Position numbers and translations under genes: made by a program. A stretch of 64,000 nucleotides of DNA from Sphingobium sp. TKS (lineage in GTDB: Bacteria; Pseudomonadota; Alphaproteobacteria; Sphingomonadales; Sphingomonadaceae). Positions 1 through 64,000 of this stretch are shown here, piece by piece (the first letter of the stretch is position 1; every line of letters begins with the position of its first letter). The DNA is taken from positions 1,801,001 through 1,865,000 of the forward strand of contig NZ_CP005083.1 of assembly GCF_001563265.1 (NCBI RefSeq), written 5' to 3'. A model generated the notes under the pieces. The model saw only the letters and a program-made list of their open reading frames with translations, ran no database searches and was not told the origin of the DNA.

Positions 1-148
1 GGATCGTGGCCTGCGGCGGCACGAAATCGGGAAAGACGTCATAGGCCGCGCTGTGCAGCGCAAGTCCGCCGATCAGCAGCAGGAGCAAGGCGGCGGTCAG
101 CACCGTCCAGGGATGGCGCACACTCTGGCGGACGATGATGGCGAGCAT
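1..148 (-). CDS. RND efflux pump inner-membrane subunit (CzcA/CusA type), N-terminal fragment
   Basis: The first 49 codons of a protein that runs off the left edge. The N-terminus is a short basic segment, one strongly hydrophobic helix (about residues 15-30) and then the DVFPDFVPPQ stretch. That pattern is typical of the first helix and start of the periplasmic loop in heavy-metal RND pumps, which use proton influx to export metal ions or drugs through a periplasmic adaptor and outer-membrane channel. It begins 4 bases after the adaptor stop codon, so it is the third gene of a TolC-adaptor-pump operon. The substrate cannot be read from this fragment. Confidence 0.82.
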   Translation of the reverse strand, partial: MLAIIVRQSVRHPWTVLTAALLLLLIGGLALHSAAYDVFPDFVPPQATI

Positions 149-152
149 GACG

Positions 153-1151
153 TCAGTCGTCCTCGCCCGCCGCTTCGCCGCCGCGCTCGATGGAAAGCAG
201 TACAGCCGCGCCGTCGGCCGCCACGCGATCGCCGGGTTTCAGACCGTTGTTCAGGCCGTCGCGCACGAACCAGCCATCGGCCTGCGCGCGCGCATCGGTC
301 AGCTCGACCCGCCGATAGCCGCCGCCCGGCTCGGCGCGATAGACCCAAAGCCCGCCCTGATAGCGCAACAGCGCGGCTCGGGGCACGATGACGCCGCTTT
401 CCCTACCCTGCGTTTGGGCCATGCTGGCCGGCAGCACGCGGCCCGTGCCCAGTTCCCGCGCCAGAGCGCCATATATGATCGCGAGCGAACCCGCGCTTTG
501 CAGACGGGTATCGGCAGCGGCGGCGGGACCGATCAGGCGGACAGGCATCACCGCCGCGCCCTCACCGATCCGCGCCACGCCGGTCCCAGGTGCCGCGCCA
601 TCGGCAAAGTCCACCCGGATCAGACTGGCCTGGCCTGCGGCGACGGCCCTGACCAGATCGCCCAGCGCAGCGGATGACAGCCGCGCCAGACCGGGACCAT
701 ATTCCAGCCCCACGCGCTGCGTGGCGGCGGCCAGCCGCGCTCGATCGGCCACGGCCTGCGCGCGGGCGCTTTCCACCGCTTTTGTGGAGGCGCTCTGATC
801 GGCGGCCGCGAGCGCGCGTTGCCGGGCGTCATCCGCCTGCGAGGCAGTCAGGGCCGCCCGGGCGCTGACGATCTCGCTCTGGATAGCGGACAGGGCGCTG
901 ATGTCGAGCGCACGGGCAAGGCCATGCCGGGCCGCGCTTGTCTGCGCGGGGAGAAGCGTTACGGCATGAATGCCCGCTCGGGACGCCTGCGCTGGGTCGA
1001 GCGCCACCACGCCTTCGGGCGTGGCTGGTGCGGTAGCGGATGGTGATGCATCGTCCGCGTCTGGCGTCAGCGCGGGCCAGGCAAGGAACAAGGCCGACGC
1101 AAGCGCCGCGCCCGACAAGGCAGAGCCAGCGGCAAGGAACAGCGGTTTCAT
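153..1151 (-). CDS. RND efflux periplasmic adaptor subunit (membrane fusion protein)
   Basis: A 332-residue adaptor that would link the inner-membrane pump to the outer-membrane channel. A hydrophobic N-terminal anchor (about residues 5-28) is followed by an Ala/Gln-rich helical hairpin (about 90-150) and beta-rich C-terminal barrel and membrane-proximal segments ending near GDRVAADGAAVLL. It is shorter than many CusB/CzcB proteins (about 400 residues) and shows no Cys/His/Met-rich metal-binding head that would fix a substrate. It overlaps the upstream TolC-family gene by 4 bases (ATGA) and lies 4 bases before the pump gene, so the three are probably translationally coupled. Confidence 0.85.
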   Translation of the reverse strand: MKPLFLAAGSALSGAALASALFLAWPALTPDADDASPSATAPATPEGVVALDPAQASRAGIHAVTLLPAQTSAARHGLARALDISALSAIQSEIVSARAALTASQADDARQRALAAADQSASTKAVESARAQAVADRARLAAATQRVGLEYGPGLARLSSAALGDLVRAVAAGQASLIRVDFADGAAPGTGVARIGEGAAVMPVRLIGPAAAADTRLQSAGSLAIIYGALARELGTGRVLPASMAQTQGRESGVIVPRAALLRYQGGLWVYRAEPGGGYRRVELTDARAQADGWFVRDGLNNGLKPGDRVAADGAAVLLSIERGGEAAGEDD

Positions 1152-2551
1152 GCGGCAGGCTCCAGCGCACCGGGTTTCAGCATCAATTCAGGCCCTTCAA
1201 GGGGCCGACGCAGCGCATCTTCCAGCGCCGCGTCGGCAGTATGGACCCGGGCCAATGCAGCCCATTCCGCCAGCTCGGCTTGCGGCACCCCGCCCTGCGC
1301 GGCGGCCCAGTCGGTGCGGTCAATCTGGCCTTGGCGCAGTAGCGCGTCAGCCTGTGCCGCAAGGCGGCGGGCGATAGGCAGGTCGGCGCTCCGTACCCGC
1401 GCCAGCGCCGCGCGGGCCAGGCGGCATTCCATGATCGCGGCGTCCAGCGCGGCATTGGCGGCGGCGACCACCGCCTCCAATTTACGCCCGGCCTCCGCCC
1501 GCTTCGCCTGCGCGGCGGCGATGGCATGGCGGTTGAGGTCAAGCGGCGGCAATGTGAGGCCGATCGACAGGGGCAGCTTGGTGAGACCCCGTTCCCACAT
1601 ATAGCCCGGCGAAAGGGAGATGGCCGGATATTGTTTGGCGATTTCGCCGCGCAGGTCGCTTTCCGCCTGATCATAGGCGGCGATGGCCTTGAGGATGTCG
1701 GCCCGCGCCACGGTCGCACCGATGCGATCCCCTATGGCCCCCATCGGCTCCGGCGCCGGTTCGTCGAAATCCGCCCAATCGAAAGCGATGGTGGCCAGTG
1801 CTTCGACGGGCAACCCAATGGCGGTGGCGAGCGTCTGCCGCGCACCGGCGGTCCTGCCGCGTGCATCATCGGCGGTTGCTGCGGCGGTCGCGACATCGGC
1901 CCGCACCCGTTCCAGATCGGCGCGGGCCACCGCGCCAGCCTTCAGACGCCTTTCCATCGCCGCCTGCTGCTGATGGCGGAAGGCGAGGAGCCGGGTCGCC
2001 GCATCGGCCTCGCGCATGGCGACCAGCATGTCGGCCAGCGCACGGCGTGCCTGCATCCGTGCGGCCCAGACCGTATCGGCAAAGTCATAGCGCGCAATGG
2101 CTACGCCGATGGCTGCGCTGGTGATGCGCGCTTCGCGGCGTCCTCCCGTGTCGAGCGGCACATCGATCGCGCCGCCGAGCAGCCAGGGCGAATGGGTCGA
2201 AGGATCATTCGCATATTCGCTGCTCAGCGTCAGCGTCGCGCCGGGGGCTTGTCGCGCGGCGGCCTCTTGCGCGCTCGCGGTGACCATGGCGGCCCGCGCG
2301 ACGGCGACATCGGGATTATGGACCAGCAGTGCCGCCAACAGCGAAAGCCGGGTCCAATGCGTGGCGTCATAGGATGCCGCCGGGGCTATCTGTGCCTGTT
2401 CGGCCTGCACGGCTCCGGCGTCGATGGGGCGTTGCTGGCGCGCAAGGGCCAGCGCCGCCGCGTCCATGGGCGCGGGGTGGTAGGACTGGCACCCGCCAAG
2501 CGGCCAGGCGCATAGCGACAAAAACAGGAAGAAAACCGGCCTGCGCATCAT
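1148..2551 (-). CDS. TolC-family outer-membrane efflux lipoprotein
   Basis: A 467-residue outer-membrane channel protein of the TolC/CusC family. The signal peptide ends in a lipobox (LGGC, Cys21), so it should be a lipoprotein. Two repeated long helical regions rich in Ala, Arg and Gln (about 70-240 and 270-440) match the two outer-membrane-efflux-protein repeats. It is the first gene of the efflux operon and overlaps the adaptor by 4 bases. The 200 bases upstream hold a long hairpin element rather than an obvious promoter. Confidence 0.88.
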   Translation of the reverse strand: MMRRPVFFLFLSLCAWPLGGCQSYHPAPMDAAALALARQQRPIDAGAVQAEQAQIAPAASYDATHWTRLSLLAALLVHNPDVAVARAAMVTASAQEAAARQAPGATLTLSSEYANDPSTHSPWLLGGAIDVPLDTGGRREARITSAAIGVAIARYDFADTVWAARMQARRALADMLVAMREADAATRLLAFRHQQQAAMERRLKAGAVARADLERVRADVATAAATADDARGRTAGARQTLATAIGLPVEALATIAFDWADFDEPAPEPMGAIGDRIGATVARADILKAIAAYDQAESDLRGEIAKQYPAISLSPGYMWERGLTKLPLSIGLTLPPLDLNRHAIAAAQAKRAEAGRKLEAVVAAANAALDAAIMECRLARAALARVRSADLPIARRLAAQADALLRQGQIDRTDWAAAQGGVPQAELAEWAALARVHTADAALEDALRRPLEGPELMLKPGALEPAA

Positions 2552-2610
2552 GATGAGGGCTCTAGGCTCGCGCTGGACAAGCGCCTAATTGCAATATGGT
2601 AAGGTTAGGA

Positions 2611-2746
2611 CCAATCGACATTCAGCCCTGACGGCCTGCAAATGACGCTTTTTCGTGCTTCCGGTGCTCACGTACTTTTAGTACGCTGCGCTCCGGGTCA
2701 CGAAAAACCATCATTTTCGGCACGTCATCATCTGAATGTCGATTGG
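2611..2746. repeat. 136-bp imperfect palindromic element (REP/MITE-like)
   Basis: The ends are a perfect 15-bp inverted repeat (CCAATCGACATTCAG at 2611-2625 and its complement at 2732-2746). Inside, TTTTTCGTG (about 2649-2657) pairs with CACGAAAAA (2698-2706), around a central CGTAC-TTTTA-GTACG hairpin at 2671-2685. There is no open reading frame. The size and nested symmetry suggest a non-autonomous repetitive element or REP sequence between the phosphoesterase and efflux transcription units; it could also act as a terminator or mRNA-stabilising structure. Confidence 0.6.
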
Positions 2747-2755
2747 CCCTAGGCT

Positions 2756-4138
2756 TTAGGCTCCGCAGGCGGAGCGTCGGCCCTTGACGACGCAACGGCG
2801 GATGATCTGCCCGGTCAGGTCATGAACCTCGACCCGCCAGCGCCGCCTGCCCGTCCGCTCCAGCGTCATGAAGCCGAAATGGTCCGTCCAACTGTCGAAC
2901 CGAAAAACCTTGGCGCCGGGCACAGGCTCCTGCCCCAAGGCTCTGTCGGCGGGCACCTGCGTCACATCCTCCTGCGTTCCCGCCATGCCGGAAATGAACT
3001 GACTGGGGTGTCGGGGGCCAAGATCGGCCTGCTGCCATTCATGGACATGGCCTGCGACCAGCATGTCGATACCGGCAAGGGTCAGGGAGGGGTCGGCAGC
3101 GCCGAAAGTGAACCGCACCGAAGCATAGCCCGCCTGGATGCGCAGCAGGCCCCGCTTGTTGGAGGCGGCAAGGCCCAGAAGTGGATAGTGATCGGTTGCA
3201 AGGGTGAAGCGATGACCCTTCGCCATGTCGGCAATGGCCTGCTGGATCGCCCGGATCTGCCCGTAACGTGGATCGCCTGGCGGGATCGCGTCCTCGCCCA
3301 TGATGGCAAGGTCGATGGCGATGACCTGCGCGCCGCCGCCCAGCGGCACGGCGAAGGGCGCACTTTCGTCGCCACGCGCATCATTCTCTCCATCATTGCA
3401 GTCTTGCCCCGCGACGAACGGCTGCGCGGCCAGCAGGCGCCACCAACCCTGCCCGGCGCGCAGGCAGCTTTCATGATTGCCGCGCACCATCACCCAGGGC
3501 GCAGCCGCCAGCAATGGCGCGGCCGGCGTGAAGAAATCCGCGTCCCATGCGTCCCAGCCATAACCCCACGGACTGCCCACGCAGCCCGAATGATCGGCGC
3601 AGGGGTTTTCGCGATAAAGATAATCGCCCACATGCAGCACAAGGTCCGGCTTCCAGGCGGCCGCCTGCCGCGCGATCCGGGCGAAAGGCCATGCCTCTGG
3701 ATCATCGCACGCCTGATAGGCATTGTCCGACGCCTTGATGCGGCAGCCCGTGTCACCAATCACCACGATGCGGCGGGCGGACGCATGGGGCGCCGGAAGA
3801 AGGCGGTCAGCAACATGGACGGTTCGCGCATTCGCCGGAATTCGCGCTTCACATATCCGCACTGGAAAGCGGGAAGCCTTGCTGTTTTCAACGCTCGATC
3901 TGGTCGGGCGCTGCGGCAGGTCAGCGGGCTCTGCGCGCACGCTCATCGCCTCGCGCCTTCCGTCGATGGACAGAAGGGGGCAGGCATCCGTCCCCGCCAT
4001 CACAGTGCGGGCCACCGGTCCGTCACCCGTCATTACCATATAGGCCGAGAGTGGCGACGGTTGATCCGCCGCCGCCCCGGTCGCGCCCCAACAGGCCAGA
4101 CCGGCGACAAATACCCATTTCATCACGCCGCCGGCCAT
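2756..4138 (-). CDS. Secreted calcineurin-like metallophosphoesterase
   Basis: A 460-residue protein with an N-terminal signal peptide (hydrophobic segment ending near GAAADQ) and the full metallophosphoesterase motif set in order: GDTG, GDYLY, GNHE, the H of DHYP and GHVHE. These supply the Asp, Asn and His ligands of a two-metal centre that hydrolyses phosphoesters, here probably in the periplasm. It starts 13 bases after the TonB-receptor stop, so the two are probably cotranscribed. An internal ATG at 4123 (MKWVF) is an equally good start. The substrate is unknown. Confidence 0.85.
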   Translation of the reverse strand: MAGGVMKWVFVAGLACWGATGAAADQPSPLSAYMVMTGDGPVARTVMAGTDACPLLSIDGRREAMSVRAEPADLPQRPTRSSVENSKASRFPVRICEARIPANARTVHVADRLLPAPHASARRIVVIGDTGCRIKASDNAYQACDDPEAWPFARIARQAAAWKPDLVLHVGDYLYRENPCADHSGCVGSPWGYGWDAWDADFFTPAAPLLAAAPWVMVRGNHESCLRAGQGWWRLLAAQPFVAGQDCNDGENDARGDESAPFAVPLGGGAQVIAIDLAIMGEDAIPPGDPRYGQIRAIQQAIADMAKGHRFTLATDHYPLLGLAASNKRGLLRIQAGYASVRFTFGAADPSLTLAGIDMLVAGHVHEWQQADLGPRHPSQFISGMAGTQEDVTQVPADRALGQEPVPGAKVFRFDSWTDHFGFMTLERTGRRRWRVEVHDLTGQIIRRCVVKGRRSACGA

Positions 4139-4151
4139 CGTCCCGTTTTCG

Positions 4152-6407
4152 TCAGAAGGTGATCGTCACATCGCCCATGACCGAGCGGCCGGGCTGGTAG
4201 AAATATTGGTCATAGGGCGCGGTCTTGCCCTGGTTGATATTGGTGATTTTTGTCGAGTTGAAGAGGTCGTTCACCTCGACGCCGATCCGCACCGGACCGA
4301 TTTCGTAACGGGCCGACAGGATGGCGCTATTGTAACCGGCGATGCGATAGGCGGCAGGTTCGCCCTCAGCCGCATATTGCGGGCCGGTATATTTGTCGAT
4401 CAGCGAGAATTTGACCGGCCCTTGCTTGAACAGCACGCCGCCGGCCGCCGTCCACATCGGGGCATTGGCGATCTGGGTATGTTTCACCTCATTGTCATTG
4501 TTCGTCTTGGCATAGTTGCGCGACGCATTAGCGAAGACCGCGAAACCATTGTCGAACGCATAGGTCACCTGGCCTTCGACGCCCTTGTAGACCACCTTGC
4601 CCGCATTGATGAAGATCGTGCCTTCGCTCTGGACTGGCGAGTTGAAGGAAAAGAATTTATTGTTGAAGTTGATGTAATAGACATCGGCATCGAGGCTTAG
4701 ATGAGAGCCATGGTAGACGAAACCAGCTTGATAATTGGTCGATTTCTGCGGTTCTACCGATGAAAGCTGGGGATTGACCACATAGAGCACGCTGAGCGGC
4801 GGAGCCAGGAAGCCCTTGGCGAACTGCCCATAGACTGACAGCCGGTCGTTGACCGCATAGTTGGCGGTCAGGAAGGGCAGGTCGGCCTGATAATCGTCGC
4901 TGATATTCTGCGCGAAACGGGTGGTCTGGTTGTAGGCGGCGTTGATCCGGCGCTCGAAATCGACATGCTTGAAGCCGGGCGTGATGGTCAGGCCCGGCAG
5001 GGGGCGCAATTCCAGTTCGGTGAACAGTTCGCTGTGGTTGGTATGGCTGTCCTGATCGAACTTGATGTTCGCGGGCGGCTGGATGGTGCCAGTCGGATAT
5101 TTGGTCAGGTCGATCTTCTTTTCGATATAGTTGGGCGACATGGTGATCAGATCGACGTCACGCTGCTGGCGATAGGTGTTCGCCCGCTCCAGCCACAGGC
5201 CCGCGGTCAACGTGGCGAAATCGGTCAGTTGGAGGCGCACTTTGGCGATGTCGCCCCAGACGCGATATTTGTTGGTCTTGGTATAGCCCGGCACGCCGAA
5301 GACTGGTTTGCCGCCGGGGGTAAGCGTGACGGTATTGGCGTTCGTGATCTGCACCGGCGTCGCCGTCGCGAACAGCGTCACGTCATTGCCGCTCAACGTT
5401 TCATTGTCATAGCTGTAGGTATAAGCGCGGTTTTCGAAGGTGGAACCGGGCGCGATATTCGCCTCCAGCTTGACGATCTCGAAATCGGTCGTCTTGTGGG
5501 TGTGGTTATAGCCATAATAGGTCTGACTGCCCGGATCATTGTTCAGGCTGAAATTCTTGCCGTACAGCGCTACCTGGCTGAGCGTCGCGCCATCCTTGTC
5601 CGGCTGGTTGAAGCGGTTTTCATTATAGGTGCCAAGCAGCGTCAGCTTCACGTCAGGGCTGATCGGGATCATTATCTTGCCGAAGATATTGTTCGACCGG
5701 AAGGGACTGTAGCTGCGGGCGCCGTCCGATTCGACATGCTGGCCCGACAGCATGATTTCCGTGCCGCCTAGCTGCTTGATGGCACCGCTTTGCAGCACAG
5801 CGCGGGTCAGCCACGTGTTCCATGTGCCATAGCTGCCCTTCAGTTCCGCGCTCGCATCCTCGCGGGTGGCGCGGGAAAAGAGGTTCATGCTGCCGCCAAA
5901 GGTGGCGATGCCCAGATTGGAAGCGTTGCCGGGGCCGCGGTCCACCACCAGCGTTTCGATCGTGTTCGACGGGAAGAAGGTGTTGCTATGGTGCGACGGG
6001 TCATTGGTGTCGCCAAAGGGAACGCCGTCATAGGTGATATTATATTCGGCGTCCTGAAAGCCGCGGATCTGCGCCTTGGATTCCGATAGGCCCGCGCCGT
6101 TGGTGCCGCCAAAATTGGAAACGCTGGGCGAAATCAGCGCGATCTGGTTGAAATCGGCGGTCGCGGGCAGCGAGTCCTCGATGAAGGAGCGCGAGATGAT
6201 CGCCTGCGGCTGCGTCGTCTGGAGCGAGGCGGTGACAGGTGCGATCTCGTTGACCCTGGTTGCGGTGACGAGGATGTTGGAACCCTCGGCAATGCCTTGA
6301 TCCTCGGCCGCGCTGGCCTCCGTCGCAGCCATCGCGTGGCCGGCGATGCAGGGAAGGGTCGCGATGGTGCCAAGCAACAGCGCCCGGCGAAGCGTGGAAA
6401 TGGTCAT
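4152..6407 (-). CDS. TonB-dependent outer-membrane receptor
   Basis: A 751-residue receptor: signal peptide (about 1-27), a TonB-box-like ILVTATRV stretch near residue 45, a plug domain (about 60-180, including QIRGFQD and the VDRGPGNAS-GGSMNL region), and a beta-barrel ending in the aromatic-terminated strand VMGDVTITF, as expected for BamA-dependent insertion. Such receptors import siderophores, cobalamin, sugars or other scarce nutrients using TonB energy. The paired phosphoesterase hints at a phosphorylated or organophosphorus ligand, but that is inference. It lies divergent to a two-component system, from which an IS110 element now separates it. Confidence 0.9.
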   Translation of the reverse strand: MTISTLRRALLLGTIATLPCIAGHAMAATEASAAEDQGIAEGSNILVTATRVNEIAPVTASLQTTQPQAIISRSFIEDSLPATADFNQIALISPSVSNFGGTNGAGLSESKAQIRGFQDAEYNITYDGVPFGDTNDPSHHSNTFFPSNTIETLVVDRGPGNASNLGIATFGGSMNLFSRATREDASAELKGSYGTWNTWLTRAVLQSGAIKQLGGTEIMLSGQHVESDGARSYSPFRSNNIFGKIMIPISPDVKLTLLGTYNENRFNQPDKDGATLSQVALYGKNFSLNNDPGSQTYYGYNHTHKTTDFEIVKLEANIAPGSTFENRAYTYSYDNETLSGNDVTLFATATPVQITNANTVTLTPGGKPVFGVPGYTKTNKYRVWGDIAKVRLQLTDFATLTAGLWLERANTYRQQRDVDLITMSPNYIEKKIDLTKYPTGTIQPPANIKFDQDSHTNHSELFTELELRPLPGLTITPGFKHVDFERRINAAYNQTTRFAQNISDDYQADLPFLTANYAVNDRLSVYGQFAKGFLAPPLSVLYVVNPQLSSVEPQKSTNYQAGFVYHGSHLSLDADVYYINFNNKFFSFNSPVQSEGTIFINAGKVVYKGVEGQVTYAFDNGFAVFANASRNYAKTNNDNEVKHTQIANAPMWTAAGGVLFKQGPVKFSLIDKYTGPQYAAEGEPAAYRIAGYNSAILSARYEIGPVRIGVEVNDLFNSTKITNINQGKTAPYDQYFYQPGRSVMGDVTITF

Positions 6408-6566
6408 GAATCAGTCCCCTTTCAGCCATTTTGGCGTCGTGGGACCGGCTATGGGTGCGTCATGACGGATCGGTGACGCTTTGGTAACAGTTCAAAGTGT
6501 GGGGAAATGTAAGGTTTCCAGCACAGCCTGCCGCCCTTACAGTTGCGGCGACGGTCGGACATGAGG

Positions 6567-6721
6567 GCTGAGAGTCTGTTTGGAAATGCGCGGAAGAGCG
6601 CATTTCGGGCACCGCACCAGCCCTCTCCCCCACCCGGCCACCCAACGGCAGTATCATATGGGTGGCCAGGTGGGGGAGAGGGCTGGTGCGGCTATGCGCC
6701 CAAAGGCGCATTTCCAAACAG
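6567..6721. repeat. REP-like long palindrome, right end interrupted by an IS110 element
   Basis: The left arm (6567-6591, beginning GCTGAGAGTCTGTTTGG) pairs with the right arm at 6706-6721 and then, across the insertion sequence, with ACTCTCAGC at 8115-8123. The inner part is also symmetric: GCACCAGCCCTCTCCCCCACC near 6612 pairs with the GGTGGGGGAGAGGGCTGGTGC segment near 6668. Rejoining the flanks at the shared AG restores an almost perfect 165-bp hairpin. The rest of 6408-6566 holds only the upstream region of the TonB receptor; I see no gene in it. Confidence 0.8.
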
Positions 6722-6825
6722 ATGGGGTGATTGGGGCTCACCACCGAGTCGGTGGGGTGGCTGCTCCTCGCAGATGGTAAGACGTGGTCCGTATCGAGCG
6801 GCCACAACCATGAGGAGGAGCAACC

Positions 6826-7863
6826 ATGCGCCATTATGCCGGACTGGATGTATCGTTGGAAGAGACGGCGATCTGCATTGTCGATGACACGGGCAAAGTG
6901 ATCCGTGAGCTTCGTGCCGCCAGTGACCCCGATGCACTGGTCGAGACGTTGACCGCTACCGGTCTGAGCTTCGAGCGCGTTGGTCTGGAGGCATGCTCGC
7001 TGTCATCGTGGCTGCATCAGGGTCTGACGCGCGCGGGCCTCCCGGCACTGTGCATCGAAACGCGAGCGGCCAAAGCGGCAATGGGTGCGATGCCCAACAA
7101 GACCGACCGTAACGACGCCCGTGGTCTGGCTCAGATCATCCGCACTGGTTGGTATCGCGTGGTCCACGTGAAGAGCATGCCGTGCCGATCGGCCCGCGCG
7201 CTGCTCGGTGCACGCCGGACGATGTTGAATAAGCAGCGCGACATCGAGAACGCGGTGAGGGCCGTACTCCGCGAGGTCGGACTCAAGCTAGGAACACCGC
7301 CGCGCAAGCTCTTCGCCGGCCTGGTCCGCGAACTCGCGTCAGTCGACCCTGCCATCTCCGACATCATCGAGCCGCTGCTTGCGGTGCTCGATGTGATGGT
7401 GCGCCAGATCGAGCATTTGACGAAGCGCGTGCTGGAAGCGGTCAGGGTTGAGCCGATATGCCGACGGCTGATGACGGTGCCAGGTGTGGGGCCGCTGACC
7501 GCGCTCACCTTCCGGGCGACGGTCGATCTGCCCGAGCGCTTCCGACGATCCCGCGACGTCGGCGCTCATCTCGGGCTCACGCCCCGTCGCTACCAGTCTG
7601 GCGAAACGGATGTCCAAGGCCGCATCAGCCGATGTGGCGACGAACTCGCCCGTACCGCGTTGTACGAGGCGGCGCATACTCTGCTGACGCGCTGCCAGAA
7701 ATGGTCGACGCTAAAGGCGTGGGGTATGCGCCTTGCCCAGCGGCGCGGCATGGCTAAAGCCCGCGTCGCCGTGGCTCGCAAGCTTGCCGTCATCTTGCAC
7801 CGTATGTGGAGCGATGAGGCCGAGTTCCGCTGGGGTAAGTCACCGACGTTCACAGCAGCATGA
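6826..7863 (+). CDS. IS110-family transposase (DEDD/serine recombinase)
   Basis: A 345-residue RNA-guided recombinase. The N-terminal RuvC-like domain carries the DEDD set at D8 (GLDVS), E55 (GLEAC), D94 and D97 (KTDRND). The C-terminal Transposase_20 domain (about 210-300) has the helix-hairpin-helix-like VPGVGPLTA, and Ser258 in the QSGETD motif is the expected nucleophile. Both catalytic sets are intact and the length is normal (about 340). GAGGAG 8 bases upstream is a strong ribosome binding site. It is the only gene of the element. Confidence 0.95.
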   Translation: MRHYAGLDVSLEETAICIVDDTGKVIRELRAASDPDALVETLTATGLSFERVGLEACSLSSWLHQGLTRAGLPALCIETRAAKAAMGAMPNKTDRNDARGLAQIIRTGWYRVVHVKSMPCRSARALLGARRTMLNKQRDIENAVRAVLREVGLKLGTPPRKLFAGLVRELASVDPAISDIIEPLLAVLDVMVRQIEHLTKRVLEAVRVEPICRRLMTVPGVGPLTALTFRATVDLPERFRRSRDVGAHLGLTPRRYQSGETDVQGRISRCGDELARTALYEAAHTLLTRCQKWSTLKAWGMRLAQRRGMAKARVAVARKLAVILHRMWSDEAEFRWGKSPTFTAA

Positions 7864-7880
7864 GGAGACACAAACCAGTT

Positions 7881-8064
7881 CCCGCCTGAAGAGACGGGTA
7901 GCGGTCGTTCCCATGGGGACGATGGGCGGAATGACCTCGTTGAGAGTCCGGATTCTCGGCTTTGCCGAAGGTCGCGAAACAGCTTGAGGCATCCCGCTCT
8001 CCTGACCCCATTATGCGGCAGCCCAGCGCTGACCGCGGAGAGAAGCGAGTGATCCATGGGAACG
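7881..8064 (+). ncRNA. Candidate bridge RNA (seekRNA) of the IS110 element
   Basis: The 3' non-coding region of the element contains a 5' hairpin (CCCG/CGGG at 7881-7898) and a long-range 11-bp helix (CGTTCCCATGG 7906-7916 with 8054-8064). Between these lie two loops built like the target- and donor-binding loops of IS621. Loop 1: GAGAGTC (7942-7948), a TCGGC/GCCGA hairpin, then AAACAG (7977-7982). These match the target flanks on the two sides of the core. Loop 2: ACCCCAT (8005-8011), a GCGGCAGC hairpin (8015-8036), then AGAGAAG (8039-8045). These match the element's own left and right ends. Exact 5' and 3' ends are not known. Confidence 0.8.
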
Positions 8065-8139
8065 GTCACGAATACGAGGAAACAGCTTGACCCAAAACGC
8101 CCCAATCAGAGAAGACTCTCAGCATTGGGAGCCTGAGCA

Positions 8140-8817
8140 TTGCAAATTCTGGTGGTAGAGGACGATCCCGATCTGCGCCTGTTCATCGAAAATGGCCTGC
8201 GCCGCGCCGGGCATGCGGTGCACGGCGTGACGAGCGCCGAACAGGCGGCAACTGATGTCGGGAAACAGGCTTTCGACGCCGTGATTCTCGACCGGATGCT
8301 GCCGGGCATGACTGGGCTGGATCTGGTGCGGCAGTGGCGCAGACGGGGTGAGCGGGTGCCGGTGCTGCTGCTGACCGCGCTCGACGGCATCGATGACCGG
8401 GTGGAGGGTCTGGAGGCGGGAGCGGACGATCATGTCGGCAAGCCTTTCGCCATGAACGAACTGCTGGCGCGGCTTCAGGCCATCACGCGCCGCGCCCATG
8501 TGCCCGATCCCGGTTCCCGGATCGAGGAGGGGGAACTCGTCCTTGACCTGATGCGGCGGGATTTGCGCTACAAGGGACGGCTTGTGGCGCTCCAGCCGCG
8601 CGAGATGCGGCTGCTGGAGGAACTGATGCGCCATTCCGGCGAACCGGTGACCCGCGCCATGCTGCTGGAACGGGTCTGGGGCTTCACCTTCAATCCGCAG
8701 ACCAGCATCGTTGAAACCCATATCAGCCGGTTGCGCTCGAAACTCAGCGACAGCGGCGTGCCCGCCAGCATCGAATCCGTGCGCGGTGTCGGCTACAGGC
8801 TGGCCATGCATGGCTAA
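8140..8817 (+). CDS. OmpR/PhoB-family response regulator
   Basis: A 225-residue DNA-binding regulator. The receiver domain spans about 1-115, with acidic pocket ED(D) at residues 7-9, phosphoacceptor Asp51 (ILDRMLPG) and Lys101 (GKPF). The winged-helix output domain (about 130-222) ends in the usual VRGVGYRL. The start is TTG at 8140: an in-frame stop lies just upstream, no ATG fits, and GGGAG sits 7 bases before. It overlaps the kinase gene by 8 bases. The IS110 element ends 27 bases upstream and may have displaced the native promoter. Probable targets are the adjacent TonB-receptor or efflux genes (inference). Confidence 0.9.
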   Translation: MQILVVEDDPDLRLFIENGLRRAGHAVHGVTSAEQAATDVGKQAFDAVILDRMLPGMTGLDLVRQWRRRGERVPVLLLTALDGIDDRVEGLEAGADDHVGKPFAMNELLARLQAITRRAHVPDPGSRIEEGELVLDLMRRDLRYKGRLVALQPREMRLLEELMRHSGEPVTRAMLLERVWGFTFNPQTSIVETHISRLRSKLSDSGVPASIESVRGVGYRLAMHG

Positions 8818-10165
8818 GGTGCTGCGCAGCGCGGCCTATCGCATCGCGCTGGTTTATGCGCTGGGCTTTGCGCTGGCGACGGCGTTGCTGGGCGTCGCGG
8901 TGATCCTTTTCGCCCATGCCGCCTTCATGCGTCAACTGGAAGCGCAGATCGTCGAGGATAGCGGCGCCCTGATCGCTGAATATCGGCTCGAGGGGCATGA
9001 TGGACTAACCTTTGCCATTGGCGAGCGAGAGGCAGGTAATAGCGCCAATGAACCCCTATATGCGGTGTTCGCGCGGGACGGCCGGCGCATAGCGGGCGGC
9101 CTGCATGCCCGCCGTCCGCCAGTGGGTTGGAGCAACCTTGATTTTCAGGACGTTCTGGAGGGGCCGGATGTCGCCCGCGCTTGGTCCGTCGATCTGGATG
9201 ATGGCTCTCGCCTGATCGTAGGCGCGGATCGTTCGGTGGTCGAGCGTGTCGACCAGACGTTAGGCGGCATTTTTCTGGTGGCGTTCGCCATCGTGCTGCT
9301 GCTCAGCCTGACCGGCGCGCTCCTGCTTGGCGCCTATCTCCGCCGTCGCCTGGCTGCCATCAGTGGTGCGGCCGACCGGATCATGGCGGGCGATATTAAC
9401 CGCCGCGTGCCTGAAAGCGGGACCGGCGACGAATTTGACGCGCTGGCCCATTCGCTCAACCGGATGCTGGACCGGATCACGGTCCTGCTTGAAAATCTGC
9501 GTCAATTGTCGGGGGACATCGCGCATGACCTGCGCACGCCACTGGCCCGGCTGCGCAGTCATCTGGAAGAGAGCCTGGAAGGCGGGGAGGATCCGGATCG
9601 CCTGCGGGAAAGGCTGGCTTCCGCGCTGGATCAGACGGACAAGCTACTTGCCCTGTTCGCGGCCATTTTACGTATCAGCGAAATCGAGGGTGGACGGCGC
9701 AAGGCGAGTTTTCGGACCGTTGATCTGGCGGAAATCGCCCGCGACATGGCAGACAGCTATATCCCCGCCGTTGAAGAAGGCGGTCGCACCTTGACCGCAA
9801 ATTTGGCTGCTATCGCAACGGTGCAAGGTGATCGGGAATTGCTCTCGCAGGCGATCGTGAACCTGCTCGACAACGCGCAGGTACACACGCAGCCCGGTAC
9901 GGCCATACATCTGCTTCTCGAAAACCGTGACGGCAAGGTGCGTGTTGCGGTCTGTGACAATGGACCGGGCGTGCCCGGCGACGCGCATGAAGCCATTTTC
10001 CGCCGTTTCGTGCGCATGGACCGCGGCAGAACCACGGCTGGCCATGGCCTGGGCCTTAATTTGGTCGCGGCGATCGTCGCAATGCATGATGGGCAATTGG
10101 AAATCGGTGACAATGCACCGGGACTGACGATAGGGTTCATTCTGCCGCAAACCGTGCCTGCATAG
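8810..10165 (+). CDS. Sensor histidine kinase (HAMP, EnvZ/CusS type)
   Basis: A 451-residue membrane kinase partnering the upstream regulator. The first transmembrane helix is at about 11-38, a periplasmic sensor at about 40-150, the second helix at about 153-176, then HAMP (about 177-230). The HisKA box has His239 (GDIAHDLRTPL), and HATPase_c carries the N box (NLLDNAQVH), DNGPGVP and GHGLGLNL. The ATG at 8810 overlaps the regulator's last codons, which fixes the start; the frame is open further upstream but only within that gene. The periplasmic region has no recognisable metal-binding motif, so the signal is unknown. Confidence 0.9.
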   Translation: MAKVLRSAAYRIALVYALGFALATALLGVAVILFAHAAFMRQLEAQIVEDSGALIAEYRLEGHDGLTFAIGEREAGNSANEPLYAVFARDGRRIAGGLHARRPPVGWSNLDFQDVLEGPDVARAWSVDLDDGSRLIVGADRSVVERVDQTLGGIFLVAFAIVLLLSLTGALLLGAYLRRRLAAISGAADRIMAGDINRRVPESGTGDEFDALAHSLNRMLDRITVLLENLRQLSGDIAHDLRTPLARLRSHLEESLEGGEDPDRLRERLASALDQTDKLLALFAAILRISEIEGGRRKASFRTVDLAEIARDMADSYIPAVEEGGRTLTANLAAIATVQGDRELLSQAIVNLLDNAQVHTQPGTAIHLLLENRDGKVRVAVCDNGPGVPGDAHEAIFRRFVRMDRGRTTAGHGLGLNLVAAIVAMHDGQLEIGDNAPGLTIGFILPQTVPA

Positions 10166-10202
10166 TCGATGCTGGACGGGAAGTCTGCGACATGATGGAA
10201 TA

Positions 10203-10397
10203 GTGTCCCGAGCAAAGGGCGATCGATGCCGCGCTATTGAGTGCGCGCATCCCAGTAGCGGTTCGATCACTGGGACCAGTCGATCAAAGCTTTATTCTCT
10301 TATCAAGGATGGCTCTCTGAGAACCTCGAATGAGGGGCAGGCGACGCTGATTCTCGTGGAGGATTTACGGACCCTTCTCACCGCGTCCAGGCGTTGA
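10203..10397 (+). pseudogene. Excisionase/AlpA-like helix-turn-helix fragment
   Basis: A 64-residue reading frame from GTG. Residues 26-62 (SRSKLYSLIKDGSL, then LILVEDLRTLLTASR) match the C-terminal part of MerR-like HTH_17 excisionase domains, with the recognition helix and following wing. The first helix, normally just before SRSKLY, is not recognisable, so the gene looks truncated or diverged at its 5' end. It lies about 200 bp from tRNA-Glu, a common island integration site, and no integrase remains. It could instead be a small intact regulator. The stretch to 10595 is otherwise empty. Confidence 0.45.
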
Positions 10398-10595
10398 GGG
10401 GATATTCGCTCAGGCGAACTTTGCAATTTGGCTATCGGCCCCGAGCACGGCGCCTGCCATCTCCGCGCTGAACCTCGGCATATCGTGAAAACGAATAAGC
10501 TGCACAGAGCAGCAAATCGTCCTGTTCCGTTCTACAGGATCCCGATCCGTTTATTGATAATCTACCAAAATTACGGAGCTAAGTCCTTGATTTTA

Positions 10596-10670
10596 TTGGT
10601 GACCCCTACGGGAATCGAACCCGTGTTTCAGCCGTGAGAGGGCCGCGTCCTAACCGCTAGACGAAGGGGC
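10596..10670 (-). tRNA. tRNA-Glu (anticodon CTC)
   Basis: Read on the minus strand, the acceptor stem GGCCCCT pairs with AGGGGTC, and discriminator A and CCA are encoded. The anticodon stem CGGCC/GGCTG holds loop CTCTCAC with anticodon CTC, and the T loop is GTTCGAATCCC. The D arm (GTCTAGCGGTTAGGAC) matches bacterial tRNA-Glu. All four arms fold. No other tRNA or rRNA is visible in the window. Confidence 0.95.
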
Positions 10671-10761
10671 CACTGGTCGCATTGGGCGACGGGCAGGGGG
10701 CCGCCTTTAAGAGGGCGGGTACGAGCCGTCAAGCGAAACCCGTGCACTTTCCTGCGGCACA

Positions 10762-10874
10762 TAAAAAACCACCCCATGCGATTCGCATGGGGTGGCCAAG
10801 GTTCAGGGAGGAGACGCCTCCTAAGGGGGAGGCGCCCATACGACACACCCGAAAGGGGGGCAGGTGCGCCGTAT
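10762..10874 (-). ncRNA. Candidate stand-alone small RNA, about 113 nt
   Basis: A minus-strand transcription unit between SapC and tRNA-Glu, with its own promoter-like sequence and a strong intrinsic terminator. The predicted RNA has three hairpins: CATACG/CGTATG closing a C-rich loop (about 10834-10872), GCGCCTCC/GGAGGCGT (about 10809-10831), and the terminator stem. The linker between the second and third carries CTCCTCCC, an anti-Shine-Dalgarno-type motif like that in known alphaproteobacterial small RNAs. No protein-coding frame fits. Expression is inferred only from sequence. Confidence 0.65.
10769..10795 (-). terminator. Intrinsic terminator of the small RNA / SapC region
   Basis: A near-perfect 12-bp GC-rich stem (CCACCCCATGCG pairing with CGCATGGGGTGG) with a 3-base loop. 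On the minus strand it is followed directly by TTTTTTAT (10761-10768). It could also end read-through from the SapC gene 170 bp upstream. Confidence 0.85.
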
Positions 10875-10880
10875 GTTCGG

Positions 10881-10909
10881 TAAATAGAGAAAGCTGCGCG
10901 GAGTTTCAA
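10881..10909 (-). promoter_or_regulatory. Sigma-70-type promoter for the candidate small RNA
   Basis: On the minus strand, TTGAAA (10904-10909) and TATTTA (10881-10886) are separated by exactly 17 bases. That places a start site near 10874 and gives a transcript of about 113 nt ending at the terminator. It lies 55 bases downstream of the SapC stop codon. Confidence 0.6.
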
Positions 10910-10963
10910 GTGGCATCGCGCAACCTTTTTTCTTAAATATTTGTCATAAATGCTTAATTTCAA

Positions 10964-11752
10964 TTAAGATTCAGCGGGTTGGGGCGCTGAGGGCACAGCG
11001 ATCGGACCCTTGCCCTGCGTCACCTGCGCCTCGAACAGTTCACGCATTAGTTGGAGCGAGAAGAGATGGGCGTAGATCAGCGGCAGCATTCCGTTCTGGC
11101 TGATCTTTCGTAGCTGGTCGCCCCGCATGTCGCGCAGCTTTTCCTCATTCACCATGCGGAAGCCGCGATAGACGAAGGGCTGATCATTGCCCGGCACCTG
11201 GATGGCGACTTCGCCGTCCATCAGCAGGTCCAGATCCTTCAGATCCTTCATGAACTGGCCGGTGCGGGCGGCGGCCTGTTCGAAATCCTCGCAGAATTTG
11301 AGGACGCCCTGGGTCAGTTCGCTGGGCTTGCCGTCCTCGAACAGCGGCTGGCCATCTTCGAACGCGCCGATCGCGTCGCTGGTCGGATCGAAGCAGAGCG
11401 ACAGTTCGTCGCTGTCGGGGCGCAGCTTTGCCAGCATCCAGGGATAGCGACGGACATAGGCCGGGACATAGGCCGGGCCGCGCAGCTTGCCTTCATCGTC
11501 GAGGAAGGTGTTGACGCCCTCGTTAAGACCCATCAGCGCCAGCGGGACCGGCTCGTCGCCGGCGGAGAAGATGATCGGCACGAAGCGCTGGGCAGCGACG
11601 AATTCGTCGACGGTCAGCGGGATCGCGTGCTGCTTGGTGAGGAAGGGCGCCGAATCGACGGAGCGGCTGCGATAGGCGGCATGATCGACGCTGCTCAGCG
11701 GAATAAGGTCGTTGTAGAAGACGGGAAGGCCGTTCGCGGGCGCGCTTGCCAT
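10964..11752 (-). CDS. SapC-family protein
   Basis: A 262-residue protein matching the SapC family (PF07277), common in sphingomonads and other alphaproteobacteria. It shows the typical opening with LPVFYNDLIPLS, the AYVPAYVRRYPWML segment, the LCFD and PLF motifs, and a C-terminal helical part. There is no signal peptide or transmembrane helix. The family name comes from Campylobacter S-layer neighbours; its biochemical role is not established. It is monocistronic: a terminator lies upstream (after the oxidase gene) and another downstream. Confidence 0.85.
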   Translation of the reverse strand: MASAPANGLPVFYNDLIPLSSVDHAAYRSRSVDSAPFLTKQHAIPLTVDEFVAAQRFVPIIFSAGDEPVPLALMGLNEGVNTFLDDEGKLRGPAYVPAYVRRYPWMLAKLRPDSDELSLCFDPTSDAIGAFEDGQPLFEDGKPSELTQGVLKFCEDFEQAAARTGQFMKDLKDLDLLMDGEVAIQVPGNDQPFVYRGFRMVNEEKLRDMRGDQLRKISQNGMLPLIYAHLFSLQLMRELFEAQVTQGKGPIAVPSAPQPAES

Positions 11753-11773
11753 GATGTGCTAGTCCATTTCTAA

Positions 11774-11804
11774 CAAAAAAGCGGCGCATTTTCCCTTGCG
11801 CCGC
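11774..11804 (-). terminator. Intrinsic terminator after the FAD-linked oxidase gene
   Basis: On the minus strand GCGGCGCA pairs with TGCGCCGC around an 8-base loop and is followed by TTTTTTG. It lies 90 bases after the oxidase stop and just before the SapC start, separating the two minus-strand genes. Confidence 0.85.
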
Positions 11805-11893
11805 GGGCCTGATACTGGGCCGAGGGAGATAAAGCCCTCGAGCGCGGGAGGCAATCGCTTTGTCGACGCCCGGTGCTTCAGGCGGGCCTGCCT

Positions 11894-13333
11894 TCAGCCT
11901 TCTTCCGGGCGGGGGATGAGCTTGTCCGGATTCATGATGCCCTGAGGATCGAAGGCGGTCTTGATCGCGCGCAGGGCATGCAGCCGCGCGGGGCTGGCAA
12001 GGCGACCCAGTTCGGCGCGCTTCATCTGGCCGATGCCATGTTCGGCGGAGATCGATCCGCCCGCCGCGACCACCGCGTCGTGGACGAAGGCGTTGATCGT
12101 TTGTCCCTCCGCCGCGATCCAGGCCGGGCCGTCGCTCGTCCCCTTGGGTGCGCGGACGTGGAAATGGACGTTGCCGTCGCCCAGATGGCCAAAAGATGAG
12201 GCGGTGGTGCCGGGGAAGGTTCTTTCCGCCGCTGCCGCCGCGTCGACCATGAAGGCGGGCATGCGGGCGACCGGGACGCTAATGTCATATTGCAGCGCCG
12301 GTCCCTGGGCGCGTTCGGATTCGGAAAGCGATTCGCGGATGCGCCAGAAGGCTTCGGCCTGCGCTTCGTTGGCGGCGATGGCGGCGTCGACGGCGATGCC
12401 TTGCTCCAGCGCTTCGGCCAGCGCGCTTTCGAGCCGTTCGGCGGGGCCGGGTTCGCGCAGGTCGCCATGGTCGACTTCGATCAGCACATGCCAGGGCGTG
12501 CGCGTCTCGATCGGGCAGCGGGTGCCGGGAATATGCGAGAGGACATGGCCTAGGCCATCATCCGCGATCACCTCGAAACCCTCGACGCTGTCACCGAGAC
12601 GCGCTTCGCAGAGGCGGAGCAGGGCGAGCGCGTCTGTGGGCGAGGGGACTCCGACCCAGCCGACCGCGCGGGCGGCGATGGCCGGAACCAGGCGCAGCGA
12701 GGCGGCAGTGATGACGCCCAGCGTGCCTTCGGCGCCGATCAGCAATTGCTTGATATCATAGCCGCGATTGTCCTTCTTGAGGGCGTCCAGCCCATGGAAG
12801 ATGCTGCCATCGGGCAAGACGGCCTCGATCCCTTCGACCAGCGCGCGCATCGTGCCATGGCGTAGCACCTGCGTGCCGCCCGCGTTGGTGGAGATGAGGC
12901 CGCCGATCGTGGCGGAACCCTTGGCGCCCAGACTCAAGGGGAAGCGGCGGTCCACGGCGGTTGCGGCATCGTGGAGGTTGGAGAGGATCAAGCCCGCTTC
13001 GCACACGGCCAGATTATCGTCAGGCGACAGGCTGCGGATGCGGTTCATGCGGCGGAGCGACAGGATCAGCGCGGAACCGTCCGCAGGCGGCGTGGCGCCG
13101 CCGACCATGGAGGTGTTGCCGCCCTGCGGCACCAGCGGTATGCCAAGGTCCGCGGCCAGTTTGACGGCGGCGGCGACCTGCTCGGTCGTATCCGGCTGAA
13201 GGATCGCCATGGCCGCGCCATGATAGCGCCCGCGCCAGTCGCTGACCCAGGGGGCGATGTCGTCCGCATCGGTCACGACGCGCTTTTCCCCCAACAGGGC
13301 GGTGAAGCGGGCGATAACATCTTGTCCTATCAT
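11894..13333 (-). CDS. FAD-linked oxidase (D-2-hydroxyacid dehydrogenase type)
   Basis: A 479-residue flavoprotein of the D-lactate / D-2-hydroxyglutarate dehydrogenase family. The N-terminal PCMH-type FAD domain has VPQGGNTSMVGG and SLGAKGSATIGG-NAGGTQVLRHG. The C-terminal FAD-oxidase domain carries the HLGDGNVHFH metal/substrate motif, SAEHGIGQMK and the closing FDPQGIMNPDKLIP. It oxidises a 2-hydroxy acid, passing electrons to a quinone or flavoprotein; the exact substrate cannot be told. No partner subunit is adjacent. It is read divergently from the small secreted protein at 13412. Confidence 0.88.
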   Translation of the reverse strand: MIGQDVIARFTALLGEKRVVTDADDIAPWVSDWRGRYHGAAMAILQPDTTEQVAAAVKLAADLGIPLVPQGGNTSMVGGATPPADGSALILSLRRMNRIRSLSPDDNLAVCEAGLILSNLHDAATAVDRRFPLSLGAKGSATIGGLISTNAGGTQVLRHGTMRALVEGIEAVLPDGSIFHGLDALKKDNRGYDIKQLLIGAEGTLGVITAASLRLVPAIAARAVGWVGVPSPTDALALLRLCEARLGDSVEGFEVIADDGLGHVLSHIPGTRCPIETRTPWHVLIEVDHGDLREPGPAERLESALAEALEQGIAVDAAIAANEAQAEAFWRIRESLSESERAQGPALQYDISVPVARMPAFMVDAAAAAERTFPGTTASSFGHLGDGNVHFHVRAPKGTSDGPAWIAAEGQTINAFVHDAVVAAGGSISAEHGIGQMKRAELGRLASPARLHALRAIKTAFDPQGIMNPDKLIPRPEEG

Positions 13334-13411
13334 GGGACTGTCCTATGCCTTGGAATTCATCGACGGTTCAACCTTTGGTCCATAGCGTCTGCGTCCCAAA
13401 AGGGGTTCGAC

Positions 13412-13846
13412 TTGTTTCATTCCGTCCTGCTGCTGTTGACCGTGCCAGCCGCCGAGCCCGTGCAGTGGGCGCAGTTGACGATCGAGCAGCGCATCATCAT
13501 TCGCGTGCCGATGGCGAAAAAGGGCCGTGCCCCGGCGCGCCCGGTGCCCGACGCGCGCAATGACTGGAAGGAGAAGAAGGGGCCGCGTTGCATCGCCCTG
13601 CGCTCGATTCGGTCGGCAAGCATCCTGATGGACAATGCCATAGATTTGTTGCTGGCGGATAATCACCGCTATCGCGCCAGGCTGGAACGCGGGTGCAACA
13701 GCATGGGCTTTTATTCCGGCTTCTATGTCGAGCCCGATGAGGATGGGTCGCTCTGTTCGGGGCGGGACGAGTTGCAGGCGCGTAGCGGCGTCAGTTGCGG
13801 GATCGACAGTTTTCGGCGGCTGGAACAGGCCGAACCTGACGAATAA
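13412..13846 (+). CDS. Small predicted secreted protein, unknown function
   Basis: I do not recognise the family. A 144-residue frame begins at TTG 13412, with AGGGG 7 bases upstream; the frame is open earlier but only across the oxidase gene on the other strand. The N-terminus (FHSVLLLLTVPAAEP) is a short hydrophobic stretch like a signal peptide. The rest is charged, with four cysteines (GPRC, RGC, LCSG, SCG) spread over the C-terminal two thirds that could form two disulfides after export. Conservation would decide whether it is real; the Cys spacing and ribosome site favour it. Confidence 0.55.
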   Translation: MFHSVLLLLTVPAAEPVQWAQLTIEQRIIIRVPMAKKGRAPARPVPDARNDWKEKKGPRCIALRSIRSASILMDNAIDLLLADNHRYRARLERGCNSMGFYSGFYVEPDEDGSLCSGRDELQARSGVSCGIDSFRRLEQAEPDE

Positions 13847-13957
13847 GGGCATCATTTTCGCGATTTTCTTGACAAGAGAGCGATATTTCCGCAAGGCGCG
13901 CGCGATTTCCTCTGCGTGTTTTCGCGCGGTGGATAGCCTCCTGTCCCGGACATTTGA

Positions 13958-15307
13958 ATGACTTTTGCCGATCTCGGCCTTTCCGACGAATTATTGAAGG
14001 CCGTAAGCGAGGCCGGATATGACACGCCCACGCCGATCCAGGCGCAGGCGATCCCGCCCGTTCTGATGATGAAGGACATTATCGGCATCGCCCAGACGGG
14101 GACTGGCAAGACCGCCAGCTTCGTGTTGCCGATGATCGACATATTGGCGCATGGCCGCGCCCGCGCGCTGATGCCGCGATCGTTGATCCTGGAACCGACG
14201 CGCGAACTCGCCGCCCAGGTGGCAGAGAATTTCGAGAAATACGGGAAGTATCACAAGCTCAACATGGCGCTGCTGATCGGCGGCGTGCAGATGGGCGATC
14301 AGCTCAAAGCCTTGGAAAAGGGCGTGGACGTGCTGATCGCGACGCCAGGGCGCCTGATGGACCTGTTCCAGCGCGGCAAGATCCTGCTCAACGGTTGCAG
14401 CATGCTGGTGATCGACGAAGCGGACCGCATGCTCGACATGGGCTTCATCCCGGACATCGAGGAAATCTGCACCAAGCTGCCCGCCCAGCGGCAGACTTTG
14501 CTGTTTTCCGCGACCATGCCGGCGCCGATCAAGAAGCTGGCGGATCGGTTCCTGAGCAATCCCAAGTCGATTGAGGTGGCGCGGCCCGCGACGGCCTCGA
14601 TCAACATCACCCAGCGGCTGGTGAAGGTCGATTCGCGCAAGAAGCGGGAAGCGCTGCGGGCGATGCTGGAAGCGGAGGATGTGCTGAGCGCGGTGATCTT
14701 CTGCAACCGCAAGACGACGGTGCGGGATCTTAACAAGAGCCTCCAGCGCCATGGCTTCAAGTCGGGCGAGATTCACGGCGATATTGACCAGTCGGCGCGC
14801 ATCGCGGAGCTGGAACGGTTCCGGGCGGGGACGGTGAATATCCTCGTGGCGTCGGACGTGGCGGCGCGTGGGCTGGACATCAAGGGCGTGAGCCATGTGT
14901 TCAACTTCGATGCGCCCTGGCATCCGGACGATTATGTCCACCGCATCGGCCGTACCGGCCGGGCAGGGGCGAAGGGGGTCGCCTATACCTTCGTGACGGC
15001 GGACGATGCCGAGGCGATCGACAATATCCAGAAGCTGATCAAGCAGAAGATCGAGATGATCGATGCGCCGGCGGCTGCGGCTCCGGCTGAACGCAGCGCC
15101 GATGAACCGCGCAAGGCGGACAGGGATCGGCGGAAGGATCGCAAGTCCGACAAGCGCCGTGACGACCATCGCTCTGAAGAGCCTCGTGTGGCGCGCCCCG
15201 AAGGCAATGGCGCCCGTCCGCGTCGGCCCGAGCCGGTGGATAACGGTCCGGACGAGGGCTGGAACGGGCCGGTTCCGGAGTTTTTGTCGGTCGGCTTTGG
15301 AATTTAG
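13958..15307 (+). CDS. DEAD-box ATP-dependent RNA helicase (RhlE type)
   Basis: A 449-residue RNA helicase with all core motifs: Q motif (F..LGL, then TPTPIQ), Walker A AQTGTGKT, PTRELA, TPGRLMD, DEAD in VIDEADRML, SAT in FSATMP, and HRIGRTGRAG in the second RecA-like domain. Residues after about 375 form a Lys/Arg/Asp-rich tail (RDRRKDRKSDKRRDD) as in RhlE proteins, probably for non-specific RNA binding. It should unwind structured RNA in ribosome assembly or decay. It is monocistronic, and an imperfect hairpin follows the stop codon. Confidence 0.93.
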   Translation: MTFADLGLSDELLKAVSEAGYDTPTPIQAQAIPPVLMMKDIIGIAQTGTGKTASFVLPMIDILAHGRARALMPRSLILEPTRELAAQVAENFEKYGKYHKLNMALLIGGVQMGDQLKALEKGVDVLIATPGRLMDLFQRGKILLNGCSMLVIDEADRMLDMGFIPDIEEICTKLPAQRQTLLFSATMPAPIKKLADRFLSNPKSIEVARPATASINITQRLVKVDSRKKREALRAMLEAEDVLSAVIFCNRKTTVRDLNKSLQRHGFKSGEIHGDIDQSARIAELERFRAGTVNILVASDVAARGLDIKGVSHVFNFDAPWHPDDYVHRIGRTGRAGAKGVAYTFVTADDAEAIDNIQKLIKQKIEMIDAPAAAAPAERSADEPRKADRDRRKDRKSDKRRDDHRSEEPRVARPEGNGARPRRPEPVDNGPDEGWNGPVPEFLSVGFGI

Positions 15308-15342
15308 AGCGCGCTGCGTTAAACTGGATGCAGGGCGTGCTC
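15307..15342 (+). terminator. Imperfect hairpin after the helicase gene
   Basis: GAGCGCGCTGC pairs imperfectly with the GCAGGGCGTGCTC segment immediately after the stop, followed by a T-containing stretch (CTAGTTCTTTGATTT). It resembles repeat-type hairpins common after alphaproteobacterial genes. Termination is only inferred. Confidence 0.35.
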
Positions 15343-15451
15343 TCTAGTTCTTTGATTTACGCGATTTATTAACCGTCGATCGATTGACTGCGCCGAACTG
15401 CGTTTCCGACCGCTTGGAGCCGAAGGCCAGCGCAGCTAAATCGCTCTGGCG

Positions 15452-16078
15452 TCAGGGCGTCGCGGCGTTGGCCGCTGGCGTCGCCGCCGCGCTACCCTCC
15501 GGCGTCTGGGCCTTGGGGGCGAAGATGTGCAGGCTGTCCAGCGTCTTTTCCGCCATCGTCTGATATTGCTCGCTCAGCATTTCGGGATAGACGAAGCTGG
15601 CGGTGACGATGGTGCCGTCCGGCTGTTTCATCAGGCGCAGCGCGACATTATTGCCTTCGCCGTCATTGGCGGTGCCGCGATATTCATTGTTGCCGATATA
15701 ATCGCCGCTGACCCCTTCGGAACCCTCGTTCACAGTTTCGACGATCTGTTGCAGCGTCTGGTCCCCATCCTTCTTCTGCCAGAAGATGCGGACATCTGCG
15801 CCTGCGCCGGGATCCTGATAGACCACGCCGTCGGCATTGCTGGAGGCGGCGTTCTTTTCCCAGCCCTCAGGGAAGGTGATGGAAAAGCCGCGCTCGACAT
15901 TGACGTAATTGCGGGAGGCCGGGGTGTCGGCCTTGGCACTGGCCATCGCCTTGGCCGCGGCCGCGTTGGCGGCGGCGGCAAGCTCCTCCTGGCTCGGCAG
16001 ATCCTCGACAGGTTCGGCGCGGCCGCAGGCGACCAGCAGCAGGAGGGGCAGGGCGACGGCAAGGGCGGTTCTTTTCAT
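15452..16078 (-). CDS. Predicted lipoprotein, unknown function
   Basis: A 208-residue protein starting at ATG 16078, with GGGAG 5 bases upstream; the longer frame to 16108 lacks a good ribosome site. The signal peptide ends in LLLVAC, a lipobox with Cys about residue 18. An Ala-rich linker is followed by a compact domain (about 55-185) containing YVNVERGFSITFPEGW, which recalls PsbP/MOG1-like or DUF1795-type folds, then an Ala/Pro tail. It is probably anchored in the inner or outer membrane facing the periplasm. Nothing in the neighbourhood indicates a role. Confidence 0.7.
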   Translation of the reverse strand: MKRTALAVALPLLLLVACGRAEPVEDLPSQEELAAAANAAAAKAMASAKADTPASRNYVNVERGFSITFPEGWEKNAASSNADGVVYQDPGAGADVRIFWQKKDGDQTLQQIVETVNEGSEGVSGDYIGNNEYRGTANDGEGNNVALRLMKQPDGTIVTASFVYPEMLSEQYQTMAEKTLDSLHIFAPKAQTPEGSAAATPAANAATP

Positions 16079-16183
16079 CGCTCTCCCAAAGCATAGCCGC
16101 CGCAACATTTCAACTTTGCAGCCGATCGTTGAGCGATGGGGCGACGGCGGGAAGAGGCTGTTCGCCCTACTTCCGTCACGCGA

Positions 16184-17632
16184 TCATGCGGCGCTGTCGA
16201 TCCCCAGCTCCGCCAGCTTGCGGTAGAGGGTCGAGCGGCCGATGCCCAGCCGACGGGCCACTTCGGTCATCCGCCCGCGATAATGGCCGATGGCCAGGCG
16301 GATGACGTCCGCCTCGATCTCGGCCAATTGGCGGACATGGCCGTCGCCTTCGAACAGGGTGATGCCGGCGGCCTCCCGATGCGGCTGGGGCACGGCGCGC
16401 AGTCGGCCATGGTGCGTGTCGCCATGGGCGCGGCTGCGGATATGGGCGGCGATCTGCGGGAAATCCTGCGGTGTCAGGGCATCGCCCTCGCACAGCACGG
16501 CTGCGCGGAACAGGGCGTTCTGAAGCTGGCGCACATTGCCCGGCCAGTCATGCTGCATCAGCAGCGCTAGCGCATCGTCGGTCAGGCCCAGGCCGCGCAG
16601 CCCCGGCTGGGTCGCGATGCGGGAGAGCAGATGGCGGCAAAGCGCCGGCACATCGCCCAACCGCTCCCGCAGCGGGGGAATGGTGAGCTGCACCACATTG
16701 AGGCGGTAATAAAGATCCTCGCGGAAGCGGCCCGCCTCGATCTCATCATGCAGCCGCTTGTTGGTGGCGGCGATGACGCGGACGTCGACATGGATCGGGC
16801 GGCGCGCGCCGATCGGCTGCACCTCGCCATCCTGCAGCACGCGCAGCAGCTTCACCTGCGCGTCGAGCGGCATTTCGCTGACTTCATCCAGGAAGATGGT
16901 GCCCATGTCGGCTGCGGCGAACTTGCCGATCTGCCGCTCGAAGGCGCCGGTGAAGGCACCGCGCTCATGGCCAAACAGGTCCGATTCGACCAGATTGGCG
17001 GGAATGGCGCCGCAATTCACGGTGATCATCGCCTGTTTGTGACGGGGGGAGGCGGCATGGATCGCGCGAGCGATCACATCTTTGCCGACGCCGCTCTCGC
17101 CTTCGATCAGCACTGGTACGCGGGCGCGGGCTGCCTTGGCCGCTATGGCGAGCGCGGCGCGGAATTGGGGCGCGGCGCCGACCACGTCCTCGAAGGAAAG
17201 GGCAGCGGGGATTTTTTCGGTGAGCGGACGCAGCTCGCCCTTGCCATGATCGCCGTTCAGCGTGGCGTTGAGGGCCGCGAGCAGCCTTTCGGGCGCGATC
17301 GGCTTGGCCAGATAGTCCGTGGCGCCCGCCCGCATCGCTTCCACCGCGACGGCGACATTATTGTGTGCGGTCAGGACCAGGATGGGCAGCGCCGGGCGGC
17401 GGGCGCGCAACTCGCGGATCAGGCCGGTCGGTTCATAGCTCGGACTCCACTGGTCGAGCAGCACGGCGTCGAGCCGCATGCCGTCCTGCGTGCCCAGCAT
17501 CGCGATCGCGGTATCGCCGTCATTGGCGAAGATGGTGCGCCATCCAGCGCGCGCGGCCAAAGCCGAAACCAGCCTGCGCTGCGCCGGCTCGTCATCGATC
17601 AACATCAGCATCGGAACGCCGTCGCGCACCAT
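16184..17632 (-). CDS. Sigma-54-dependent response regulator (NtrC family)
   Basis: A 482-residue transcriptional activator with an N-terminal receiver (LIDDEP; phosphoacceptor Asp60 in VLLDQW). The AAA+ domain (about 135-370) has Walker A GESGVGKD, the sigma-54-contacting GAFTGA loop and GTIFLDEVSEM. A Fis-type helix-turn-helix lies at the C-terminus (VARRLGIGRSTLYRKL). I chose ATG 17632, preceded by AGGGGT; in-frame ATG 17644 and TTG 17662 are alternatives. The receiver is followed by WSPSYEPTG instead of the usual MPxM/LPG, so the switch loop is unusual. No kinase gene is adjacent, so it is an orphan here. Confidence 0.88.
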   Translation of the reverse strand: MVRDGVPMLMLIDDEPAQRRLVSALAARAGWRTIFANDGDTAIAMLGTQDGMRLDAVLLDQWSPSYEPTGLIRELRARRPALPILVLTAHNNVAVAVEAMRAGATDYLAKPIAPERLLAALNATLNGDHGKGELRPLTEKIPAALSFEDVVGAAPQFRAALAIAAKAARARVPVLIEGESGVGKDVIARAIHAASPRHKQAMITVNCGAIPANLVESDLFGHERGAFTGAFERQIGKFAAADMGTIFLDEVSEMPLDAQVKLLRVLQDGEVQPIGARRPIHVDVRVIAATNKRLHDEIEAGRFREDLYYRLNVVQLTIPPLRERLGDVPALCRHLLSRIATQPGLRGLGLTDDALALLMQHDWPGNVRQLQNALFRAAVLCEGDALTPQDFPQIAAHIRSRAHGDTHHGRLRAVPQPHREAAGITLFEGDGHVRQLAEIEADVIRLAIGHYRGRMTEVARRLGIGRSTLYRKLAELGIDSAA

Positions 17633-17844
17633 CTTACCCCTCATATGCGAACTGGCGTCCAAAGGTAGAGGGGAGGGGTAAAGACCGGCTTAACCGAAAA
17701 GATTTTCTTGTTCGCTCACGACTTGAGGGGGGGAGGGCTTGACGATAAGAGGATGCCGACGAAACAGGCCGGAGCATTTTCAACCTGACCCTTCGCGGTC
17801 AACGGCTCGGAAAATGCGGCTCCGGAAACAGAGAGGGACAGTGC

Positions 17845-17970
17845 ATGGCTTCGGACGGGAATTTGAACAGCGCAACCCAGACTTATGAAGGGTTCGTGTC
17901 CCTTATGAAATGGGGAACGATCGCCAGTGCCGTGGTCGCCGCTTTGGTCGTGGTGCTGATCGCCAGCTAA
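17845..17970 (+). CDS. aa3-type cytochrome c oxidase subunit IV-like small membrane protein
   Basis: A 41-residue protein. A short soluble start with TYEGFVSLMKWGT leads into a single transmembrane helix (IASAVVAALVVVLIAS) that ends the protein. This matches the bacterial aa3-type oxidase subunit IV family (PF07835; about 40-50 residues, one helix, with the Y-x-GF-x-x-x-x-K-W pattern). GAGAGGGACAG just upstream is the ribosome site. It lies 25 bases before the transhydrogenase alpha gene and probably shares its mRNA, an arrangement I know from other sphingomonads. The rest of 17663-17844 shows no gene. Confidence 0.75.
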   Translation: MASDGNLNSATQTYEGFVSLMKWGTIASAVVAALVVVLIAS

Positions 17971-17995
17971 GGCGGGCGACGGCAGGGGGATGTCC

Positions 17996-19114
17996 ATGAA
18001 AATAGCGATTGTCAGGGAGCTTGCCGAGGGTGAGCGCCGCGTTTCCGGCACGCCGGAAACGGTCAAGAAGTTCAAGGCGCTCGGCGCCGATGTCGCGGTG
18101 GAGGCGGGCGCTGGCCTGACAGCCTCCATATCCGACGCTGATTATGCCGCCATGGGAGCGACCGTGGCGGACCGCGCCGCGACCGTGGCGGGTGCCGACA
18201 TCATATTGGGCGTGCAGGGGCCGGACCCGGTCAGCATTGCGGGGGCCAAATCCGGCGCCTGGATCGTCGCAGGTCTCAATCCCTTCGTGGAACGGGCGCG
18301 GGTCGATGCCTATGCCGCTGCGGGATTCGAAGCGCTGGCGATGGAGTTCATGCCGCGCATAACCCGCGCGCAGTCGATGGATATCCTGTCGTCCCAGTCC
18401 AATCTTTCCGGCTACAAGGCCGTACTGGACGCCGCCGCCGAATATGGCCGGTCCTTCCCGATGATGATGACCGCGGCGGGCACGGTGTCCCCGGCCAAGG
18501 CCTTCATCATGGGGGTTGGCGTCGCGGGCTTGCAGGCGATCGCGACCGCCAAGCGCCTGGGCGCGCAGGTTTCCGCGACCGACGTGCGTTCCGCCACCAA
18601 GGAACAGATCGAGAGCCTGGGCGCCAAGGCGATCTTCGTGGAAAGCGTTGCGGGCATAGAGGGCGAGGGCAAGGGCGGCTATGCCACCGAAATGTCGGAG
18701 GAGTATCAGAAGGCGCAAGCCGATCTGGTGTCCGGCCATATCGCCAAGCAGGATATCGTGATCACTACGGCGTTGATTCCCGGCAGGGCCGCGCCGCGCC
18801 TGATCACCGACGCGCAGATCGCGTCGATGAAGCCGGGCAGCGTGATCGTCGACCTCGCCGTCGAGCAGGGCGGCAATGTCGAGGGCGCGGTGCTGGGCGA
18901 AGTGGTCGAGCGGCATGGCGTCAAGATCGTCGGGCACAAGAATGTGCCTTCGCGCCTTGCGGCGGATGCGTCCGCTTTGTTTGCGCGCAACCTCTATAAT
19001 TTCCTCTCCGCATTCTGGAACAAGGATCAGAATGCGCCGGTGCTGGATGAGGAAATCGGCAACGCCATCCGCGTGACGCAGGGCGGCAAGGTCGTCAGCG
19101 AACGACTGCTCTGA
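17996..19114 (+). CDS. pntAA: NAD(P) transhydrogenase alpha subunit part 1, NAD(H)-binding domain I
   Basis: A 372-residue soluble domain I of proton-translocating transhydrogenase, closely related to alanine dehydrogenase. The catalytic loop is intact (R121, Q126 and D129 in PRITRAQSMD, then LSSQSNLSGY), and the NAD-binding turn is GVGVAGLQ (173-180). ATG 17996 has AGGGGG 6 bases upstream; ATG 17990 is too close to it. In normal operons domain I passes hydride to the NADP-binding domain III of PntB. Here no domain III gene follows, so this subunit has no visible partner for hydride transfer. Confidence 0.9.
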   Translation: MKIAIVRELAEGERRVSGTPETVKKFKALGADVAVEAGAGLTASISDADYAAMGATVADRAATVAGADIILGVQGPDPVSIAGAKSGAWIVAGLNPFVERARVDAYAAAGFEALAMEFMPRITRAQSMDILSSQSNLSGYKAVLDAAAEYGRSFPMMMTAAGTVSPAKAFIMGVGVAGLQAIATAKRLGAQVSATDVRSATKEQIESLGAKAIFVESVAGIEGEGKGGYATEMSEEYQKAQADLVSGHIAKQDIVITTALIPGRAAPRLITDAQIASMKPGSVIVDLAVEQGGNVEGAVLGEVVERHGVKIVGHKNVPSRLAADASALFARNLYNFLSAFWNKDQNAPVLDEEIGNAIRVTQGGKVVSERLL

Positions 19115-19182
19115 CACCGGGCGGCCTTGTCCTGCGTGACAGGGCTTGACCGCAGGCGACTTCATGCAATGAGGAGGAACAG

Positions 19183-19452
19183 ATGACCCTGTTCCTCCTC
19201 ATTTCCTTTTTGGCCGCCTGTGGCTTTGGAATGGTCGTCGGATGGCGGGCCCGGCCGGATGACGGCTGGGCGCTGGCGGCCATCCTTCAGATGCTGTCAT
19301 CCGCCATCTTGATCGGCGCCCTGATCGTCTCGGCGGAGGCGGGGAGCGCGGCGGCGCGGACGCTGGGGCTGCTCGGCATAGTCATGGGCAGCGCAGGGCT
19401 ATGCGGCGGTTTCGTGGCGGCGAGGCGGCTCGACACGCCGCCACGTCCGTGA
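19183..19452 (+). CDS. Divergent PntAB-like membrane subunit
   Basis: An 89-residue membrane protein with three hydrophobic helices. By position, size and the pattern GxVVGWRARPDD...SSAILIGAL, then GGFVAARRL, it corresponds to PntAB, the membrane part of the alpha subunit. The family's conserved HTPLMxVTNAISS stretch is replaced by GWALAAILQMLSS, so it has drifted far. GAGGAGGAAC gives a strong ribosome site, and it overlaps the next gene by one base (TGATG). It is either decaying or has taken on another membrane role with its neighbour. Confidence 0.65.
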   Translation: MTLFLLISFLAACGFGMVVGWRARPDDGWALAAILQMLSSAILIGALIVSAEAGSAAARTLGLLGIVMGSAGLCGGFVAARRLDTPPRP

Positions 19453-20264
19453 TGGAGAGTATGAATCCGACGATCCTGACCGGCTGGTCGATTGCGGCGT
19501 TGCTGTTCGCGGCGGCCCTACTGGCTCCGTTTGGAACCGGGCTGCGGCGTGGTGCCAGTTCGCTTGTGGCGGCGATGACGGTGGCCGGTGCGGTGACGCT
19601 CTACAGCCATGATGTCATGGCCCTGCCGCAAATCTGCGCGGCGCTGATTACCGGAGGCGCAGTTGGGTTGGGGTTGGGACGCGGCTTGCCGCGATCAGCG
19701 CTTCCGGCGCTACTGAGCGGGCTGGTTGGGCAGGCCGGTCTTGCGGCGGTTTTTATCGGAGCGGCAGCATGGCGCAATCCCCATGCTTTCGGCCTGCTGG
19801 ACGATGTGACGGACCGGCTGCGCATCGACGGCGCCGTCGCGATCGGGACGGCCGTTGCCTGGGGAGCGATGGCCTGCGGGGGGGCAGTAACGATCCTGTG
19901 GCGCGGGTCGGTGCAGCAGGCGGGATATCCTCTTGTCGCGAGCGTTATGCTGCTGGCGACGGGCGGGTGTGTCGCGGTCTTTGTCGCGAATCCTCAGATC
20001 GGTTGGCTCCTGGCGTGCGTTGGAGTCGCGCTGCTTGCGGGCCGAGGGTTGACGAAATGGGGCATGGGCCCGGGCACGGAGCCTGCCCTGGCGTTGGTCG
20101 GTGGCTTCGCCGGCTGGGCCGTGGCGGCGTCCGCTTTCCTGATGGAAAATATGGCGATGGCCGTTGCCGGTGGGCTGGCGGGCGCAGCGGGAAGCCTGTT
20201 CGGCGCGCGCCTTTGCGGCGGGGCGGGCAGGAAGGGGCTTGCCGATGGGGGACGCCGCCCCTAA
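19452..20264 (+). CDS. PntB-like membrane domain lacking the NADP(H)-binding domain
   Basis: A 270-residue protein of about eight hydrophobic helices. By eye it aligns with the membrane half of PntB: LPALLSGLVGQAGLAAV (84-100) with the MPELVA..HSFVGLAAV region, and GGFAGWAVAASAFLMEN with NSYSGWAAAAAGF. The C-terminal NADP-binding domain III (about 180 residues) is absent: the protein stops soon after the last helix and the next gene starts 61 bases later. At the positions of E. coli beta-His91 and beta-Asn222, both needed for proton movement, it has Val92 and Gly217. It is open and well translated, not frameshifted. Confidence 0.7.
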   Translation: MESMNPTILTGWSIAALLFAAALLAPFGTGLRRGASSLVAAMTVAGAVTLYSHDVMALPQICAALITGGAVGLGLGRGLPRSALPALLSGLVGQAGLAAVFIGAAAWRNPHAFGLLDDVTDRLRIDGAVAIGTAVAWGAMACGGAVTILWRGSVQQAGYPLVASVMLLATGGCVAVFVANPQIGWLLACVGVALLAGRGLTKWGMGPGTEPALALVGGFAGWAVAASAFLMENMAMAVAGGLAGAAGSLFGARLCGGAGRKGLADGGRRP

Positions 20265-20324
20265 CGATTTGAGGGGAGAGACAGGCCTGTCCGGCTTCGT
20301 CGGCGCATTGGGGTAAGCGGATTC

Positions 20325-21017
20325 ATGAAGAAGCTCGGTCTGATAGGCGGTCTTAGCTGGACGTCGACGGCGCGCTATTATCAGATCATCAACCAGGCCG
20401 TATATCGCGCCCGGGGCGGCCAGCACAGCGCGCCGCTGCTGATCGAAAGCCTGGATTTCGCGGATATAGGCCGCTCCACCACCGAGGAGGAATGGGCCCA
20501 TGCGGCGGACGTGCTGACCGCTTCGGCGCGGCGGCTGGAGCAGGGCGGCGCAGCGGCGCTGCTGATCTGCGCCAACTCCATGCACCGTGTTTATGACGAG
20601 GTGCAGGCTGGCGTCGACATTCCGATCATCAACATTGCCGAGGCGGTCGGGCGCAAGATGCAGGCGGACGGCATCGAAAAAGCCGCGCTGATCGGCACGC
20701 GCAACGTGATGACCGAGAAATTCTACCGCCAGCGGCTCGTCGCGCATGGCATTTCATTGTTGCCGCCCGATATGGAACTGGCCGAGCGGATCGACCGGAT
20801 CGTCTATGACGAGTTGACCATCGGCAAGGTCAGCCGCGAGTCCGAGCGCTATATGAAGTCCGAACTGACCGACATCGCCAAGGAACATGTGCAGGCCGCG
20901 ATCCTAGCCTGCACGGAACTGGAGATGATTGTCGACGTGAAGGCGAATGTGCTGCCGATCTATGACGGCACCAGCATCCATGCCCGCGCCGGGGTGGATG
21001 TGATTTTGGGGGAATAG
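20325..21017 (+). CDS. Aspartate/glutamate racemase family protein (RacX/YgeA type)
   Basis: A 230-residue PLP-independent amino-acid racemase family member. Both catalytic cysteines are present: one in LLICANSMH (about residue 83) and one in ILACTELEMI (about 194). The opening KKLGLIGGLSWTSTARYY is typical. It interconverts L- and D-amino acids; related proteins such as YgeA act on homoserine and other residues, so the substrate is open. The usual CANTMH is CANSMH here, a mild change. It follows the transhydrogenase genes by 60 bases and could be cotranscribed. Confidence 0.88.
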   Translation: MKKLGLIGGLSWTSTARYYQIINQAVYRARGGQHSAPLLIESLDFADIGRSTTEEEWAHAADVLTASARRLEQGGAAALLICANSMHRVYDEVQAGVDIPIINIAEAVGRKMQADGIEKAALIGTRNVMTEKFYRQRLVAHGISLLPPDMELAERIDRIVYDELTIGKVSRESERYMKSELTDIAKEHVQAAILACTELEMIVDVKANVLPIYDGTSIHARAGVDVILGE

Positions 21018-21076
21018 CGCATCGCTTTGTCCGCGATCCATCCGATTTGCTTCTCCAAGCCCAGTTCAGGAACATC

Positions 21077-22492
21077 CTAGCCGATCCAGTAAGGCACGAT
21101 CTGGCGGTTATCGGGATCGACATGGATAGGACGGTCGGCCGGCGGGAAGGCGCGTTGGTCGCAACTTTGGCGCGGGCAGAGGCGGCAGGTGATGCCGATC
21201 GGCGTCGCGGCGCCCTCCACCTCCAGTTGCAGGCCGTCGGCATAGACGAAATTCGCCGCGTGGGCGATTTCGCAGCCCAGCACCACCGCGAAGCGGCGCG
21301 GGGTGCGGCTGTAGCTGCCTGATGGTTTCACCAGCCCCTTCGCCATGGAGACATAGCGCACGCCATCGGGGGTCTCGCCAAGCTGGATGTTGATCCGGTC
21401 GGGGACGGCGACCGCTTCATGGACGTTCCACAAGGGGCAGGCGCCACCGAAGCGCGCGAATTGCAGGCGCGTGGCGCTGTGGCGCTTGGTGATGTTGCCC
21501 GCCATGTCGACGCGGCAGAAGAAAAAGGGAATGCCGCGCAGGCCGGGCCGCTGGAGGGTCGAAAGACGATGGCAGGCCTGTTCAAAGCTGACGCCGAAGC
21601 GGCGGGCGAGGCGGTCGATGTCGTGGCGAACATCGCGAGCGGCTTCGCGGAATGGAGCGTAGGGCATCAGCAACGCGCCCGCCGCATAATTGCCGAGGCC
21701 GATGGCGAGCAGGCGGTCGGCGCCCATGACGGGCAGCGCCGCCTTGCTCACCACGTCAGCGATGACCGCCTGCCCCTCCAGCATCATGAGCTGGTGGGCG
21801 AGCATGAACTTGCGGCTTTCTGTGGGCAGGGCGGCGTTGACGAATAGGCGCCGCTCGCTGCTGGTATAGGAGCGGAGCGCGGAGTCCGGGGTCTCCGCGA
21901 TCAGCGTCTCGATCCCGTGGCGGCGGGCCAGCGCTTCGACCAGCATGCCTTCGTCCAGGGTCTGGCCGGCGGTGAAGCTGGCGGCCATGTCTTCCGCCAG
22001 GCAGTCGAGAGCGTGGACATAATTGCCCGCCTCATGGAACCAGTCGCGCGCCGCTTCCCAGGGGAGGCGGGCCTGGACCGCATGATCGTTGGCGATCGCC
22101 TCCTCGATCATGTTGATGCGTTCATTGGCGCGCATATGGGCGTTGTAGAGATCGACATAGCGCGCCGCGAATTCCGGAAATTGCAGGTGCAGCTTCTCGA
22201 TCCGCTCCGGTTCCAGCGCGGCGCCGGGCAGTTCGGGATGGGCGAGGGCGTAGGTGAAGGCGCCAAGAAGCTGCTCCTCCTCCCGGCTGTCGAAGCTGGC
22301 CCAGTCGGTGGGGAAGGCGCTGGCGAGTGCGGCCTTCACCTTGGCGGTCAGGGGGCGATCGTCATTTTCCATCTGGCTGAGATAAGAGACGGATATGCCC
22401 AGCGCCTGGGCCATGGTCGCCTGGTCCATGCGGTGGTCCAGGCGGAGTTGGCGCAGGCGCGGACCTGCGAAGATTCGATTGCCACGAGCCAT
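21077..22492 (-). CDS. ScfR-family (PccR-like) regulator of propionyl-CoA metabolism
   Basis: A 471-residue regulator with an N-terminal XRE helix-turn-helix (about 10-60; [15 protein letters not shown]), a central ImmA/IrrE-like region (about 180-320) and a C-terminal Cys-rich DUF2083 domain (about 320-460; [18 protein letters not shown]). This is the architecture of short-chain fatty acyl-CoA regulators such as RamB and Rhodobacter PccR, which sense acyl-CoA. It is transcribed away from pccB, and the shared 120-bp region carries repeated TTTGCAAA sites, the known PccR half-site. It should control the pcc operon and itself. Confidence 0.88.
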
Positions 22493-22505
22493 GATTCGTC
22501 CATAA

Positions 22506-22551
22506 TTTGCAAAGTCGCAATTTGCAAATTAGCAAAATTGCATTTGCGAAA
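22506..22551. promoter_or_regulatory. Putative ScfR/PccR operator
   Basis: Two perfect TTTGCAAA palindromes (22506-22513 and 22521-22528) with centres 15 bases apart. A related TTTGCGAAA (22543-22551) and AGCAAAATTGC follow. PccR of Rhodobacter is reported to bind paired TTTGCAAA half-sites; here the gap is 7 bases rather than the 4 I recall for that site. The cluster starts 14 bases from the regulator start codon and 62 bases upstream of it begins pccB, so it could control both directions. Confidence 0.72.
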
Positions 22552-22612
22552 ATGCGAAAAGATTGGAAGGGGCGGGCGAAGATGTCCGCGACAAGCCGGA
22601 GAGAAGCCTTAT

Positions 22613-24145
22613 ATGTCGAAGCTCGCCATCATCGAACAGCTCGAAGCCAAGCGCGATGCCGCGCGCCTGGGCGGCGGCCAGCGCCGCATCGACGCTCAGC
22701 ATGCCAAGGGCAAGCTTACGGCCCGCGAGCGGCTGGAAGTGCTGCTGGACGAGGACAGCTTCGAGGAGCTGGACATGTATGTCGAACATAATTGCATCGA
22801 CTTCGGCATGGATGAGCAGCACATTCCGGGCGACGGCGTCGTCACCGGATCGGGCACGATCAACGGCCGGCTGGTCTATGTCTTCAGCCAGGACTTCACC
22901 GTCTATGGCGGCGCGGTGTCGGAACGGCACGCGATGAAGATCTGCAAGATCATGGACATCGCCATGAAGGTCGGCGCGCCGGTGATCGGCCTGAATGACT
23001 CGGGCGGCGCGCGCATTCAGGAGGGCGTGGCTTCGCTGGGCGGCTATGCGGAGATTTTCCAGCGCAATGTGCTGGCGTCGGGCGTGGTGCCGCAGATCAG
23101 CGTCATCATGGGGCCGTGTGCGGGCGGCGCGGTTTACTCGCCCGCCATGACCGACTTCATCTTCATGGTGAAGGATTCGAGCTTCATGTTCGTGACCGGG
23201 CCGGACGTGGTGAAGACCGTTACCAACGAGGTCGTGACCCAGGAGGAACTGGGCGGGGCGGTGACGCACACCACCAAGTCGGGCGTGGCCGACGTGGCGT
23301 TCGAGAATGACATCGAAGCGCTGCTGGCGGTGCGCGATTTCATGGACTTCCTGCCCGCTTCCAACAAGGAGCCGGTGCCGGAGCGTCCGAGCGCCGATCC
23401 GTGGGACCGGATCGAGGACAGCCTGGATACGCTGATCCCGGCCAATGCCAACCAGCCCTATGATATGCATGAGCTGATCCGCAAGGTGGTGGACGAGGGC
23501 GACTTTTTCGAAGTGCAGCCGGCCCATGCGGGGAACATCCTCTGCGGTTTCGGGCGGGTCGAAGGCAAGACCGTCGGGATCATCGCCAACCAGCCGATGG
23601 TGCTGGCGGGCGTGCTGGACATCAATTCGTCCAAGAAGGCCGGGCGGTTCGTGCGCTTTTGCGATGCGTTCGAAATTCCGATCGTCACCTTCGTCGACGT
23701 GCCGGGCTTCCTGCCGGGGACGGCGCAGGAACATTCGGGCATCATCAAGCATGGCGCCAAGCTGCTATTCGCCTATGCTGAGGCGACCGTGCCGAAGATC
23801 ACCGTCATCACCCGCAAGGCCTATGGCGGCGCCTATGACGTTATGGCGTCCAAGCATCTGCGCGGCGACCTCAACTATGCGTGGCCGACTGCCGAGATCG
23901 CGGTGATGGGCGCCAAGGGCGCGGTGGAGATCATCTTCCGCGGCAAGACGCCCGAGGAGATCGCGGAAAAGACCAAGGAATATGAAGACCGCTTCGCCAA
24001 CCCGTTCGTGGCGGCGAGCAAGGGCTTCATCGACGAGGTGATCCAGCCGCATTCGACGCGGAAGAGAATTGCCCTTGGCCTGCGCAAGCTGCGCAACAAG
24101 AGCCTCGAAAATCCGTGGAAGAAGCACGACAATATTCCGCTCTAA
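22613..24145 (+). CDS. pccB: Propionyl-CoA carboxylase beta subunit
   Basis: A 510-residue carboxyltransferase that moves the carboxyl group from biotin to propionyl-CoA, giving methylmalonyl-CoA. It has both crotonase-like halves: the acyl-CoA site around [15 protein letters not shown], and the second oxyanion hole around [21 protein letters not shown]. The length is typical (about 510). The start at 22613 follows GGAGAGAAGCC; a much longer open frame upstream only shadows the regulator. It is the first gene of the methylmalonyl-CoA operon (pccB, epimerase, mutase, bioB, pccA). Confidence 0.95.
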
Positions 24146-24158
24146 GGAGAAGGCAGCC

Positions 24159-24599
24159 ATGAAACTCGGCCGTCTCAATCATATCGGCGTCGCGACGCCT
24201 TCACTGGAAGCCAGCATCGCTTATTATCGCGACGTCATGGGCGCGACGATCACGCACGAGCCTTTCGACCTGCCCGCGCAGGGCGTGAAGGTCTGCTTCG
24301 TCGACACGCCGGGCGAGAATGGCACCAACGGTACGCAGATCGAACTGATCGAGCCCTTGGGCGAGAACTCGCCCATTCATGGCTTCATCGCCAAGAACCC
24401 GGCGGGCGGGCAGCATCATATGTGCTATGAAGTGCCTGACATTATCCAAGCCAAGGCCTGGTTCGAAGGGCTGGGCAAGAAGGTGCTCGGCGAACCGCGC
24501 ATCGGCGCGCATGGCACGCTGATCTTCTTCGTCCACCCCAAGGATATGAACGGGGTGCTGACCGAAATCATGGAAACGCCGAAAGAGGGCGCGCATTGA
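24159..24599 (+). CDS. mce: Methylmalonyl-CoA epimerase
   Basis: A 146-residue vicinal-oxygen-chelate enzyme that converts (2S)- to (2R)-methylmalonyl-CoA, the isomer used by the mutase. It opens [15 protein letters not shown], with the first metal His (residue 8). It has the central [14 protein letters not shown], His in [10 protein letters not shown], and the final Glu in [14 protein letters not shown] lies 9 bases before the ATG. It sits 13 bases after pccB and one base before the mutase gene, between the enzymes it connects. Confidence 0.95.
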
Positions 24600-24600
24600 T

Positions 24601-26754
24601 ATGACCGAGAAGCCGACGCTGGATCAATGGGCCACCGCCGCCGCCAAGGAGGTGAAGGGCAAGGACCTGAACTGGGATACTCCCGAGGGGATCACGGTGA
24701 AGCCGCTTTACACGGCGCAGGATGTGACCGTCGATCCGGGCCTTCCCGGCTTCGCGCCGTTCACGCGCGGCGTGCGCGCTTCCATGTATGCGGGGCGTCC
24801 CTGGACCGTCCGCCAATATGCGGGCTTCTCGACCGCCGAGGAATCCAACGCCTTCTATCGCCGCAACCTTGCGGCCGGTCAGAAGGGTCTCAGCGTCGCC
24901 TTCGACCTTGCCACCCATCGCGGCTATGACAGCGACCATCCCCGCGTCGTCGGGGATGTCGGCAAGGCGGGCGTCGCCATCGATACCATCGAGGACATGA
25001 AGATCCTGTTCGACGGCATTCCGCTCGACCAGATGTCCGTCTCCATGACCATGAACGGCGCGGTGATCCCGATCCTGGCCTTCTTCATCGTCGCGGGCGA
25101 GGAGCAAGGGGTCGAGCGCAAGCTGCTGGACGGGACCATTCAGAACGACATTCTGAAGGAGTTCATGGTCCGCAACACCTATATCTACCCGCCCGAACCC
25201 TCGATGCGGATCATCTCGGACATTTTCGGCTATACCAGCCGCGAGATGCCCAAGTTCAACAGCATCTCCATCTCCGGCTATCATATGCAGGAAGCCGGGG
25301 CGACGCAGGTGCAGGAGCTGGCCTTCACCATCGCGGATGGCGCGGAATATGTGCGCTATGGCGTGGCGAGCGGCCTCGATATCGACAAGTTCGCGGGTCG
25401 TTTGAGCTTCTTCTTCGCCATCGGCATGAACTTCTTCATGGAGATCGCCAAGCTGCGCGCCGCGCGCGTGCTGTGGCATCGGGTGATGACGAAGCTGGGC
25501 GCGCAGGACGAGCGCTCCAAGATGCTGCGCACCCATTGCCAGACATCGGGCGTGTCGCTGACCGAGCAGGATCCCTATAACAATGTCATGCGCACCACCA
25601 TCGAGGCGATGGCGGCGATGCTGGGCGGCACGCAGTCGCTGCATACCAACGCGCTGGACGAAGCCATCGCTCTGCCGACCGACTTCTCGGCCCGCATCGC
25701 GCGCAACACGCAGATCGTCATCCAGGAAGAGACCGGCATGTGCAATGTCGTCGATCCGCTGGGCGGCAGCTATTATATCGAGGCGCTGACCCAGCAACTG
25801 GTCGACGCCGCGCAGGAGATCATCGACCGCGTCGAGGCCGAAGGCGGCATGGCGAAGGCGGTCGCGGCCGGCTGGCCCAAGGCGATGATCGAAACCGCCG
25901 CCGCAGCGCGTCAGGCACGCGTCGACCGGGGCGAGGACGTCATCGTCGGCGTCAACAAATATCGGCTTGCCAATGAAGACCTGCTGGAGACGCTGGAGGT
26001 CGATAACACCAAGGTACGCGAGGCCCAGATCGCCCGCATCAACCGGGTCAAGGCGGAGCGTAACGAGGAAGCGTGTCAGGCCGCGCTGGAAGCGCTGCGC
26101 CAAGCCGCGGCCGGTCCGCAGTCGATCGAAAACAACCTCCTCGCCCATGCCGTCGAGGCAGCGCGCGCCCGCGCCACGCTGGGCGAAATCAGCGCCGCCA
26201 TGGAGGACAGCTTCAACCGCTACGGCACGCAGCCGACGCCGGTGAAGGGCGTCTATGGCAAGCCTTATGCGCAGGACAGCCGCTGGAAACAGGTTCTTGA
26301 CGGGGTGCAGGCCGTCGAGCGGCGCCTCGGTCGCAAGCCGAAGATCCTCATCGCCAAGATGGGGCAGGACGGTCATGACCGGGGCGCCAACGTGATCGCG
26401 TCGGCTTTTGGGGACATGGGTTTCGACATCGTGTCGGGTCCGCTGTTCCAGACGCCGGAGGAAACGGTGGTGCTGGCGTTGGAGAGCGGCGTGGACGTGG
26501 TAGGCGCTTCGTCGCTTGCCGCAGGACATAAGACGCTCATTCCCGACCTCATCAAGCAGCTTCGGGAAAAGGGCCGCAACGACATCAAGGTGATTGCGGG
26601 CGGTGTCATCCCGCCGCAGGATTATGACTATCTCCGTGACGCGGGCGTTCAGGGGATTTATGGACCGGGCTCCAACGTCGTGGAATGCGCCGCCGATGTG
26701 CTGCGCCTCCTCGGCCACAACATGCCCCCGGCGGGGCTAGAGGAAGCCGCATAA
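24601..26754 (+). CDS. scpA: Methylmalonyl-CoA mutase, single-chain type
   Basis: A 717-residue adenosylcobalamin enzyme that rearranges (2R)-methylmalonyl-CoA to succinyl-CoA. The N-terminal TIM-barrel substrate domain includes [11 protein letters not shown] and the acyl-CoA groove. The C-terminal B12 domain has the [11 protein letters not shown] motif that supplies the cobalt-ligating His, and later GGVIPPQDY. The length fits the large catalytic subunit acting as a homodimer; no small subunit gene is present. No MeaB-type chaperone gene or cobalamin riboswitch is visible nearby. Its stop overlaps the bioB start (TAATG). Confidence 0.96.
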
Positions 26755-27752
26755 TGACCACCACTGCTCGCACTGACTGGACCCGCGACGAGATCGCCGC
26801 GCTGTTCGACCTGCCCTTCAACGACCTGATGTTCGAGGCGCAGTTGATCCATCGTGCGAACTTCCCGCGCAATGAAGTGCAGCTTTCGACCCTGCTGTCG
26901 ATCAAGACGGGCGGCTGCCCGGAAGATTGCGGCTATTGCAGCCAGTCGACCGAGGCGGAAAGCGGCCTCAAAGCCACCAAGCTGATGGACGTGCAGGCCG
27001 TGCTTCAGGCGGCGGCGCAGGCCAAGGATCATGGTTCGGGCCGTTTCTGCATGGGCGCGGCGTGGCGCAATCCCAAGGAACGGGACATGCCCAAGCTCAT
27101 CGAAATGGTGAAGGGCGTTCGCCAGATGGGCATGGAAACCTGCATGACGCTGGGCATGCTGTCGTCGGATCAGGCGAAGCAACTCGCGGATGCAGGGCTG
27201 GATTATTACAACCACAATATCGACACCTCGCCGGAAAATTACGCCAACGTCATCACCACCCGGACCTTTGAGGACCGGATCGAGACGCTGGAAAATGTCC
27301 GCGACGCCGGTATCAATGTATGCTGCGGCGGGATCGTTGGCATGGGTGAGACGCGCTCGGATCGCATCGGCTTCCTCCATGCGCTCGCCACCATGCCGCA
27401 TCCCGAAAGCGTGCCGATCAACGCGCTGGTGCCGGTGGCCGGGACCGTGCTGGGCGACATGCTCAAGGACACGCCGCTTGGCCGTATCGACGAGGTGGAG
27501 TTCGTCCGCACTGTCGCGGTCGCGCGGATCGTCATGCCGCGCTCGATGGTGCGGCTCTCCGCCGGACGCGAGAGCATGAGCGAAGCCTGTCAGGCGCTCT
27601 GTTTCATGGCGGGCGCGAACAGCATCTTCACCGGCGACAAGCTGCTGACGGCGGCCAATGCCGGGGATGACAAGGACGCCGCTCTGCTCGGCAAGCTGGG
27701 CCTGACGCCGATGATGGCGCAGCCGCACGGGCATCTGGAAGCGGCTGAATAA
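26754..27752 (+). CDS. bioB: Biotin synthase
   Basis: A 332-residue radical-SAM enzyme that inserts sulfur into dethiobiotin. The 4Fe-4S motif is in [13 protein letters not shown] (CxxxCxxC). The 2Fe-2S ligand region includes [18 protein letters not shown] and [12 protein letters not shown], as in the family. The ATG overlaps the mutase stop, so translation is coupled; earlier in-frame starts lie inside the mutase gene. No other biotin genes (bioA, F or D) are here. Its placement just before pccA, whose product carries biotin, suggests cofactor supply is coregulated with the carboxylase. Confidence 0.96.
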
Positions 27753-27855
27753 TTCAACACACATGCCGGTGGCTGCCTGCTCTCTTCAGGAAGGCGGACA
27801 TCGGCAACTCAGCCCAAATGGGCCGAGAGGAATAGGACTGGGGCAAGGATAGATA

Positions 27856-29856
<2,001 letters not shown>

Positions 29857-29943
29857 TCCGGCCATCTTGTTTTGGGTGAGGTCGAAGAGGTGGCGTCGCA
29901 GCCTCTCTCGACTTTGCCTGATGGTCGGCATTAGCATGCCGGC

Positions 29944-30315
29944 ATGCACCTGAACCACGATCCTGCGGCAGCGGCCGCTGACATCATCGGCTTCGACGAT
30001 TTTCTGAACGTCGATATCCGGGTCGGCACGATCCTCTCGGCCGAGCCTTATCCGGAAGCGCGGAAGCCCGCCTATAAGTTGTTGATCGATTTCGGGCCGG
30101 GGATCGGACGGAAAAAGTCGAGCGCGCAGATCACCGAACATTATGCGTTGGAGGATTTGCCCGGACGGCAGGTTGCCGCTGTCGTCAACTTTCCGCCGCG
30201 CCAGATCGGCAAATTCCTGTCCGAAGTGCTGACGCTCGGCTTTGCGGACGAGGCAGGGGCGGTGGTGCTGTTTGCGCCTGATCGGATGGTGCCGGACGGG
30301 TCGCGGTTGTTTTGA
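29944..30315 (+). CDS. csaA: CsaA-type tRNA-binding/chaperone protein
   Basis: A 123-residue single-domain OB-fold protein of the CsaA/Trbp111 family. The core FLNVDIRVGTILSAEPYPEARKP, then FG and KKSSAQITEHY, is characteristic, and it ends in VVLFAPDRMVPDGSRLF. Such dimeric proteins bind tRNA and have been proposed to help protein export in Bacillus. It lies 87 bases after pccA on the same strand; an imperfect hairpin (GTCGAAGAGG/CCTCTCTCGAC near 29881) intervenes. It converges with radC. Confidence 0.9.
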   Translation: MHLNHDPAAAAADIIGFDDFLNVDIRVGTILSAEPYPEARKPAYKLLIDFGPGIGRKKSSAQITEHYALEDLPGRQVAAVVNFPPRQIGKFLSEVLTLGFADEAGAVVLFAPDRMVPDGSRLF

Positions 30316-30323
30316 GGGGATGG

Positions 30324-30339
30324 CGGAAATGATGTCCGC
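30324..30339. repeat. REP-family core copy (16-mer shared with 57845-57860)
   Basis: CGGAAATGATGTCCGC occurs here and identically at 57845-57860. Both copies lie between convergent genes and are followed by related C-rich sequence (CCACCC...TTT). It is itself a short palindrome (GCGGA/TCCGC). It is probably part of a dispersed REP family and may act as a bidirectional terminator. Confidence 0.5.
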
Positions 30340-30373
30340 AACCCACCCTTTCAGGTCAAGCGAGACGCGATCT

Positions 30374-31111
30374 CTAAATCAACCCCTTGGCGCGCAGGCT
30401 GCTATGTCCCTGCGATCCGATGATGATATGGTCATGCACCGCGATGTTCAGCCTTTTGCCTGCCTCGGCGATCTGACGGGTAATCTCTATATCCTGGCGG
30501 CTGGGTTCCGGTGAACCGCTGGGATGATTATGCACCAGGATCAACGCCGCTGAACCGAGGTCGATAGCGCGTCGGATAACCTCCCGAGTATAGATCGCCG
30601 CCTGGTCGATCGATCCGTCACCCATATGTTCGTCGCGAATCAGCATGTTGCGGCTGTTGAGATGCAGCACCCGCACCCGTTCCACCGTCAGAAAGGCCAT
30701 GTCGGCGCGCAGATAGTCCAGCAACGCCTGCCAACTCGCCAGCACCGGCTTTTCCGCCACCTCATTCCGCAGCGTCCGCAGCATCGTCGCCTGGACGATC
30801 TTGATCGCGGCTATGCTGGTGTCACCCATGCCGGGGACGCGGGCGATCGCCTGCCAATCTGCCGTCATAAGGCTTCCGATCCCGCCAAATTCCCGCAGCA
30901 GCGCCTTGGCCAGCGGCTTGGTATCGCGGCGCGGTATGGCGAGCGCGAGCAGATATTCGATCAACTCATGGTCGTGCAGCGCCTCGCCGCCGCTGTCCGC
31001 CAGCTTCTGGCGCAGCCTCGCGCGATGCCCTGCGCCGTCATGGGCGGTCTTCAAATCCTTTTCCGGCAATATCTTATCCGTCCCCCGTTCGCGGAGCGCG
31101 ACGCTATTCAT
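30374..31111 (-). CDS. radC: RadC family protein (JAB/MPN domain)
   Basis: A 245-residue RadC-type protein with an N-terminal UPF0758 helical part including a helix-hairpin-helix (IARVPGMGDTSIAAIK), then a JAMM/MPN domain (about 120-245) with the metal motif ILVHNHPSG and later D. The family was named for DNA repair, but that role is disputed; the JAMM fold suggests a metalloprotease-like or nuclease activity. I start it at ATG 31111; TTG 31129 in frame is possible, and neither has a clear ribosome site. Confidence 0.88.
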   Translation of the reverse strand: MNSVALRERGTDKILPEKDLKTAHDGAGHRARLRQKLADSGGEALHDHELIEYLLALAIPRRDTKPLAKALLREFGGIGSLMTADWQAIARVPGMGDTSIAAIKIVQATMLRTLRNEVAEKPVLASWQALLDYLRADMAFLTVERVRVLHLNSRNMLIRDEHMGDGSIDQAAIYTREVIRRAIDLGSAALILVHNHPSGSPEPSRQDIEITRQIAEAGKRLNIAVHDHIIIGSQGHSSLRAKGLI

Positions 31112-31208
31112 TGCGCATTTATCGAGCAAGGATATTTAGGGGTGATCGGACGTTGTGCAGGCGTTACGGACTTAACAGCGCGTTTGAAAGCCGGGGTTGG
31201 CCATAGGC

Positions 31209-34200
31209 ATGGATGATGAAGACGGCGAAAAGGAGATTCGCCGGGGCTGGCTCCGCTGGCTTGGAGTGGGGACGGGATCGCTCGTGCTGGTCCTGGCCGC
31301 GCTATGGACGCAGCGCGCGCCCATAACCGAAAATTTCATCAGCCGCGAACTCAACAGGCGCGGGGTGGAAGGCAGCTATGACCTGACGAATATCGGCCTG
31401 CGCACCCAGCGTATCGAGAATATCGTGCTGGGCAATCCCGCCCGTCCCGATCTGACTGCGCGCTGGGTGGAGGTCGACATTGCCTTCACCGGGCTGACGC
31501 CGCAGGTGGCGGCGGTACGGGCCGGGGGCGTCCGGATGCGCGGTTCGCTGCGCAATGGCGCCCTGAACCTGGGAGAGATCGACAAGTTCCGTGATCCCCG
31601 GTCCACAGCGCCGTTCAGCCTGCCGGACATCGTGCTCGGGTTGAAGGATGCGCGGCTGCGGCTGGATACCGACGCGGGGCCTGTCGGCATGCAGATCGAC
31701 GGCCAGGGGAATTTGCGGTCGGGTTTTCGCGGCAGGCTGGCGGCGGCGATGCCGAATGCCGGAAGCAAGAGTTGCGGCCTGGCCGATATGCGGGCGATGC
31801 TGGATGTCGCGATGCGGGATGGACGTCCTCACCTCTCCGGGCCGGTGCGCGGTCAGGCGCTGGCCTGCCGCGATGCAGGCACGGCCATGGCGAAACCGGC
31901 GGCGGATGTGGATGTCTGGCTGGGCAAGGCGCTGGACCGCTGGAGTGGCCATGTCGATCTGGCGGGTGAGGCGCTCAAATCCAACGGCATGGTCCTGGCG
32001 CAGCCTTCGGGCCGGATCGATTTCGACGGGACGGCCGCGGTGACGGCGGGAAGGGCGCGAATCAAGGCGGCCGCGCTGTCGGCGGCGGGCGCCCTGGCCG
32101 GGCCCGCCGATCTCCAGGGCGCCTGGCATGTCGGCAAGGATGGGGCGGCTCTGCAAGGGCGTCTGTCGGCCCGGCAATTGCGTCTGGCCGGGAGAGATCC
32201 CCTGGCCGGGGCGCGCGAATCGACAGCAGGGACGCCGGTAGAGCCGCTTGCGGCGCGGCTGGCCGATGCCGTGCGGCGGGCGGGTGAGGATAATGTCCTG
32301 CAAACTACCCTGGCCTTCGCTCAGCGCGGGAAGGGCGGCAGTCTGGTCCTGACCGACACCCGCTTTTTGGCACGCAGCGGTGCGCGGGCGACGATTCCGG
32401 GTGACGGACGCGTAACGATCGGCTGGCCGGGCAAGGGTGGCATGGCGATCGACTGGGCGCTTGACGGCGCGGTCACGACGGAAGGCGGCGGACTGCCCAA
32501 GGCGGCGTTGCGGCTGGGGCGGCGGCCGGGCGGCGGTTTTGGTGGGCAATTGTTCCTCGAACCCTATGCGGCGGGTGAAGCCAAATTGTCGCTCGAGCCA
32601 GTGCACTTCGTCGCCGGACCAAGGGGGGACACGCGATTCTCCACCACGGTGCGGCTCGACGGGCCGCTTCCGGGTGGACGGCTGCGGGGACTGGTGGCGC
32701 CGGTCGAGGGGCGATGGAGCGCCGATGGCTCGTTGGCGGTCAATCCGCATTGCGTGCCGGTCTCCCTGATTGATGCGCGCTATGGCAGTTTCTCGCTCGG
32801 GCGAGCCCGGCAGACCCTATGCCCGATCGGTCAAGGGCCGCTATTCGCTGCCGGACCTTCCGGCGTGCGGGGTGGCGCGGAAATCCGCAATCTGGCTCTG
32901 GCGGGCAAGAGCGGCGACAGTCCGATGCGCCTTACCGCCGACCGGGCGCGGATCGCCATCGGGCGGGAAGGTTTTGCGATCGCCAACGCCGATCTGTCTA
33001 TCGGATCAGGGGAAGCGCCGGTTCGGCTGACCGCCGCGACGCTGGAAGGCAAGGTCGCGGGCAAGGGCTTTGGCGGCACTCTGACGGGCGTGGGTGGCAG
33101 GATCGGCGCTGTGCCGCTGATCGTCGAAAATGGCGCCGGTCAATGGAGCTTCGCAGCCGGAGCGCTCAAGCTGGCGGCAGGGCTGACGGTCCGCGACGCG
33201 CAGTCCCCGGGGCGGTTCGAGCCGCTGAAAGTGCCCGATTTCGCGCTGACGCTGAAGGATGGGCGGATCGCGGCGACAGGCTCGTTGCGGGCGCCGCGCA
33301 ATGATGGCCTGGTCGCCCGGGCCGTGATTTCGCATGATCTGGGCAGCGGGAAGGGCAAGGCCGATCTGGCCGTGCCTGGCTTGTCCTTTGGTCCGGCCTT
33401 GCAGCCGGAGGATGTGACCCGGTTGGCGCTCGGCGTGGTGGCCAATGTGACGGCGATGGTCAGCGGAGAGGGGCATATCCGCTGGGACGGCACACATGTG
33501 ACCAGCGACGGCCGGTTCCGCACCGATAACGCCAATTTGGCTGCCGCCTTCGGTCCTGTCGAGGGATTGTCCGGAGAATTGCACTTCACCGATCTGCTCG
33601 GCCTGGTCAGCGCGCCGGGGCAGGAGATGCGAATCAGGGTCGTCAATCCGGGTGTGGAGGTGCGCGATGGCGTAGTGCGCTATCGGCTGGAGGCCGGGCA
33701 GAAGGTGCGGATCGAAGGCGGCGGCTGGCCCTTTTCAGGCGGGCAACTGGTGCTTTTGCCGACCACCATGGATTTCAGCGCGGATGTCGACCGTTATCTG
33801 ACTTTCCGGGTCATCGGACTGGATGCGGGAGCCTTCATCCAGGCGATGGACCTCAAGAATATCTCCGCGACAGGCACGTTCGACGGCATCATGCCTCTGA
33901 TCTTCAACGCGCAGGGCGGGCGCGTGGCGGGCGGTGTATTGACCGCCCGTCAGCAGGGCATGCCGCCCCTGATGATGCCCGAGGGAGTCTTGCCCGTGAT
34001 TCCCTGCGATCCCACGCGCCAGTCGGGGACATTGTCCTATGTCGGGCCGGTGTCGAACGAGCAACTGGGCGCAATGGGGCGGCTGGCCTTCGATGCGCTC
34101 AAGAATCTCCAATATAAATGCCTCACCATATTGATGGACGGTGCGCTGGACGGCGAGATGGTGACGAATGTCGTCTTCAATGGCGTCAATCGCGGACAGA

Positions 34201-34445
34201 TCGGTGGAGCGCCCGCAGGTCTGGCGCGCAATTTCACGGGCTTGCCCTTCATCTTCAACGTGCGGATCGCGGCGCCCTTCCGCGGGCTGCTGGGGACGGC
34301 GCAGTCCTTCATCGACCCATCAACGCTCATACAAAACAGCATTGGCGACCAGATGCAGGAGAAGATGCGCCTGAAAATGGGTGAGGGCGGGGTTGCAGTT
34401 CAGCCTGCCGAAAGCGAAACTATGCGAAACGGGGAGCAGAAATGA
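31209..34445 (+). CDS. ydbH: YdbH-family intermembrane phospholipid transport protein
   Basis: A protein of about 1078 residues with one N-terminal transmembrane helix (WLRWLGVGTGSLVLVLAAL) and a long repetitive beta-rich region rich in Gly and Ala, ending in a conserved C-terminal part (IMPLIFNAQGGRVAGG...LSYVGPV). This is the AsmA-like YdbH architecture: a hydrophobic-groove bridge between inner and outer membrane. In E. coli YdbH works with YnbE and YdbL, and homologues of both follow here with 4-base overlaps. I chose ATG 31209; TTG 31197 abuts the only ribosome-site-like GGGG. Confidence 0.85.
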   Translation: MDDEDGEKEIRRGWLRWLGVGTGSLVLVLAALWTQRAPITENFISRELNRRGVEGSYDLTNIGLRTQRIENIVLGNPARPDLTARWVEVDIAFTGLTPQVAAVRAGGVRMRGSLRNGALNLGEIDKFRDPRSTAPFSLPDIVLGLKDARLRLDTDAGPVGMQIDGQGNLRSGFRGRLAAAMPNAGSKSCGLADMRAMLDVAMRDGRPHLSGPVRGQALACRDAGTAMAKPAADVDVWLGKALDRWSGHVDLAGEALKSNGMVLAQPSGRIDFDGTAAVTAGRARIKAAALSAAGALAGPADLQGAWHVGKDGAALQGRLSARQLRLAGRDPLAGARESTAGTPVEPLAARLADAVRRAGEDNVLQTTLAFAQRGKGGSLVLTDTRFLARSGARATIPGDGRVTIGWPGKGGMAIDWALDGAVTTEGGGLPKAALRLGRRPGGGFGGQLFLEPYAAGEAKLSLEPVHFVAGPRGDTRFSTTVRLDGPLPGGRLRGLVAPVEGRWSADGSLAVNPHCVPVSLIDARYGSFSLGRARQTLCPIGQGPLFAAGPSGVRGGAEIRNLALAGKSGDSPMRLTADRARIAIGREGFAIANADLSIGSGEAPVRLTAATLEGKVAGKGFGGTLTGVGGRIGAVPLIVENGAGQWSFAAGALKLAAGLTVRDAQSPGRFEPLKVPDFALTLKDGRIAATGSLRAPRNDGLVARAVISHDLGSGKGKADLAVPGLSFGPALQPEDVTRLALGVVANVTAMVSGEGHIRWDGTHVTSDGRFRTDNANLAAAFGPVEGLSGELHFTDLLGLVSAPGQEMRIRVVNPGVEVRDGVVRYRLEAGQKVRIEGGGWPFSGGQLVLLPTTMDFSADVDRYLTFRVIGLDAGAFIQAMDLKNISATGTFDGIMPLIFNAQGGRVAGGVLTARQQGMPPLMMPEGVLPVIPCDPTRQSGTLSYVGPVSNEQLGAMGRLAFDALKNLQYKCLTILMDGALDGEMVTNVVFNGVNRGQIGGAPAGLARNFTGLPFIFNVRIAAPFRGLLGTAQSFIDPSTLIQNSIGDQMQEKMRLKMGEGGVAVQPAESETMRNGEQK

Positions 34446-34630
34446 AGAAGCGAACGATCATGACGGCGGGTTTCGCCGGTTTGGCTCTGGGGGGCTGCAT
34501 CCAGGTGAAGGCCCCGGACAAGCCGATCGAAATCAACCTCAATGTGAAGATACAGCAGGAAGTCGTCGTCCGCCTGCAGCGCGATGCGCAGGATTTGATC
34601 CAGAATAACCCGGAGTTGTTCCCGCAATGA
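34442..34630 (+). CDS. ynbE: YnbE-family outer-membrane lipoprotein
   Basis: A 62-residue lipoprotein. The signal peptide ends in LALGGC (Cys19), and the mature part is about 43 residues with the family's IEINLNVKIQQEVVVRLQRD strand-turn pattern. In E. coli, YnbE stacks onto YdbH to complete a phospholipid path to the outer membrane. It overlaps both the ydbH-like gene and the next gene by 4 bases, so all three are translationally coupled. Confidence 0.88.
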   Translation: MKKRTIMTAGFAGLALGGCIQVKAPDKPIEINLNVKIQQEVVVRLQRDAQDLIQNNPELFPQ

Positions 34631-35028
34631 CACGCAAGTTTTTGATGATCGCCGCCTCTGCCGCGGTCGCGCTGGCGACCGGGCTGGTCATGACCTCTCC
34701 GGCGCGCGCGCAGTCGGGCGTCGTCGCTGCCGCCATGGCGTCGGGCGCGGTGGGCGAACAGGCCGACGGCTATCTCGGCATTGCCGGTTCGGTGAGCGAC
34801 GCGGTGCGTTCGGAAGTCGAATCGATCAATATCAAGCGCCGGGCCGTTTATACGGACCTGGCAGGCAAGCGTGGCGTGACGGTGCAGGATGTCGCCGCCG
34901 CGACTGGATGCCAGACGCTCAGCAGCCGGGTGAAGCAGGGTCAGGTCTACCGCATCGGCGCCGGTGCGTGGCAGACCAAGGGGGCCGGGCCGATCGCATT
35001 GCCCTCCTATTGCGCGACGGCTGGCTGA
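34627..35028 (+). CDS. ydbL: YdbL-family periplasmic protein (DUF1318)
   Basis: A 133-residue protein with a clear signal peptide (hydrophobic about 5-24, cleavage near ARA-QS) followed by a DUF1318 domain: AMASGAVGEQADGYLGI, then VNxKRRAVYTDLAGKRGVTVQDVAAATGC. The family partner in E. coli modulates YdbH-YnbE assembly. Two or three cysteines occur in the C-terminal part. It is the last gene of the three-gene set; an ATP synthase operon promoter follows about 70 bases later. Confidence 0.88.
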   Translation: MTRKFLMIAASAAVALATGLVMTSPARAQSGVVAAAMASGAVGEQADGYLGIAGSVSDAVRSEVESINIKRRAVYTDLAGKRGVTVQDVAAATGCQTLSSRVKQGQVYRIGAGAWQTKGAGPIALPSYCATAG

Positions 35029-35096
35029 TTTCCGCCGCGCTAGTGGACTTTTGACCCAGCTTCGTCTGGACGGGAAATTCTCCTGCCCATCGACGG

Positions 35097-35125
35097 TTGA
35101 CACTCCCGAAAGCCCTTTCTAAACG
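35097..35125 (+). promoter_or_regulatory. Putative promoter of the F0 ATP synthase operon
   Basis: TTGACA (35097-35102) and TAAACG (35120-35125) are spaced by 17 bases, and the start site would lie near 35132, about 74 bases before atpI. The -35 is perfect; the -10 is weak. It lies in the 177-bp gap after ydbL, which holds no gene. Confidence 0.5.
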
Positions 35126-35205
35126 GGCCGCGCCTTGACGGGTGCAGCCGCAAGCGCCATGCCGCCTGACGTTGGGTTTGAAAGCCTTAACGGAAAGGAT
35201 GGTCG

Positions 35206-35529
35206 ATGGCGGCGGATGTACCGGGGCAGGACCCGGCGGGGGAAGATGCGCGGATCACTTCTTTGGAGGAGCGGATCGCGCAGGCCGAACACGCCGAAAA
35301 GGTCAGACAGGGGACACAGGTGCAACAGGCGGACGATGGGTCGCGCCTGGGCAACAGGGTTCTCGCGGAGCTGATCGGCGGTCTTGCTGGCGGTGCTGTG
35401 GTTGGTGGGACTCTGGACTACTTTCTGCGGACATCCCCATGGCTCCTGTTGGCATTCCTCGGTCTTGGGATCGTGGCGGCGTTCAGGAACATCATCAGAT
35501 TGACGACGACGAAGCGTCCCGACCAATAG
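35206..35529 (+). CDS. atpI: ATP synthase assembly protein AtpI
   Basis: A 107-residue AtpI/AtpZ-type protein. A soluble acidic start (EERIAQAEHAEK) is followed by two transmembrane helices, LIGGLAGGAVVGGTLDYFL and LLLAFLGLGIVAAFRNI. It helps build the c-ring and may carry Mg2+. GGAAAGGATGG precedes the ATG. It leads the F0 operon (atpI, B, E, F', F), the usual alphaproteobacterial order, with the F1 genes elsewhere. Confidence 0.9.
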   Translation: MAADVPGQDPAGEDARITSLEERIAQAEHAEKVRQGTQVQQADDGSRLGNRVLAELIGGLAGGAVVGGTLDYFLRTSPWLLLAFLGLGIVAAFRNIIRLTTTKRPDQ

Positions 35530-35577
35530 GGACGCTTTTGTCTTAGTCCGAATGCAATGACGTTACAGGGGTCCAGC

Positions 35578-36363
35578 GTGGCACAATCCGGCAAAATCGA
35601 TCCGATGCACCAGTTTGCGATCGAACCGCTGTTCGGTACGGATCATCTGTCGTTGGGCGGCTTCAACATCGCCTTCACCAACAGCGCGCTCTATATGGTG
35701 GCCGCCGCCGTGGTGTTGTGGATCTTCGTCGTCGGCGGGATGAAGCGGGAACTGGTCCCCGGCCGTTGGCAGATGGCGGTCGAATATATGACCGGCTTCA
35801 TCAAGAGCCTGCTGATCGCCAATGTGGGTGAGGGCGGCAAGAAGTACATTCCTTACGTCTTCTCGCTGTTCATGTTCATCCTGTTGGCGAACCTGCTCGG
35901 CCTGCTGCCGCTGGGCTTGGTCGGCCTGCACCCCTTCACCTTCACCAGCCATTTCACCGCGACCGGCGTGCTCGCGATCATGAGCTTCTCGATCGTGCTG
36001 GGGGTTGGCTTCTGGAAGCATGGGCTCCACTTCTTCTCGCTGTTCGTGCCGCACGGCACGCCCCTGCCGATGATCCCGGTCATTTTCCCGATCGAGCTGA
36101 TCTCGTTCATGGTGCGTCCGTTCAGCCTTGGTCTGCGACTGTTCGTTGCAATGACCGCCGGTCACGTCCTGCTCAAGGTGCTGGCGGGCTTCGTCATCAA
36201 CGCATCGAACGCGGGCGTCGGCTATGGCCTCACGGTCGGCAGCGCCAGCTTCATCCTTATGATCGGCATCAGCGCCCTGGAAGTGCTGGTGGCGGTGATC
36301 CAGGCCTATGTGTTCGCGCTGTTGACCTCGGTCTACATCAACGATGCCGAAAACCTGCACTAA
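35578..36363 (+). CDS. atpB: F0F1 ATP synthase subunit a
   Basis: A 261-residue proton-channel subunit with five to six transmembrane helices. The essential Arg lies in RPFSLGLRLFVAMTAGHV, and the C-terminal GISALEVLVAVIQAYVFALL helix has the conserved Gln/Glu residues. GTG 35578, with AGGGG 7 bases upstream, fits the family N-terminus (M-AQSGKIDPMHQF) better than ATG 35557. It passes protons to and from the c-ring. It lies 48 bases after atpI. Confidence 0.94.
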   Translation: MAQSGKIDPMHQFAIEPLFGTDHLSLGGFNIAFTNSALYMVAAAVVLWIFVVGGMKRELVPGRWQMAVEYMTGFIKSLLIANVGEGGKKYIPYVFSLFMFILLANLLGLLPLGLVGLHPFTFTSHFTATGVLAIMSFSIVLGVGFWKHGLHFFSLFVPHGTPLPMIPVIFPIELISFMVRPFSLGLRLFVAMTAGHVLLKVLAGFVINASNAGVGYGLTVGSASFILMIGISALEVLVAVIQAYVFALLTSVYINDAENLH

Positions 36364-36419
36364 GAATTTCCGTTAGTTCCTCAACGTTTGACTAGAGTTT
36401 AGAAAAGGGAGTTTACGAC

Positions 36420-36647
36420 ATGGACGCAGAAGCCGCAAAGCTGCTCGGTGCTGGCCTAGCCGCCATCGGTGCGGGCATCGCCGCCCTCGGTGTGGGCAAC
36501 GTCTTCAGCTCGTTCCTCGAAGGCGCGCTGCGCAACCCCGGCGCCGCCGACGGTCAGCAGGGCCGCCTGTTCATCGGTTTCGCCGCGGCGGAACTTCTGG
36601 GTCTGCTGGCGTTCGTTATCGCCATGATCCTGGTGTTCGTGGCCTAA
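36420..36647 (+). CDS. atpE: F0F1 ATP synthase subunit c
   Basis: A 75-residue hairpin of two transmembrane helices forming the c-ring. The first helix carries the GAGLAAIGAGIAALGVG glycine pattern; the polar loop is RNPGAADGQQ. The ion-carrying carboxylate is Glu58 in AAAELLGL. The absence of the extra Na+-type residues indicates proton use. AAAGGGAG precedes the ATG. Confidence 0.96.
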   Translation: MDAEAAKLLGAGLAAIGAGIAALGVGNVFSSFLEGALRNPGAADGQQGRLFIGFAAAELLGLLAFVIAMILVFVA

Positions 36648-36735
36648 AAAGCCGCTTTTGGTCGGGCAGGGAGCGCCTTCATGGCCTCCATGCCCGTCCT
36701 TTGATTGACCGCGCCCTGATCGGACGGACCGAAAA

Positions 36736-37230
36736 ATGCCTCAAATCGCGCAAATTGCCGAAACCTACTCATCGCAGATCTTCTGGCTGCTGTTGACCTT
36801 CGGCTTCGTTTTCTTCGTCATCGGCCTGGGCATGGTGCCCAAGGTTCAGGCGACGGCTGATGCGCGTGACGCGAAGATCACCGGCGATCTGGATGCCGCC
36901 AAGGCGGCTTTCGCCCGTGCCGATGAAGCGGAGGCGGACTATCGGGTCCGTGACGCCGAAAGCCGTGGAGCCGTTCAGGCCATGCTGGCGAAGGCGAAGG
37001 CGGAAGCGGCCAAGGCCTCCGAAGTCAAGCTTGCAGCCGCGGATGCGGAAATCGCAGGCCAGATCGGCGCGGCCGAAGCCCGCATCAAGGCTGCGTCCAA
37101 CGCGGCCATGGCAGAGATTGAAACCGTTGCCGCTGATGCAGCGCGCGACATGGTGGCTCGCATTTCCGGCGTGGACGCGTCGGACGAGGCAGCCCGCAAC
37201 GCAGTAAAGGCGGCACTGGCCCATGGCTGA
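36736..37230 (+). CDS. F0F1 ATP synthase subunit b' (AtpF')
   Basis: A 164-residue peripheral-stalk subunit with an N-terminal membrane helix (SSQIFWLLLTFGFVFFVI) and a long Ala/Glu/Lys-rich coiled coil that connects F0 to F1. Alphaproteobacteria carry two diverged b-type genes in tandem; the first, shorter copy is b'. It overlaps the following b gene by 8 bases. Confidence 0.92.
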   Translation: MPQIAQIAETYSSQIFWLLLTFGFVFFVIGLGMVPKVQATADARDAKITGDLDAAKAAFARADEAEADYRVRDAESRGAVQAMLAKAKAEAAKASEVKLAAADAEIAGQIGAAEARIKAASNAAMAEIETVAADAARDMVARISGVDASDEAARNAVKAALAHG

Positions 37231-37837
37231 GGCAGCAGCACAGCATAGTGAGGCGGAAGCCCCGCATATGAATCAGGCAATCCATTCGGAAGGTATGGAG
37301 CCGGTCGGCACCGTCGCCCATGAAGGCGTGGCGCCGCACACCGACCCAAAGGCGGTCGGCATGGACGCCACGGCCTGGGTCAGCCTGGCGATGGCGGTCT
37401 TCATCGGCATTTTGCTGCTCAAGAAGGTGCCCGGCCTGATCGGCGGCGCGCTGGACGGCCGCATCGCGCAGATCAAGACGCAATTGGAGGAAGCCTCCAA
37501 GCTGCGGACCGAAGCCGAAGCGCTCAAGGCGGAATATGAAGCCAAGCTGACTGCGGCGGCCGGCGAAGCCGATGCCATGCGCAAGTCGGCCGAGCATGAA
37601 GCGGCTACGCTGCTGGAAGATGCGAAGGCCAATGCCGCCGCTCTGGTCGTGCGTCGTCAGAAGATGGCGGAAGACAAGATCGGCGCGGCCGAACGCGCGG
37701 CGATAGCCGATATCCGGTCCAAGGCAGTGACCGCTGCGACGAATGCAGCAGGGGCGCTGATCGCGCAGGGGCATGATGCCAAGGCCGACAAGATATTGGT
37801 CGACGACGCGATCAAGGGGCTCGGGCCTAGCGTTTGA
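37223..37837 (+). CDS. atpF: F0F1 ATP synthase subunit b
   Basis: A 204-residue stalk subunit. Unlike b', it has a soluble extension of about 45 residues rich in His, Glu and Pro before the membrane helix (TAWVSLAMAVFIGILLLKKVPGLI), then a long coiled coil. Such N-terminal extensions occur in sphingomonad b subunits. It is the last gene of the F0 operon; a strong terminator follows 22 bases later. Confidence 0.92.
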   Translation: MAEAAAQHSEAEAPHMNQAIHSEGMEPVGTVAHEGVAPHTDPKAVGMDATAWVSLAMAVFIGILLLKKVPGLIGGALDGRIAQIKTQLEEASKLRTEAEALKAEYEAKLTAAAGEADAMRKSAEHEAATLLEDAKANAAALVVRRQKMAEDKIGAAERAAIADIRSKAVTAATNAAGALIAQGHDAKADKILVDDAIKGLGPSV

Positions 37838-37859
37838 AACCCGTTTGATGGTTAGGAAA

Positions 37860-37898
37860 AAAGGGCCGGTGCGGATTGTCGCACCGGCCCTTTCTGTT
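37860..37898 (+). terminator. Intrinsic terminator of the F0 ATP synthase operon
   Basis: A 14-bp stem (AAAGGGCCGGTGCG pairing with CGCACCGGCCCTTT) with a 6-base loop, followed by CTGTTT. It is symmetric enough to work on both strands. Confidence 0.85.
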
Positions 37899-37945
37899 TG
37901 AGCCATCGGCGCCAGAGCAGTCTATGGCTAGGATTGGCCATTTCC

Positions 37946-37991
37946 GGACATTTTCGAAGTTCGTCATCCCCGCCTTCGCGGGAATGACGAA
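37946..37991. repeat. REP-like palindrome (GTCATCCCCGCCTTCGCGGGAATGAC type)
   Basis: TTCGTCATCCCCGC pairs with GCGGGAATGACGAA around TTC (37960-37991). It is preceded by CCGGACATTTTCGAAG, which resembles GCGGACGTTTGATAAT at the repeat beginning 57781. It is an extragenic palindrome between the ATP synthase terminator and uvrC. Confidence 0.7.
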
Positions 37992-38087
37992 ACAGGAAGC
38001 GTCCCCTATCCGCCCGAACAGCCGTATTTTGTCAGACTGATCGGCGGGCGCCATTGCGATCCCTGCCGGGACCGCTATCTCTGCCGC

Positions 38088-40001
38088 ATGTCCGGTCCTC
38101 AATCTCCCGATCGTTTTCACGAAGACAAAGCCACCTCTACCGTCACCGGCAGCCAGCCCGATATCGATGCGGGCGTAGAGGCGATCCGCAACACGTTGAA
38201 GACTCTGCCGACGCGTCCCGGCGTCTATCGGATGCAGGATGCGCGCGGCGACGTGCTTTATGTCGGCAAGGCGCGGGCGCTGCGAAACCGGGTCACCAAC
38301 TATACCCAGGTGGATCGCTTGCCAAAGCGGCTCCAGCGCATGGTGGCGCAAACGCGCTCCATGACGATCGTCACCACCAATAGCGAGGCTGAGGCGCTGT
38401 TGCTGGAAGCGCAGCTCATCAAGCGTTTCCGCCCACCCTATAACGTCCTGCTGCGCGACGACAAAAGCTTTCCCTTCATCCTGCTGCGCGAGGATCATGA
38501 ATTCCCCCGTGTGCAGAAACATCGCGGGGCGCGCAAATATAAGGGCCGCTATTACGGCCCCTTCGCCAGCGCCGGATCGGTCACGCGGACCATCAACGCC
38601 CTGCAAAAGCTGTTCCTGCTCCGAAGCTGCACCGACAGCTTCTTCGCCAACCGCTCGCGTCCCTGCCTGCTCTATCAGATCCGCCGCTGCTCCGCGCCCT
38701 GCGTCGGACGGATCGACGACGCCCATTATGCTGAGTTGGTCCAGGACGCGCAGGACTTTCTGGGCGGCAAATCGACCGCGGTGCAGAAGAAGCTGGGCGA
38801 GGCCATGCAGGCGGCTTCCGACGCGATGGATTTCGAACAGGCGGCGGTGCTGCGCGACCGGCTGAAGGCGCTGACCTTCATCCAAGGCAGCCAGGCGATC
38901 AACGCCGAGGGGCTGGGCGATGCAGACATATTCGCGCTGGCGACCAAGGGCGGGTCGATGTGCATCCAGGCCTTCTTCATTCGCGGCGGGCAGAATTGGG
39001 GCCATCGCAGCTTCTTCCCTGTCCACACCGCCGAGGTGGCGGAGGATGAGGTGCTCAGCAGCTTCATGGCGCAATTCTACGAAGAGGTGCCGCCGCCCAA
39101 GCTGATCCTGTCCGATCGCGCGCCCGCCGAATGCGAACTGATGGCGCAGGCGCTGACCGAACGCATCGGTTCCAAGGTGCGGATCGAGGTGCCGCAGCGC
39201 GGCGACCGCACCCGCCTGATCAAGCAGGCGCAGCGCAATGCGGTGGAGGCGCTCGACCGGCGGCTGGCGGAAACCACGACGCAGGCCAAGGTGCTGGAGG
39301 AGATGGTCGAGGCCTTCGGGCTGGATGGCGTGCCCGACCGGATCGAGATCTACGACAACAGCCATATCCAGGGCGCCCATGCCCTGGGCGCGATGGTCGT
39401 CGCCGGGCCAGAAGGCTTCCGCAAGAACGCCTATCGCAAGTTCAACATGCAGAATCCCGAAACCTCCAACGACGATTTCGCGATGATGCGCGAGATGTTC
39501 GAGCGCCGCTTTGGCCGGGCGGCCCGCGAAGATCCGGATCGCGACAGCGGCGAATGGCCCGATCTGGTGTTGATCGACGGCGGCAAGGGGCAATTGTCCG
39601 CCGCCCGCGCGATCCTGGAGGATATGGGCATAGAGGATGTCTGCATGATCGGCATCGCCAAGGGGCCGCATCATGGCCGCGAGGGGCGGGAGGTCTTTCA
39701 CATGCCGGATGGTCGGGAGATATCATTCCCGCTCAACCATCCCGTCCTTTTCTACCTCCAGCGCCTGCGCGACGAGGCGCACCGCTTCGCCATCGGCGCG
39801 CACCGGCAAAAGCGCAGCAAGGCGATCACCGTCAGTTCGCTCGACGAAGTGCCCGGCATCGGCCCTTCCCGCAAGAAGGCGCTGCTGATGCATTTCGGAA
39901 CCGCCAAGGCCGTGAAAAGCGCGGCGCTGGAAGATTTGTTGAAGGCGCCCGGCGTATCCAAGGCGGTGGCGCAACAGGTCTACGACTATTTTCACGGCTG
40001 A
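38088..40001 (+). CDS. uvrC: UvrABC excinuclease subunit C
   Basis: A 637-residue nucleotide-excision-repair nuclease. The N-terminal GIY-YIG domain (PGVYRMQDARGDVLYVGKA) makes the 3' incision, and a UVR helix pair follows (about 230-265; DFEQAAVLRDRLKAL). The RNase-H-like endonuclease (about 400-560; EIYDNSHIQGAHALGAMV, LVLIDGGKGQL) makes the 5' incision. A helix-hairpin-helix pair sits at the C-terminus (VPGIGPSRKKALL). The length is normal. It is a single gene, with REP sequences upstream. Confidence 0.95.
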   Translation: MSGPQSPDRFHEDKATSTVTGSQPDIDAGVEAIRNTLKTLPTRPGVYRMQDARGDVLYVGKARALRNRVTNYTQVDRLPKRLQRMVAQTRSMTIVTTNSEAEALLLEAQLIKRFRPPYNVLLRDDKSFPFILLREDHEFPRVQKHRGARKYKGRYYGPFASAGSVTRTINALQKLFLLRSCTDSFFANRSRPCLLYQIRRCSAPCVGRIDDAHYAELVQDAQDFLGGKSTAVQKKLGEAMQAASDAMDFEQAAVLRDRLKALTFIQGSQAINAEGLGDADIFALATKGGSMCIQAFFIRGGQNWGHRSFFPVHTAEVAEDEVLSSFMAQFYEEVPPPKLILSDRAPAECELMAQALTERIGSKVRIEVPQRGDRTRLIKQAQRNAVEALDRRLAETTTQAKVLEEMVEAFGLDGVPDRIEIYDNSHIQGAHALGAMVVAGPEGFRKNAYRKFNMQNPETSNDDFAMMREMFERRFGRAAREDPDRDSGEWPDLVLIDGGKGQLSAARAILEDMGIEDVCMIGIAKGPHHGREGREVFHMPDGREISFPLNHPVLFYLQRLRDEAHRFAIGAHRQKRSKAITVSSLDEVPGIGPSRKKALLMHFGTAKAVKSAALEDLLKAPGVSKAVAQQVYDYFHG

Positions 40002-40156
40002 CCTCACGACCGGGGCCGGTGCTGCCCCTGTGACCGTCAGGATCCGCATGTCCGATTATCTTTGCGATGAGCGGATCGCCATTTGACCGCCGCATGATTT
40101 CCTTTCCATAAGATGCAGCCTGCAAAGGCATAAAGCCTCAGGGTCGGATAGGGGAT

Positions 40157-41824
40157 GTGCTTCACGCGATGAATGGGCGGAGCGAACTCGCGATGCGCTT
40201 GAGCTGGTGGGATATGCGCGCCCTGTCGGCGCTCCGCCCCTGGCAGACGCTGGATTTCACTCGCCTGTTGCTGGCCGTCATCTATGCCTTCGTCAGCTTC
40301 GCCTTCTCCAGCGTTCGCCATTGGGCGGAGGTGGCTGAGCATGTGCTGGTTCTTCTCATGCTGTTGCTGGCGCTTTCGGCGGTGTTCCTGTCGTCACGCT
40401 CCTGGGTGACGGACATGCGGATTCGCAGGCCGGTGGTATTGCTGGATACGCTGCTGTTCCTCGCTCTGCTGATGGTGACGAACCCTTCCAACAGCCCTTA
40501 TTTCTCCGGCGGTTTCTTCGTCGCGATGGAAGTAGCTTTGATCGTGCGGCGGCGATTTCATCTGCTGGTCGCCCTGTTGGGGGGCGCCATAGTGGTCGGC
40601 GCCACATGGATCGACGAGATTGCCTCTCTGCCGGCAGAGCCTGAAGTGGAGCGGTTGGTGCTTCGGGCCTGCTATCTGGCGGTGGCGATCCTGGTGACGG
40701 GCGCGCTGCTCGGGCCGCGGCGGGAAACATTGCTGGAATTCGAGAAGGGCAAGCGGTTGCTGGAGGGCGAATTGCCGACCGGCAAGAGCGATCATGGCTC
40801 TTTCATGCTTCAGGCGCTGAGGTTCGCGACCGGAGGGGATGCCGTCGCGGTGTTGTTTCGCATGGCCAGCCATGAACCCCTGCGCTTCGCCAGCAGCGCG
40901 GCGCGGGAGATGCCGTCCATCGGTTTGGGCAATCTGTTGACGGCGGGCACTGGCTGGCACGACCGGTCGAGGGGTGCGTCCATTTCGCTGTCGGCCGACG
41001 GGATTCCCATGCTGGGCACGCTGTCGGCGGGCGGGCAGGCGTGGACCGCGTTGCTGGATACGAAGAGGGTGCTGACCGTGCGGGTGACGATCGGCACCTT
41101 CGAAGCGGTGGGCGCGGCTTGCCTGGGCGATCCCTTCCATGAGGATCGGGCCGCCATCGCGCAGCGGGTCTTCGAAAGCGCTTGCGAGGAGCTGACGGTC
41201 CGCAACAGCCTGGACTTTGCCCATGTCATCGCCGGCGCGCGCGAGCGGGAGCGGTTGCAGCGGGAATTGCATGACAGCGTCCTGCAGGCCTTGGCCAGCA
41301 TCCGTTTCCAGATCGCGCCGCTGTTGGGCGGTCGGCGGGTCGAGCCGCGCGCCGTGATCGAGAATGTCGACCGCATCGCGAAAGACCAGATCGCCACGAT
41401 CCGCTGGATTATCAACCCCGAAGCCGATGAGGAGGATTTCGCCTATCTGCCCGAAACGCTGGCGATGGTCGTGCGGTCGCTGGGCGAGCAATGGGGTATA
41501 GGCTGCCACCTGAAGGTGGAGGACGGCAATTGCGCTACCAGTGCGATGATCGGCCGGGAACTAAGCTTCGCCGTGCGGGAGATCGTCGCCAATGCGGTGC
41601 GCCACGCGGGGGCGAGCGCGATCGATTTCTTGCTGGAGCCTGATGGCAACCGCATCGCCCTTCAGGTGAGCGATGACGGCGTGCCGAACATGGCGCGGCT
41701 GGGATCGAGCGGGGCGGTGCCCTCACGCTCGCTGATGCGGCGTATTCAGGCGCTGGGCGGCGAAGTGTTCCTTCAGAATATCGGCGGACGCACGACGATC
41801 CGCATCACCATTCCGCGGAAATGA
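40157..41824 (+). CDS. NarX-type sensor histidine kinase without an adjacent regulator
   Basis: A 555-residue membrane kinase. Five or six transmembrane helices occupy about residues 30-190, followed by a GAF-like region (about 210-350). The HisKA_3 domain has His372 (QRELHDSVLQALA), and a HATPase_c domain closes the protein. It resembles the kinase at 58537 in layout, H-box (HDSVLQ.LA) and ending (S.M.R....GG...F.N), so the two are paralogues. No response regulator lies beside it; the NarL-type one at 57881 is a candidate partner. The start is GTG 40157; ATG 40169 or 40193 are possible. Confidence 0.85.
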   Translation: MLHAMNGRSELAMRLSWWDMRALSALRPWQTLDFTRLLLAVIYAFVSFAFSSVRHWAEVAEHVLVLLMLLLALSAVFLSSRSWVTDMRIRRPVVLLDTLLFLALLMVTNPSNSPYFSGGFFVAMEVALIVRRRFHLLVALLGGAIVVGATWIDEIASLPAEPEVERLVLRACYLAVAILVTGALLGPRRETLLEFEKGKRLLEGELPTGKSDHGSFMLQALRFATGGDAVAVLFRMASHEPLRFASSAAREMPSIGLGNLLTAGTGWHDRSRGASISLSADGIPMLGTLSAGGQAWTALLDTKRVLTVRVTIGTFEAVGAACLGDPFHEDRAAIAQRVFESACEELTVRNSLDFAHVIAGARERERLQRELHDSVLQALASIRFQIAPLLGGRRVEPRAVIENVDRIAKDQIATIRWIINPEADEEDFAYLPETLAMVVRSLGEQWGIGCHLKVEDGNCATSAMIGRELSFAVREIVANAVRHAGASAIDFLLEPDGNRIALQVSDDGVPNMARLGSSGAVPSRSLMRRIQALGGEVFLQNIGGRTTIRITIPRK

Positions 41825-41973
41825 GCGCAGGCCGGGGTTTCGCTTTTCCAGCCGCCTCCCCATATTTAGGACTGCCGGGCAGAACTTTCCGCGCGGCCGC
41901 GCATTTACCGGGCGTTTACCAGGATCGCGGATAGTCGCGACCAGGCTTAGCGTTCGAAGGAGGTCCGGTTTCC

Positions 41974-42759
41974 ATGGTGCGAGTGGTAAAGGACCATCTC
42001 TATCGCAAGAGCGTGGCCGTCGTGCTGTCGATGCAGGTCAATCTGGAGCGGATCGTCGCCATCTGGGTATTGGCCGCCGCCTTTGCCTGCGGCCTGCGGC
42101 TGGCCTTTCCCGCGACGCCCTATGATGGACCCCCCTGGGCGAGTGGTACGGGGCTGCTGCCCTATCTGCTGGTCGTGGGCGCTCCTGTCGGCTCGTTGCT
42201 GCTGGGGTTGAAGCTGTTTCCCGCAGGACGCATTCATGCGCAGCCCGCCTTCCGCCTGGCGCAGGTGGGACGCTGGCGCAAACTCGATTGCCTGAAAGCG
42301 CGGGAGATGTCGCAATTCGGCCTCTATGGCGTGATGGCGTCGCTGTTGATCGGGATCGCGGTGAATGTGCCGGTGCGGACGCTGGAGTTTCTCAGCTCCA
42401 TTCCTGCGCTGGGCAGCTATTCGCCGTCTTGGTTCATCGGCCTTTACGGCGTGATGCTGGCCGATGTGGTGATCCTGTCGAGCCTTTACATGTTTGCCTT
42501 CGCCATGGCGCTGCGGCTGGCGCCACTGTTCCCGCGCTTTCTGGTGATGGTGTGGGGGGTGGATTTGCTGGCGCAGCTCAGCATTGCCAAGCTGGTGGCC
42601 GGGATGGACAATGTGCCGCACGGCGTGGATGCCGCATTGCTCGACATGCTGACAGGCAATGTAAAGAAGGTGCTGATCAGCGCCGCGATCTGGCTTCCCT
42701 ATTTGTTGCTGTCGGATCGGGTGAATGTCACCTTCCGTCAACGTGTCAGCGTAAAGTAA
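41974..42759 (+). CDS. DUF2569-type integral membrane protein
   Basis: A 261-residue protein with about five to six transmembrane helices (for example ERIVAIWVLAAAFACGL, GLLPYLLVVGAPVGSLLLGL, LYGVMASLLIGIAVNV, IGLYGVMLADVVILSSL, AAIWLPYLLLS). The C-terminal WLPYLLLSDRVNVTF matches the DUF2569 signature, a family of unknown function. GGAGG lies 11 bases before the ATG. It follows the kinase by 149 bases and may be cotranscribed. Confidence 0.75.
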   Translation: MVRVVKDHLYRKSVAVVLSMQVNLERIVAIWVLAAAFACGLRLAFPATPYDGPPWASGTGLLPYLLVVGAPVGSLLLGLKLFPAGRIHAQPAFRLAQVGRWRKLDCLKAREMSQFGLYGVMASLLIGIAVNVPVRTLEFLSSIPALGSYSPSWFIGLYGVMLADVVILSSLYMFAFAMALRLAPLFPRFLVMVWGVDLLAQLSIAKLVAGMDNVPHGVDAALLDMLTGNVKKVLISAAIWLPYLLLSDRVNVTFRQRVSVK

Positions 42760-42821
42760 CGCGAACCGGCGCATTTTCCCAAAACGGGACAGATTTAAAC
42801 GGCTTTATTTTCCTGATCTTC

Positions 42822-42877
42822 CCGCGACGAGTCGCGGCTGATTCGCGATGAGTCGTGCGGGTCTTGGCGGTTTTTCA
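42822..42877 (+). terminator. GC-rich hairpins after the DUF2569 gene
   Basis: CCGCGAC/GTCGCGG (42822-42837) lies inside a wider CCCGC...GCGGG pairing that ends near 42861 and is followed by GGCGGTTTTTC. It is a likely terminator for the kinase/DUF2569 unit, though the loop of the first stem is only two bases. Confidence 0.5.
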
Positions 42878-42899
42878 TCTCAAGTCGTCGGACCTCCAC

Positions 42900-43262
42900 G
42901 CGCCGAATAGCCTACAACGAAGGTATTAGCCGCGCAGGCAATTCTTATCCTTTTTCCCAACTATCCAGTCAAATAGCATTTTCTTTATCTATGAACGGCT
43001 TCCATTTTGTATAAGTAAAAAAATGGAATTAGCCATGTAACTCTGGATTTTAGTTGGAATTGAAAAGATCGGATGAAATGAAGATCGTAGTAAAGCTAAA
43101 AACAAACTATAATTTTCTAAAGACATATATCCAAAGATATATTTAAAAATGATGTCGTTTACTTAGGGTAACAATTCTGGTTTCCAGAAAAGGTTAACAA
43201 AAAATTGCAATAAGCTATTGATAAATATACGCTTTTTTTACCGTGTTGACTTGCATCTGCTT
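42900..43262. other. AT-rich, gene-free region upstream of the Tad locus
   Basis: Base composition drops sharply from the GC-rich surroundings to mostly A and T. No coding frame is supported on either strand. It carries several short palindromes (CCATTTT/AAAATGG near 43004-43025, ATATATC/GATATAT near 43125-43143, TCTGG/CCAGA near 43175) and TTAA-N7-TTGC at 43194-43208, an imperfect CtrA-type box. It may be the native regulatory region of the pilus genes, or a foreign remnant. Confidence 0.55.
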
Positions 43263-43397
43263 TGGTTCAATTTGATCCCAAGTTCTACGGGAACTGCCAA
43301 CTGCCTGGCGATCGGAGGATACCGACGCCGGGGTCGCGAGGTGGACAGGCCCCTACCGTGGAGCTGAGCAAGAGCGACTGGGGGTTGCTCCCAGCTA
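43263..43397 (+). other. GC-rich leader cut off by the IS1380 insertion
   Basis: About 135 bases rich in possible stems: GGGG/CCCC around 43335-43358, CGGAGGATACCG near 43314, and CTGGG/CCCAG at 43378-43395. No coding frame is supported. Without the insertion sequence it would join directly to the ribosome site of the first pilin gene, so it is probably the 5' untranslated leader of flp mRNA. I could not match it to a riboswitch consensus. Confidence 0.4.
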
Positions 43398-43401
43398 CTA
43401 G

Positions 43402-45047
43402 CCCGCCTTATTCACCAAAAGTGTCCTGAAGGGTTGGCGGGAGTGGCGTAAGCCTCTGATCTGAATTAGGAACTGGGTGTCTAAGCCGAACCTGCCGCAG
43501 GGCAGAAAATGCCACGGGCCACACCCGCCATGAACGATGATATCGCAAGCTCATTTGGATTCCCAGCAGTCGGCCGCAAGAAAATCACAGCTGCGTTCGA
43601 CGGTGGCCGGCTTACCTCGGATGGCGGTGTTCTACTGCTTGCACAGGCCGAGCGCGCGATGGGGATTTGCCAGCGCCTGGCGGCTTGTATTGCCGATCCG
43701 CGCGATCCAGCGCGGGTGATCCATCGCCTGGATGACATTCTGCGTGCCCGTGTGTTCGCGATTGCGTGCGGCTATGAGGATGCCGATGATCTCGATGCTC
43801 TGCGCGACGATCCAGGCTTCCGCCTGGCGCTCGGCAAGCTGCCGGAATCGGGCGCGGGGCTGGCCAGCCAACCGACGATGAGCCGGTGGGAAAATGCACC
43901 GACTACGCGCGAACTGGCCAGCATGATGGCCGCGATGATCGACATCTACTGCGCCAGCTATCCCGCCCCTCCGACAGCGGTCACGCTGGATATCGACGAC
44001 ACGTGCGACGTCGTGCATGGCTATCAACAGCTCTCGTTCTGGAACGGGCATCATGGGGAGCGCTGCTTCCTACCGATCCATATCTACGACACCGCGACCG
44101 GCAGGCCGGTGGCCATGCTGCTGCGCACAGGCAAGACGCCTTCTGGAAAGGAGGCGGCGGGGCACATCCGACGCCTGGTGCGTCACCTGCGCCGTAATTG
44201 GCCCGATACCCACATCACTATCCGCGGCGACGGGCACTATGGTCGACCCGAGGTCATGGCCTACTGCGATGCGGCCCGCGTCGATTACGTGTTCGGCCTG
44301 CCCACCAATTCAGCGCTGCGCGCCGATCCCGCCATTGTTGCGGTCGCCGATGCCTGCGCGGTCAAGCGCGCCCAGCGTCAGTGTCCCGTCCTGCGCAACT
44401 ATGCCGAGACCCGCTATGGGGCAAAGACCTGGAAGTGCCAGCGTCGCGTCGTTGCACGGATCGAGGCCAGCACGCTGGGCATGGACATCCGCTATGTCGT
44501 CACCTCGTTGGCAACAGGATCGGCCGAGCACATCTACGACACGCTCTACTGCGCGCGTGGTCAGGCCGAGAACCTGATCAAGCGCCACAAGTCCCAGCTC
44601 GCCAGCGACCGAACCTCGTGCCGCTCGGCCAATGCCAATCAGATGCGCCTGATACTGCACACTGCCGCATACTGGCTGCTATGGCGCATCCAGCAGGCGA
44701 TGCCCAGGACCGCTGCTCTGGCAAGCGCGGAGTTTACCACCTTGCGCCTGCGGCTGCTCAAGGTCGCTGCGCGCGTCGTAGAAAGTGCTAGCCGCATCCG
44801 CATTGCCTTCGCTTCCGCCTGTCCGGATGCCGACCTGTTCCGCGCCCTCGTTCTCCGGCTGAAGCCTGCGCCGACGTAGCCCATGCGGCAGCGCCGCAGA
44901 ACTCCGAGCCCAGCCCTTCAACCCGAAAAGCCCATCAATCCGAATGCGGTGAAACAAACGCCAGCGATGCCGGTCGTCCGCGCAATACAGCCAGCCGCAG
45001 CAAATGCCCAGAGCGGGCCCGAAACCGAGCGTCGTGAATAAGAGAGG
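43402..45047 (+). mobile_element. IS1380-family insertion sequence, 1646 bp
   Basis: Terminal inverted repeats CCCGCCTTATTCAC (43402-43415) and, at the right end, GTGAATAAGAGAGG (45034-45047) match at 11 of 14 positions. A 4-bp target duplication CTAG flanks the element (43398-43401 and 45048-45051). Size, repeat length and duplication are typical of IS1380 elements such as ISEcp1 (about 1.66 kb). It holds one intact transposase gene and looks recent. It sits 15 bases upstream of the first Flp pilin start codon. Confidence 0.92.
43509..44879 (+). CDS. IS1380-family DDE transposase
   Basis: A 456-residue transposase with the DDE residues of the family: Asp in LDIDDTCD (about 160), Asp in IRGDGHYG (about 240) and Glu in ARGQAENLIKRHK (about 357). 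It opens SSFGFPAVGRKKITAAFDGGRLTSDGG in pieces typical of IS1380. The frame is uninterrupted from ATG 43509 to the stop 168 bases before the right repeat, so the element may be active. Confidence 0.94.
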   Translation: MPRATPAMNDDIASSFGFPAVGRKKITAAFDGGRLTSDGGVLLLAQAERAMGICQRLAACIADPRDPARVIHRLDDILRARVFAIACGYEDADDLDALRDDPGFRLALGKLPESGAGLASQPTMSRWENAPTTRELASMMAAMIDIYCASYPAPPTAVTLDIDDTCDVVHGYQQLSFWNGHHGERCFLPIHIYDTATGRPVAMLLRTGKTPSGKEAAGHIRRLVRHLRRNWPDTHITIRGDGHYGRPEVMAYCDAARVDYVFGLPTNSALRADPAIVAVADACAVKRAQRQCPVLRNYAETRYGAKTWKCQRRVVARIEASTLGMDIRYVVTSLATGSAEHIYDTLYCARGQAENLIKRHKSQLASDRTSCRSANANQMRLILHTAAYWLLWRIQQAMPRTAALASAEFTTLRLRLLKVAARVVESASRIRIAFASACPDADLFRALVLRLKPAPT

Positions 45048-45062
45048 CTAGGGGTAAAAGTT

Positions 45063-45254
45063 ATGACTTTTGTGAAGAGCTTGTGGGCTGACCAGAGTGG
45101 TGCGTCGGCTGCTGAATATGCTTTGATCCTGGCGATCGTCGGCACCGGCATTGCGCTTGCCGCGTGGAACCTGGGTGGGGCGATCAAGAATTCGATGAAC
45201 ACTGCCACCAACTGCATCAAGACGGTTGGCACGAATGTGGCGCCGACCTGCTAA
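45063..45254 (+). CDS. Flp-type IVb pilin (copy 1)
   Basis: A 63-residue Flp pilin. The prepilin leader ends at Gly13 (ADQSG), followed by the Flp motif ASAAEYALILAIVGTGIALA with Glu and Tyr at +5 and +6. The TadV-type peptidase cuts after the Gly, and mature pilins polymerise into adhesive Flp fibres. Two Cys in the short C-terminal part may form a disulfide. The ribosome site AGGGG partly overlaps the CTAG target duplication of the IS1380 element, so the gene's original promoter has been moved 1.65 kb away. Confidence 0.95.
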   Translation: MTFVKSLWADQSGASAAEYALILAIVGTGIALAAWNLGGAIKNSMNTATNCIKTVGTNVAPTC

Positions 45255-45278
45255 ACAATAGCTATAGGGGTAAAAGAC

Positions 45279-45476
45279 ATGACTTTTTTCAAGAACCTTT
45301 GGGCTGATCAGAGTGGTGCGTCGGCTGCTGAATATGCTTTGATCCTGGCCATTGTCGGCACCGGCATTGCCCTGGCTGCCTGGAACCTGGGCGGCGCGAT
45401 CAAGAACTCGATGAACGCTGCCACCAACTGCGTTGCGACGGTTGGTACCGGCAACGCGCCTGCAGCGAACTGCTAA
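45279..45476 (+). CDS. Flp-type IVb pilin (copy 2)
   Basis: A 65-residue second pilin, nearly identical to copy 1 through the leader and hydrophobic helix and different in the last 15 residues (VATVGTGNAPAANC). The two genes also share the leader TAGGGGTAAAAG, so the duplication included the ribosome site. It is 24 bases after copy 1. A hairpin follows, before cpaB. Confidence 0.95.
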   Translation: MTFFKNLWADQSGASAAEYALILAIVGTGIALAAWNLGGAIKNSMNAATNCVATVGTGNAPAANC

Positions 45477-45488
45477 ATTCATAAAAAT

Positions 45489-45518
45489 GGGAAGGCTGGT
45501 TACTTTGCTGGCCTTCCC
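45489..45518 (+). terminator. Hairpin between pilin and assembly genes
   Basis: GGGAAGGC (45489-45496) pairs with GCCTTCCC (45511-45518) and no U tract follows. Its place between abundant pilins and low-level assembly genes suggests partial termination or protection of pilin mRNA. Confidence 0.5.
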
Positions 45519-45546
45519 GTAACCTTCAATTCCGGGGGGGGTTGTC

Positions 45547-46473
45547 GTGGGGCAGCGCAGATCTCTTATCGTTCTAGGCCTCGCAATATTGCTGGGCCTC
45601 GCAGCCGTTTTCATCGCCAACTCCTATTTGACCAGCGCCGAAAAGGCGCCGCAAGCAGATGGCGGTATGGCGAAGGTCGTCGTGGCGACCGTGTCGCTAC
45701 CCTTCGGATCGGCGGTGACCGCCGAAAAGATACGCGTGGTAGACTGGCCCGCCAATTCGGTGCCGCCGGGCGCTTTTCGCGATCCTATCCAACTGACTTC
45801 GCTCGGTAAGGGCCGGGTCGTTCTGCGCCAGATCGAGCCAGGCGAGCCGATCCTGACCTCAAAGCTTTCGGGCGAAGGCGGGCGCGCAACGATGTCCGCC
45901 GTGCTCGCTCCTGAAATGCGCGCTGTCGCCGTGCGCGTGAGCGATGTGGCCGCCGCGGGCGGCTTCGTGCTTCCTGGCGATACCGTCGATGTCTTCGTCA
46001 CGCGCACGCTGACGGACCCCGTCGCTGGCAGCCAGCAGATCACCGACGTCCTGTTGCAAGGAACCCGCGTGATCGCCATCGACCAGAACGCCAACGACAC
46101 GTCGAAGGATCCGGCCGTCGGCAAGACCGCCACGCTGGAGGTCAATCAGGTCGACGCGCAGAAGCTGGTTCTGGCCCAGCAGGTCGGCCAGCTCACCCTG
46201 GTCCTGCGCAACCTTACCGACAAACCCAATCCGGCGGTGCAAACCGTGGGCATCGAGGATCTGCGCGACGGCGCTTATGTCGGCGGCTATGCTGGCCCGC
46301 GGGGCCGCGTTGCCGACCTCGCCTATCTGCCGCCGCGTCCCGCGTCCGCCTTCCGTCCGACGCGCCGCGCGGTGCCGAAGAACACGAACGCCCTGCCGTC
46401 AACCGCATCGGTCGAAATCGTGCGCGGCATGACCGGCACCAGCTATGAGGTGAAGCGCTATGGTTCCCGCTAA
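45547..46473 (+). CDS. cpaB: Flp pilus assembly protein CpaB (RcpC)
   Basis: A 308-residue protein with an N-terminal membrane anchor (SLIVLGLAILLGLAAVFIA), a SAF domain (about 40-110; VVATVSLPFGSAVTAEKIR, ILTSKLSGEG) and a RcpC domain (about 115-245; GFVLPGDTVDVFVTR). It assists secretin assembly in the periplasm. It starts at GTG 45547 after a run of G residues that serves as ribosome site, and overlaps the secretin gene by 14 bases. Confidence 0.93.
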   Translation: MGQRRSLIVLGLAILLGLAAVFIANSYLTSAEKAPQADGGMAKVVVATVSLPFGSAVTAEKIRVVDWPANSVPPGAFRDPIQLTSLGKGRVVLRQIEPGEPILTSKLSGEGGRATMSAVLAPEMRAVAVRVSDVAAAGGFVLPGDTVDVFVTRTLTDPVAGSQQITDVLLQGTRVIAIDQNANDTSKDPAVGKTATLEVNQVDAQKLVLAQQVGQLTLVLRNLTDKPNPAVQTVGIEDLRDGAYVGGYAGPRGRVADLAYLPPRPASAFRPTRRAVPKNTNALPSTASVEIVRGMTGTSYEVKRYGSR

Positions 46474-47965
46474 GTCTTTGCCGATGCAGGCGTTCTTCCT
46501 GGCGCTGAGCGCCGGAGCGTCGCTGCTGCCCATGCAGGTGCAGGCCCAGATCGCCTCGCTCAACGTCAGCAACGCCAATCATGCCGGTCAGCTCGACGTG
46601 CCGCTCAACAAGAGCCAGGTGCTGACCGTCGACCGGCCCTTTTCAAAGGCGCTGATCGGCAATCAGGAAATAGCCGACATCCTGCCCATGACCAACCGGT
46701 CGGTCTATGTGCTGGGCAAGAAGCCGGGTACGACGAGCCTGACGCTCTACGACAGCCGCAACATGTTGATCGCGGTAGTCGATGTGGCGGTCGGGCCGGA
46801 CGTGGTGACGTTGAAGCGGCAATTGTCGGAACTGCTGCCCGGCCAGCAGATCGGCGCGCGCATGTCCAATGACTCGGTGGTGCTGACTGGCACGGTGTCC
46901 AGCGCGGCGGCGGTCGATCGGGCGGTGCAGATCGCCAAGACCTATGCCGGGGACAAGGTCGTCAACATGCTCTCGGTCGGCGCGGCGCAGCAGGTGATGC
47001 TGGAAGTGCGCTTCTCCGAAATGTCGCGCGGTGCGGCCAAGCAGTTCGGCATCAACACCGCTTTCTTGTCCGACAGCGGCAAAGTGGTGGGCGGCATCGG
47101 TAACGCGGCGCAATCTTCCGCGATTCTGTCCGATGCCAATGGCAGGCCGATCGTGGATCTCGGCAAGATCCTCGACAGCTTCGGCATCGGCGCCGCCAAT
47201 TACTCGATAGGAAGCCTCAACCTCACCAGCGCGCTCGACGCGTTGGAGCGCAAGGGCGTCGTGACCACGCTGGCCGAGCCGACGCTGGTGGCGCTTTCGG
47301 GTGAAACGGCATCCTTCCTGGCGGGCGGCGAGTTCCCGATCCCGGTGGCGCAAAGCAATAGCGGCGGCAGTGGGGGCGGTAATGGCGGCAATGCCATCAC
47401 CATCGAGTTCAAGCCTTTCGGCGTCAGCCTCGGCTTCACGCCGACCGTGCTGGAAGATGGCATCATCAATCTGGTGGTGGAACCGGAAGTCAGTTCCATC
47501 GATCCTTCGGCATCGGTGACGGTGAATGGCCTCACCATTCCTGGGTTGCAGACCCGCCGGGCCAGTTCGACCCTGGAATTGCGCGATGGTCAGTCCTTCG
47601 CTCTGGCGGGGCTTTTGCGCAAGGATTTCCAGGATACCGTGCGGCAGTTCCCGATCCTGGGTTCCATCCCCATCATCGGCGCGCTTTTCCGGTCGAGCGG
47701 CTTTCAGAAGAGCGAGACCGAACTGGTCATCATCGTGACCCCGCGCCTGGTGAAGCCGATGCGGGCGGAGGATGTCAGCCTGCCCACCGATCGGGTCAGG
47801 CCGCCGCATGAGCTGGACCTGTTCCTGATGGGACGGACGGACAAGGCGGTGGGCATCAACCCGCTCAACCCGGATGCAATGCCGCCCGAAGCGCCCAAAA
47901 ATGCGCCCGCGCCGGCAAAGGAAGCACCCGCATCGGGCAAGGCGCCCAGCGGATATGAGCTGTGA
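46460..47965 (+). CDS. cpaC: Flp pilus secretin CpaC (RcpA)
   Basis: A 501-residue outer-membrane secretin. Signal peptide (about 1-28), pilus N-domain (about 45-115; SQVLTVDRPFSKALIGNQEIADI, given here as 45-65), BON domain (about 115-175), then the secretin core (about 245-420) with VxxxPTLVALSGETASFLAGGE and the closing RQFPILGSIPIIGALFRS in the usual order. The Pro/Ala tail is variable. It forms the pore through which the pilus leaves the cell. Confidence 0.94.
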   Translation: MVPAKSLPMQAFFLALSAGASLLPMQVQAQIASLNVSNANHAGQLDVPLNKSQVLTVDRPFSKALIGNQEIADILPMTNRSVYVLGKKPGTTSLTLYDSRNMLIAVVDVAVGPDVVTLKRQLSELLPGQQIGARMSNDSVVLTGTVSSAAAVDRAVQIAKTYAGDKVVNMLSVGAAQQVMLEVRFSEMSRGAAKQFGINTAFLSDSGKVVGGIGNAAQSSAILSDANGRPIVDLGKILDSFGIGAANYSIGSLNLTSALDALERKGVVTTLAEPTLVALSGETASFLAGGEFPIPVAQSNSGGSGGGNGGNAITIEFKPFGVSLGFTPTVLEDGIINLVVEPEVSSIDPSASVTVNGLTIPGLQTRRASSTLELRDGQSFALAGLLRKDFQDTVRQFPILGSIPIIGALFRSSGFQKSETELVIIVTPRLVKPMRAEDVSLPTDRVRPPHELDLFLMGRTDKAVGINPLNPDAMPPEAPKNAPAPAKEAPASGKAPSGYEL

Positions 47966-47979
47966 GCAGGAGATTTGTG

Positions 47980-48264
47980 ATGCGCGGAATCTGTTTTGGT
48001 TCGGCTCTGCTGCTGCCGCTGCTGGCTGGTTGCACGGCCAATGACCCCACTTTCGGCGGAGCGGTGCGCAGCAATTATGCGATGCAGGTGATCAATCCTG
48101 ACCCGCATTATGAGGGCACGCTGGTCGAAGGTGGCGATGGTCAGCGTTCCGCCGCAGCGGTGGAGCGCTATCGCACCGATAAGGTGAAGCCGCCCCAGTC
48201 GATCCGCACGACCAGTGGCACCGGTGGGGGCGCTGGTGGTTCTGGCGGTGGCCGCGCCAACTGA
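47980..48264 (+). CDS. Small lipoprotein in the CpaD position
   Basis: A 94-residue protein. The signal peptide ends in the lipobox LLAGC (Cys about 17), and a Gly-rich tail (TGGGAGGSGGGRAN) closes it. In most Tad loci the gene after the secretin is cpaD/rcpB, a lipoprotein of about 220 residues; this one lacks the main CpaD domain but keeps a short segment (YAMQVINPDPHYEG) of similar feel. It may be a reduced pilotin. ATG 47980 follows AGGAG; GTG 47962 overlaps the secretin stop. Confidence 0.7.
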   Translation: MRGICFGSALLLPLLAGCTANDPTFGGAVRSNYAMQVINPDPHYEGTLVEGGDGQRSAAAVERYRTDKVKPPQSIRTTSGTGGGAGGSGGGRAN

Positions 48265-48283
48265 TTGAGTGAGGAGTGATTCC

Positions 48284-49852
48284 ATGTCTCGCGCTCAGGA
48301 AAGTTTGTTGCAGTCGGCCAGTGGCGCGGTGGCGCCCACGGTCGCTCTGTCGCTTTTCGCGCTGATCGCGGCCGGCGGGATTGCTTTTGATTATGCGCGG
48401 CTTGCCGGCATGGACAGCGAATTGCAGAGCGCGGCGGATCAGGCGGCATTGGCTGCGGCAAGCCAGCTTGACGGAGCGACCGGAGCATGCAGCAGGGCGG
48501 CCAATGCGGCGAGGAACCTGATTGCCAATGACAGCCGCTTCGCGAATGATGGCGCGGCGCCCCTTATAACGATCGCTGATGAGCCCGACTGTGATGCGAC
48601 GGGATCAATCCGGTTTTTCGAAACCAAGGACAAGTCCAAAGCCGCTGTGGACGACGCCACGGCCAATTTCGTGGAAGTCACAGTAGGCACCCGGTCGGCT
48701 TTCTACGCCTTGACGCCCATAGTTTCGGCGATTTCTTCCGGCCCGATTGCGGCGACCGCCTATGCCGGCGTCGGTTCGGCAATCTGCGGGGCCGTGCCTT
48801 TCTTCATCTGCAATCCCGATGAGCCGATCGGTAACACCGATCCCTATTATGCGGTTTCGATCCCGTCCGGCACGGGCATTGTGATGGCGGAAGGCGGCAC
48901 GCAATGGGGGCCGGGTAATTTCGGCTTCGTCGATCAGGCGGGCAGAGGCGCAAGCAGCGTAGCGGAGGCTCTTGCTTCGAACGCATTGTTCAGCAACTGC
49001 GCGCCAACCGAAAATGTGACCATGGAAACGGGCAACCTTCTTAACGCGGTTCGCGATTCGCTTAACATGCGGTTCGATTTTCTGCCGGGCAATAATTCCG
49101 CATGCTCGAGCCCGCCTTGCTCTCCGTCCACGAATGTGCGCAAGGACGTGGTTCGCGGCGCCACCTGCTCCTGGCAGCAAAATCCAGCCGACAGTACCAA
49201 TTACACGACCAAGCGTTATCGACCAACCTCACCCACCGTGCCGCTCGATTCTTCCATCACGCCGGAGATAATGGGCTTTCCGCGTGACATGATGCATGCG
49301 ACCGGTGGTAGCTATTCTTCGCGTATCGGCGATGGGGTTTGGGACAGAGCCGCCTATTTCCGGTCGAACCATCCAGGCCTTGATTGGCAGAATACCACTG
49401 GCCTGGGTCCGAATGTTACCCGTTATCAAGCCTATTTGTGGGAAGCGGCGGATCCTGCCACCCGGCTGACGACGCAGGTTACGTCGGGTAATGCGAGTCT
49501 GGCTGCCTACAGTACCCCTCAGGCAGGCCAGTGCAATTATCCGGGCGTTGCGCCCAATACGAACAATATCGACAGACGTCGCCTTACCGCTGCCGTGGTC
49601 AATTGCCGTATCGCTGACCAGAAGAAACAATTGAATGGCAAGAAGACGATTCCGGTAGGGGGCTATATCGATGTCTTCATGGTCGAACCGAGCATGGATC
49701 GCACCAAATGCGACGGCAACCAGAATGGCTGCTCCGCTTCCTACACGAGCCGGAACGATGTCTACGTGGAAGTCATCGGCGCGTCGGGCACTGGCGAAGG
49801 TGGCGGCACTCCGCAGATCACGCGGCGCGATACTCCGCGCCTCATAGAGTGA
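48284..49852 (+). CDS. TadG-like pilus-associated protein
   Basis: A 522-residue protein with the N-terminal TadE/G-like helix (GAVAPTVALSLFALIAAGGIAFDYARL) followed by SELQSAADQAALAAASQL, the TadG signature. A large extracytoplasmic part is rich in Cys and Asn. It probably anchors or terminates the pilus. No von Willebrand domain MIDAS motif is evident. AGGAG precedes ATG 48284; the cysteine content suggests disulfides formed after export. Confidence 0.85.
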   Translation: MSRAQESLLQSASGAVAPTVALSLFALIAAGGIAFDYARLAGMDSELQSAADQAALAAASQLDGATGACSRAANAARNLIANDSRFANDGAAPLITIADEPDCDATGSIRFFETKDKSKAAVDDATANFVEVTVGTRSAFYALTPIVSAISSGPIAATAYAGVGSAICGAVPFFICNPDEPIGNTDPYYAVSIPSGTGIVMAEGGTQWGPGNFGFVDQAGRGASSVAEALASNALFSNCAPTENVTMETGNLLNAVRDSLNMRFDFLPGNNSACSSPPCSPSTNVRKDVVRGATCSWQQNPADSTNYTTKRYRPTSPTVPLDSSITPEIMGFPRDMMHATGGSYSSRIGDGVWDRAAYFRSNHPGLDWQNTTGLGPNVTRYQAYLWEAADPATRLTTQVTSGNASLAAYSTPQAGQCNYPGVAPNTNNIDRRRLTAAVVNCRIADQKKQLNGKKTIPVGGYIDVFMVEPSMDRTKCDGNQNGCSASYTSRNDVYVEVIGASGTGEGGGTPQITRRDTPRLIE

Positions 49853-49861
49853 GGCGGAGCA

Positions 49862-50389
49862 ATGTTTGTGCGCCTTTTCAAGGAACAGTCAGGCTCATCC
49901 GCCGCCGAAATGGCGCTGGTGACGCCATTGCTTATCGCGCTGATGTTCGGCGCGTTCGAACTTGGCAATTATTTTCTGAGCGAGCATGTCGTGGTCAAGG
50001 CGGTAAGAGATGGTGCCCGCTATGCCGGCCGGCTGAGTTTTTCCAATTACAGTTGCACTTCGGCATCGACCGATAACGTACCGGGGGGCACGGTCGAAGC
50101 GGATACGCGCAATCTGGTGCGGACCGGGCAACTGACTGGCGGCACCGCGCGACTTAACGGTTGGACGGACCCGCAATCGATCAATGTCACCTATGACTGT
50201 GTTGATCCTTCCAGTGTGAGCGCTTCGGGCATTTATGAAGGGATGAACTTCATTCCCGTCGTGAAGGTAGCAACGACCACCAACAGTGCTCATCGGCTTC
50301 AATATCAATCGTTATTCAATAAGCTGGGGTTCGACAGCAGCGCCTTGTATCTGAATGCCAGCTCTCAATCGCCGGTGATGGGGCTATGA
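49862..50389 (+). CDS. TadE-family pseudopilin (copy 1)
   Basis: A 175-residue minor pilin-like protein. It has the prepilin-type leader and helix (QSGSSAAEMALVTPLLIAL with F and G residues after) and the TadE pattern VVVKAVRDGARYAGR. It should be processed by the prepilin peptidase and act in pilus assembly. It is followed with a 4-base overlap by a second TadE-type gene. Confidence 0.9.
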   Translation: MFVRLFKEQSGSSAAEMALVTPLLIALMFGAFELGNYFLSEHVVVKAVRDGARYAGRLSFSNYSCTSASTDNVPGGTVEADTRNLVRTGQLTGGTARLNGWTDPQSINVTYDCVDPSSVSASGIYEGMNFIPVVKVATTTNSAHRLQYQSLFNKLGFDSSALYLNASSQSPVMGL

Positions 50390-51003
50390 AAAAGCTGATC
50401 ACCACCTTGATCCGTGATAGTAGGGCTTCTTCCGCGGCGGAGTTTGCGCTTGTCTTGCCGCTCCTGCTTATCTTCCTGCTCGGCATCTTCGATGTCGGGC
50501 GGTTGATGTGGACCTGGAACCGTGCGGAGAAGGCCACCCAGATGGGCGTCCGCTATGCCGTCGCGACTGATCCGGTGGCAACCGGCATCGCGACATACAG
50601 CTTTGCGACCGGCGCCAGCAGCATCGCTCAGGGGGCATCGATCGGCACCTCATATTTTTCATCGATGACATGCACTTCCACCACCTGCGGCTCATGCAGT
50701 GGCAGCGCATGCAACTCCTTGATCACGCCGTATAATTCGACCGCCTTCACAAATATTGTGAACCGGATGCGGGCATTCCTGCCGGAACTCGGGGCGACCA
50801 ATGTCGAAGTTCAATATAGCAATTCCGGGATCGGCTATTCGGGTGATCCGAACGGCCCTGATATAGCGCCCTTGGTGACGGTAAGAGTCAAGGGCATGGC
50901 CTTTCAGCCTATCCTACTCATGCTTTTCAAGACATCGATTACATTACCCAGTTTCAGCGCCGCCCTCACCATGGAAGACGGCCAGGGAACGGCATCAAAT
51001 TGA
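50386..51003 (+). CDS. TadE/TadF-family pseudopilin (copy 2)
   Basis: A 205-residue TadE-like protein: leader RASSAAEFALVLPLLLIFL, then FDVGRLMWTWNRAEKATQMGVRYAV. Several Cys (TCTSTTCGSCSG) cluster in the middle and may form disulfides. It likely corresponds to TadF. It overlaps the previous gene by 4 bases and the next by 4 bases. Confidence 0.9.
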   Translation: MKKLITTLIRDSRASSAAEFALVLPLLLIFLLGIFDVGRLMWTWNRAEKATQMGVRYAVATDPVATGIATYSFATGASSIAQGASIGTSYFSSMTCTSTTCGSCSGSACNSLITPYNSTAFTNIVNRMRAFLPELGATNVEVQYSNSGIGYSGDPNGPDIAPLVTVRVKGMAFQPILLMLFKTSITLPSFSAALTMEDGQGTASN

Positions 51004-52235
51004 GGGACAAGATCTTGGGCATCGTGACAAACACAGCGGAACCCGCCGAGAACTGGACCCTCAATATCGGGGATGAGGGGCTTCACCTCATCCTGTCCGA
51101 GCAGGAGATGCAGGCGTCCGACATATTGGGCGACCGGCTGACCGGGCAGTCGCTGACCCTCTCCATGCTGGCTGCCACAGCACCCGTGCCGCAGCAACTT
51201 GCCGCCGACGCCAAGGCAATCATCATCGAGGTGCAGCCTGACAATGAGGCCTCCATGGTGCGGCTCGCGGGACTGCGGGCGGCGCATCCCAAGCTGATGC
51301 TGGTGGCGGCGGTCCGCGATGCGCAGATTGCGGTCGTGCGCGCCTTGCTGCGCAGCGGGATCAACGACGTCATCGAATTGCCGCTGCGCGCTCATGATCT
51401 CGCGGCGATCATGGACGATCTGAGGAGCCGCATCGCCGCGACCCGCCAGGATGAGGTCAGGACCGGCCAGCTCGTCTCGATCATCAAGAGCGTCGGCGGC
51501 GTCGGCGCAACCACCATCGCGACGCAGGCCGCCAGCCTCCACGCCCGGTCCGTCAAGCAGAACGGCGCCGAAGTCTGTCTGTTCGATCTGGATATCCAGT
51601 TCGGCAATGCGGGCACCTTCCTGGGCATCTCCTCGCCGCTGACGCTGGCCGACCTTCTCAACGCGGGCAATCGCGTCGATAATGAGCTGTTGAGGACCGT
51701 CACCCTCGAAACCTCCACCGGCCTGCGTCTGGTGATGGCTCCGCCGGAGATCATGCCGATCGAGGCGGTGAACGCCGATCAGATCTTCCGCATCGTGGAA
51801 CTGGCGCAGCGCAATTTCGATACGGTCTATCTGGACCTGCCGGGCAACTGGACCAACTGGTCGATGTCGCTGGTGGCGCGTTCGCAGGTCGTGTTCCTGG
51901 TGTGCGAACTCACCATCGCCAGCCTGCGGCAGGCGCGGCGGCAGATTTCGCTGCTGCGCGATCAGGATATCGATCCTTCGCGCATCCATGTCATCGCCAA
52001 TCGCGTGGAGAAGAAATTCTTCCGCGCCATTGGTCTGGAGGACGCGGCTGCGGCGCTGGATCATCCGGTGAAGCTGAGCATCGCCAATGATTTCCCGTTG
52101 GTCAGCTCTGCGCTCGATCAGGGCGTGCTGATCCAGGAATTGAAGGCGCGCAGCCGCATCTGCAAGGATTTGCAGGATATTGTCGATTGTTGCGTTCAGG
52201 CGGCCGAGGCCGAGCGTCAGGCGGAGAAAAGCTGA
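51000..52235 (+). CDS. cpaE: Pilus localisation ATPase CpaE (TadZ)
   Basis: A 411-residue protein with a receiver-like N-terminal domain (about 40-150) lacking the usual phosphoacceptor surroundings, then a MinD/ParA-type ATPase (about 155-390) with GGVGATTIATQAA as deviant Walker A and CLFDLDIQFG as Walker B. It directs pilus machinery to its place in the cell. It starts at TTG 51000 overlapping the previous stop (TTGA); GTG 51021 is a less likely start. Confidence 0.9.
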   Translation: MRDKILGIVTNTAEPAENWTLNIGDEGLHLILSEQEMQASDILGDRLTGQSLTLSMLAATAPVPQQLAADAKAIIIEVQPDNEASMVRLAGLRAAHPKLMLVAAVRDAQIAVVRALLRSGINDVIELPLRAHDLAAIMDDLRSRIAATRQDEVRTGQLVSIIKSVGGVGATTIATQAASLHARSVKQNGAEVCLFDLDIQFGNAGTFLGISSPLTLADLLNAGNRVDNELLRTVTLETSTGLRLVMAPPEIMPIEAVNADQIFRIVELAQRNFDTVYLDLPGNWTNWSMSLVARSQVVFLVCELTIASLRQARRQISLLRDQDIDPSRIHVIANRVEKKFFRAIGLEDAAAALDHPVKLSIANDFPLVSSALDQGVLIQELKARSRICKDLQDIVDCCVQAAEAERQAEKS

Positions 52236-53596
52236 TGTGGCAGATCCGAAAAGGGGAAGCCGGGCGGGGCGACCCGCGGGACGAAGTCGGACCGACCGAG
52301 ACGGAGGTCGTCCACTGGGAAGAGGACCGGCATACCGACCTCAAGGTCGCTTTGCATCAGAAGCTGATCGACATCATCAACCTCTCCGCGCTGGAAACAA
52401 TGTCGCGGGCGCAGGTAGAGGTCGAGGTCGGTGAAATCGTCCATGAACAATTGGCGCTTCAAAAACATGCGCTCAATCTGGAAGAGCGCCGACGGCTGGT
52501 GTCGGACATTTTGGACGAGCTGCTGGGTCTGGGTCCGCTAGAGCCGCTGCTGAAGGACCACAGCATCACCGACATATTGGTGAACGGCCACAAGGTCGTG
52601 TTCGTGGAGCGCAATGGCCGGCTGGTCGAAACCGCCACCCGGTTCAAGGATGAGAAGCATCTGCTGCGCATCATCCAGAAGATCGTGGCTGCGGTCGGCC
52701 GACGGATCGATGAGGCTTCGCCCTTTGTCGATGCGCGCCTGGCCGATGGATCCCGCGTCAATGCGGTGGTGCCGCCGCTCGCGATCGACGGGTCGCTGCT
52801 TTCCATCCGCAAATTCGCCAAGATACCGATCAGCATGGCGCGGCTCACCGAATTGGGCAGCGTGCCCGCGCCCATGGCGCAGGTGCTTGCGGCCGTGGTG
52901 GAGGCGCGCCGCAATGTGCTGATCTCCGGCGGCACCGGCTCGGGCAAGACGACGCTGCTCAACGCCATGTCGGCTGCCATTGACGAGCATGAGCGTATCG
53001 TCACCATCGAGGATTCTGCCGAACTGCAATTGCAGCAGCGCCATGTCGCGCGGCTGGAAACCCGCCCCCCCAATATCGAGGGCCGCGGTGAAGTCACGCA
53101 GCGGGACTTGGTCAAGAACGCCCTGCGCATGCGGCCCGACCGCATCATCGTCGGTGAAGTCCGCGCCGGGGAGGCGTTCGACATGCTCCAGGCGATGAAC
53201 ACCGGCCATGACGGTTCCATGACCACCGTTCATGCCAATACCGCTCGCGACGCATTGTCCCGCGTCGAGCAAATGATCGGCATGAGCGGCATCGAGATCT
53301 CGCCTCGGTCGGCACGGGCGCAGATCGCTTCGGCGCTGAACGTGGTGGTGCAGGTCGGGCGTCTGGCCGACGGTCGCCGCCGCTTGCTCAGCTTGTCGGA
53401 GATCACCGGCATGGAAGGGGAGGTCATCACCATGCAGGACATCTTCCGCTTCAAGATGACCGGACGCGATGAGAATAATATGGTGCGGGGCCATTTCGAG
53501 GCCACCGGCATCCGTCCCAAATTCATGAGTGAGCTGGCCGATCGGGGGATCAACCTGCCCGCCGAACTCTTCCGTCCCGATGCGGTGATACACTGA
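52235..53596 (+). CDS. cpaF: Pilus assembly ATPase CpaF (TadA)
   Basis: A 453-residue type II/IV secretion ATPase. It has Walker [16 protein letters not shown], Asp box [10 protein letters not shown], Walker [17 protein letters not shown] and the His box [11 protein letters not shown]. It powers pilin polymerisation and, in some Tad systems, retraction. A disordered charged N-terminus of about 50 residues precedes the core. The start overlaps the cpaE stop (TGATG). Confidence 0.95.
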
Positions 53597-54597
53597 TGAA
53601 CACGCTCTATATCCGCGTCTTCGTCCTTATCCTGCTGTTCGCGGCGGTGATGCTGACGATCGAAGGTATTTCGAGCTGGTTGCGTGCGCGGGCGACGACC
53701 GATCGCGTCGTCAATCGGCGCTTGAAGATGATCGCCGCAGGCTTTGAACGCAGCACCGTCCTTTCCAAGCTGCGGCGCAGCGATGAAGCGCTCGGTTTCG
53801 ACCGCTCCACCCTGCTTGGGCGGGCCGGGTTGGGGATCATGCGGGTGCTGCATGGCGCGGGGCTGACGTTCCCGGCGCGTACCGTGTTGATGGCGATGCT
53901 GATCGCGGCGGGCGTGTTGTTCCTGTTGGTGATGGTCGGCGGCATGGCGTCGGGCTATGCGTTGACGGCGGGTATGTTCGTGATGGCGGCGGCCTTTGCG
54001 GGCGCGCTTGGGATTGCCCTGCCGCTGATGGTGCTGACGCGGCTGGCCCAGCGGCGGCGCAAGAAGATGGAGGAGCAATTTCCGGTCGCGCTCGACACTT
54101 TCGTCCGGGGCTTGCGCGCGGGCCATCCAATCGCCGCCGCGCTCGAACTGCTGACCAAGGAAATGCGCGATCCCATCGGCAGCGAATTCGGCATCGTCGT
54201 CGATGAAGTCACCTATGGCGCCGACCTGCGCGACGCTCTCCAGCGAATGGCGGAGCGGTGGGATATGAACGAGATGCACATGTTCGTGATTTCCCTGTCG
54301 GTGCAGAGCGAGACGGGCGGCAACCTGGCCGAAATCCTCGAAAATCTCTCCGCAGTGATCCGCGAGCGGGCGAGCCTCTTCATGAAGGTGCGGGCGCTGA
54401 GTTCGGAAGGGCGGATGACCGCCGTGATGCTGACGGCATTGCCGATCCTGACCTTTTGCGGGCTGTTCCTGGTCAACCCGGCCTTTTATCTGGACGTCGC
54501 GCAGGACAGCATGTTCATCATCGGCTTCACTGGCCTTATTCTCCTCTACATCATCGGCTTCGTCACGATACGCCGCATGGTCGACCTGAAGGTATGA
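53596..54597 (+). CDS. tadB: Pilus inner-membrane platform protein TadB
   Basis: A 333-residue platform protein with two N-terminal and two C-terminal transmembrane helices flanking a cytoplasmic GspF domain (FPVALDTFVRGLRAGHPIAAALELL, VQSETGGNLAEILENLS). It works with TadC to couple the ATPase to pilin assembly. It overlaps cpaF by one base and precedes tadC by 4 bases. Confidence 0.93.
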   Translation: MNTLYIRVFVLILLFAAVMLTIEGISSWLRARATTDRVVNRRLKMIAAGFERSTVLSKLRRSDEALGFDRSTLLGRAGLGIMRVLHGAGLTFPARTVLMAMLIAAGVLFLLVMVGGMASGYALTAGMFVMAAAFAGALGIALPLMVLTRLAQRRRKKMEEQFPVALDTFVRGLRAGHPIAAALELLTKEMRDPIGSEFGIVVDEVTYGADLRDALQRMAERWDMNEMHMFVISLSVQSETGGNLAEILENLSAVIRERASLFMKVRALSSEGRMTAVMLTALPILTFCGLFLVNPAFYLDVAQDSMFIIGFTGLILLYIIGFVTIRRMVDLKV

Positions 54598-54601
54598 TGC
54601 G

Positions 54602-55573
54602 ATGCTGAATTCGGCGCTCATGATCCAGTTGCGGCCTGTCATTCTTGGCTTGTTGTTCTTCGCCATCGTCGCGCTGGTTTTCGGCCTGTCGGAGGTTGTC
54701 CTGCGCAATGCGCGGGTGCGCGGGCGGCTCGACCTGGTCGGGGAAGGCGGCAATGCCGCGCAAAATAGCAGCCAGACGCTCCGCGGCGAACGGAACAACG
54801 GCGAGTGGAAGAAGCTCATCGACCGGATCGAGAAGATGGGCATCTCGCTGGTCGACACCAATAATGACAGCCTGCGCCGGCGGCTGATCGCGGCGGGCTA
54901 TGTCTCGCCGGATGCGCCGAAGCTCTTCACCTTTTTCCGGCTGGTGCTGACCTTTACCCTCCCAGGGATTTTCGTTCTGACGTCGCTTGGCAATCCCGAG
55001 CCGCCGACCCCGTTTACCCTCTATCTGGTCGCGTCGCTGCTCGCTGTGTCCGGGCTTTACATGCCGAACCTCTATATTTCGGCAAAGGCGTCCCGGCGAC
55101 AGGAAGCGATCATCAACGGCTTTCCTGATGGACTTGATCTGATGTTGGTCTGCGTCGAAGCGGGTCTGGGTCTTGAGGCGGCGATGGACCGTGTCGGCCG
55201 GGAGCTGGCCGTATCGCATCCTCTGGTATCGGCGGCTTTGGGCAAGGTGGTGCTGGAATTGCGCGCCGGACGCAGCCGGCAGGACGCTCTGCGGCGCATG
55301 GCCGACGATGTTGACGTGGATGAGATTCGCTCTTTCGCGACGCTGCTGATCCAATCCGACCAACTGGGGTCGAGCGTCGGTCAGACGCTGCGCGTATATG
55401 CGTCGGAAATGCGCGAGAAGCGGCGGATGCGTGCGGAGGAAAAGGCGCATCGCCTGCCGGTGCTGTTGTCTGTACCGCTGGTCGCTTGCATGCTGCCAGT
55501 GATGATCGGGGTGCTGATGCTGCCCGCGATCGTCCGCGTGGTGCGGGATATCTTGCCGGTGATGAGCCATTAG
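54602..55573 (+). CDS. tadC: Pilus inner-membrane platform protein TadC
   Basis: A 323-residue partner of TadB with the same four-helix, GspF-domain layout (FPDGLDLMLVCVEAGLGLEAAMDRV, QSDQLGSSVGQTLRVYA, RRMRAEEKAHRLPVLLSVPLV). The gene follows tadB directly. Confidence 0.93.
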   Translation: MLNSALMIQLRPVILGLLFFAIVALVFGLSEVVLRNARVRGRLDLVGEGGNAAQNSSQTLRGERNNGEWKKLIDRIEKMGISLVDTNNDSLRRRLIAAGYVSPDAPKLFTFFRLVLTFTLPGIFVLTSLGNPEPPTPFTLYLVASLLAVSGLYMPNLYISAKASRRQEAIINGFPDGLDLMLVCVEAGLGLEAAMDRVGRELAVSHPLVSAALGKVVLELRAGRSRQDALRRMADDVDVDEIRSFATLLIQSDQLGSSVGQTLRVYASEMREKRRMRAEEKAHRLPVLLSVPLVACMLPVMIGVLMLPAIVRVVRDILPVMSH

Positions 55574-55594
55574 GAATTGAGGGGAGGGGGGACC

Positions 55595-56410
55595 ATGAAC
55601 AAAGCTGTGATAGTAATCGCTCTCATCATTGCGACGACGGCGTGCAGTTCGGGGCAAAAGGGCGTCCTCTCGATCCGGCCCGTCAATCAGCAGTCGAGCG
55701 GCCCGGCGCAGGATGCGCTGGCGCGTGGCGACCTGCTGTTTTCGCGAGGGGAATATGCGCTGGCTCTGGACGCCTTTCGCCGGGCAGTGCGCAACGATCC
55801 GACGGATGCGCATGGCCTGAACGGCGTGGCGATCAGCTATGCGGCCATGGGGCGGCATGATCTGGCGCGTGAATTTTTCGAACTGGCTCTGGCGCGTGCG
55901 CCGCAGGATGCGCGCATTGCTCGCAATTTTGCTCGCAGCCTGTCGGCGCAGGGGCTGAAGGGGGAGGCTGACGCGCTGCTGGCGCAGGCGGGCGCGGGGA
56001 CGGCTGGCATGGTCATGGCCATGCGACCGACATTGGCGCAACTGGCCTCCGCCGCTCCTGCCGCGCGACCGGCGCAACTGGCGGGAGTGGAACTGGAGCG
56101 CGTCTCGCTGGGGGAGGTGCGGTTGCGGACGATGGAGGCGGCGGCCCCTGCCGAACGCGTCAAGCCGCAACTGACGACCCGGATCGTGACCGTGGCCGAG
56201 ACGAAGGCGCAACGCGAACTGACGGCACCGATCATCACTGTTACAAAATCTGAAACGCAGGCGCTGCCAAAGCTCGCCGGGACGGGGGGCGAAGCTGCCG
56301 GTCCGGTCAAGAATGAAAAAACGGCCAATGCGGAGGGCCGCGACGACCTGTTCGAACGGCTCTGGAAAAGCCTTATGCGGCCTGCCGGGCGGAAGGGCGC
56401 GCGGGGATGA
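55595..56410 (+). CDS. tadD: TPR lipoprotein, TadD type
   Basis: A 271-residue lipoprotein: signal peptide ending IATTAC (Cys about 16), then two to three tetratricopeptide repeats (about 40-140; LARGDLLFSRGEYALALDAFRRAVRNDP, given in part) and a long variable tail. TadD-type lipoproteins help the secretin assemble. ATG 55595 follows GGGAGGGGGG; an in-frame GTG/TTG at 55577 is less likely. Confidence 0.88.
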   Translation: MNKAVIVIALIIATTACSSGQKGVLSIRPVNQQSSGPAQDALARGDLLFSRGEYALALDAFRRAVRNDPTDAHGLNGVAISYAAMGRHDLAREFFELALARAPQDARIARNFARSLSAQGLKGEADALLAQAGAGTAGMVMAMRPTLAQLASAAPAARPAQLAGVELERVSLGEVRLRTMEAAAPAERVKPQLTTRIVTVAETKAQRELTAPIITVTKSETQALPKLAGTGGEAAGPVKNEKTANAEGRDDLFERLWKSLMRPAGRKGARG

Positions 56411-57234
56411 TCTGGGCGCTGCTTCTGTCAGCGGCCGTCCCTTCGGCTGGGGCGGTTCCCGCTCTGCCGCCTTCACCGCCGCTGGATTATGCCCGGCTGG
56501 TGGATGAGGCGATCGATGGCGGGCGGGTCATCCAGGCAGATGCGATGCTGACCCAGTGGCGTGCGCATGCCCAAGACAGGGATCTTCAGCCGATCGAGAT
56601 TGCGATTGCGCGCATGGCGCTGGAGAAGCGCCGCGATGAGGAGGCGGCAGCGCGCTTCTCTACGCTCGTCCAGGGTGGGCTCAAGGATTGCCGGGTGGAT
56701 GAGGGCCAGGGGATAGCATTGTTGCGGCTTGGCCGGTCAAAGGAGGCTCTGGATCCACTGCGCCGGGCCGTGGGAGCTTGCGCTGATCGCTGGCGGGCAT
56801 GGAATGCGCTGGGCGTGGCTTATGATCAGGCGCAGTCCTGGGCGTTGAGTTCCGCCGCCTATGAGCGGGCGTTCCAATTGACGGACAAGCCGGCGCAGAT
56901 TCTCAACAATTACGGCCTTTCGCTACTCAAGCAGGGTAAGCCGGACAAGGCGGCGGTGATCTTCGACAAAGCCCGCGAACAGGCGCCGGATGATGTGCGG
57001 ATCGTCACCAATGGCGACACCGCCTATGTCATGTCGGGGCAGGAGATCCGCCGCCGTGCCGCCGACACGGCGGATGAATGGGGACGGCGGCTCAGCAATG
57101 CGGGGCAGGTCGCGATGCGCATGGGCGATTTGCCCAAAGCCCAGGCTTATCTTAGCCGCGCCATGACGGAAGCTGATGGCTTCGTGCCGGAAGCGGCCGC
57201 CGCGCTCGCCACCATGGAGGCTCCACGGCAATGA
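56407..57234 (+). CDS. TPR-repeat periplasmic protein of the Tad locus
   Basis: A 275-residue protein with a signal-like N-terminus (IWALLLSAAVPSAGAVPALPP) and tetratricopeptide repeats (about 45-200; for example RAWNALGVAYDQAQSWALSSAAYERAF, split here, and NNYGLSLLKQGKPDKAAVIFDKA). It probably forms a scaffold with the preceding TadD-like lipoprotein. It overlaps both neighbours by 4 bases, so it is part of the pilus operon. Confidence 0.82.
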   Translation: MIWALLLSAAVPSAGAVPALPPSPPLDYARLVDEAIDGGRVIQADAMLTQWRAHAQDRDLQPIEIAIARMALEKRRDEEAAARFSTLVQGGLKDCRVDEGQGIALLRLGRSKEALDPLRRAVGACADRWRAWNALGVAYDQAQSWALSSAAYERAFQLTDKPAQILNNYGLSLLKQGKPDKAAVIFDKAREQAPDDVRIVTNGDTAYVMSGQEIRRRAADTADEWGRRLSNAGQVAMRMGDLPKAQAYLSRAMTEADGFVPEAAAALATMEAPRQ

Positions 57235-57755
57235 TCAAGGATGTGGTTCTGTTGGCCGTTTCTCTCCTGTTGATCGCCGCGGCGGTCGAGGACATGGCGC
57301 GCCTGCGCATATCCAACATCTTTCCGTTGTTGGTCGTTGGCCTCTATGCGGTCTGGGTTGCGGTGACGGGTTGGGAAAATGATATCTGGCGCAACGGCAC
57401 CGTCTTTCTGGCGGTGTTTGCGCTGGGCTGCGGCTTGTTTGCAATGCGCTGGATGGGCGGCGGCGACATCAAGCTGATGAGCGCCTGCGCCCTCTGGTTC
57501 GACTGGCAGGGGGTCGTTCCCTGGTTCGTCTACATCACCGTGGGTGGAGGCATATTGGCGCTGCTGATCATCGCCGGACGCCGGATGGTGCCGCAAAGCG
57601 TGCGGGAAGGTTCCTCGGTCGCGCTGTTCGCGCAAAAGGGGCCGATACCCTATGGCGTGGCGATCGCGCTTGGCACGATCATGGCGCTGTATATGGTGGG
57701 GCCGAATCCCAGCGGGGTCGCGCGCTTGCCTGATTTCATTCAGGGGCTGCGCTGA
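57231..57755 (+). CDS. cpaA: Prepilin peptidase CpaA (TadV)
   Basis: A 174-residue membrane aspartic protease of the type IV prepilin peptidase family. The two catalytic Asp lie in VEDMARLRISN (residue about 21) and in the GxGD-type motif MGGGDIKLM (about 80). Four to five transmembrane helices. It lacks the methyltransferase domain, as usual for Tad peptidases. It is the last gene of the pilus operon, though cpaA comes first in many other bacteria. Confidence 0.92.
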   Translation: MIKDVVLLAVSLLLIAAAVEDMARLRISNIFPLLVVGLYAVWVAVTGWENDIWRNGTVFLAVFALGCGLFAMRWMGGGDIKLMSACALWFDWQGVVPWFVYITVGGGILALLIIAGRRMVPQSVREGSSVALFAQKGPIPYGVAIALGTIMALYMVGPNPSGVARLPDFIQGLR

Positions 57756-57780
57756 AGCTTTCGGCGGTTACTCGCCAGAA

Positions 57781-57860
57781 GCGGACGTTTGATAATATCG
57801 TCATCCCAGCGTTGGCTATGCCGCCCTTCGGGCCGCTGGGATGACGGAAATGATGTCCGC
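57781..57860. repeat. REP-type palindrome between convergent genes
   Basis: CGTCATCCCAGCG (57799-57811) pairs with CGCTGGGATGACG (57834-57846); outer GCGGAC/GTCCGC extend the symmetry. The last 16 bases repeat the sequence at 30324. It probably ends transcription of the pilus operon and of the opposite regulator gene. Confidence 0.7.
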
Positions 57861-57880
57861 CTTCCACCCCTTTTGGGCTT

Positions 57881-58540
57881 TTACTGCTCCATCCCGACGG
57901 CAGGCATTTCGCTGTCCATCGTCATCATCATGATGATCAGCTCCGAGCGCGACTTGATGTTGAGCTTCTGGAAGATGCTGTGCAGGTGCACCTTCACCGT
58001 CCCCTCCGTCAGCCCGCAACGCCCGGCGATCTCCCGATTGCGCAGGCCCGCGCGGATCAGGCCGGCAATTTCCAGCTCGCGATCCGTCAGCACGGCGAGC
58101 ACATTGGTGTCATTGGCGGGCGCGGAAATGCTGTGCACCAAGGCCTGTTCCATGACGAAAGGCGCGATGCTCTTGTTGCCGCCCATGACCTGCTGAATGC
58201 AGGACAGCAGGTCGTTGGGGTCGCTGTCCTTCAGCACGACGCCGTCGACGCCCAGCTTGATCGCTTCCAGCGTCTGTTCCGGACGGATATGCACGGTCAT
58301 GAAGATGACCGGCACCGTGCTGCCGCTGCCCCGGATGGCGGAAAGGATCGCCAGGCCGCCGCCGCTCTTCATGCTGACGTCCAGGATCAGCAGGTCCGGC
58401 TCGCCCGCCTGCATCCGTTCCAGTGCCTCTTCCACCGAGCGGGCGCAGAACAAGATGTCATGGCCGTGGGAATTCAGGAACTGCGCCATGCCATCCAGGA
58501 AGATCGGATGATCGTCGACTATCGCAATCTGGGCCATCAT
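57881..58540 (-). CDS. NarL/FixJ-family response regulator
   Basis: A 219-residue regulator: receiver (about 3-120) with acidic DD at 9-10 and phosphoacceptor Asp54 (LLILDVSMKSGGG), and a LuxR-type helix-turn-helix (about 145-205; LTDRELEIAGLIRAGLRNREIA, in part; LTEGTVKVHLHSIFQKL). It overlaps the kinase gene by 4 bases and forms a two-component pair with it. Its place beside the Tad locus suggests control of pili, which is inference. The C-terminus is Met-rich. Confidence 0.9.
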   Translation of the reverse strand: MMAQIAIVDDHPIFLDGMAQFLNSHGHDILFCARSVEEALERMQAGEPDLLILDVSMKSGGGLAILSAIRGSGSTVPVIFMTVHIRPEQTLEAIKLGVDGVVLKDSDPNDLLSCIQQVMGGNKSIAPFVMEQALVHSISAPANDTNVLAVLTDRELEIAGLIRAGLRNREIAGRCGLTEGTVKVHLHSIFQKLNIKSRSELIIMMMTMDSEMPAVGMEQ

Positions 58541-60255
58541 ATCGGAGACCTTGGTAAAGAGGAGGGTAACCTGATCGAAATAAGTGAATTCATGCTTAAG
58601 TTATGAAAATACGCCGTTCCGCCGATCTTGCCCAGTCGCTTCATGATCGACTGCGACTGGAGTTCGAAATCCCCGGTATAGCTTTCTTTGGCGATGGCCT
58701 GCGGTCCCGGATTATCCTTCAACGCGATCAATATTTCATCGTCGACCTGGGCGATCGAGACAGTGATGTGGCGCGCATGGGCATGTTTGACGGCATTGGC
58801 GGCGGCTTCGCGGATCAGATATTCGACTTCCGCTGCCGTTTCGGCCGATACGATCATGGAGCGCTCGACCAGGTTCAGGCGGCAGTCGATCGCCCATTGC
58901 AGCGCGATGAAGCGGCAGCAGCGTTCCACCTCCCGACCCAGGTCGACATCGCTTTCCGCCGGAACCGGACTTTGCTGGCTGAGCAGGCGGCGCAAATGGG
59001 CCTGTTCGGCCGTCACCAACTCTTCCATCGACTTGAGTTCCGCCAATTTGTCGGGAATGCCGGCATCGGACATGCCGTGGATCGTGGTCACGAGCCGGAC
59101 GCGCAGCGCCGCCAGCGTTTGCAGCACGCTGTCGTGCAGATCGCGGCTCAGCGCCTGACGCGCTTCGGCAAAGGTCCGCTGGCGCCAGGCGAGGAAGAAG
59201 AAATGCCGCTCAAGGAAAAGGTCGATCCCTTCCTGTATGCGCAGGCACCGCAGCAGCAAGGCGGGCGACCAGCCATGGCTTGTCCCGATGAATAGCCGCC
59301 CGCGCAGTTCGCCGGCCTGGACGTGGAAACTCACGCCCTGGCCGGGGCCGAACACGTCCGATATGGTTTCGGTCAGGTCCGCCGCGCGCTCGTTGCGCAA
59401 TATGCCGAGGCGGCTGCGCAGCAGTAGCCGGGGCGATTGGGTGGAATAGAGGAAGGGCGCTTCCCGCGGCGTCACGTTCGACAGGCCGTCAATCTGCTTT
59501 TGCGGCAGGAGGAGATGGCGCACGCCCTCCGCATCGGCCAATTCGCAATGGACGGCGGTATCGTCCGTCATTTCCCAGACGAACGCGCAATAGCGGGAAT
59601 TCATCAATTGGGAGACCTGCTCCACCAGAAATTGCGCCAGCGATTTCTGGAAGGAGAGGCCGACGCCCTGGAGCCGCTCAGTCCAGCTTATCAACCGCTG
59701 CTCCAGGATGTTCATGCTCAACATGGATGCCGCGATGACACAGCCGATGACGATGGTCAGGCTGTCGATGGCGCGATCCACCGCTGGTACATGCCGCGCC
59801 GAAGCCCATGCTTCATAATAGCCGCGCGCGATGAAGGCGACGACCAGGCAGAGCCCCAAAATGACAAGAGCCCCCCGGCCGAACCTGTCGGATGCCGACC
59901 ATGCGACGAAGAACAGGCATCCCAGCGCCGCGATCTGCAAGGGTTCGCACAGCACGATGATCGTCAGGAAGATGATCAGGTCGAATATCAGGAAAATGGG
60001 CCGCAGCAGCAGCCCCAGCGGCGGCGTCAACGAATTTTGGGCGATGCTGATCGCCGTCCATGTCCAGACGGCCGCCTTCAGCAGCAACGCCGTATGAGCG
60101 AAATCCGGCTCATTGTTGAACATGGCAGCGATCTGCCAGATCGAGGCAGCCGCAAAGGCGACACGGGATATGGCAAAACCCAGCGTCGGTGAACGTCCGA
60201 GCCAAAGCACCAGGTGGTCCATCGCGGACGATGACGCCAAGGGCATGTGATACAT
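58537..60255 (-). CDS. NarX-type sensor histidine kinase
   Basis: A 572-residue kinase with five to six transmembrane helices in about 25-190, a GAF-like region (about 205-350), His374 in SRDLHDSVLQTLA, and a HATPase_c domain with N-box REAAANAVKHAH. The first ATP-lid motif reads DNPGP instead of DNGxG, a possible weakening. I start it at ATG 60255; the frame stays open to 60522 but the extra residues do not look like protein. A paralogue lies at 40157. Confidence 0.88.
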   Translation of the reverse strand: MYHMPLASSSAMDHLVLWLGRSPTLGFAISRVAFAAASIWQIAAMFNNEPDFAHTALLLKAAVWTWTAISIAQNSLTPPLGLLLRPIFLIFDLIIFLTIIVLCEPLQIAALGCLFFVAWSASDRFGRGALVILGLCLVVAFIARGYYEAWASARHVPAVDRAIDSLTIVIGCVIAASMLSMNILEQRLISWTERLQGVGLSFQKSLAQFLVEQVSQLMNSRYCAFVWEMTDDTAVHCELADAEGVRHLLLPQKQIDGLSNVTPREAPFLYSTQSPRLLLRSRLGILRNERAADLTETISDVFGPGQGVSFHVQAGELRGRLFIGTSHGWSPALLLRCLRIQEGIDLFLERHFFFLAWRQRTFAEARQALSRDLHDSVLQTLAALRVRLVTTIHGMSDAGIPDKLAELKSMEELVTAEQAHLRRLLSQQSPVPAESDVDLGREVERCCRFIALQWAIDCRLNLVERSMIVSAETAAEVEYLIREAAANAVKHAHARHITVSIAQVDDEILIALKDNPGPQAIAKESYTGDFELQSQSIMKRLGKIGGTAYFHNLSMNSLISIRLPSSLPRSPI

Positions 60256-60432
60256 GGCGAAATTTGTCCCCCGACAAGTCCCCAGCGATAATTGTGGGCA
60301 TGACCTGATGGAAAAGCAACTTATATCGAAAGGCAGAAGACTGCGAAACCGCGATTCTGCACGATTTCGGGACAATATGATCCATGCAGGGCGCGGATGG
60401 CGCGGCGGGCCATTGGCCGATATGAAGGCGGC

Positions 60433-61167
60433 ATGGCGACGCTGATCACCCCGGCCCTTGTCTGCGCCCTGCGGGCCCATGGCGAACATGGCGCGATCGC
60501 GCGGCTGTTGACGCCCGACCATGGCCTGCTGCCCGGCTATGTGCGGGGTGGGCGCTCGCGTCAGATGCGTCCCGTCCTGCTGCCGGGCAATGCCGTCAAG
60601 GCCGAGTTTCGCGCCAGGACGGAGGAGCAGTTGGCCGGGCTAACCGTCGAACTGGACCATAGCCGCGCGCCCCTGTTGGCGGAACCGTTGCCGGCGGCGG
60701 CGATCGATTGGGCCTGTGCGCTGACGGCGGTCGCCTTGCCGGAAGGAACGCCCTATCCGGCGCTCTACCAGGCGCTGGACGGCGTGCTGGGCGCGGTGGA
60801 GGCGGCGCCTGCGGCAAGAGGCTGGGCGGTGGCGCTGATCCGTTATGAATTGTTGATGTTGGCCGAGCTGGGTTTCGGACTGGATCTGACCCGCTGCGCA
60901 GCGATGGGCGGCAATGACGATCTGGCCTATGTCAGCCCGCGCAGCGCGGCGGCGGTCAGCCGCGCGGGCGCCGCCGGTTATGAGGATCGGCTGCTGCCCT
61001 TGCCCGCTTTTCTGCTGGAGGGCGGGGCAGGGGATTGGCCTGCCATATTGGACGGCCTGCGATTGACTGGCTTCTTTCTCGAACGGTCCGTACTCACGGA
61101 TTGGCGGATCGATGTGCTCGCCGCGCGGGAGCGGTTGGTTGACCGGTTGAAAAGAGCGGTTGCCTAA
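60433..61167 (+). CDS. recO: DNA repair protein RecO
   Basis: A 244-residue recombination mediator. An N-terminal OB fold ([20 protein letters not shown], then GGRSR) is followed by a helical C-terminal domain (about 80-240; [18 protein letters not shown]). The family's zinc-binding Cys set is not complete: only one Cys is seen at the expected place, as in many alphaproteobacteria. RecO loads RecA onto SSB-coated DNA. It is divergent from the kinase gene. Confidence 0.92.
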
Positions 61168-61225
61168 ACGCTTGCGCTTGCGGGTAGGGCTTCATAAGGG
61201 GCGGCACGAAGCGTTCTTGTTGTCG

Positions 61226-61267
61226 CATTTTCCGAGTCATCGGCCGTGAATGGCCGATTTGAAAATG
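61226..61267 (+). promoter_or_regulatory. Leader hairpin before leuB
   Basis: A perfect 7-bp stem ATCGGCC/GGCCGAT (61239-61258) lies inside an outer pairing CATTTTC/GAAAATG (61226-61232 with 61261-61267), 9 bases before the GAAGGAG ribosome site of leuB. No Leu-rich leader peptide is visible. It may modulate translation or be a weak terminator after recO. Confidence 0.4.
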
Positions 61268-61293
61268 CTGGTGAGTTTGAAGGAGTTGCCCCC

Positions 61294-62340
61294 ATGTTGA
61301 TCGCCCTGTTCCCCGGAGATGGCATCGGTCCCGAGATCGTCGCTCAGGCGAAGCGCGTGCTGGATGCGCTGGCGATCCCCGGCATCACCTATGAGGAAGG
61401 CCTGGTGGGCGGCGCGGCCTACAAGGCGGTCGGCCATCCGTTGCCGCCGGAAACGCTGGACCTCGCCAGGCGCGCCGATGCGGTCCTGTTCGGCGCGGTG
61501 GGCGATCCGGATTGCGACTCGCTGGAGCGGCATCTGCGCCCGGAACAGGCGATATTGGGCCTGCGCAAGGAACTCGGCCTCTTCTCCAACCTGCGCCCGG
61601 CCAAGGTCTTCCCCGAACTGGCCGATGCCTCCGCGCTCAAGAAGGAGGTGGCAAGCGCCATCGACCTGTTGATCGTGCGCGAAACCAATGGCGACGTCTA
61701 TTTCGGTGAGAAGGGCATGCGCAAGACGCCCGAAGGCCTGCGCGAAGGCTATGACATCATGTCCTATAATGAGGAGCAGGTGCGCAAGATCGCCCATAGC
61801 GGTTTCCAGGCGGCACGCGCGCGCCGGGGCAAGCTCTGCTCGGTGGACAAGGCCAATGTACTGGAAACCAGCCAGCTCTGGCGCGATGTGGTGATCGAGG
61901 TGTCGGCGGACTATCCCGATGTCGCCTTGAGCCATATGTATGTCGACAATGCCGCGATGCAGCTCGTGCGCAATCCTGGTCAGTTCGACGTGATCGTCAC
62001 CGGCAATATGTTTGGGGACATCCTTTCCGATCAGGCGAGCATGTGCGTCGGCTCCATCGGCATGTTGGCTTCGGCCACGCTCAACGACAGCAATCAGGGC
62101 CTGTATGAGCCGATCCACGGCTCCGCGCCCGATATTGCCGGGCAGGGCAAGGCCAATCCGCTGGCAACGGTCCTGTCGGCGGGGATGATGCTGCGCTACT
62201 CGCTGAACTTGGCCGATCAGGCCGACCGCATCGAAGCCGCCGTCGCCAAGGCGCTCGCCAATGGCGCGCGCAGCTTCGATCTGGGCGGCACGATGAGCAC
62301 GGTCGAAATGGGCGATGCCGTGCTGGCGGCGCTGGTCTGA
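61294..62340 (+). CDS. leuB: 3-isopropylmalate dehydrogenase
   Basis: A 348-residue NAD-dependent enzyme that oxidatively decarboxylates 3-isopropylmalate in leucine synthesis. It has the substrate loop ([18 protein letters not shown]), catalytic Tyr in [13 protein letters not shown], metal Asp in [14 protein letters not shown], and the NAD motif [25 protein letters not shown] precedes the ATG. Its length is normal (about 350). metZ follows 24 bases later. Confidence 0.96.
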
Positions 62341-62364
62341 ATATTGGGGTCTGAGGGTAAGCAC

Positions 62365-63573
62365 ATGAAGCGCAAGAGCGGGCAGAACCCCGAAATCACC
62401 AAGCACTGGCGTCCGGCCACTCTGGCGGTGCGCGGCGGCAGCGCGCGCAGCGAATGGGGGGAAACCTCCGAAGCGCTGTTCCTGACCAGCGGCTATAGCT
62501 ATGACCGGGCGGAAGACGCCGCGATGCGCTTCGCGGGCGAGCAGCAGGGCATGACCTATTCCCGCCTCCAAAATCCTACGGTGGAGATGCTGGAACAGCG
62601 CATCGCTTTGCTGGAAGGCGCCGAAGCCTGTCGCGCGACCGCGACCGGCATGGCGGCGATGACGGCGGCCCTGCTCTGCCAGCTTTCGGTGGGCGACCAT
62701 GTGGTGGCGGGCAAGGCGCTGTTCGGTTCCTGCCGCTGGCTGACCGACACGTTGCTGCCCAAGTTCGGGATCGAGGCGACCACCGTCGACGCGACCGACA
62801 ATGCGGCGTGGGAAGCGGCGATCCGCCCCAACACCAAGGCCTTCTTCTTCGAGACGCCCGCCAACCCGACCATGGATGTGGCGGACCTCGCTGCGATCTG
62901 CGGCATTGCGAAGGCGCATGGCATCGTCAGCGTCGTAGACAATGCCTTTGCGACGCCCGCGCTCCAGCGGCCGATGGAATTCGGGGCGGACGTGGTGGCC
63001 TACAGCGCGACCAAGATGATGGACGGGCAGGGCCGCGTTCTGGCGGGCGCGATCTGCGGCACTGAAGATTTCATCATCAACACGCTGCTGCCGTTCCACC
63101 GCAACACCGGGCCGACCCTCAGCGCCTTCAACGCCTGGGTGGTGCTGAAGGGACTGGAGACGCTCGACCTGCGCATCCGCCGCCAGAGCGAGAATGCGCT
63201 CAAGGTCGCCAAATTCCTTGAGGGGCGCGTGGCGAAGGTGCTCTATCCGGGCCTCGAAAGCCATCCGCAGCACGCCCTCGCCATGAAACAGATGGAGATG
63301 GCCGGTCCCATCTTCTCGCTCTATGTCGGCGGCGGCCGCGCGGAGGCGCACGGCCTGCTCAACGGCCTCGAACTGGTCGACATCAGCAATAATATCGGTG
63401 ACTCGCGCTCGCTGATGACGCACCCGGCCTCCACCACCCATTATGGCATGGCGGAAACGGCGCGGCTGGAGGTCGGCATCACCGAGGATATGCTGCGCCT
63501 CAATGTCGGCCTGGAAGACCCGGACGATGTGATCGAGGATCTCGATCGCGCGTTGAAGTCGATAGGCCGTTGA
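62365..63573 (+). CDS. metZ: O-succinylhomoserine sulfhydrylase
   Basis: A 402-residue PLP enzyme of the Cys/Met metabolism family that makes homocysteine from O-succinylhomoserine and sulfide. The PLP-binding Lys lies in YSATKMMDGQGRVLAG; the phosphate-binding and aromatic stacking regions include GMTYSRLQNPTVEMLE and ATGMAAMTA. The C-terminal RLNVGLEDPDDVIEDLDRAL is typical. GAGGG precedes ATG 62365; TTG 62344 is a weaker start. It probably shares an mRNA with leuB. Confidence 0.93.
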   Translation: MKRKSGQNPEITKHWRPATLAVRGGSARSEWGETSEALFLTSGYSYDRAEDAAMRFAGEQQGMTYSRLQNPTVEMLEQRIALLEGAEACRATATGMAAMTAALLCQLSVGDHVVAGKALFGSCRWLTDTLLPKFGIEATTVDATDNAAWEAAIRPNTKAFFFETPANPTMDVADLAAICGIAKAHGIVSVVDNAFATPALQRPMEFGADVVAYSATKMMDGQGRVLAGAICGTEDFIINTLLPFHRNTGPTLSAFNAWVVLKGLETLDLRIRRQSENALKVAKFLEGRVAKVLYPGLESHPQHALAMKQMEMAGPIFSLYVGGGRAEAHGLLNGLELVDISNNIGDSRSLMTHPASTTHYGMAETARLEVGITEDMLRLNVGLEDPDDVIEDLDRALKSIGR

Positions 63574-63606
63574 CGGATAAGGGGTGAAAGGCGCATTTCT
63601 TACCTT

Positions 63607-64000
63607 GTGAACGCACTTTTCCCCTTCCACGCGACCACGCGCGACATCAACGTGCATGTGGCCGTCACCTTCCTGCCCGAACAGTCGGAGCCGGACCGGG
63701 GCCGATGGTTCTGGGCCTATCATATCCGCATAGAAAATGACGGGAACCAGCCGGTTCAACTGCTGACCCGTCACTGGATCATTACCGATGGGCGGGGCAC
63801 GCAGCATCGGGTCGATGGAGATGGCGTCGTGGGGGAACAGCCAGTGGTGCAGCCGGGCAGAAGCTATGATTATGTGTCGGGCTGCCCGCTCAACACGCCG
63901 ACGGGTTCGATGAAGGGCCATTATCACATGATCGGCGCGAGCGGCGAGACGTTCGACATCGCCATCCCCCATTTCGCGCTGATCGCGCCGGCGGTGGCTG
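63607..64000 (+). CDS. apaG: ApaG protein, 3' end cut by the window
   Basis: 131 codons of a protein normally about 130 residues long, so nearly complete. It starts at GTG 63607 (M-NALFPFHATTRDINVHV) and shows the ApaG fibronectin-like fold signatures: YHIRIENDG, LLTRHWIITDG, VVGEQPVVQPG and the SGCPLNTPTGSMKGHY signature. The family is linked to cobalt/magnesium homeostasis and diadenosine-tetraphosphate metabolism; the exact function is unsettled. AAAGG about 20 bases upstream is far for a ribosome site. Confidence 0.93.
   Translation, partial: MNALFPFHATTRDINVHVAVTFLPEQSEPDRGRWFWAYHIRIENDGNQPVQLLTRHWIITDGRGTQHRVDGDGVVGEQPVVQPGRSYDYVSGCPLNTPTGSMKGHYHMIGASGETFDIAIPHFALIAPAVA

Follow-up and report, generated by a model that had tools for sequence, protein, structure and literature searches.

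The window, a stretch of 64,000 nucleotides from Sphingobium sp. TKS (NZ_CP005083.1, positions 1,801,001 to 1,865,000 of the forward strand), carries an insertion sequence of the IS1111 group on its plus strand at 6722..8114. The element is 1393 bp long and delimited by a left-end motif and a subterminal repeat; its span becomes 6720-8112 if the AG core is assigned to the left rather than to the right. The gene at 6826..7863 (+) encodes a DEDD transposase of 345 aa with the domains PF01548 and PF02371, both of the IS110 family. As a DEDD transposase with a Transposase_20 domain, within the length range of 330-350 aa, the protein agrees with the IS1111 group, and so does the motif GLTPRRYQSG at residue 250, which follows the IS1111 pattern GL-P----S(t)G (PMC11187229, available in part). 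Motifs and an alignment with IS621 place the DEDD residues at D8, E55, D94 and D97. When the transposase was searched against PDB sequences, the top matches were the transposases of IS621 (E 2.5e-13) and ISCro4 (E 1.1e-12), followed by a weaker match to TasH and by RuvA at E 0.87.

The left subterminal inverted repeat GTGATTGGGGC (6727..6737, +) is complementary at 10 of 11 positions to its right partner GCCCCAATCAG (8099..8109, +). The IS1111 group is marked by subterminal repeats of about 11-13 bp and by terminal extensions that are asymmetric; in our reading, which assigns the AG core to the left, the extensions here measure 7 bp on the left and 3 bp on the right. A further mark, a long non-coding region that follows the transposase gene, is found here at 7864-8114. 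The genome carries three copies of the element at equivalent sites, namely that of the window, one identical copy and one with two differences. All three share the left flank CCAAACAG, and their right flanks ACTCTCAG, ACCCTTAG and ACTCTTAG are similar. No relatives of the element were found in the viral contigs scanned.

Four segments of the non-coding region correspond to the surroundings of the element and to its own ends. On the left side the flank AAACAG (6716-6721) precedes the left end ATGGGGT (6722-6728), and on the right side the right end AGAGAAG (8108-8114) is followed by the flank ACTCTCAGC from 8115. The right-target or top-strand guide GTTGAGAGTC (7939..7948, +) pairs with 8114-8123 at 9.5/10, G-U pairs counting half, while the left-target or bottom-strand guide AAACAG (7977..7982, +) equals the left flank at 6/6. 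The left-donor guide ACCCCAT (8005..8011, +) pairs with the left end at 7/7, and the right-donor guide AGAGAAG (8039..8045, +) equals the right end, likewise at 7/7. Among 3000 dinucleotide shuffles of the non-coding region, these scores were reached by 6, 186, 53 and 149 for right-target, left-target, left-donor and right-donor, respectively, and all four jointly by none. The segments and their matches had been proposed in an earlier sequence-only reading, which also judged a chance match of all four unlikely; both proposals stand. AAACAG is the weakest of the four segments and recurs at 8080-8085 in the right end.

That reading had further described the order of the two loops, target before donor, as IS621-like. 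In the target loop, the top-strand guide comes before the bottom-strand guide, which is the order reported for IS1111 seekRNAs and the reverse of that reported for IS110-type elements (PMC11187229). The order is no proof of the strand, because an RNA from the other strand shows the same order by symmetry.

Fold and strand of the putative RNA

The putative bridge RNA or seekRNA was modelled at 7904..8073 on the adopted plus strand, limits that are those of the stretch modelled and not necessarily those of the transcript. The consensus fold of 22 sequences from clade 1, the clade of the window element, comprises 51 pairs in four helices, with 94.7% of cells forming pairs, and 18 pairs are changed on both sides in a compensatory manner. 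The covariation score of the fold was 0.257 compared with 0.165 in shuffles, none of 500 reaching it, and further pair types were matched by 11 of 500; the consensus structure was derived from the same alignment on which this covariation was scored. When the fold was slid along the alignment, paired cells fell to 36-43%. The window RNA alone is somewhat more stable than its shuffles (z -2.0, 7 of 200 equally good). The two target guides are separated by the hairpin of helix 3 (7947..7977, +) and the two donor guides by the GC-rich hairpin of helix 4 (8015..8036, +), so that the hairpin earlier suspected within each guide pair is present in the consensus fold for both. The guides lie in loops of this conserved structure, with most of their bases unpaired and single edge bases paired.

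A model of the RNA, R1, detected it in 34 of 34 further loci (E <=0.00054) in a search that covered 35 sources, a part of the loci collected, with one extra match each in L105 and L102. In the genome of the window R1 matches six places, comprising the three copies and three places beside distant IS1111 relatives on contig 2. These relatives (443725-444991, 478839-480062 and 503561-504799) share 41-44% identity, and their ends were not callable.

The evidence on the strand is divided. Wobble-type mismatches of one guide favour the plus strand (30 versus 15) and those of the other favour the minus strand (15 versus 32). G-U cells in the pairs common to the folds of both strands number 22 versus 17, and the consensus folding energy over 24 sequences is -66.0 kcal/mol for plus and -56.9 kcal/mol for minus. 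The plus strand is adopted here as the presumed one, on the precedent of IS1111 elements.

A search of Rfam over 6500-8300, up to an E-value of 5, returned 17 matches, all under the gathering score. One was an ALIL pseudoknot within the transposase gene and the other 16 were miRNA families on 6606-6695, and none was retained as a candidate. The segment 6606-6695 is a long, near-perfect hairpin of a miniature element (MITE), and the miRNA-family matches are most likely an artefact of this palindrome.

Covariation of the guides with flanks and ends

Relatives were drawn from 73 loci of a genome-contig collection, 14 plasmid regions and further genome samples, in which matches occurred in 18 of 199, 19 of 396 and 9 of 385 genomes; the three samples overlapped, used different E-value limits and each included the genome of the window. 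Among the resulting 140 loci, 137 had a transposase match and 69 of these had callable ends, the remaining 68 being partial, truncated or of other end types. Score and flank rules left 60 elements, removal of identical flanks 56, and the presence of an anchor motif 51. Ends were called by the left-end motif and repeat pairing, with guides and flanks not used. An automatic search for subterminal repeats was dropped, and the above procedure adopted, because it picked unlikely repeats at many loci.

The match of each RNA to its own flanks and ends was compared with that to permuted ones in 20,000 permutations. In the unanchored test, which scans the whole non-coding region (n=56), the own score was reached by 128 permutations for the left-target guide and by none for the other three guides, and four controls were null. 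In the anchored test (n=51), no permutation reached the own score for any of the four guides, either globally (z of 9.1 for left-target, 12.3 for right-target, 8.0 for left-donor and 8.4 for right-donor) or within clades (7.0, 9.5, 5.6 and 5.6, respectively). The anchored zones, placed on a conserved motif, were chosen after the alignments had been inspected, and the unanchored run serves as the check on that choice. Of six global controls, that of the left flank with the wrong zone fell below expectation (z -3.7) and the others ranged from z 0.0 to 1.6; the within-clade values of the six ranged from -1.1 to 1.3. Own flanks and ends thus outscore swapped ones for all four guides, a positive result for the covariation check on relatives that the sequence-only reading had proposed.

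The signal differs among clades. Clade 3 (n=24) gave 0 of 20,000 for all four guides, and clade 1 (n=21), whose targets are similar, gave 20 of 20,000 for left-target and a modest signal, 414 of 20,000, for right-target. No signal was detected within clade 2 alone (n=6, one target type). The members of clade 2 (L060, L061, L062, L068, L095 and L098, mostly Rhodobacteraceae) share a single target type, with CTCGTTGAG or CTCGTTCAG on the left. Thinning to one element per cluster of 80%, 70% and 60% identity retained 34, 18 and 9 elements, for which the own score was reached by 0, 0 and 4 of 20,000 permutations for left-target and by 0, 0 and 2 for right-target. Of three thinned controls, one, the complement of the right end, was reached in 350 of 20,000 at 34 clusters and was null at 18 and 9. 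At the level of single elements, right-target fits of at least 7/8 occur in 27 of 51 own pairs and in 7.8% of swapped pairs, and left-target fits of at least 7/8 in 18 of 51 and 4.7%; at a threshold of 7.5 the left-target values are 1 of 51 and 1.2%. Many single elements, such as L130, L051, L053 and L059, fit poorly. Covariation and shuffles together indicate a bipartite target guide that fits both target strands.

One locus illustrates how the target guides change. L131, on a Sphingobium plasmid, has a transposase 81% identical to that of the window and carries GCAGTGAGTC and GCTCAG in place of GTTGAGAGTC and AAACAG; its flanks are AAGATCAG and GACTCATTG. Against its own flanks the L131 RNA reaches 8.5/9 and 6.5/8, compared with 7/9 and 5.5/8 against the flanks of the window element. 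For the window RNA the values are 8.5/9 and 7/8 with its own flanks, compared with 6.0/9 and 4.5/8 with those of L131. The donor guides of the two are identical. L131 is a case of natural retargeting, both target guides having changed in step with its flanks.

As to the donor loop, the left ends of the 51 elements show eight different pentamers. The best-fitting RNA window complements the whole pentamer in 29 of 30 elements with ATGGG, five of eight with ATGCC, both with ATGCG, one of two with ATGAC and the single one with ATGGA, and it matches four of five bases in six elements with ATGGC, one with ATCCG and one with ATCCC. These counts are descriptive, the best window having been picked for each element, and the permutations constitute the test. 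The bipartite donor guide that fits the joined ends of the element is a finding of covariation. Some clade-1 right ends, those of L048, L051, L052, L053 and L132 included, read AGAGAGG, compared with AGAGAAG in the donor guide and in other copies, so that the two junctions of a single copy do not agree in the first core base.

These donor matches bear on what kind of RNA is at hand. The RNA may act as a seekRNA only, in which case it would pick the target, the protein would recognise the ends by way of the subterminal repeats, and the donor matches would go unused. A short seekRNA is enough for the transposition of ISEc11, and the part that binds the IS ends is stated there as unknown (PMC11187229, in its available part). 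Nevertheless, donor guides track the ends, with 0 of 20,000 permutations within clades and at 34 and 18 clusters for both guides, and with 142 for left-donor and 19 for right-donor at nine clusters. The donor evidence is weaker than that from the target flanks because RNA and ends are co-inherited. A seekRNA-only role is considered unlikely. The RNA of the IS1111 group is probably a full bridge RNA whose loop 2 is a programmable donor guide that coevolves with the terminal extensions, and clade 1 would comprise hyperparasites whose guides track IS5-type ends. If true, donor-guide coevolution would explain the asymmetric, lineage-specific terminal extensions. The result bears on the open disagreement between the seekRNA and bridge-RNA accounts.

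The interrupted target

The left part of the target, at 6572..6721, looks like an IS5-type MITE with the terminal repeat GAGTCTGTTTGGAAATGCGC that the element has interrupted; its opposite end agrees at 18 of 18 positions, and empty copies exist in the genome. What remains of the target on the right, at 8115..8121, is ACTC, which would be the MITE end, followed by TCA. The left side carries TGA (6569-6571), so the duplication is unequal. Within two mismatches, the 15-base terminal repeat occurs at 10 places in 6.2 Mb, compared with 2 for a reversed control. One empty copy reads TCA-GAGTCTGTTTGGAAA...TTTCCAAACAGACTC-TCA, and equal triplets also flank another place (TAA/TAA) and copy c2 (TTA/TTA). 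The TGA and TCA of the window thus differ from the equal 3-bp TNA duplications at two empty copies and at c2. A TNA duplication is typical of an IS5 subgroup.

IS5-type transposase genes adjoin many relatives in clade 1. In a search of up to 200 bp, 13 of 27 clade-1 elements had such a gene, at a distance of 8-92 bp, and none of the 42 other elements did. Five of those 13 supplied the IS5 queries, leaving an independent count of 8 of 22, in which L059 and L076 share flanks, and the 27 include near-duplicates and L022, whose ends are doubtful. The opposite end of the presumed host element was sought in six plasmid regions selected for an adjoining IS5-type gene. It was found with equal triplets in L166 and L167, in L171 as the third-ranked candidate only, and with unequal triplets in L170, while none was found in L169, the retargeted element. 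In L168 the opposite end is taken by a second, inverted IS1111-type copy. This region of a plasmid of Mesorhizobium sp. L-2-11 contains one IS5-family element with an IS1111-type element in each end, at 1-600 and 1501-2927, in opposite orientations. The double insertion fits targeting of the terminal repeat.

The sequence-only reading had called the target a REP, which would make it a REP-like palindrome of the chromosome and not the end of an IS5-type element. The target is indeed a long palindrome flanked in the window by unequal triplets, and IS110-family elements are known in REPs (PMC1525189, available in part). Yet a REP would be expected as a high-copy palindrome, and 10 places in 6.2 Mb, together with the equal TCA/TCA and TAA/TAA triplets at empty copies and the IS5-type transposase genes beside 13 of 27 clade-1 elements, render a REP-like target quite improbable. 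The end of an IS5-type element or MITE is the better reading of the target; if it is correct, the ends of some mobile elements serve as the target of another.

Known systems and proposed mechanism

The anatomy of the element, its copies at equivalent sites, the conserved fold and the covariation of guides with flanks and ends point to one reading, that the region after the transposase gene encodes the bridge RNA or seekRNA of an IS1111-group element with two bipartite guides. We assign this a probability of roughly 85-90%, and the positive covariation of all four guides supports the bridge-RNA interpretation proposed earlier. Matches are short, AAACAG is common in shuffles, and RNA and ends are inherited together, but it is hardly credible that the matches arose by chance or through shared descent, with the conserved region serving some other role; that view is contradicted by the anchored and thinned covariation tests, by target flanks that come from separate insertion sites, are not inherited with the RNA and yet fit, and by wrong-strand, wrong-zone and outer-flank controls that are null or below expectation apart from the one at 34 clusters.

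RNAs of this kind have recently been described. Siddiquee et al. (2024) demonstrated seekRNAs and natural redirection. In Durrant et al. (2024), 93.0% of IS1111 entries received a predicted bridge RNA, and the covariation analysis in the available part of that paper was made on the IS110 group, with six diverse elements inspected by hand (PMC11208160). The predicted bridge RNAs drawn there for six elements include that of ISAzs32 from Azospirillum sp. B510 (Extended Data Fig. 10). ISAzs32 is 70.1% identical in DNA to the window element over 97%, shares its left end, right-target guide and donor guides, and has an almost identical right end, and its flanks TCGGACAG and GCTCTCAG fit the target type of the window; it differs in its left-target guide (AGACAG versus AAACAG) and in its length (1603 versus 1393 bp). 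The earlier suggestion that the RNA is undescribed therefore cannot be kept for its kind, which was published with ISAzs32.

Other known systems share parts of this arrangement. ISEc11, ISPa11, ISKpn4 and ISPst6 likewise have the RNA downstream of the transposase gene, the top-strand guide first and natural redirection, whereas their targets are others and donor recognition is not assigned to the RNA in the available part of the source (PMC11187229). The bridge RNA of IS621 also has two bipartite guides, for target and donor, and a CT core on one strand; unlike the window element, IS621 belongs to the IS110 group, with the RNA in the left end, the opposite guide order and subterminal repeats of 2-3 bp (PMC11208160). 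The IS1111 elements IS4321 and IS5075 resemble the window element in that the terminal inverted repeats of other mobile elements are their insertion sites, but these target elements are Tn21-type transposons and not IS5-type. The literature covered, subscription papers and preprints aside, yielded no account of IS5-type ends as a target of IS1111 elements and none of donor-guide covariation across IS1111. The mechanism itself is already known; the additions made here are, mainly, the quantitative covariation of the donor loop across IS1111 and, further, the IS5-end target. For alphaproteobacteria, the locus adds a natural example of RNA-guided insertion that is well supported, with both loops tested statistically across IS1111 elements.

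By analogy with published IS110 and IS1111 work, we infer transcription of the RNA, its strand, its complex with the transposase, and the excision and insertion of the element. The second guide pair (8005-8011 and 8039-8045) would base-pair with the two ends of the element once joined. With this RNA, the DEDD transposase would excise the element as a circle and then insert it at CAG^ACTC-TNA, around an AG core that reads CT on the opposite strand, within the terminal inverted repeat of an IS5-type insertion sequence or MITE.

The motif TTGAC at 8087..8091 (+) may be the -35 box of a promoter at the circle junction. In 49 of 51 elements its first base lies 27 or 28 bp from the right end. In the circle it would set a weak -10-like sequence, GAAG|AT, across the junction, and such a promoter would drive both the transposase gene and the RNA. 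The sequence AAACAGCTTGA is present twice, at 7977-7987 and at 8080-8090, and the latter copy overlaps TTGAC near the right end. The resemblance of this copy to a guide is perhaps coincidence, because it reads GCAGCTTGA in many relatives.
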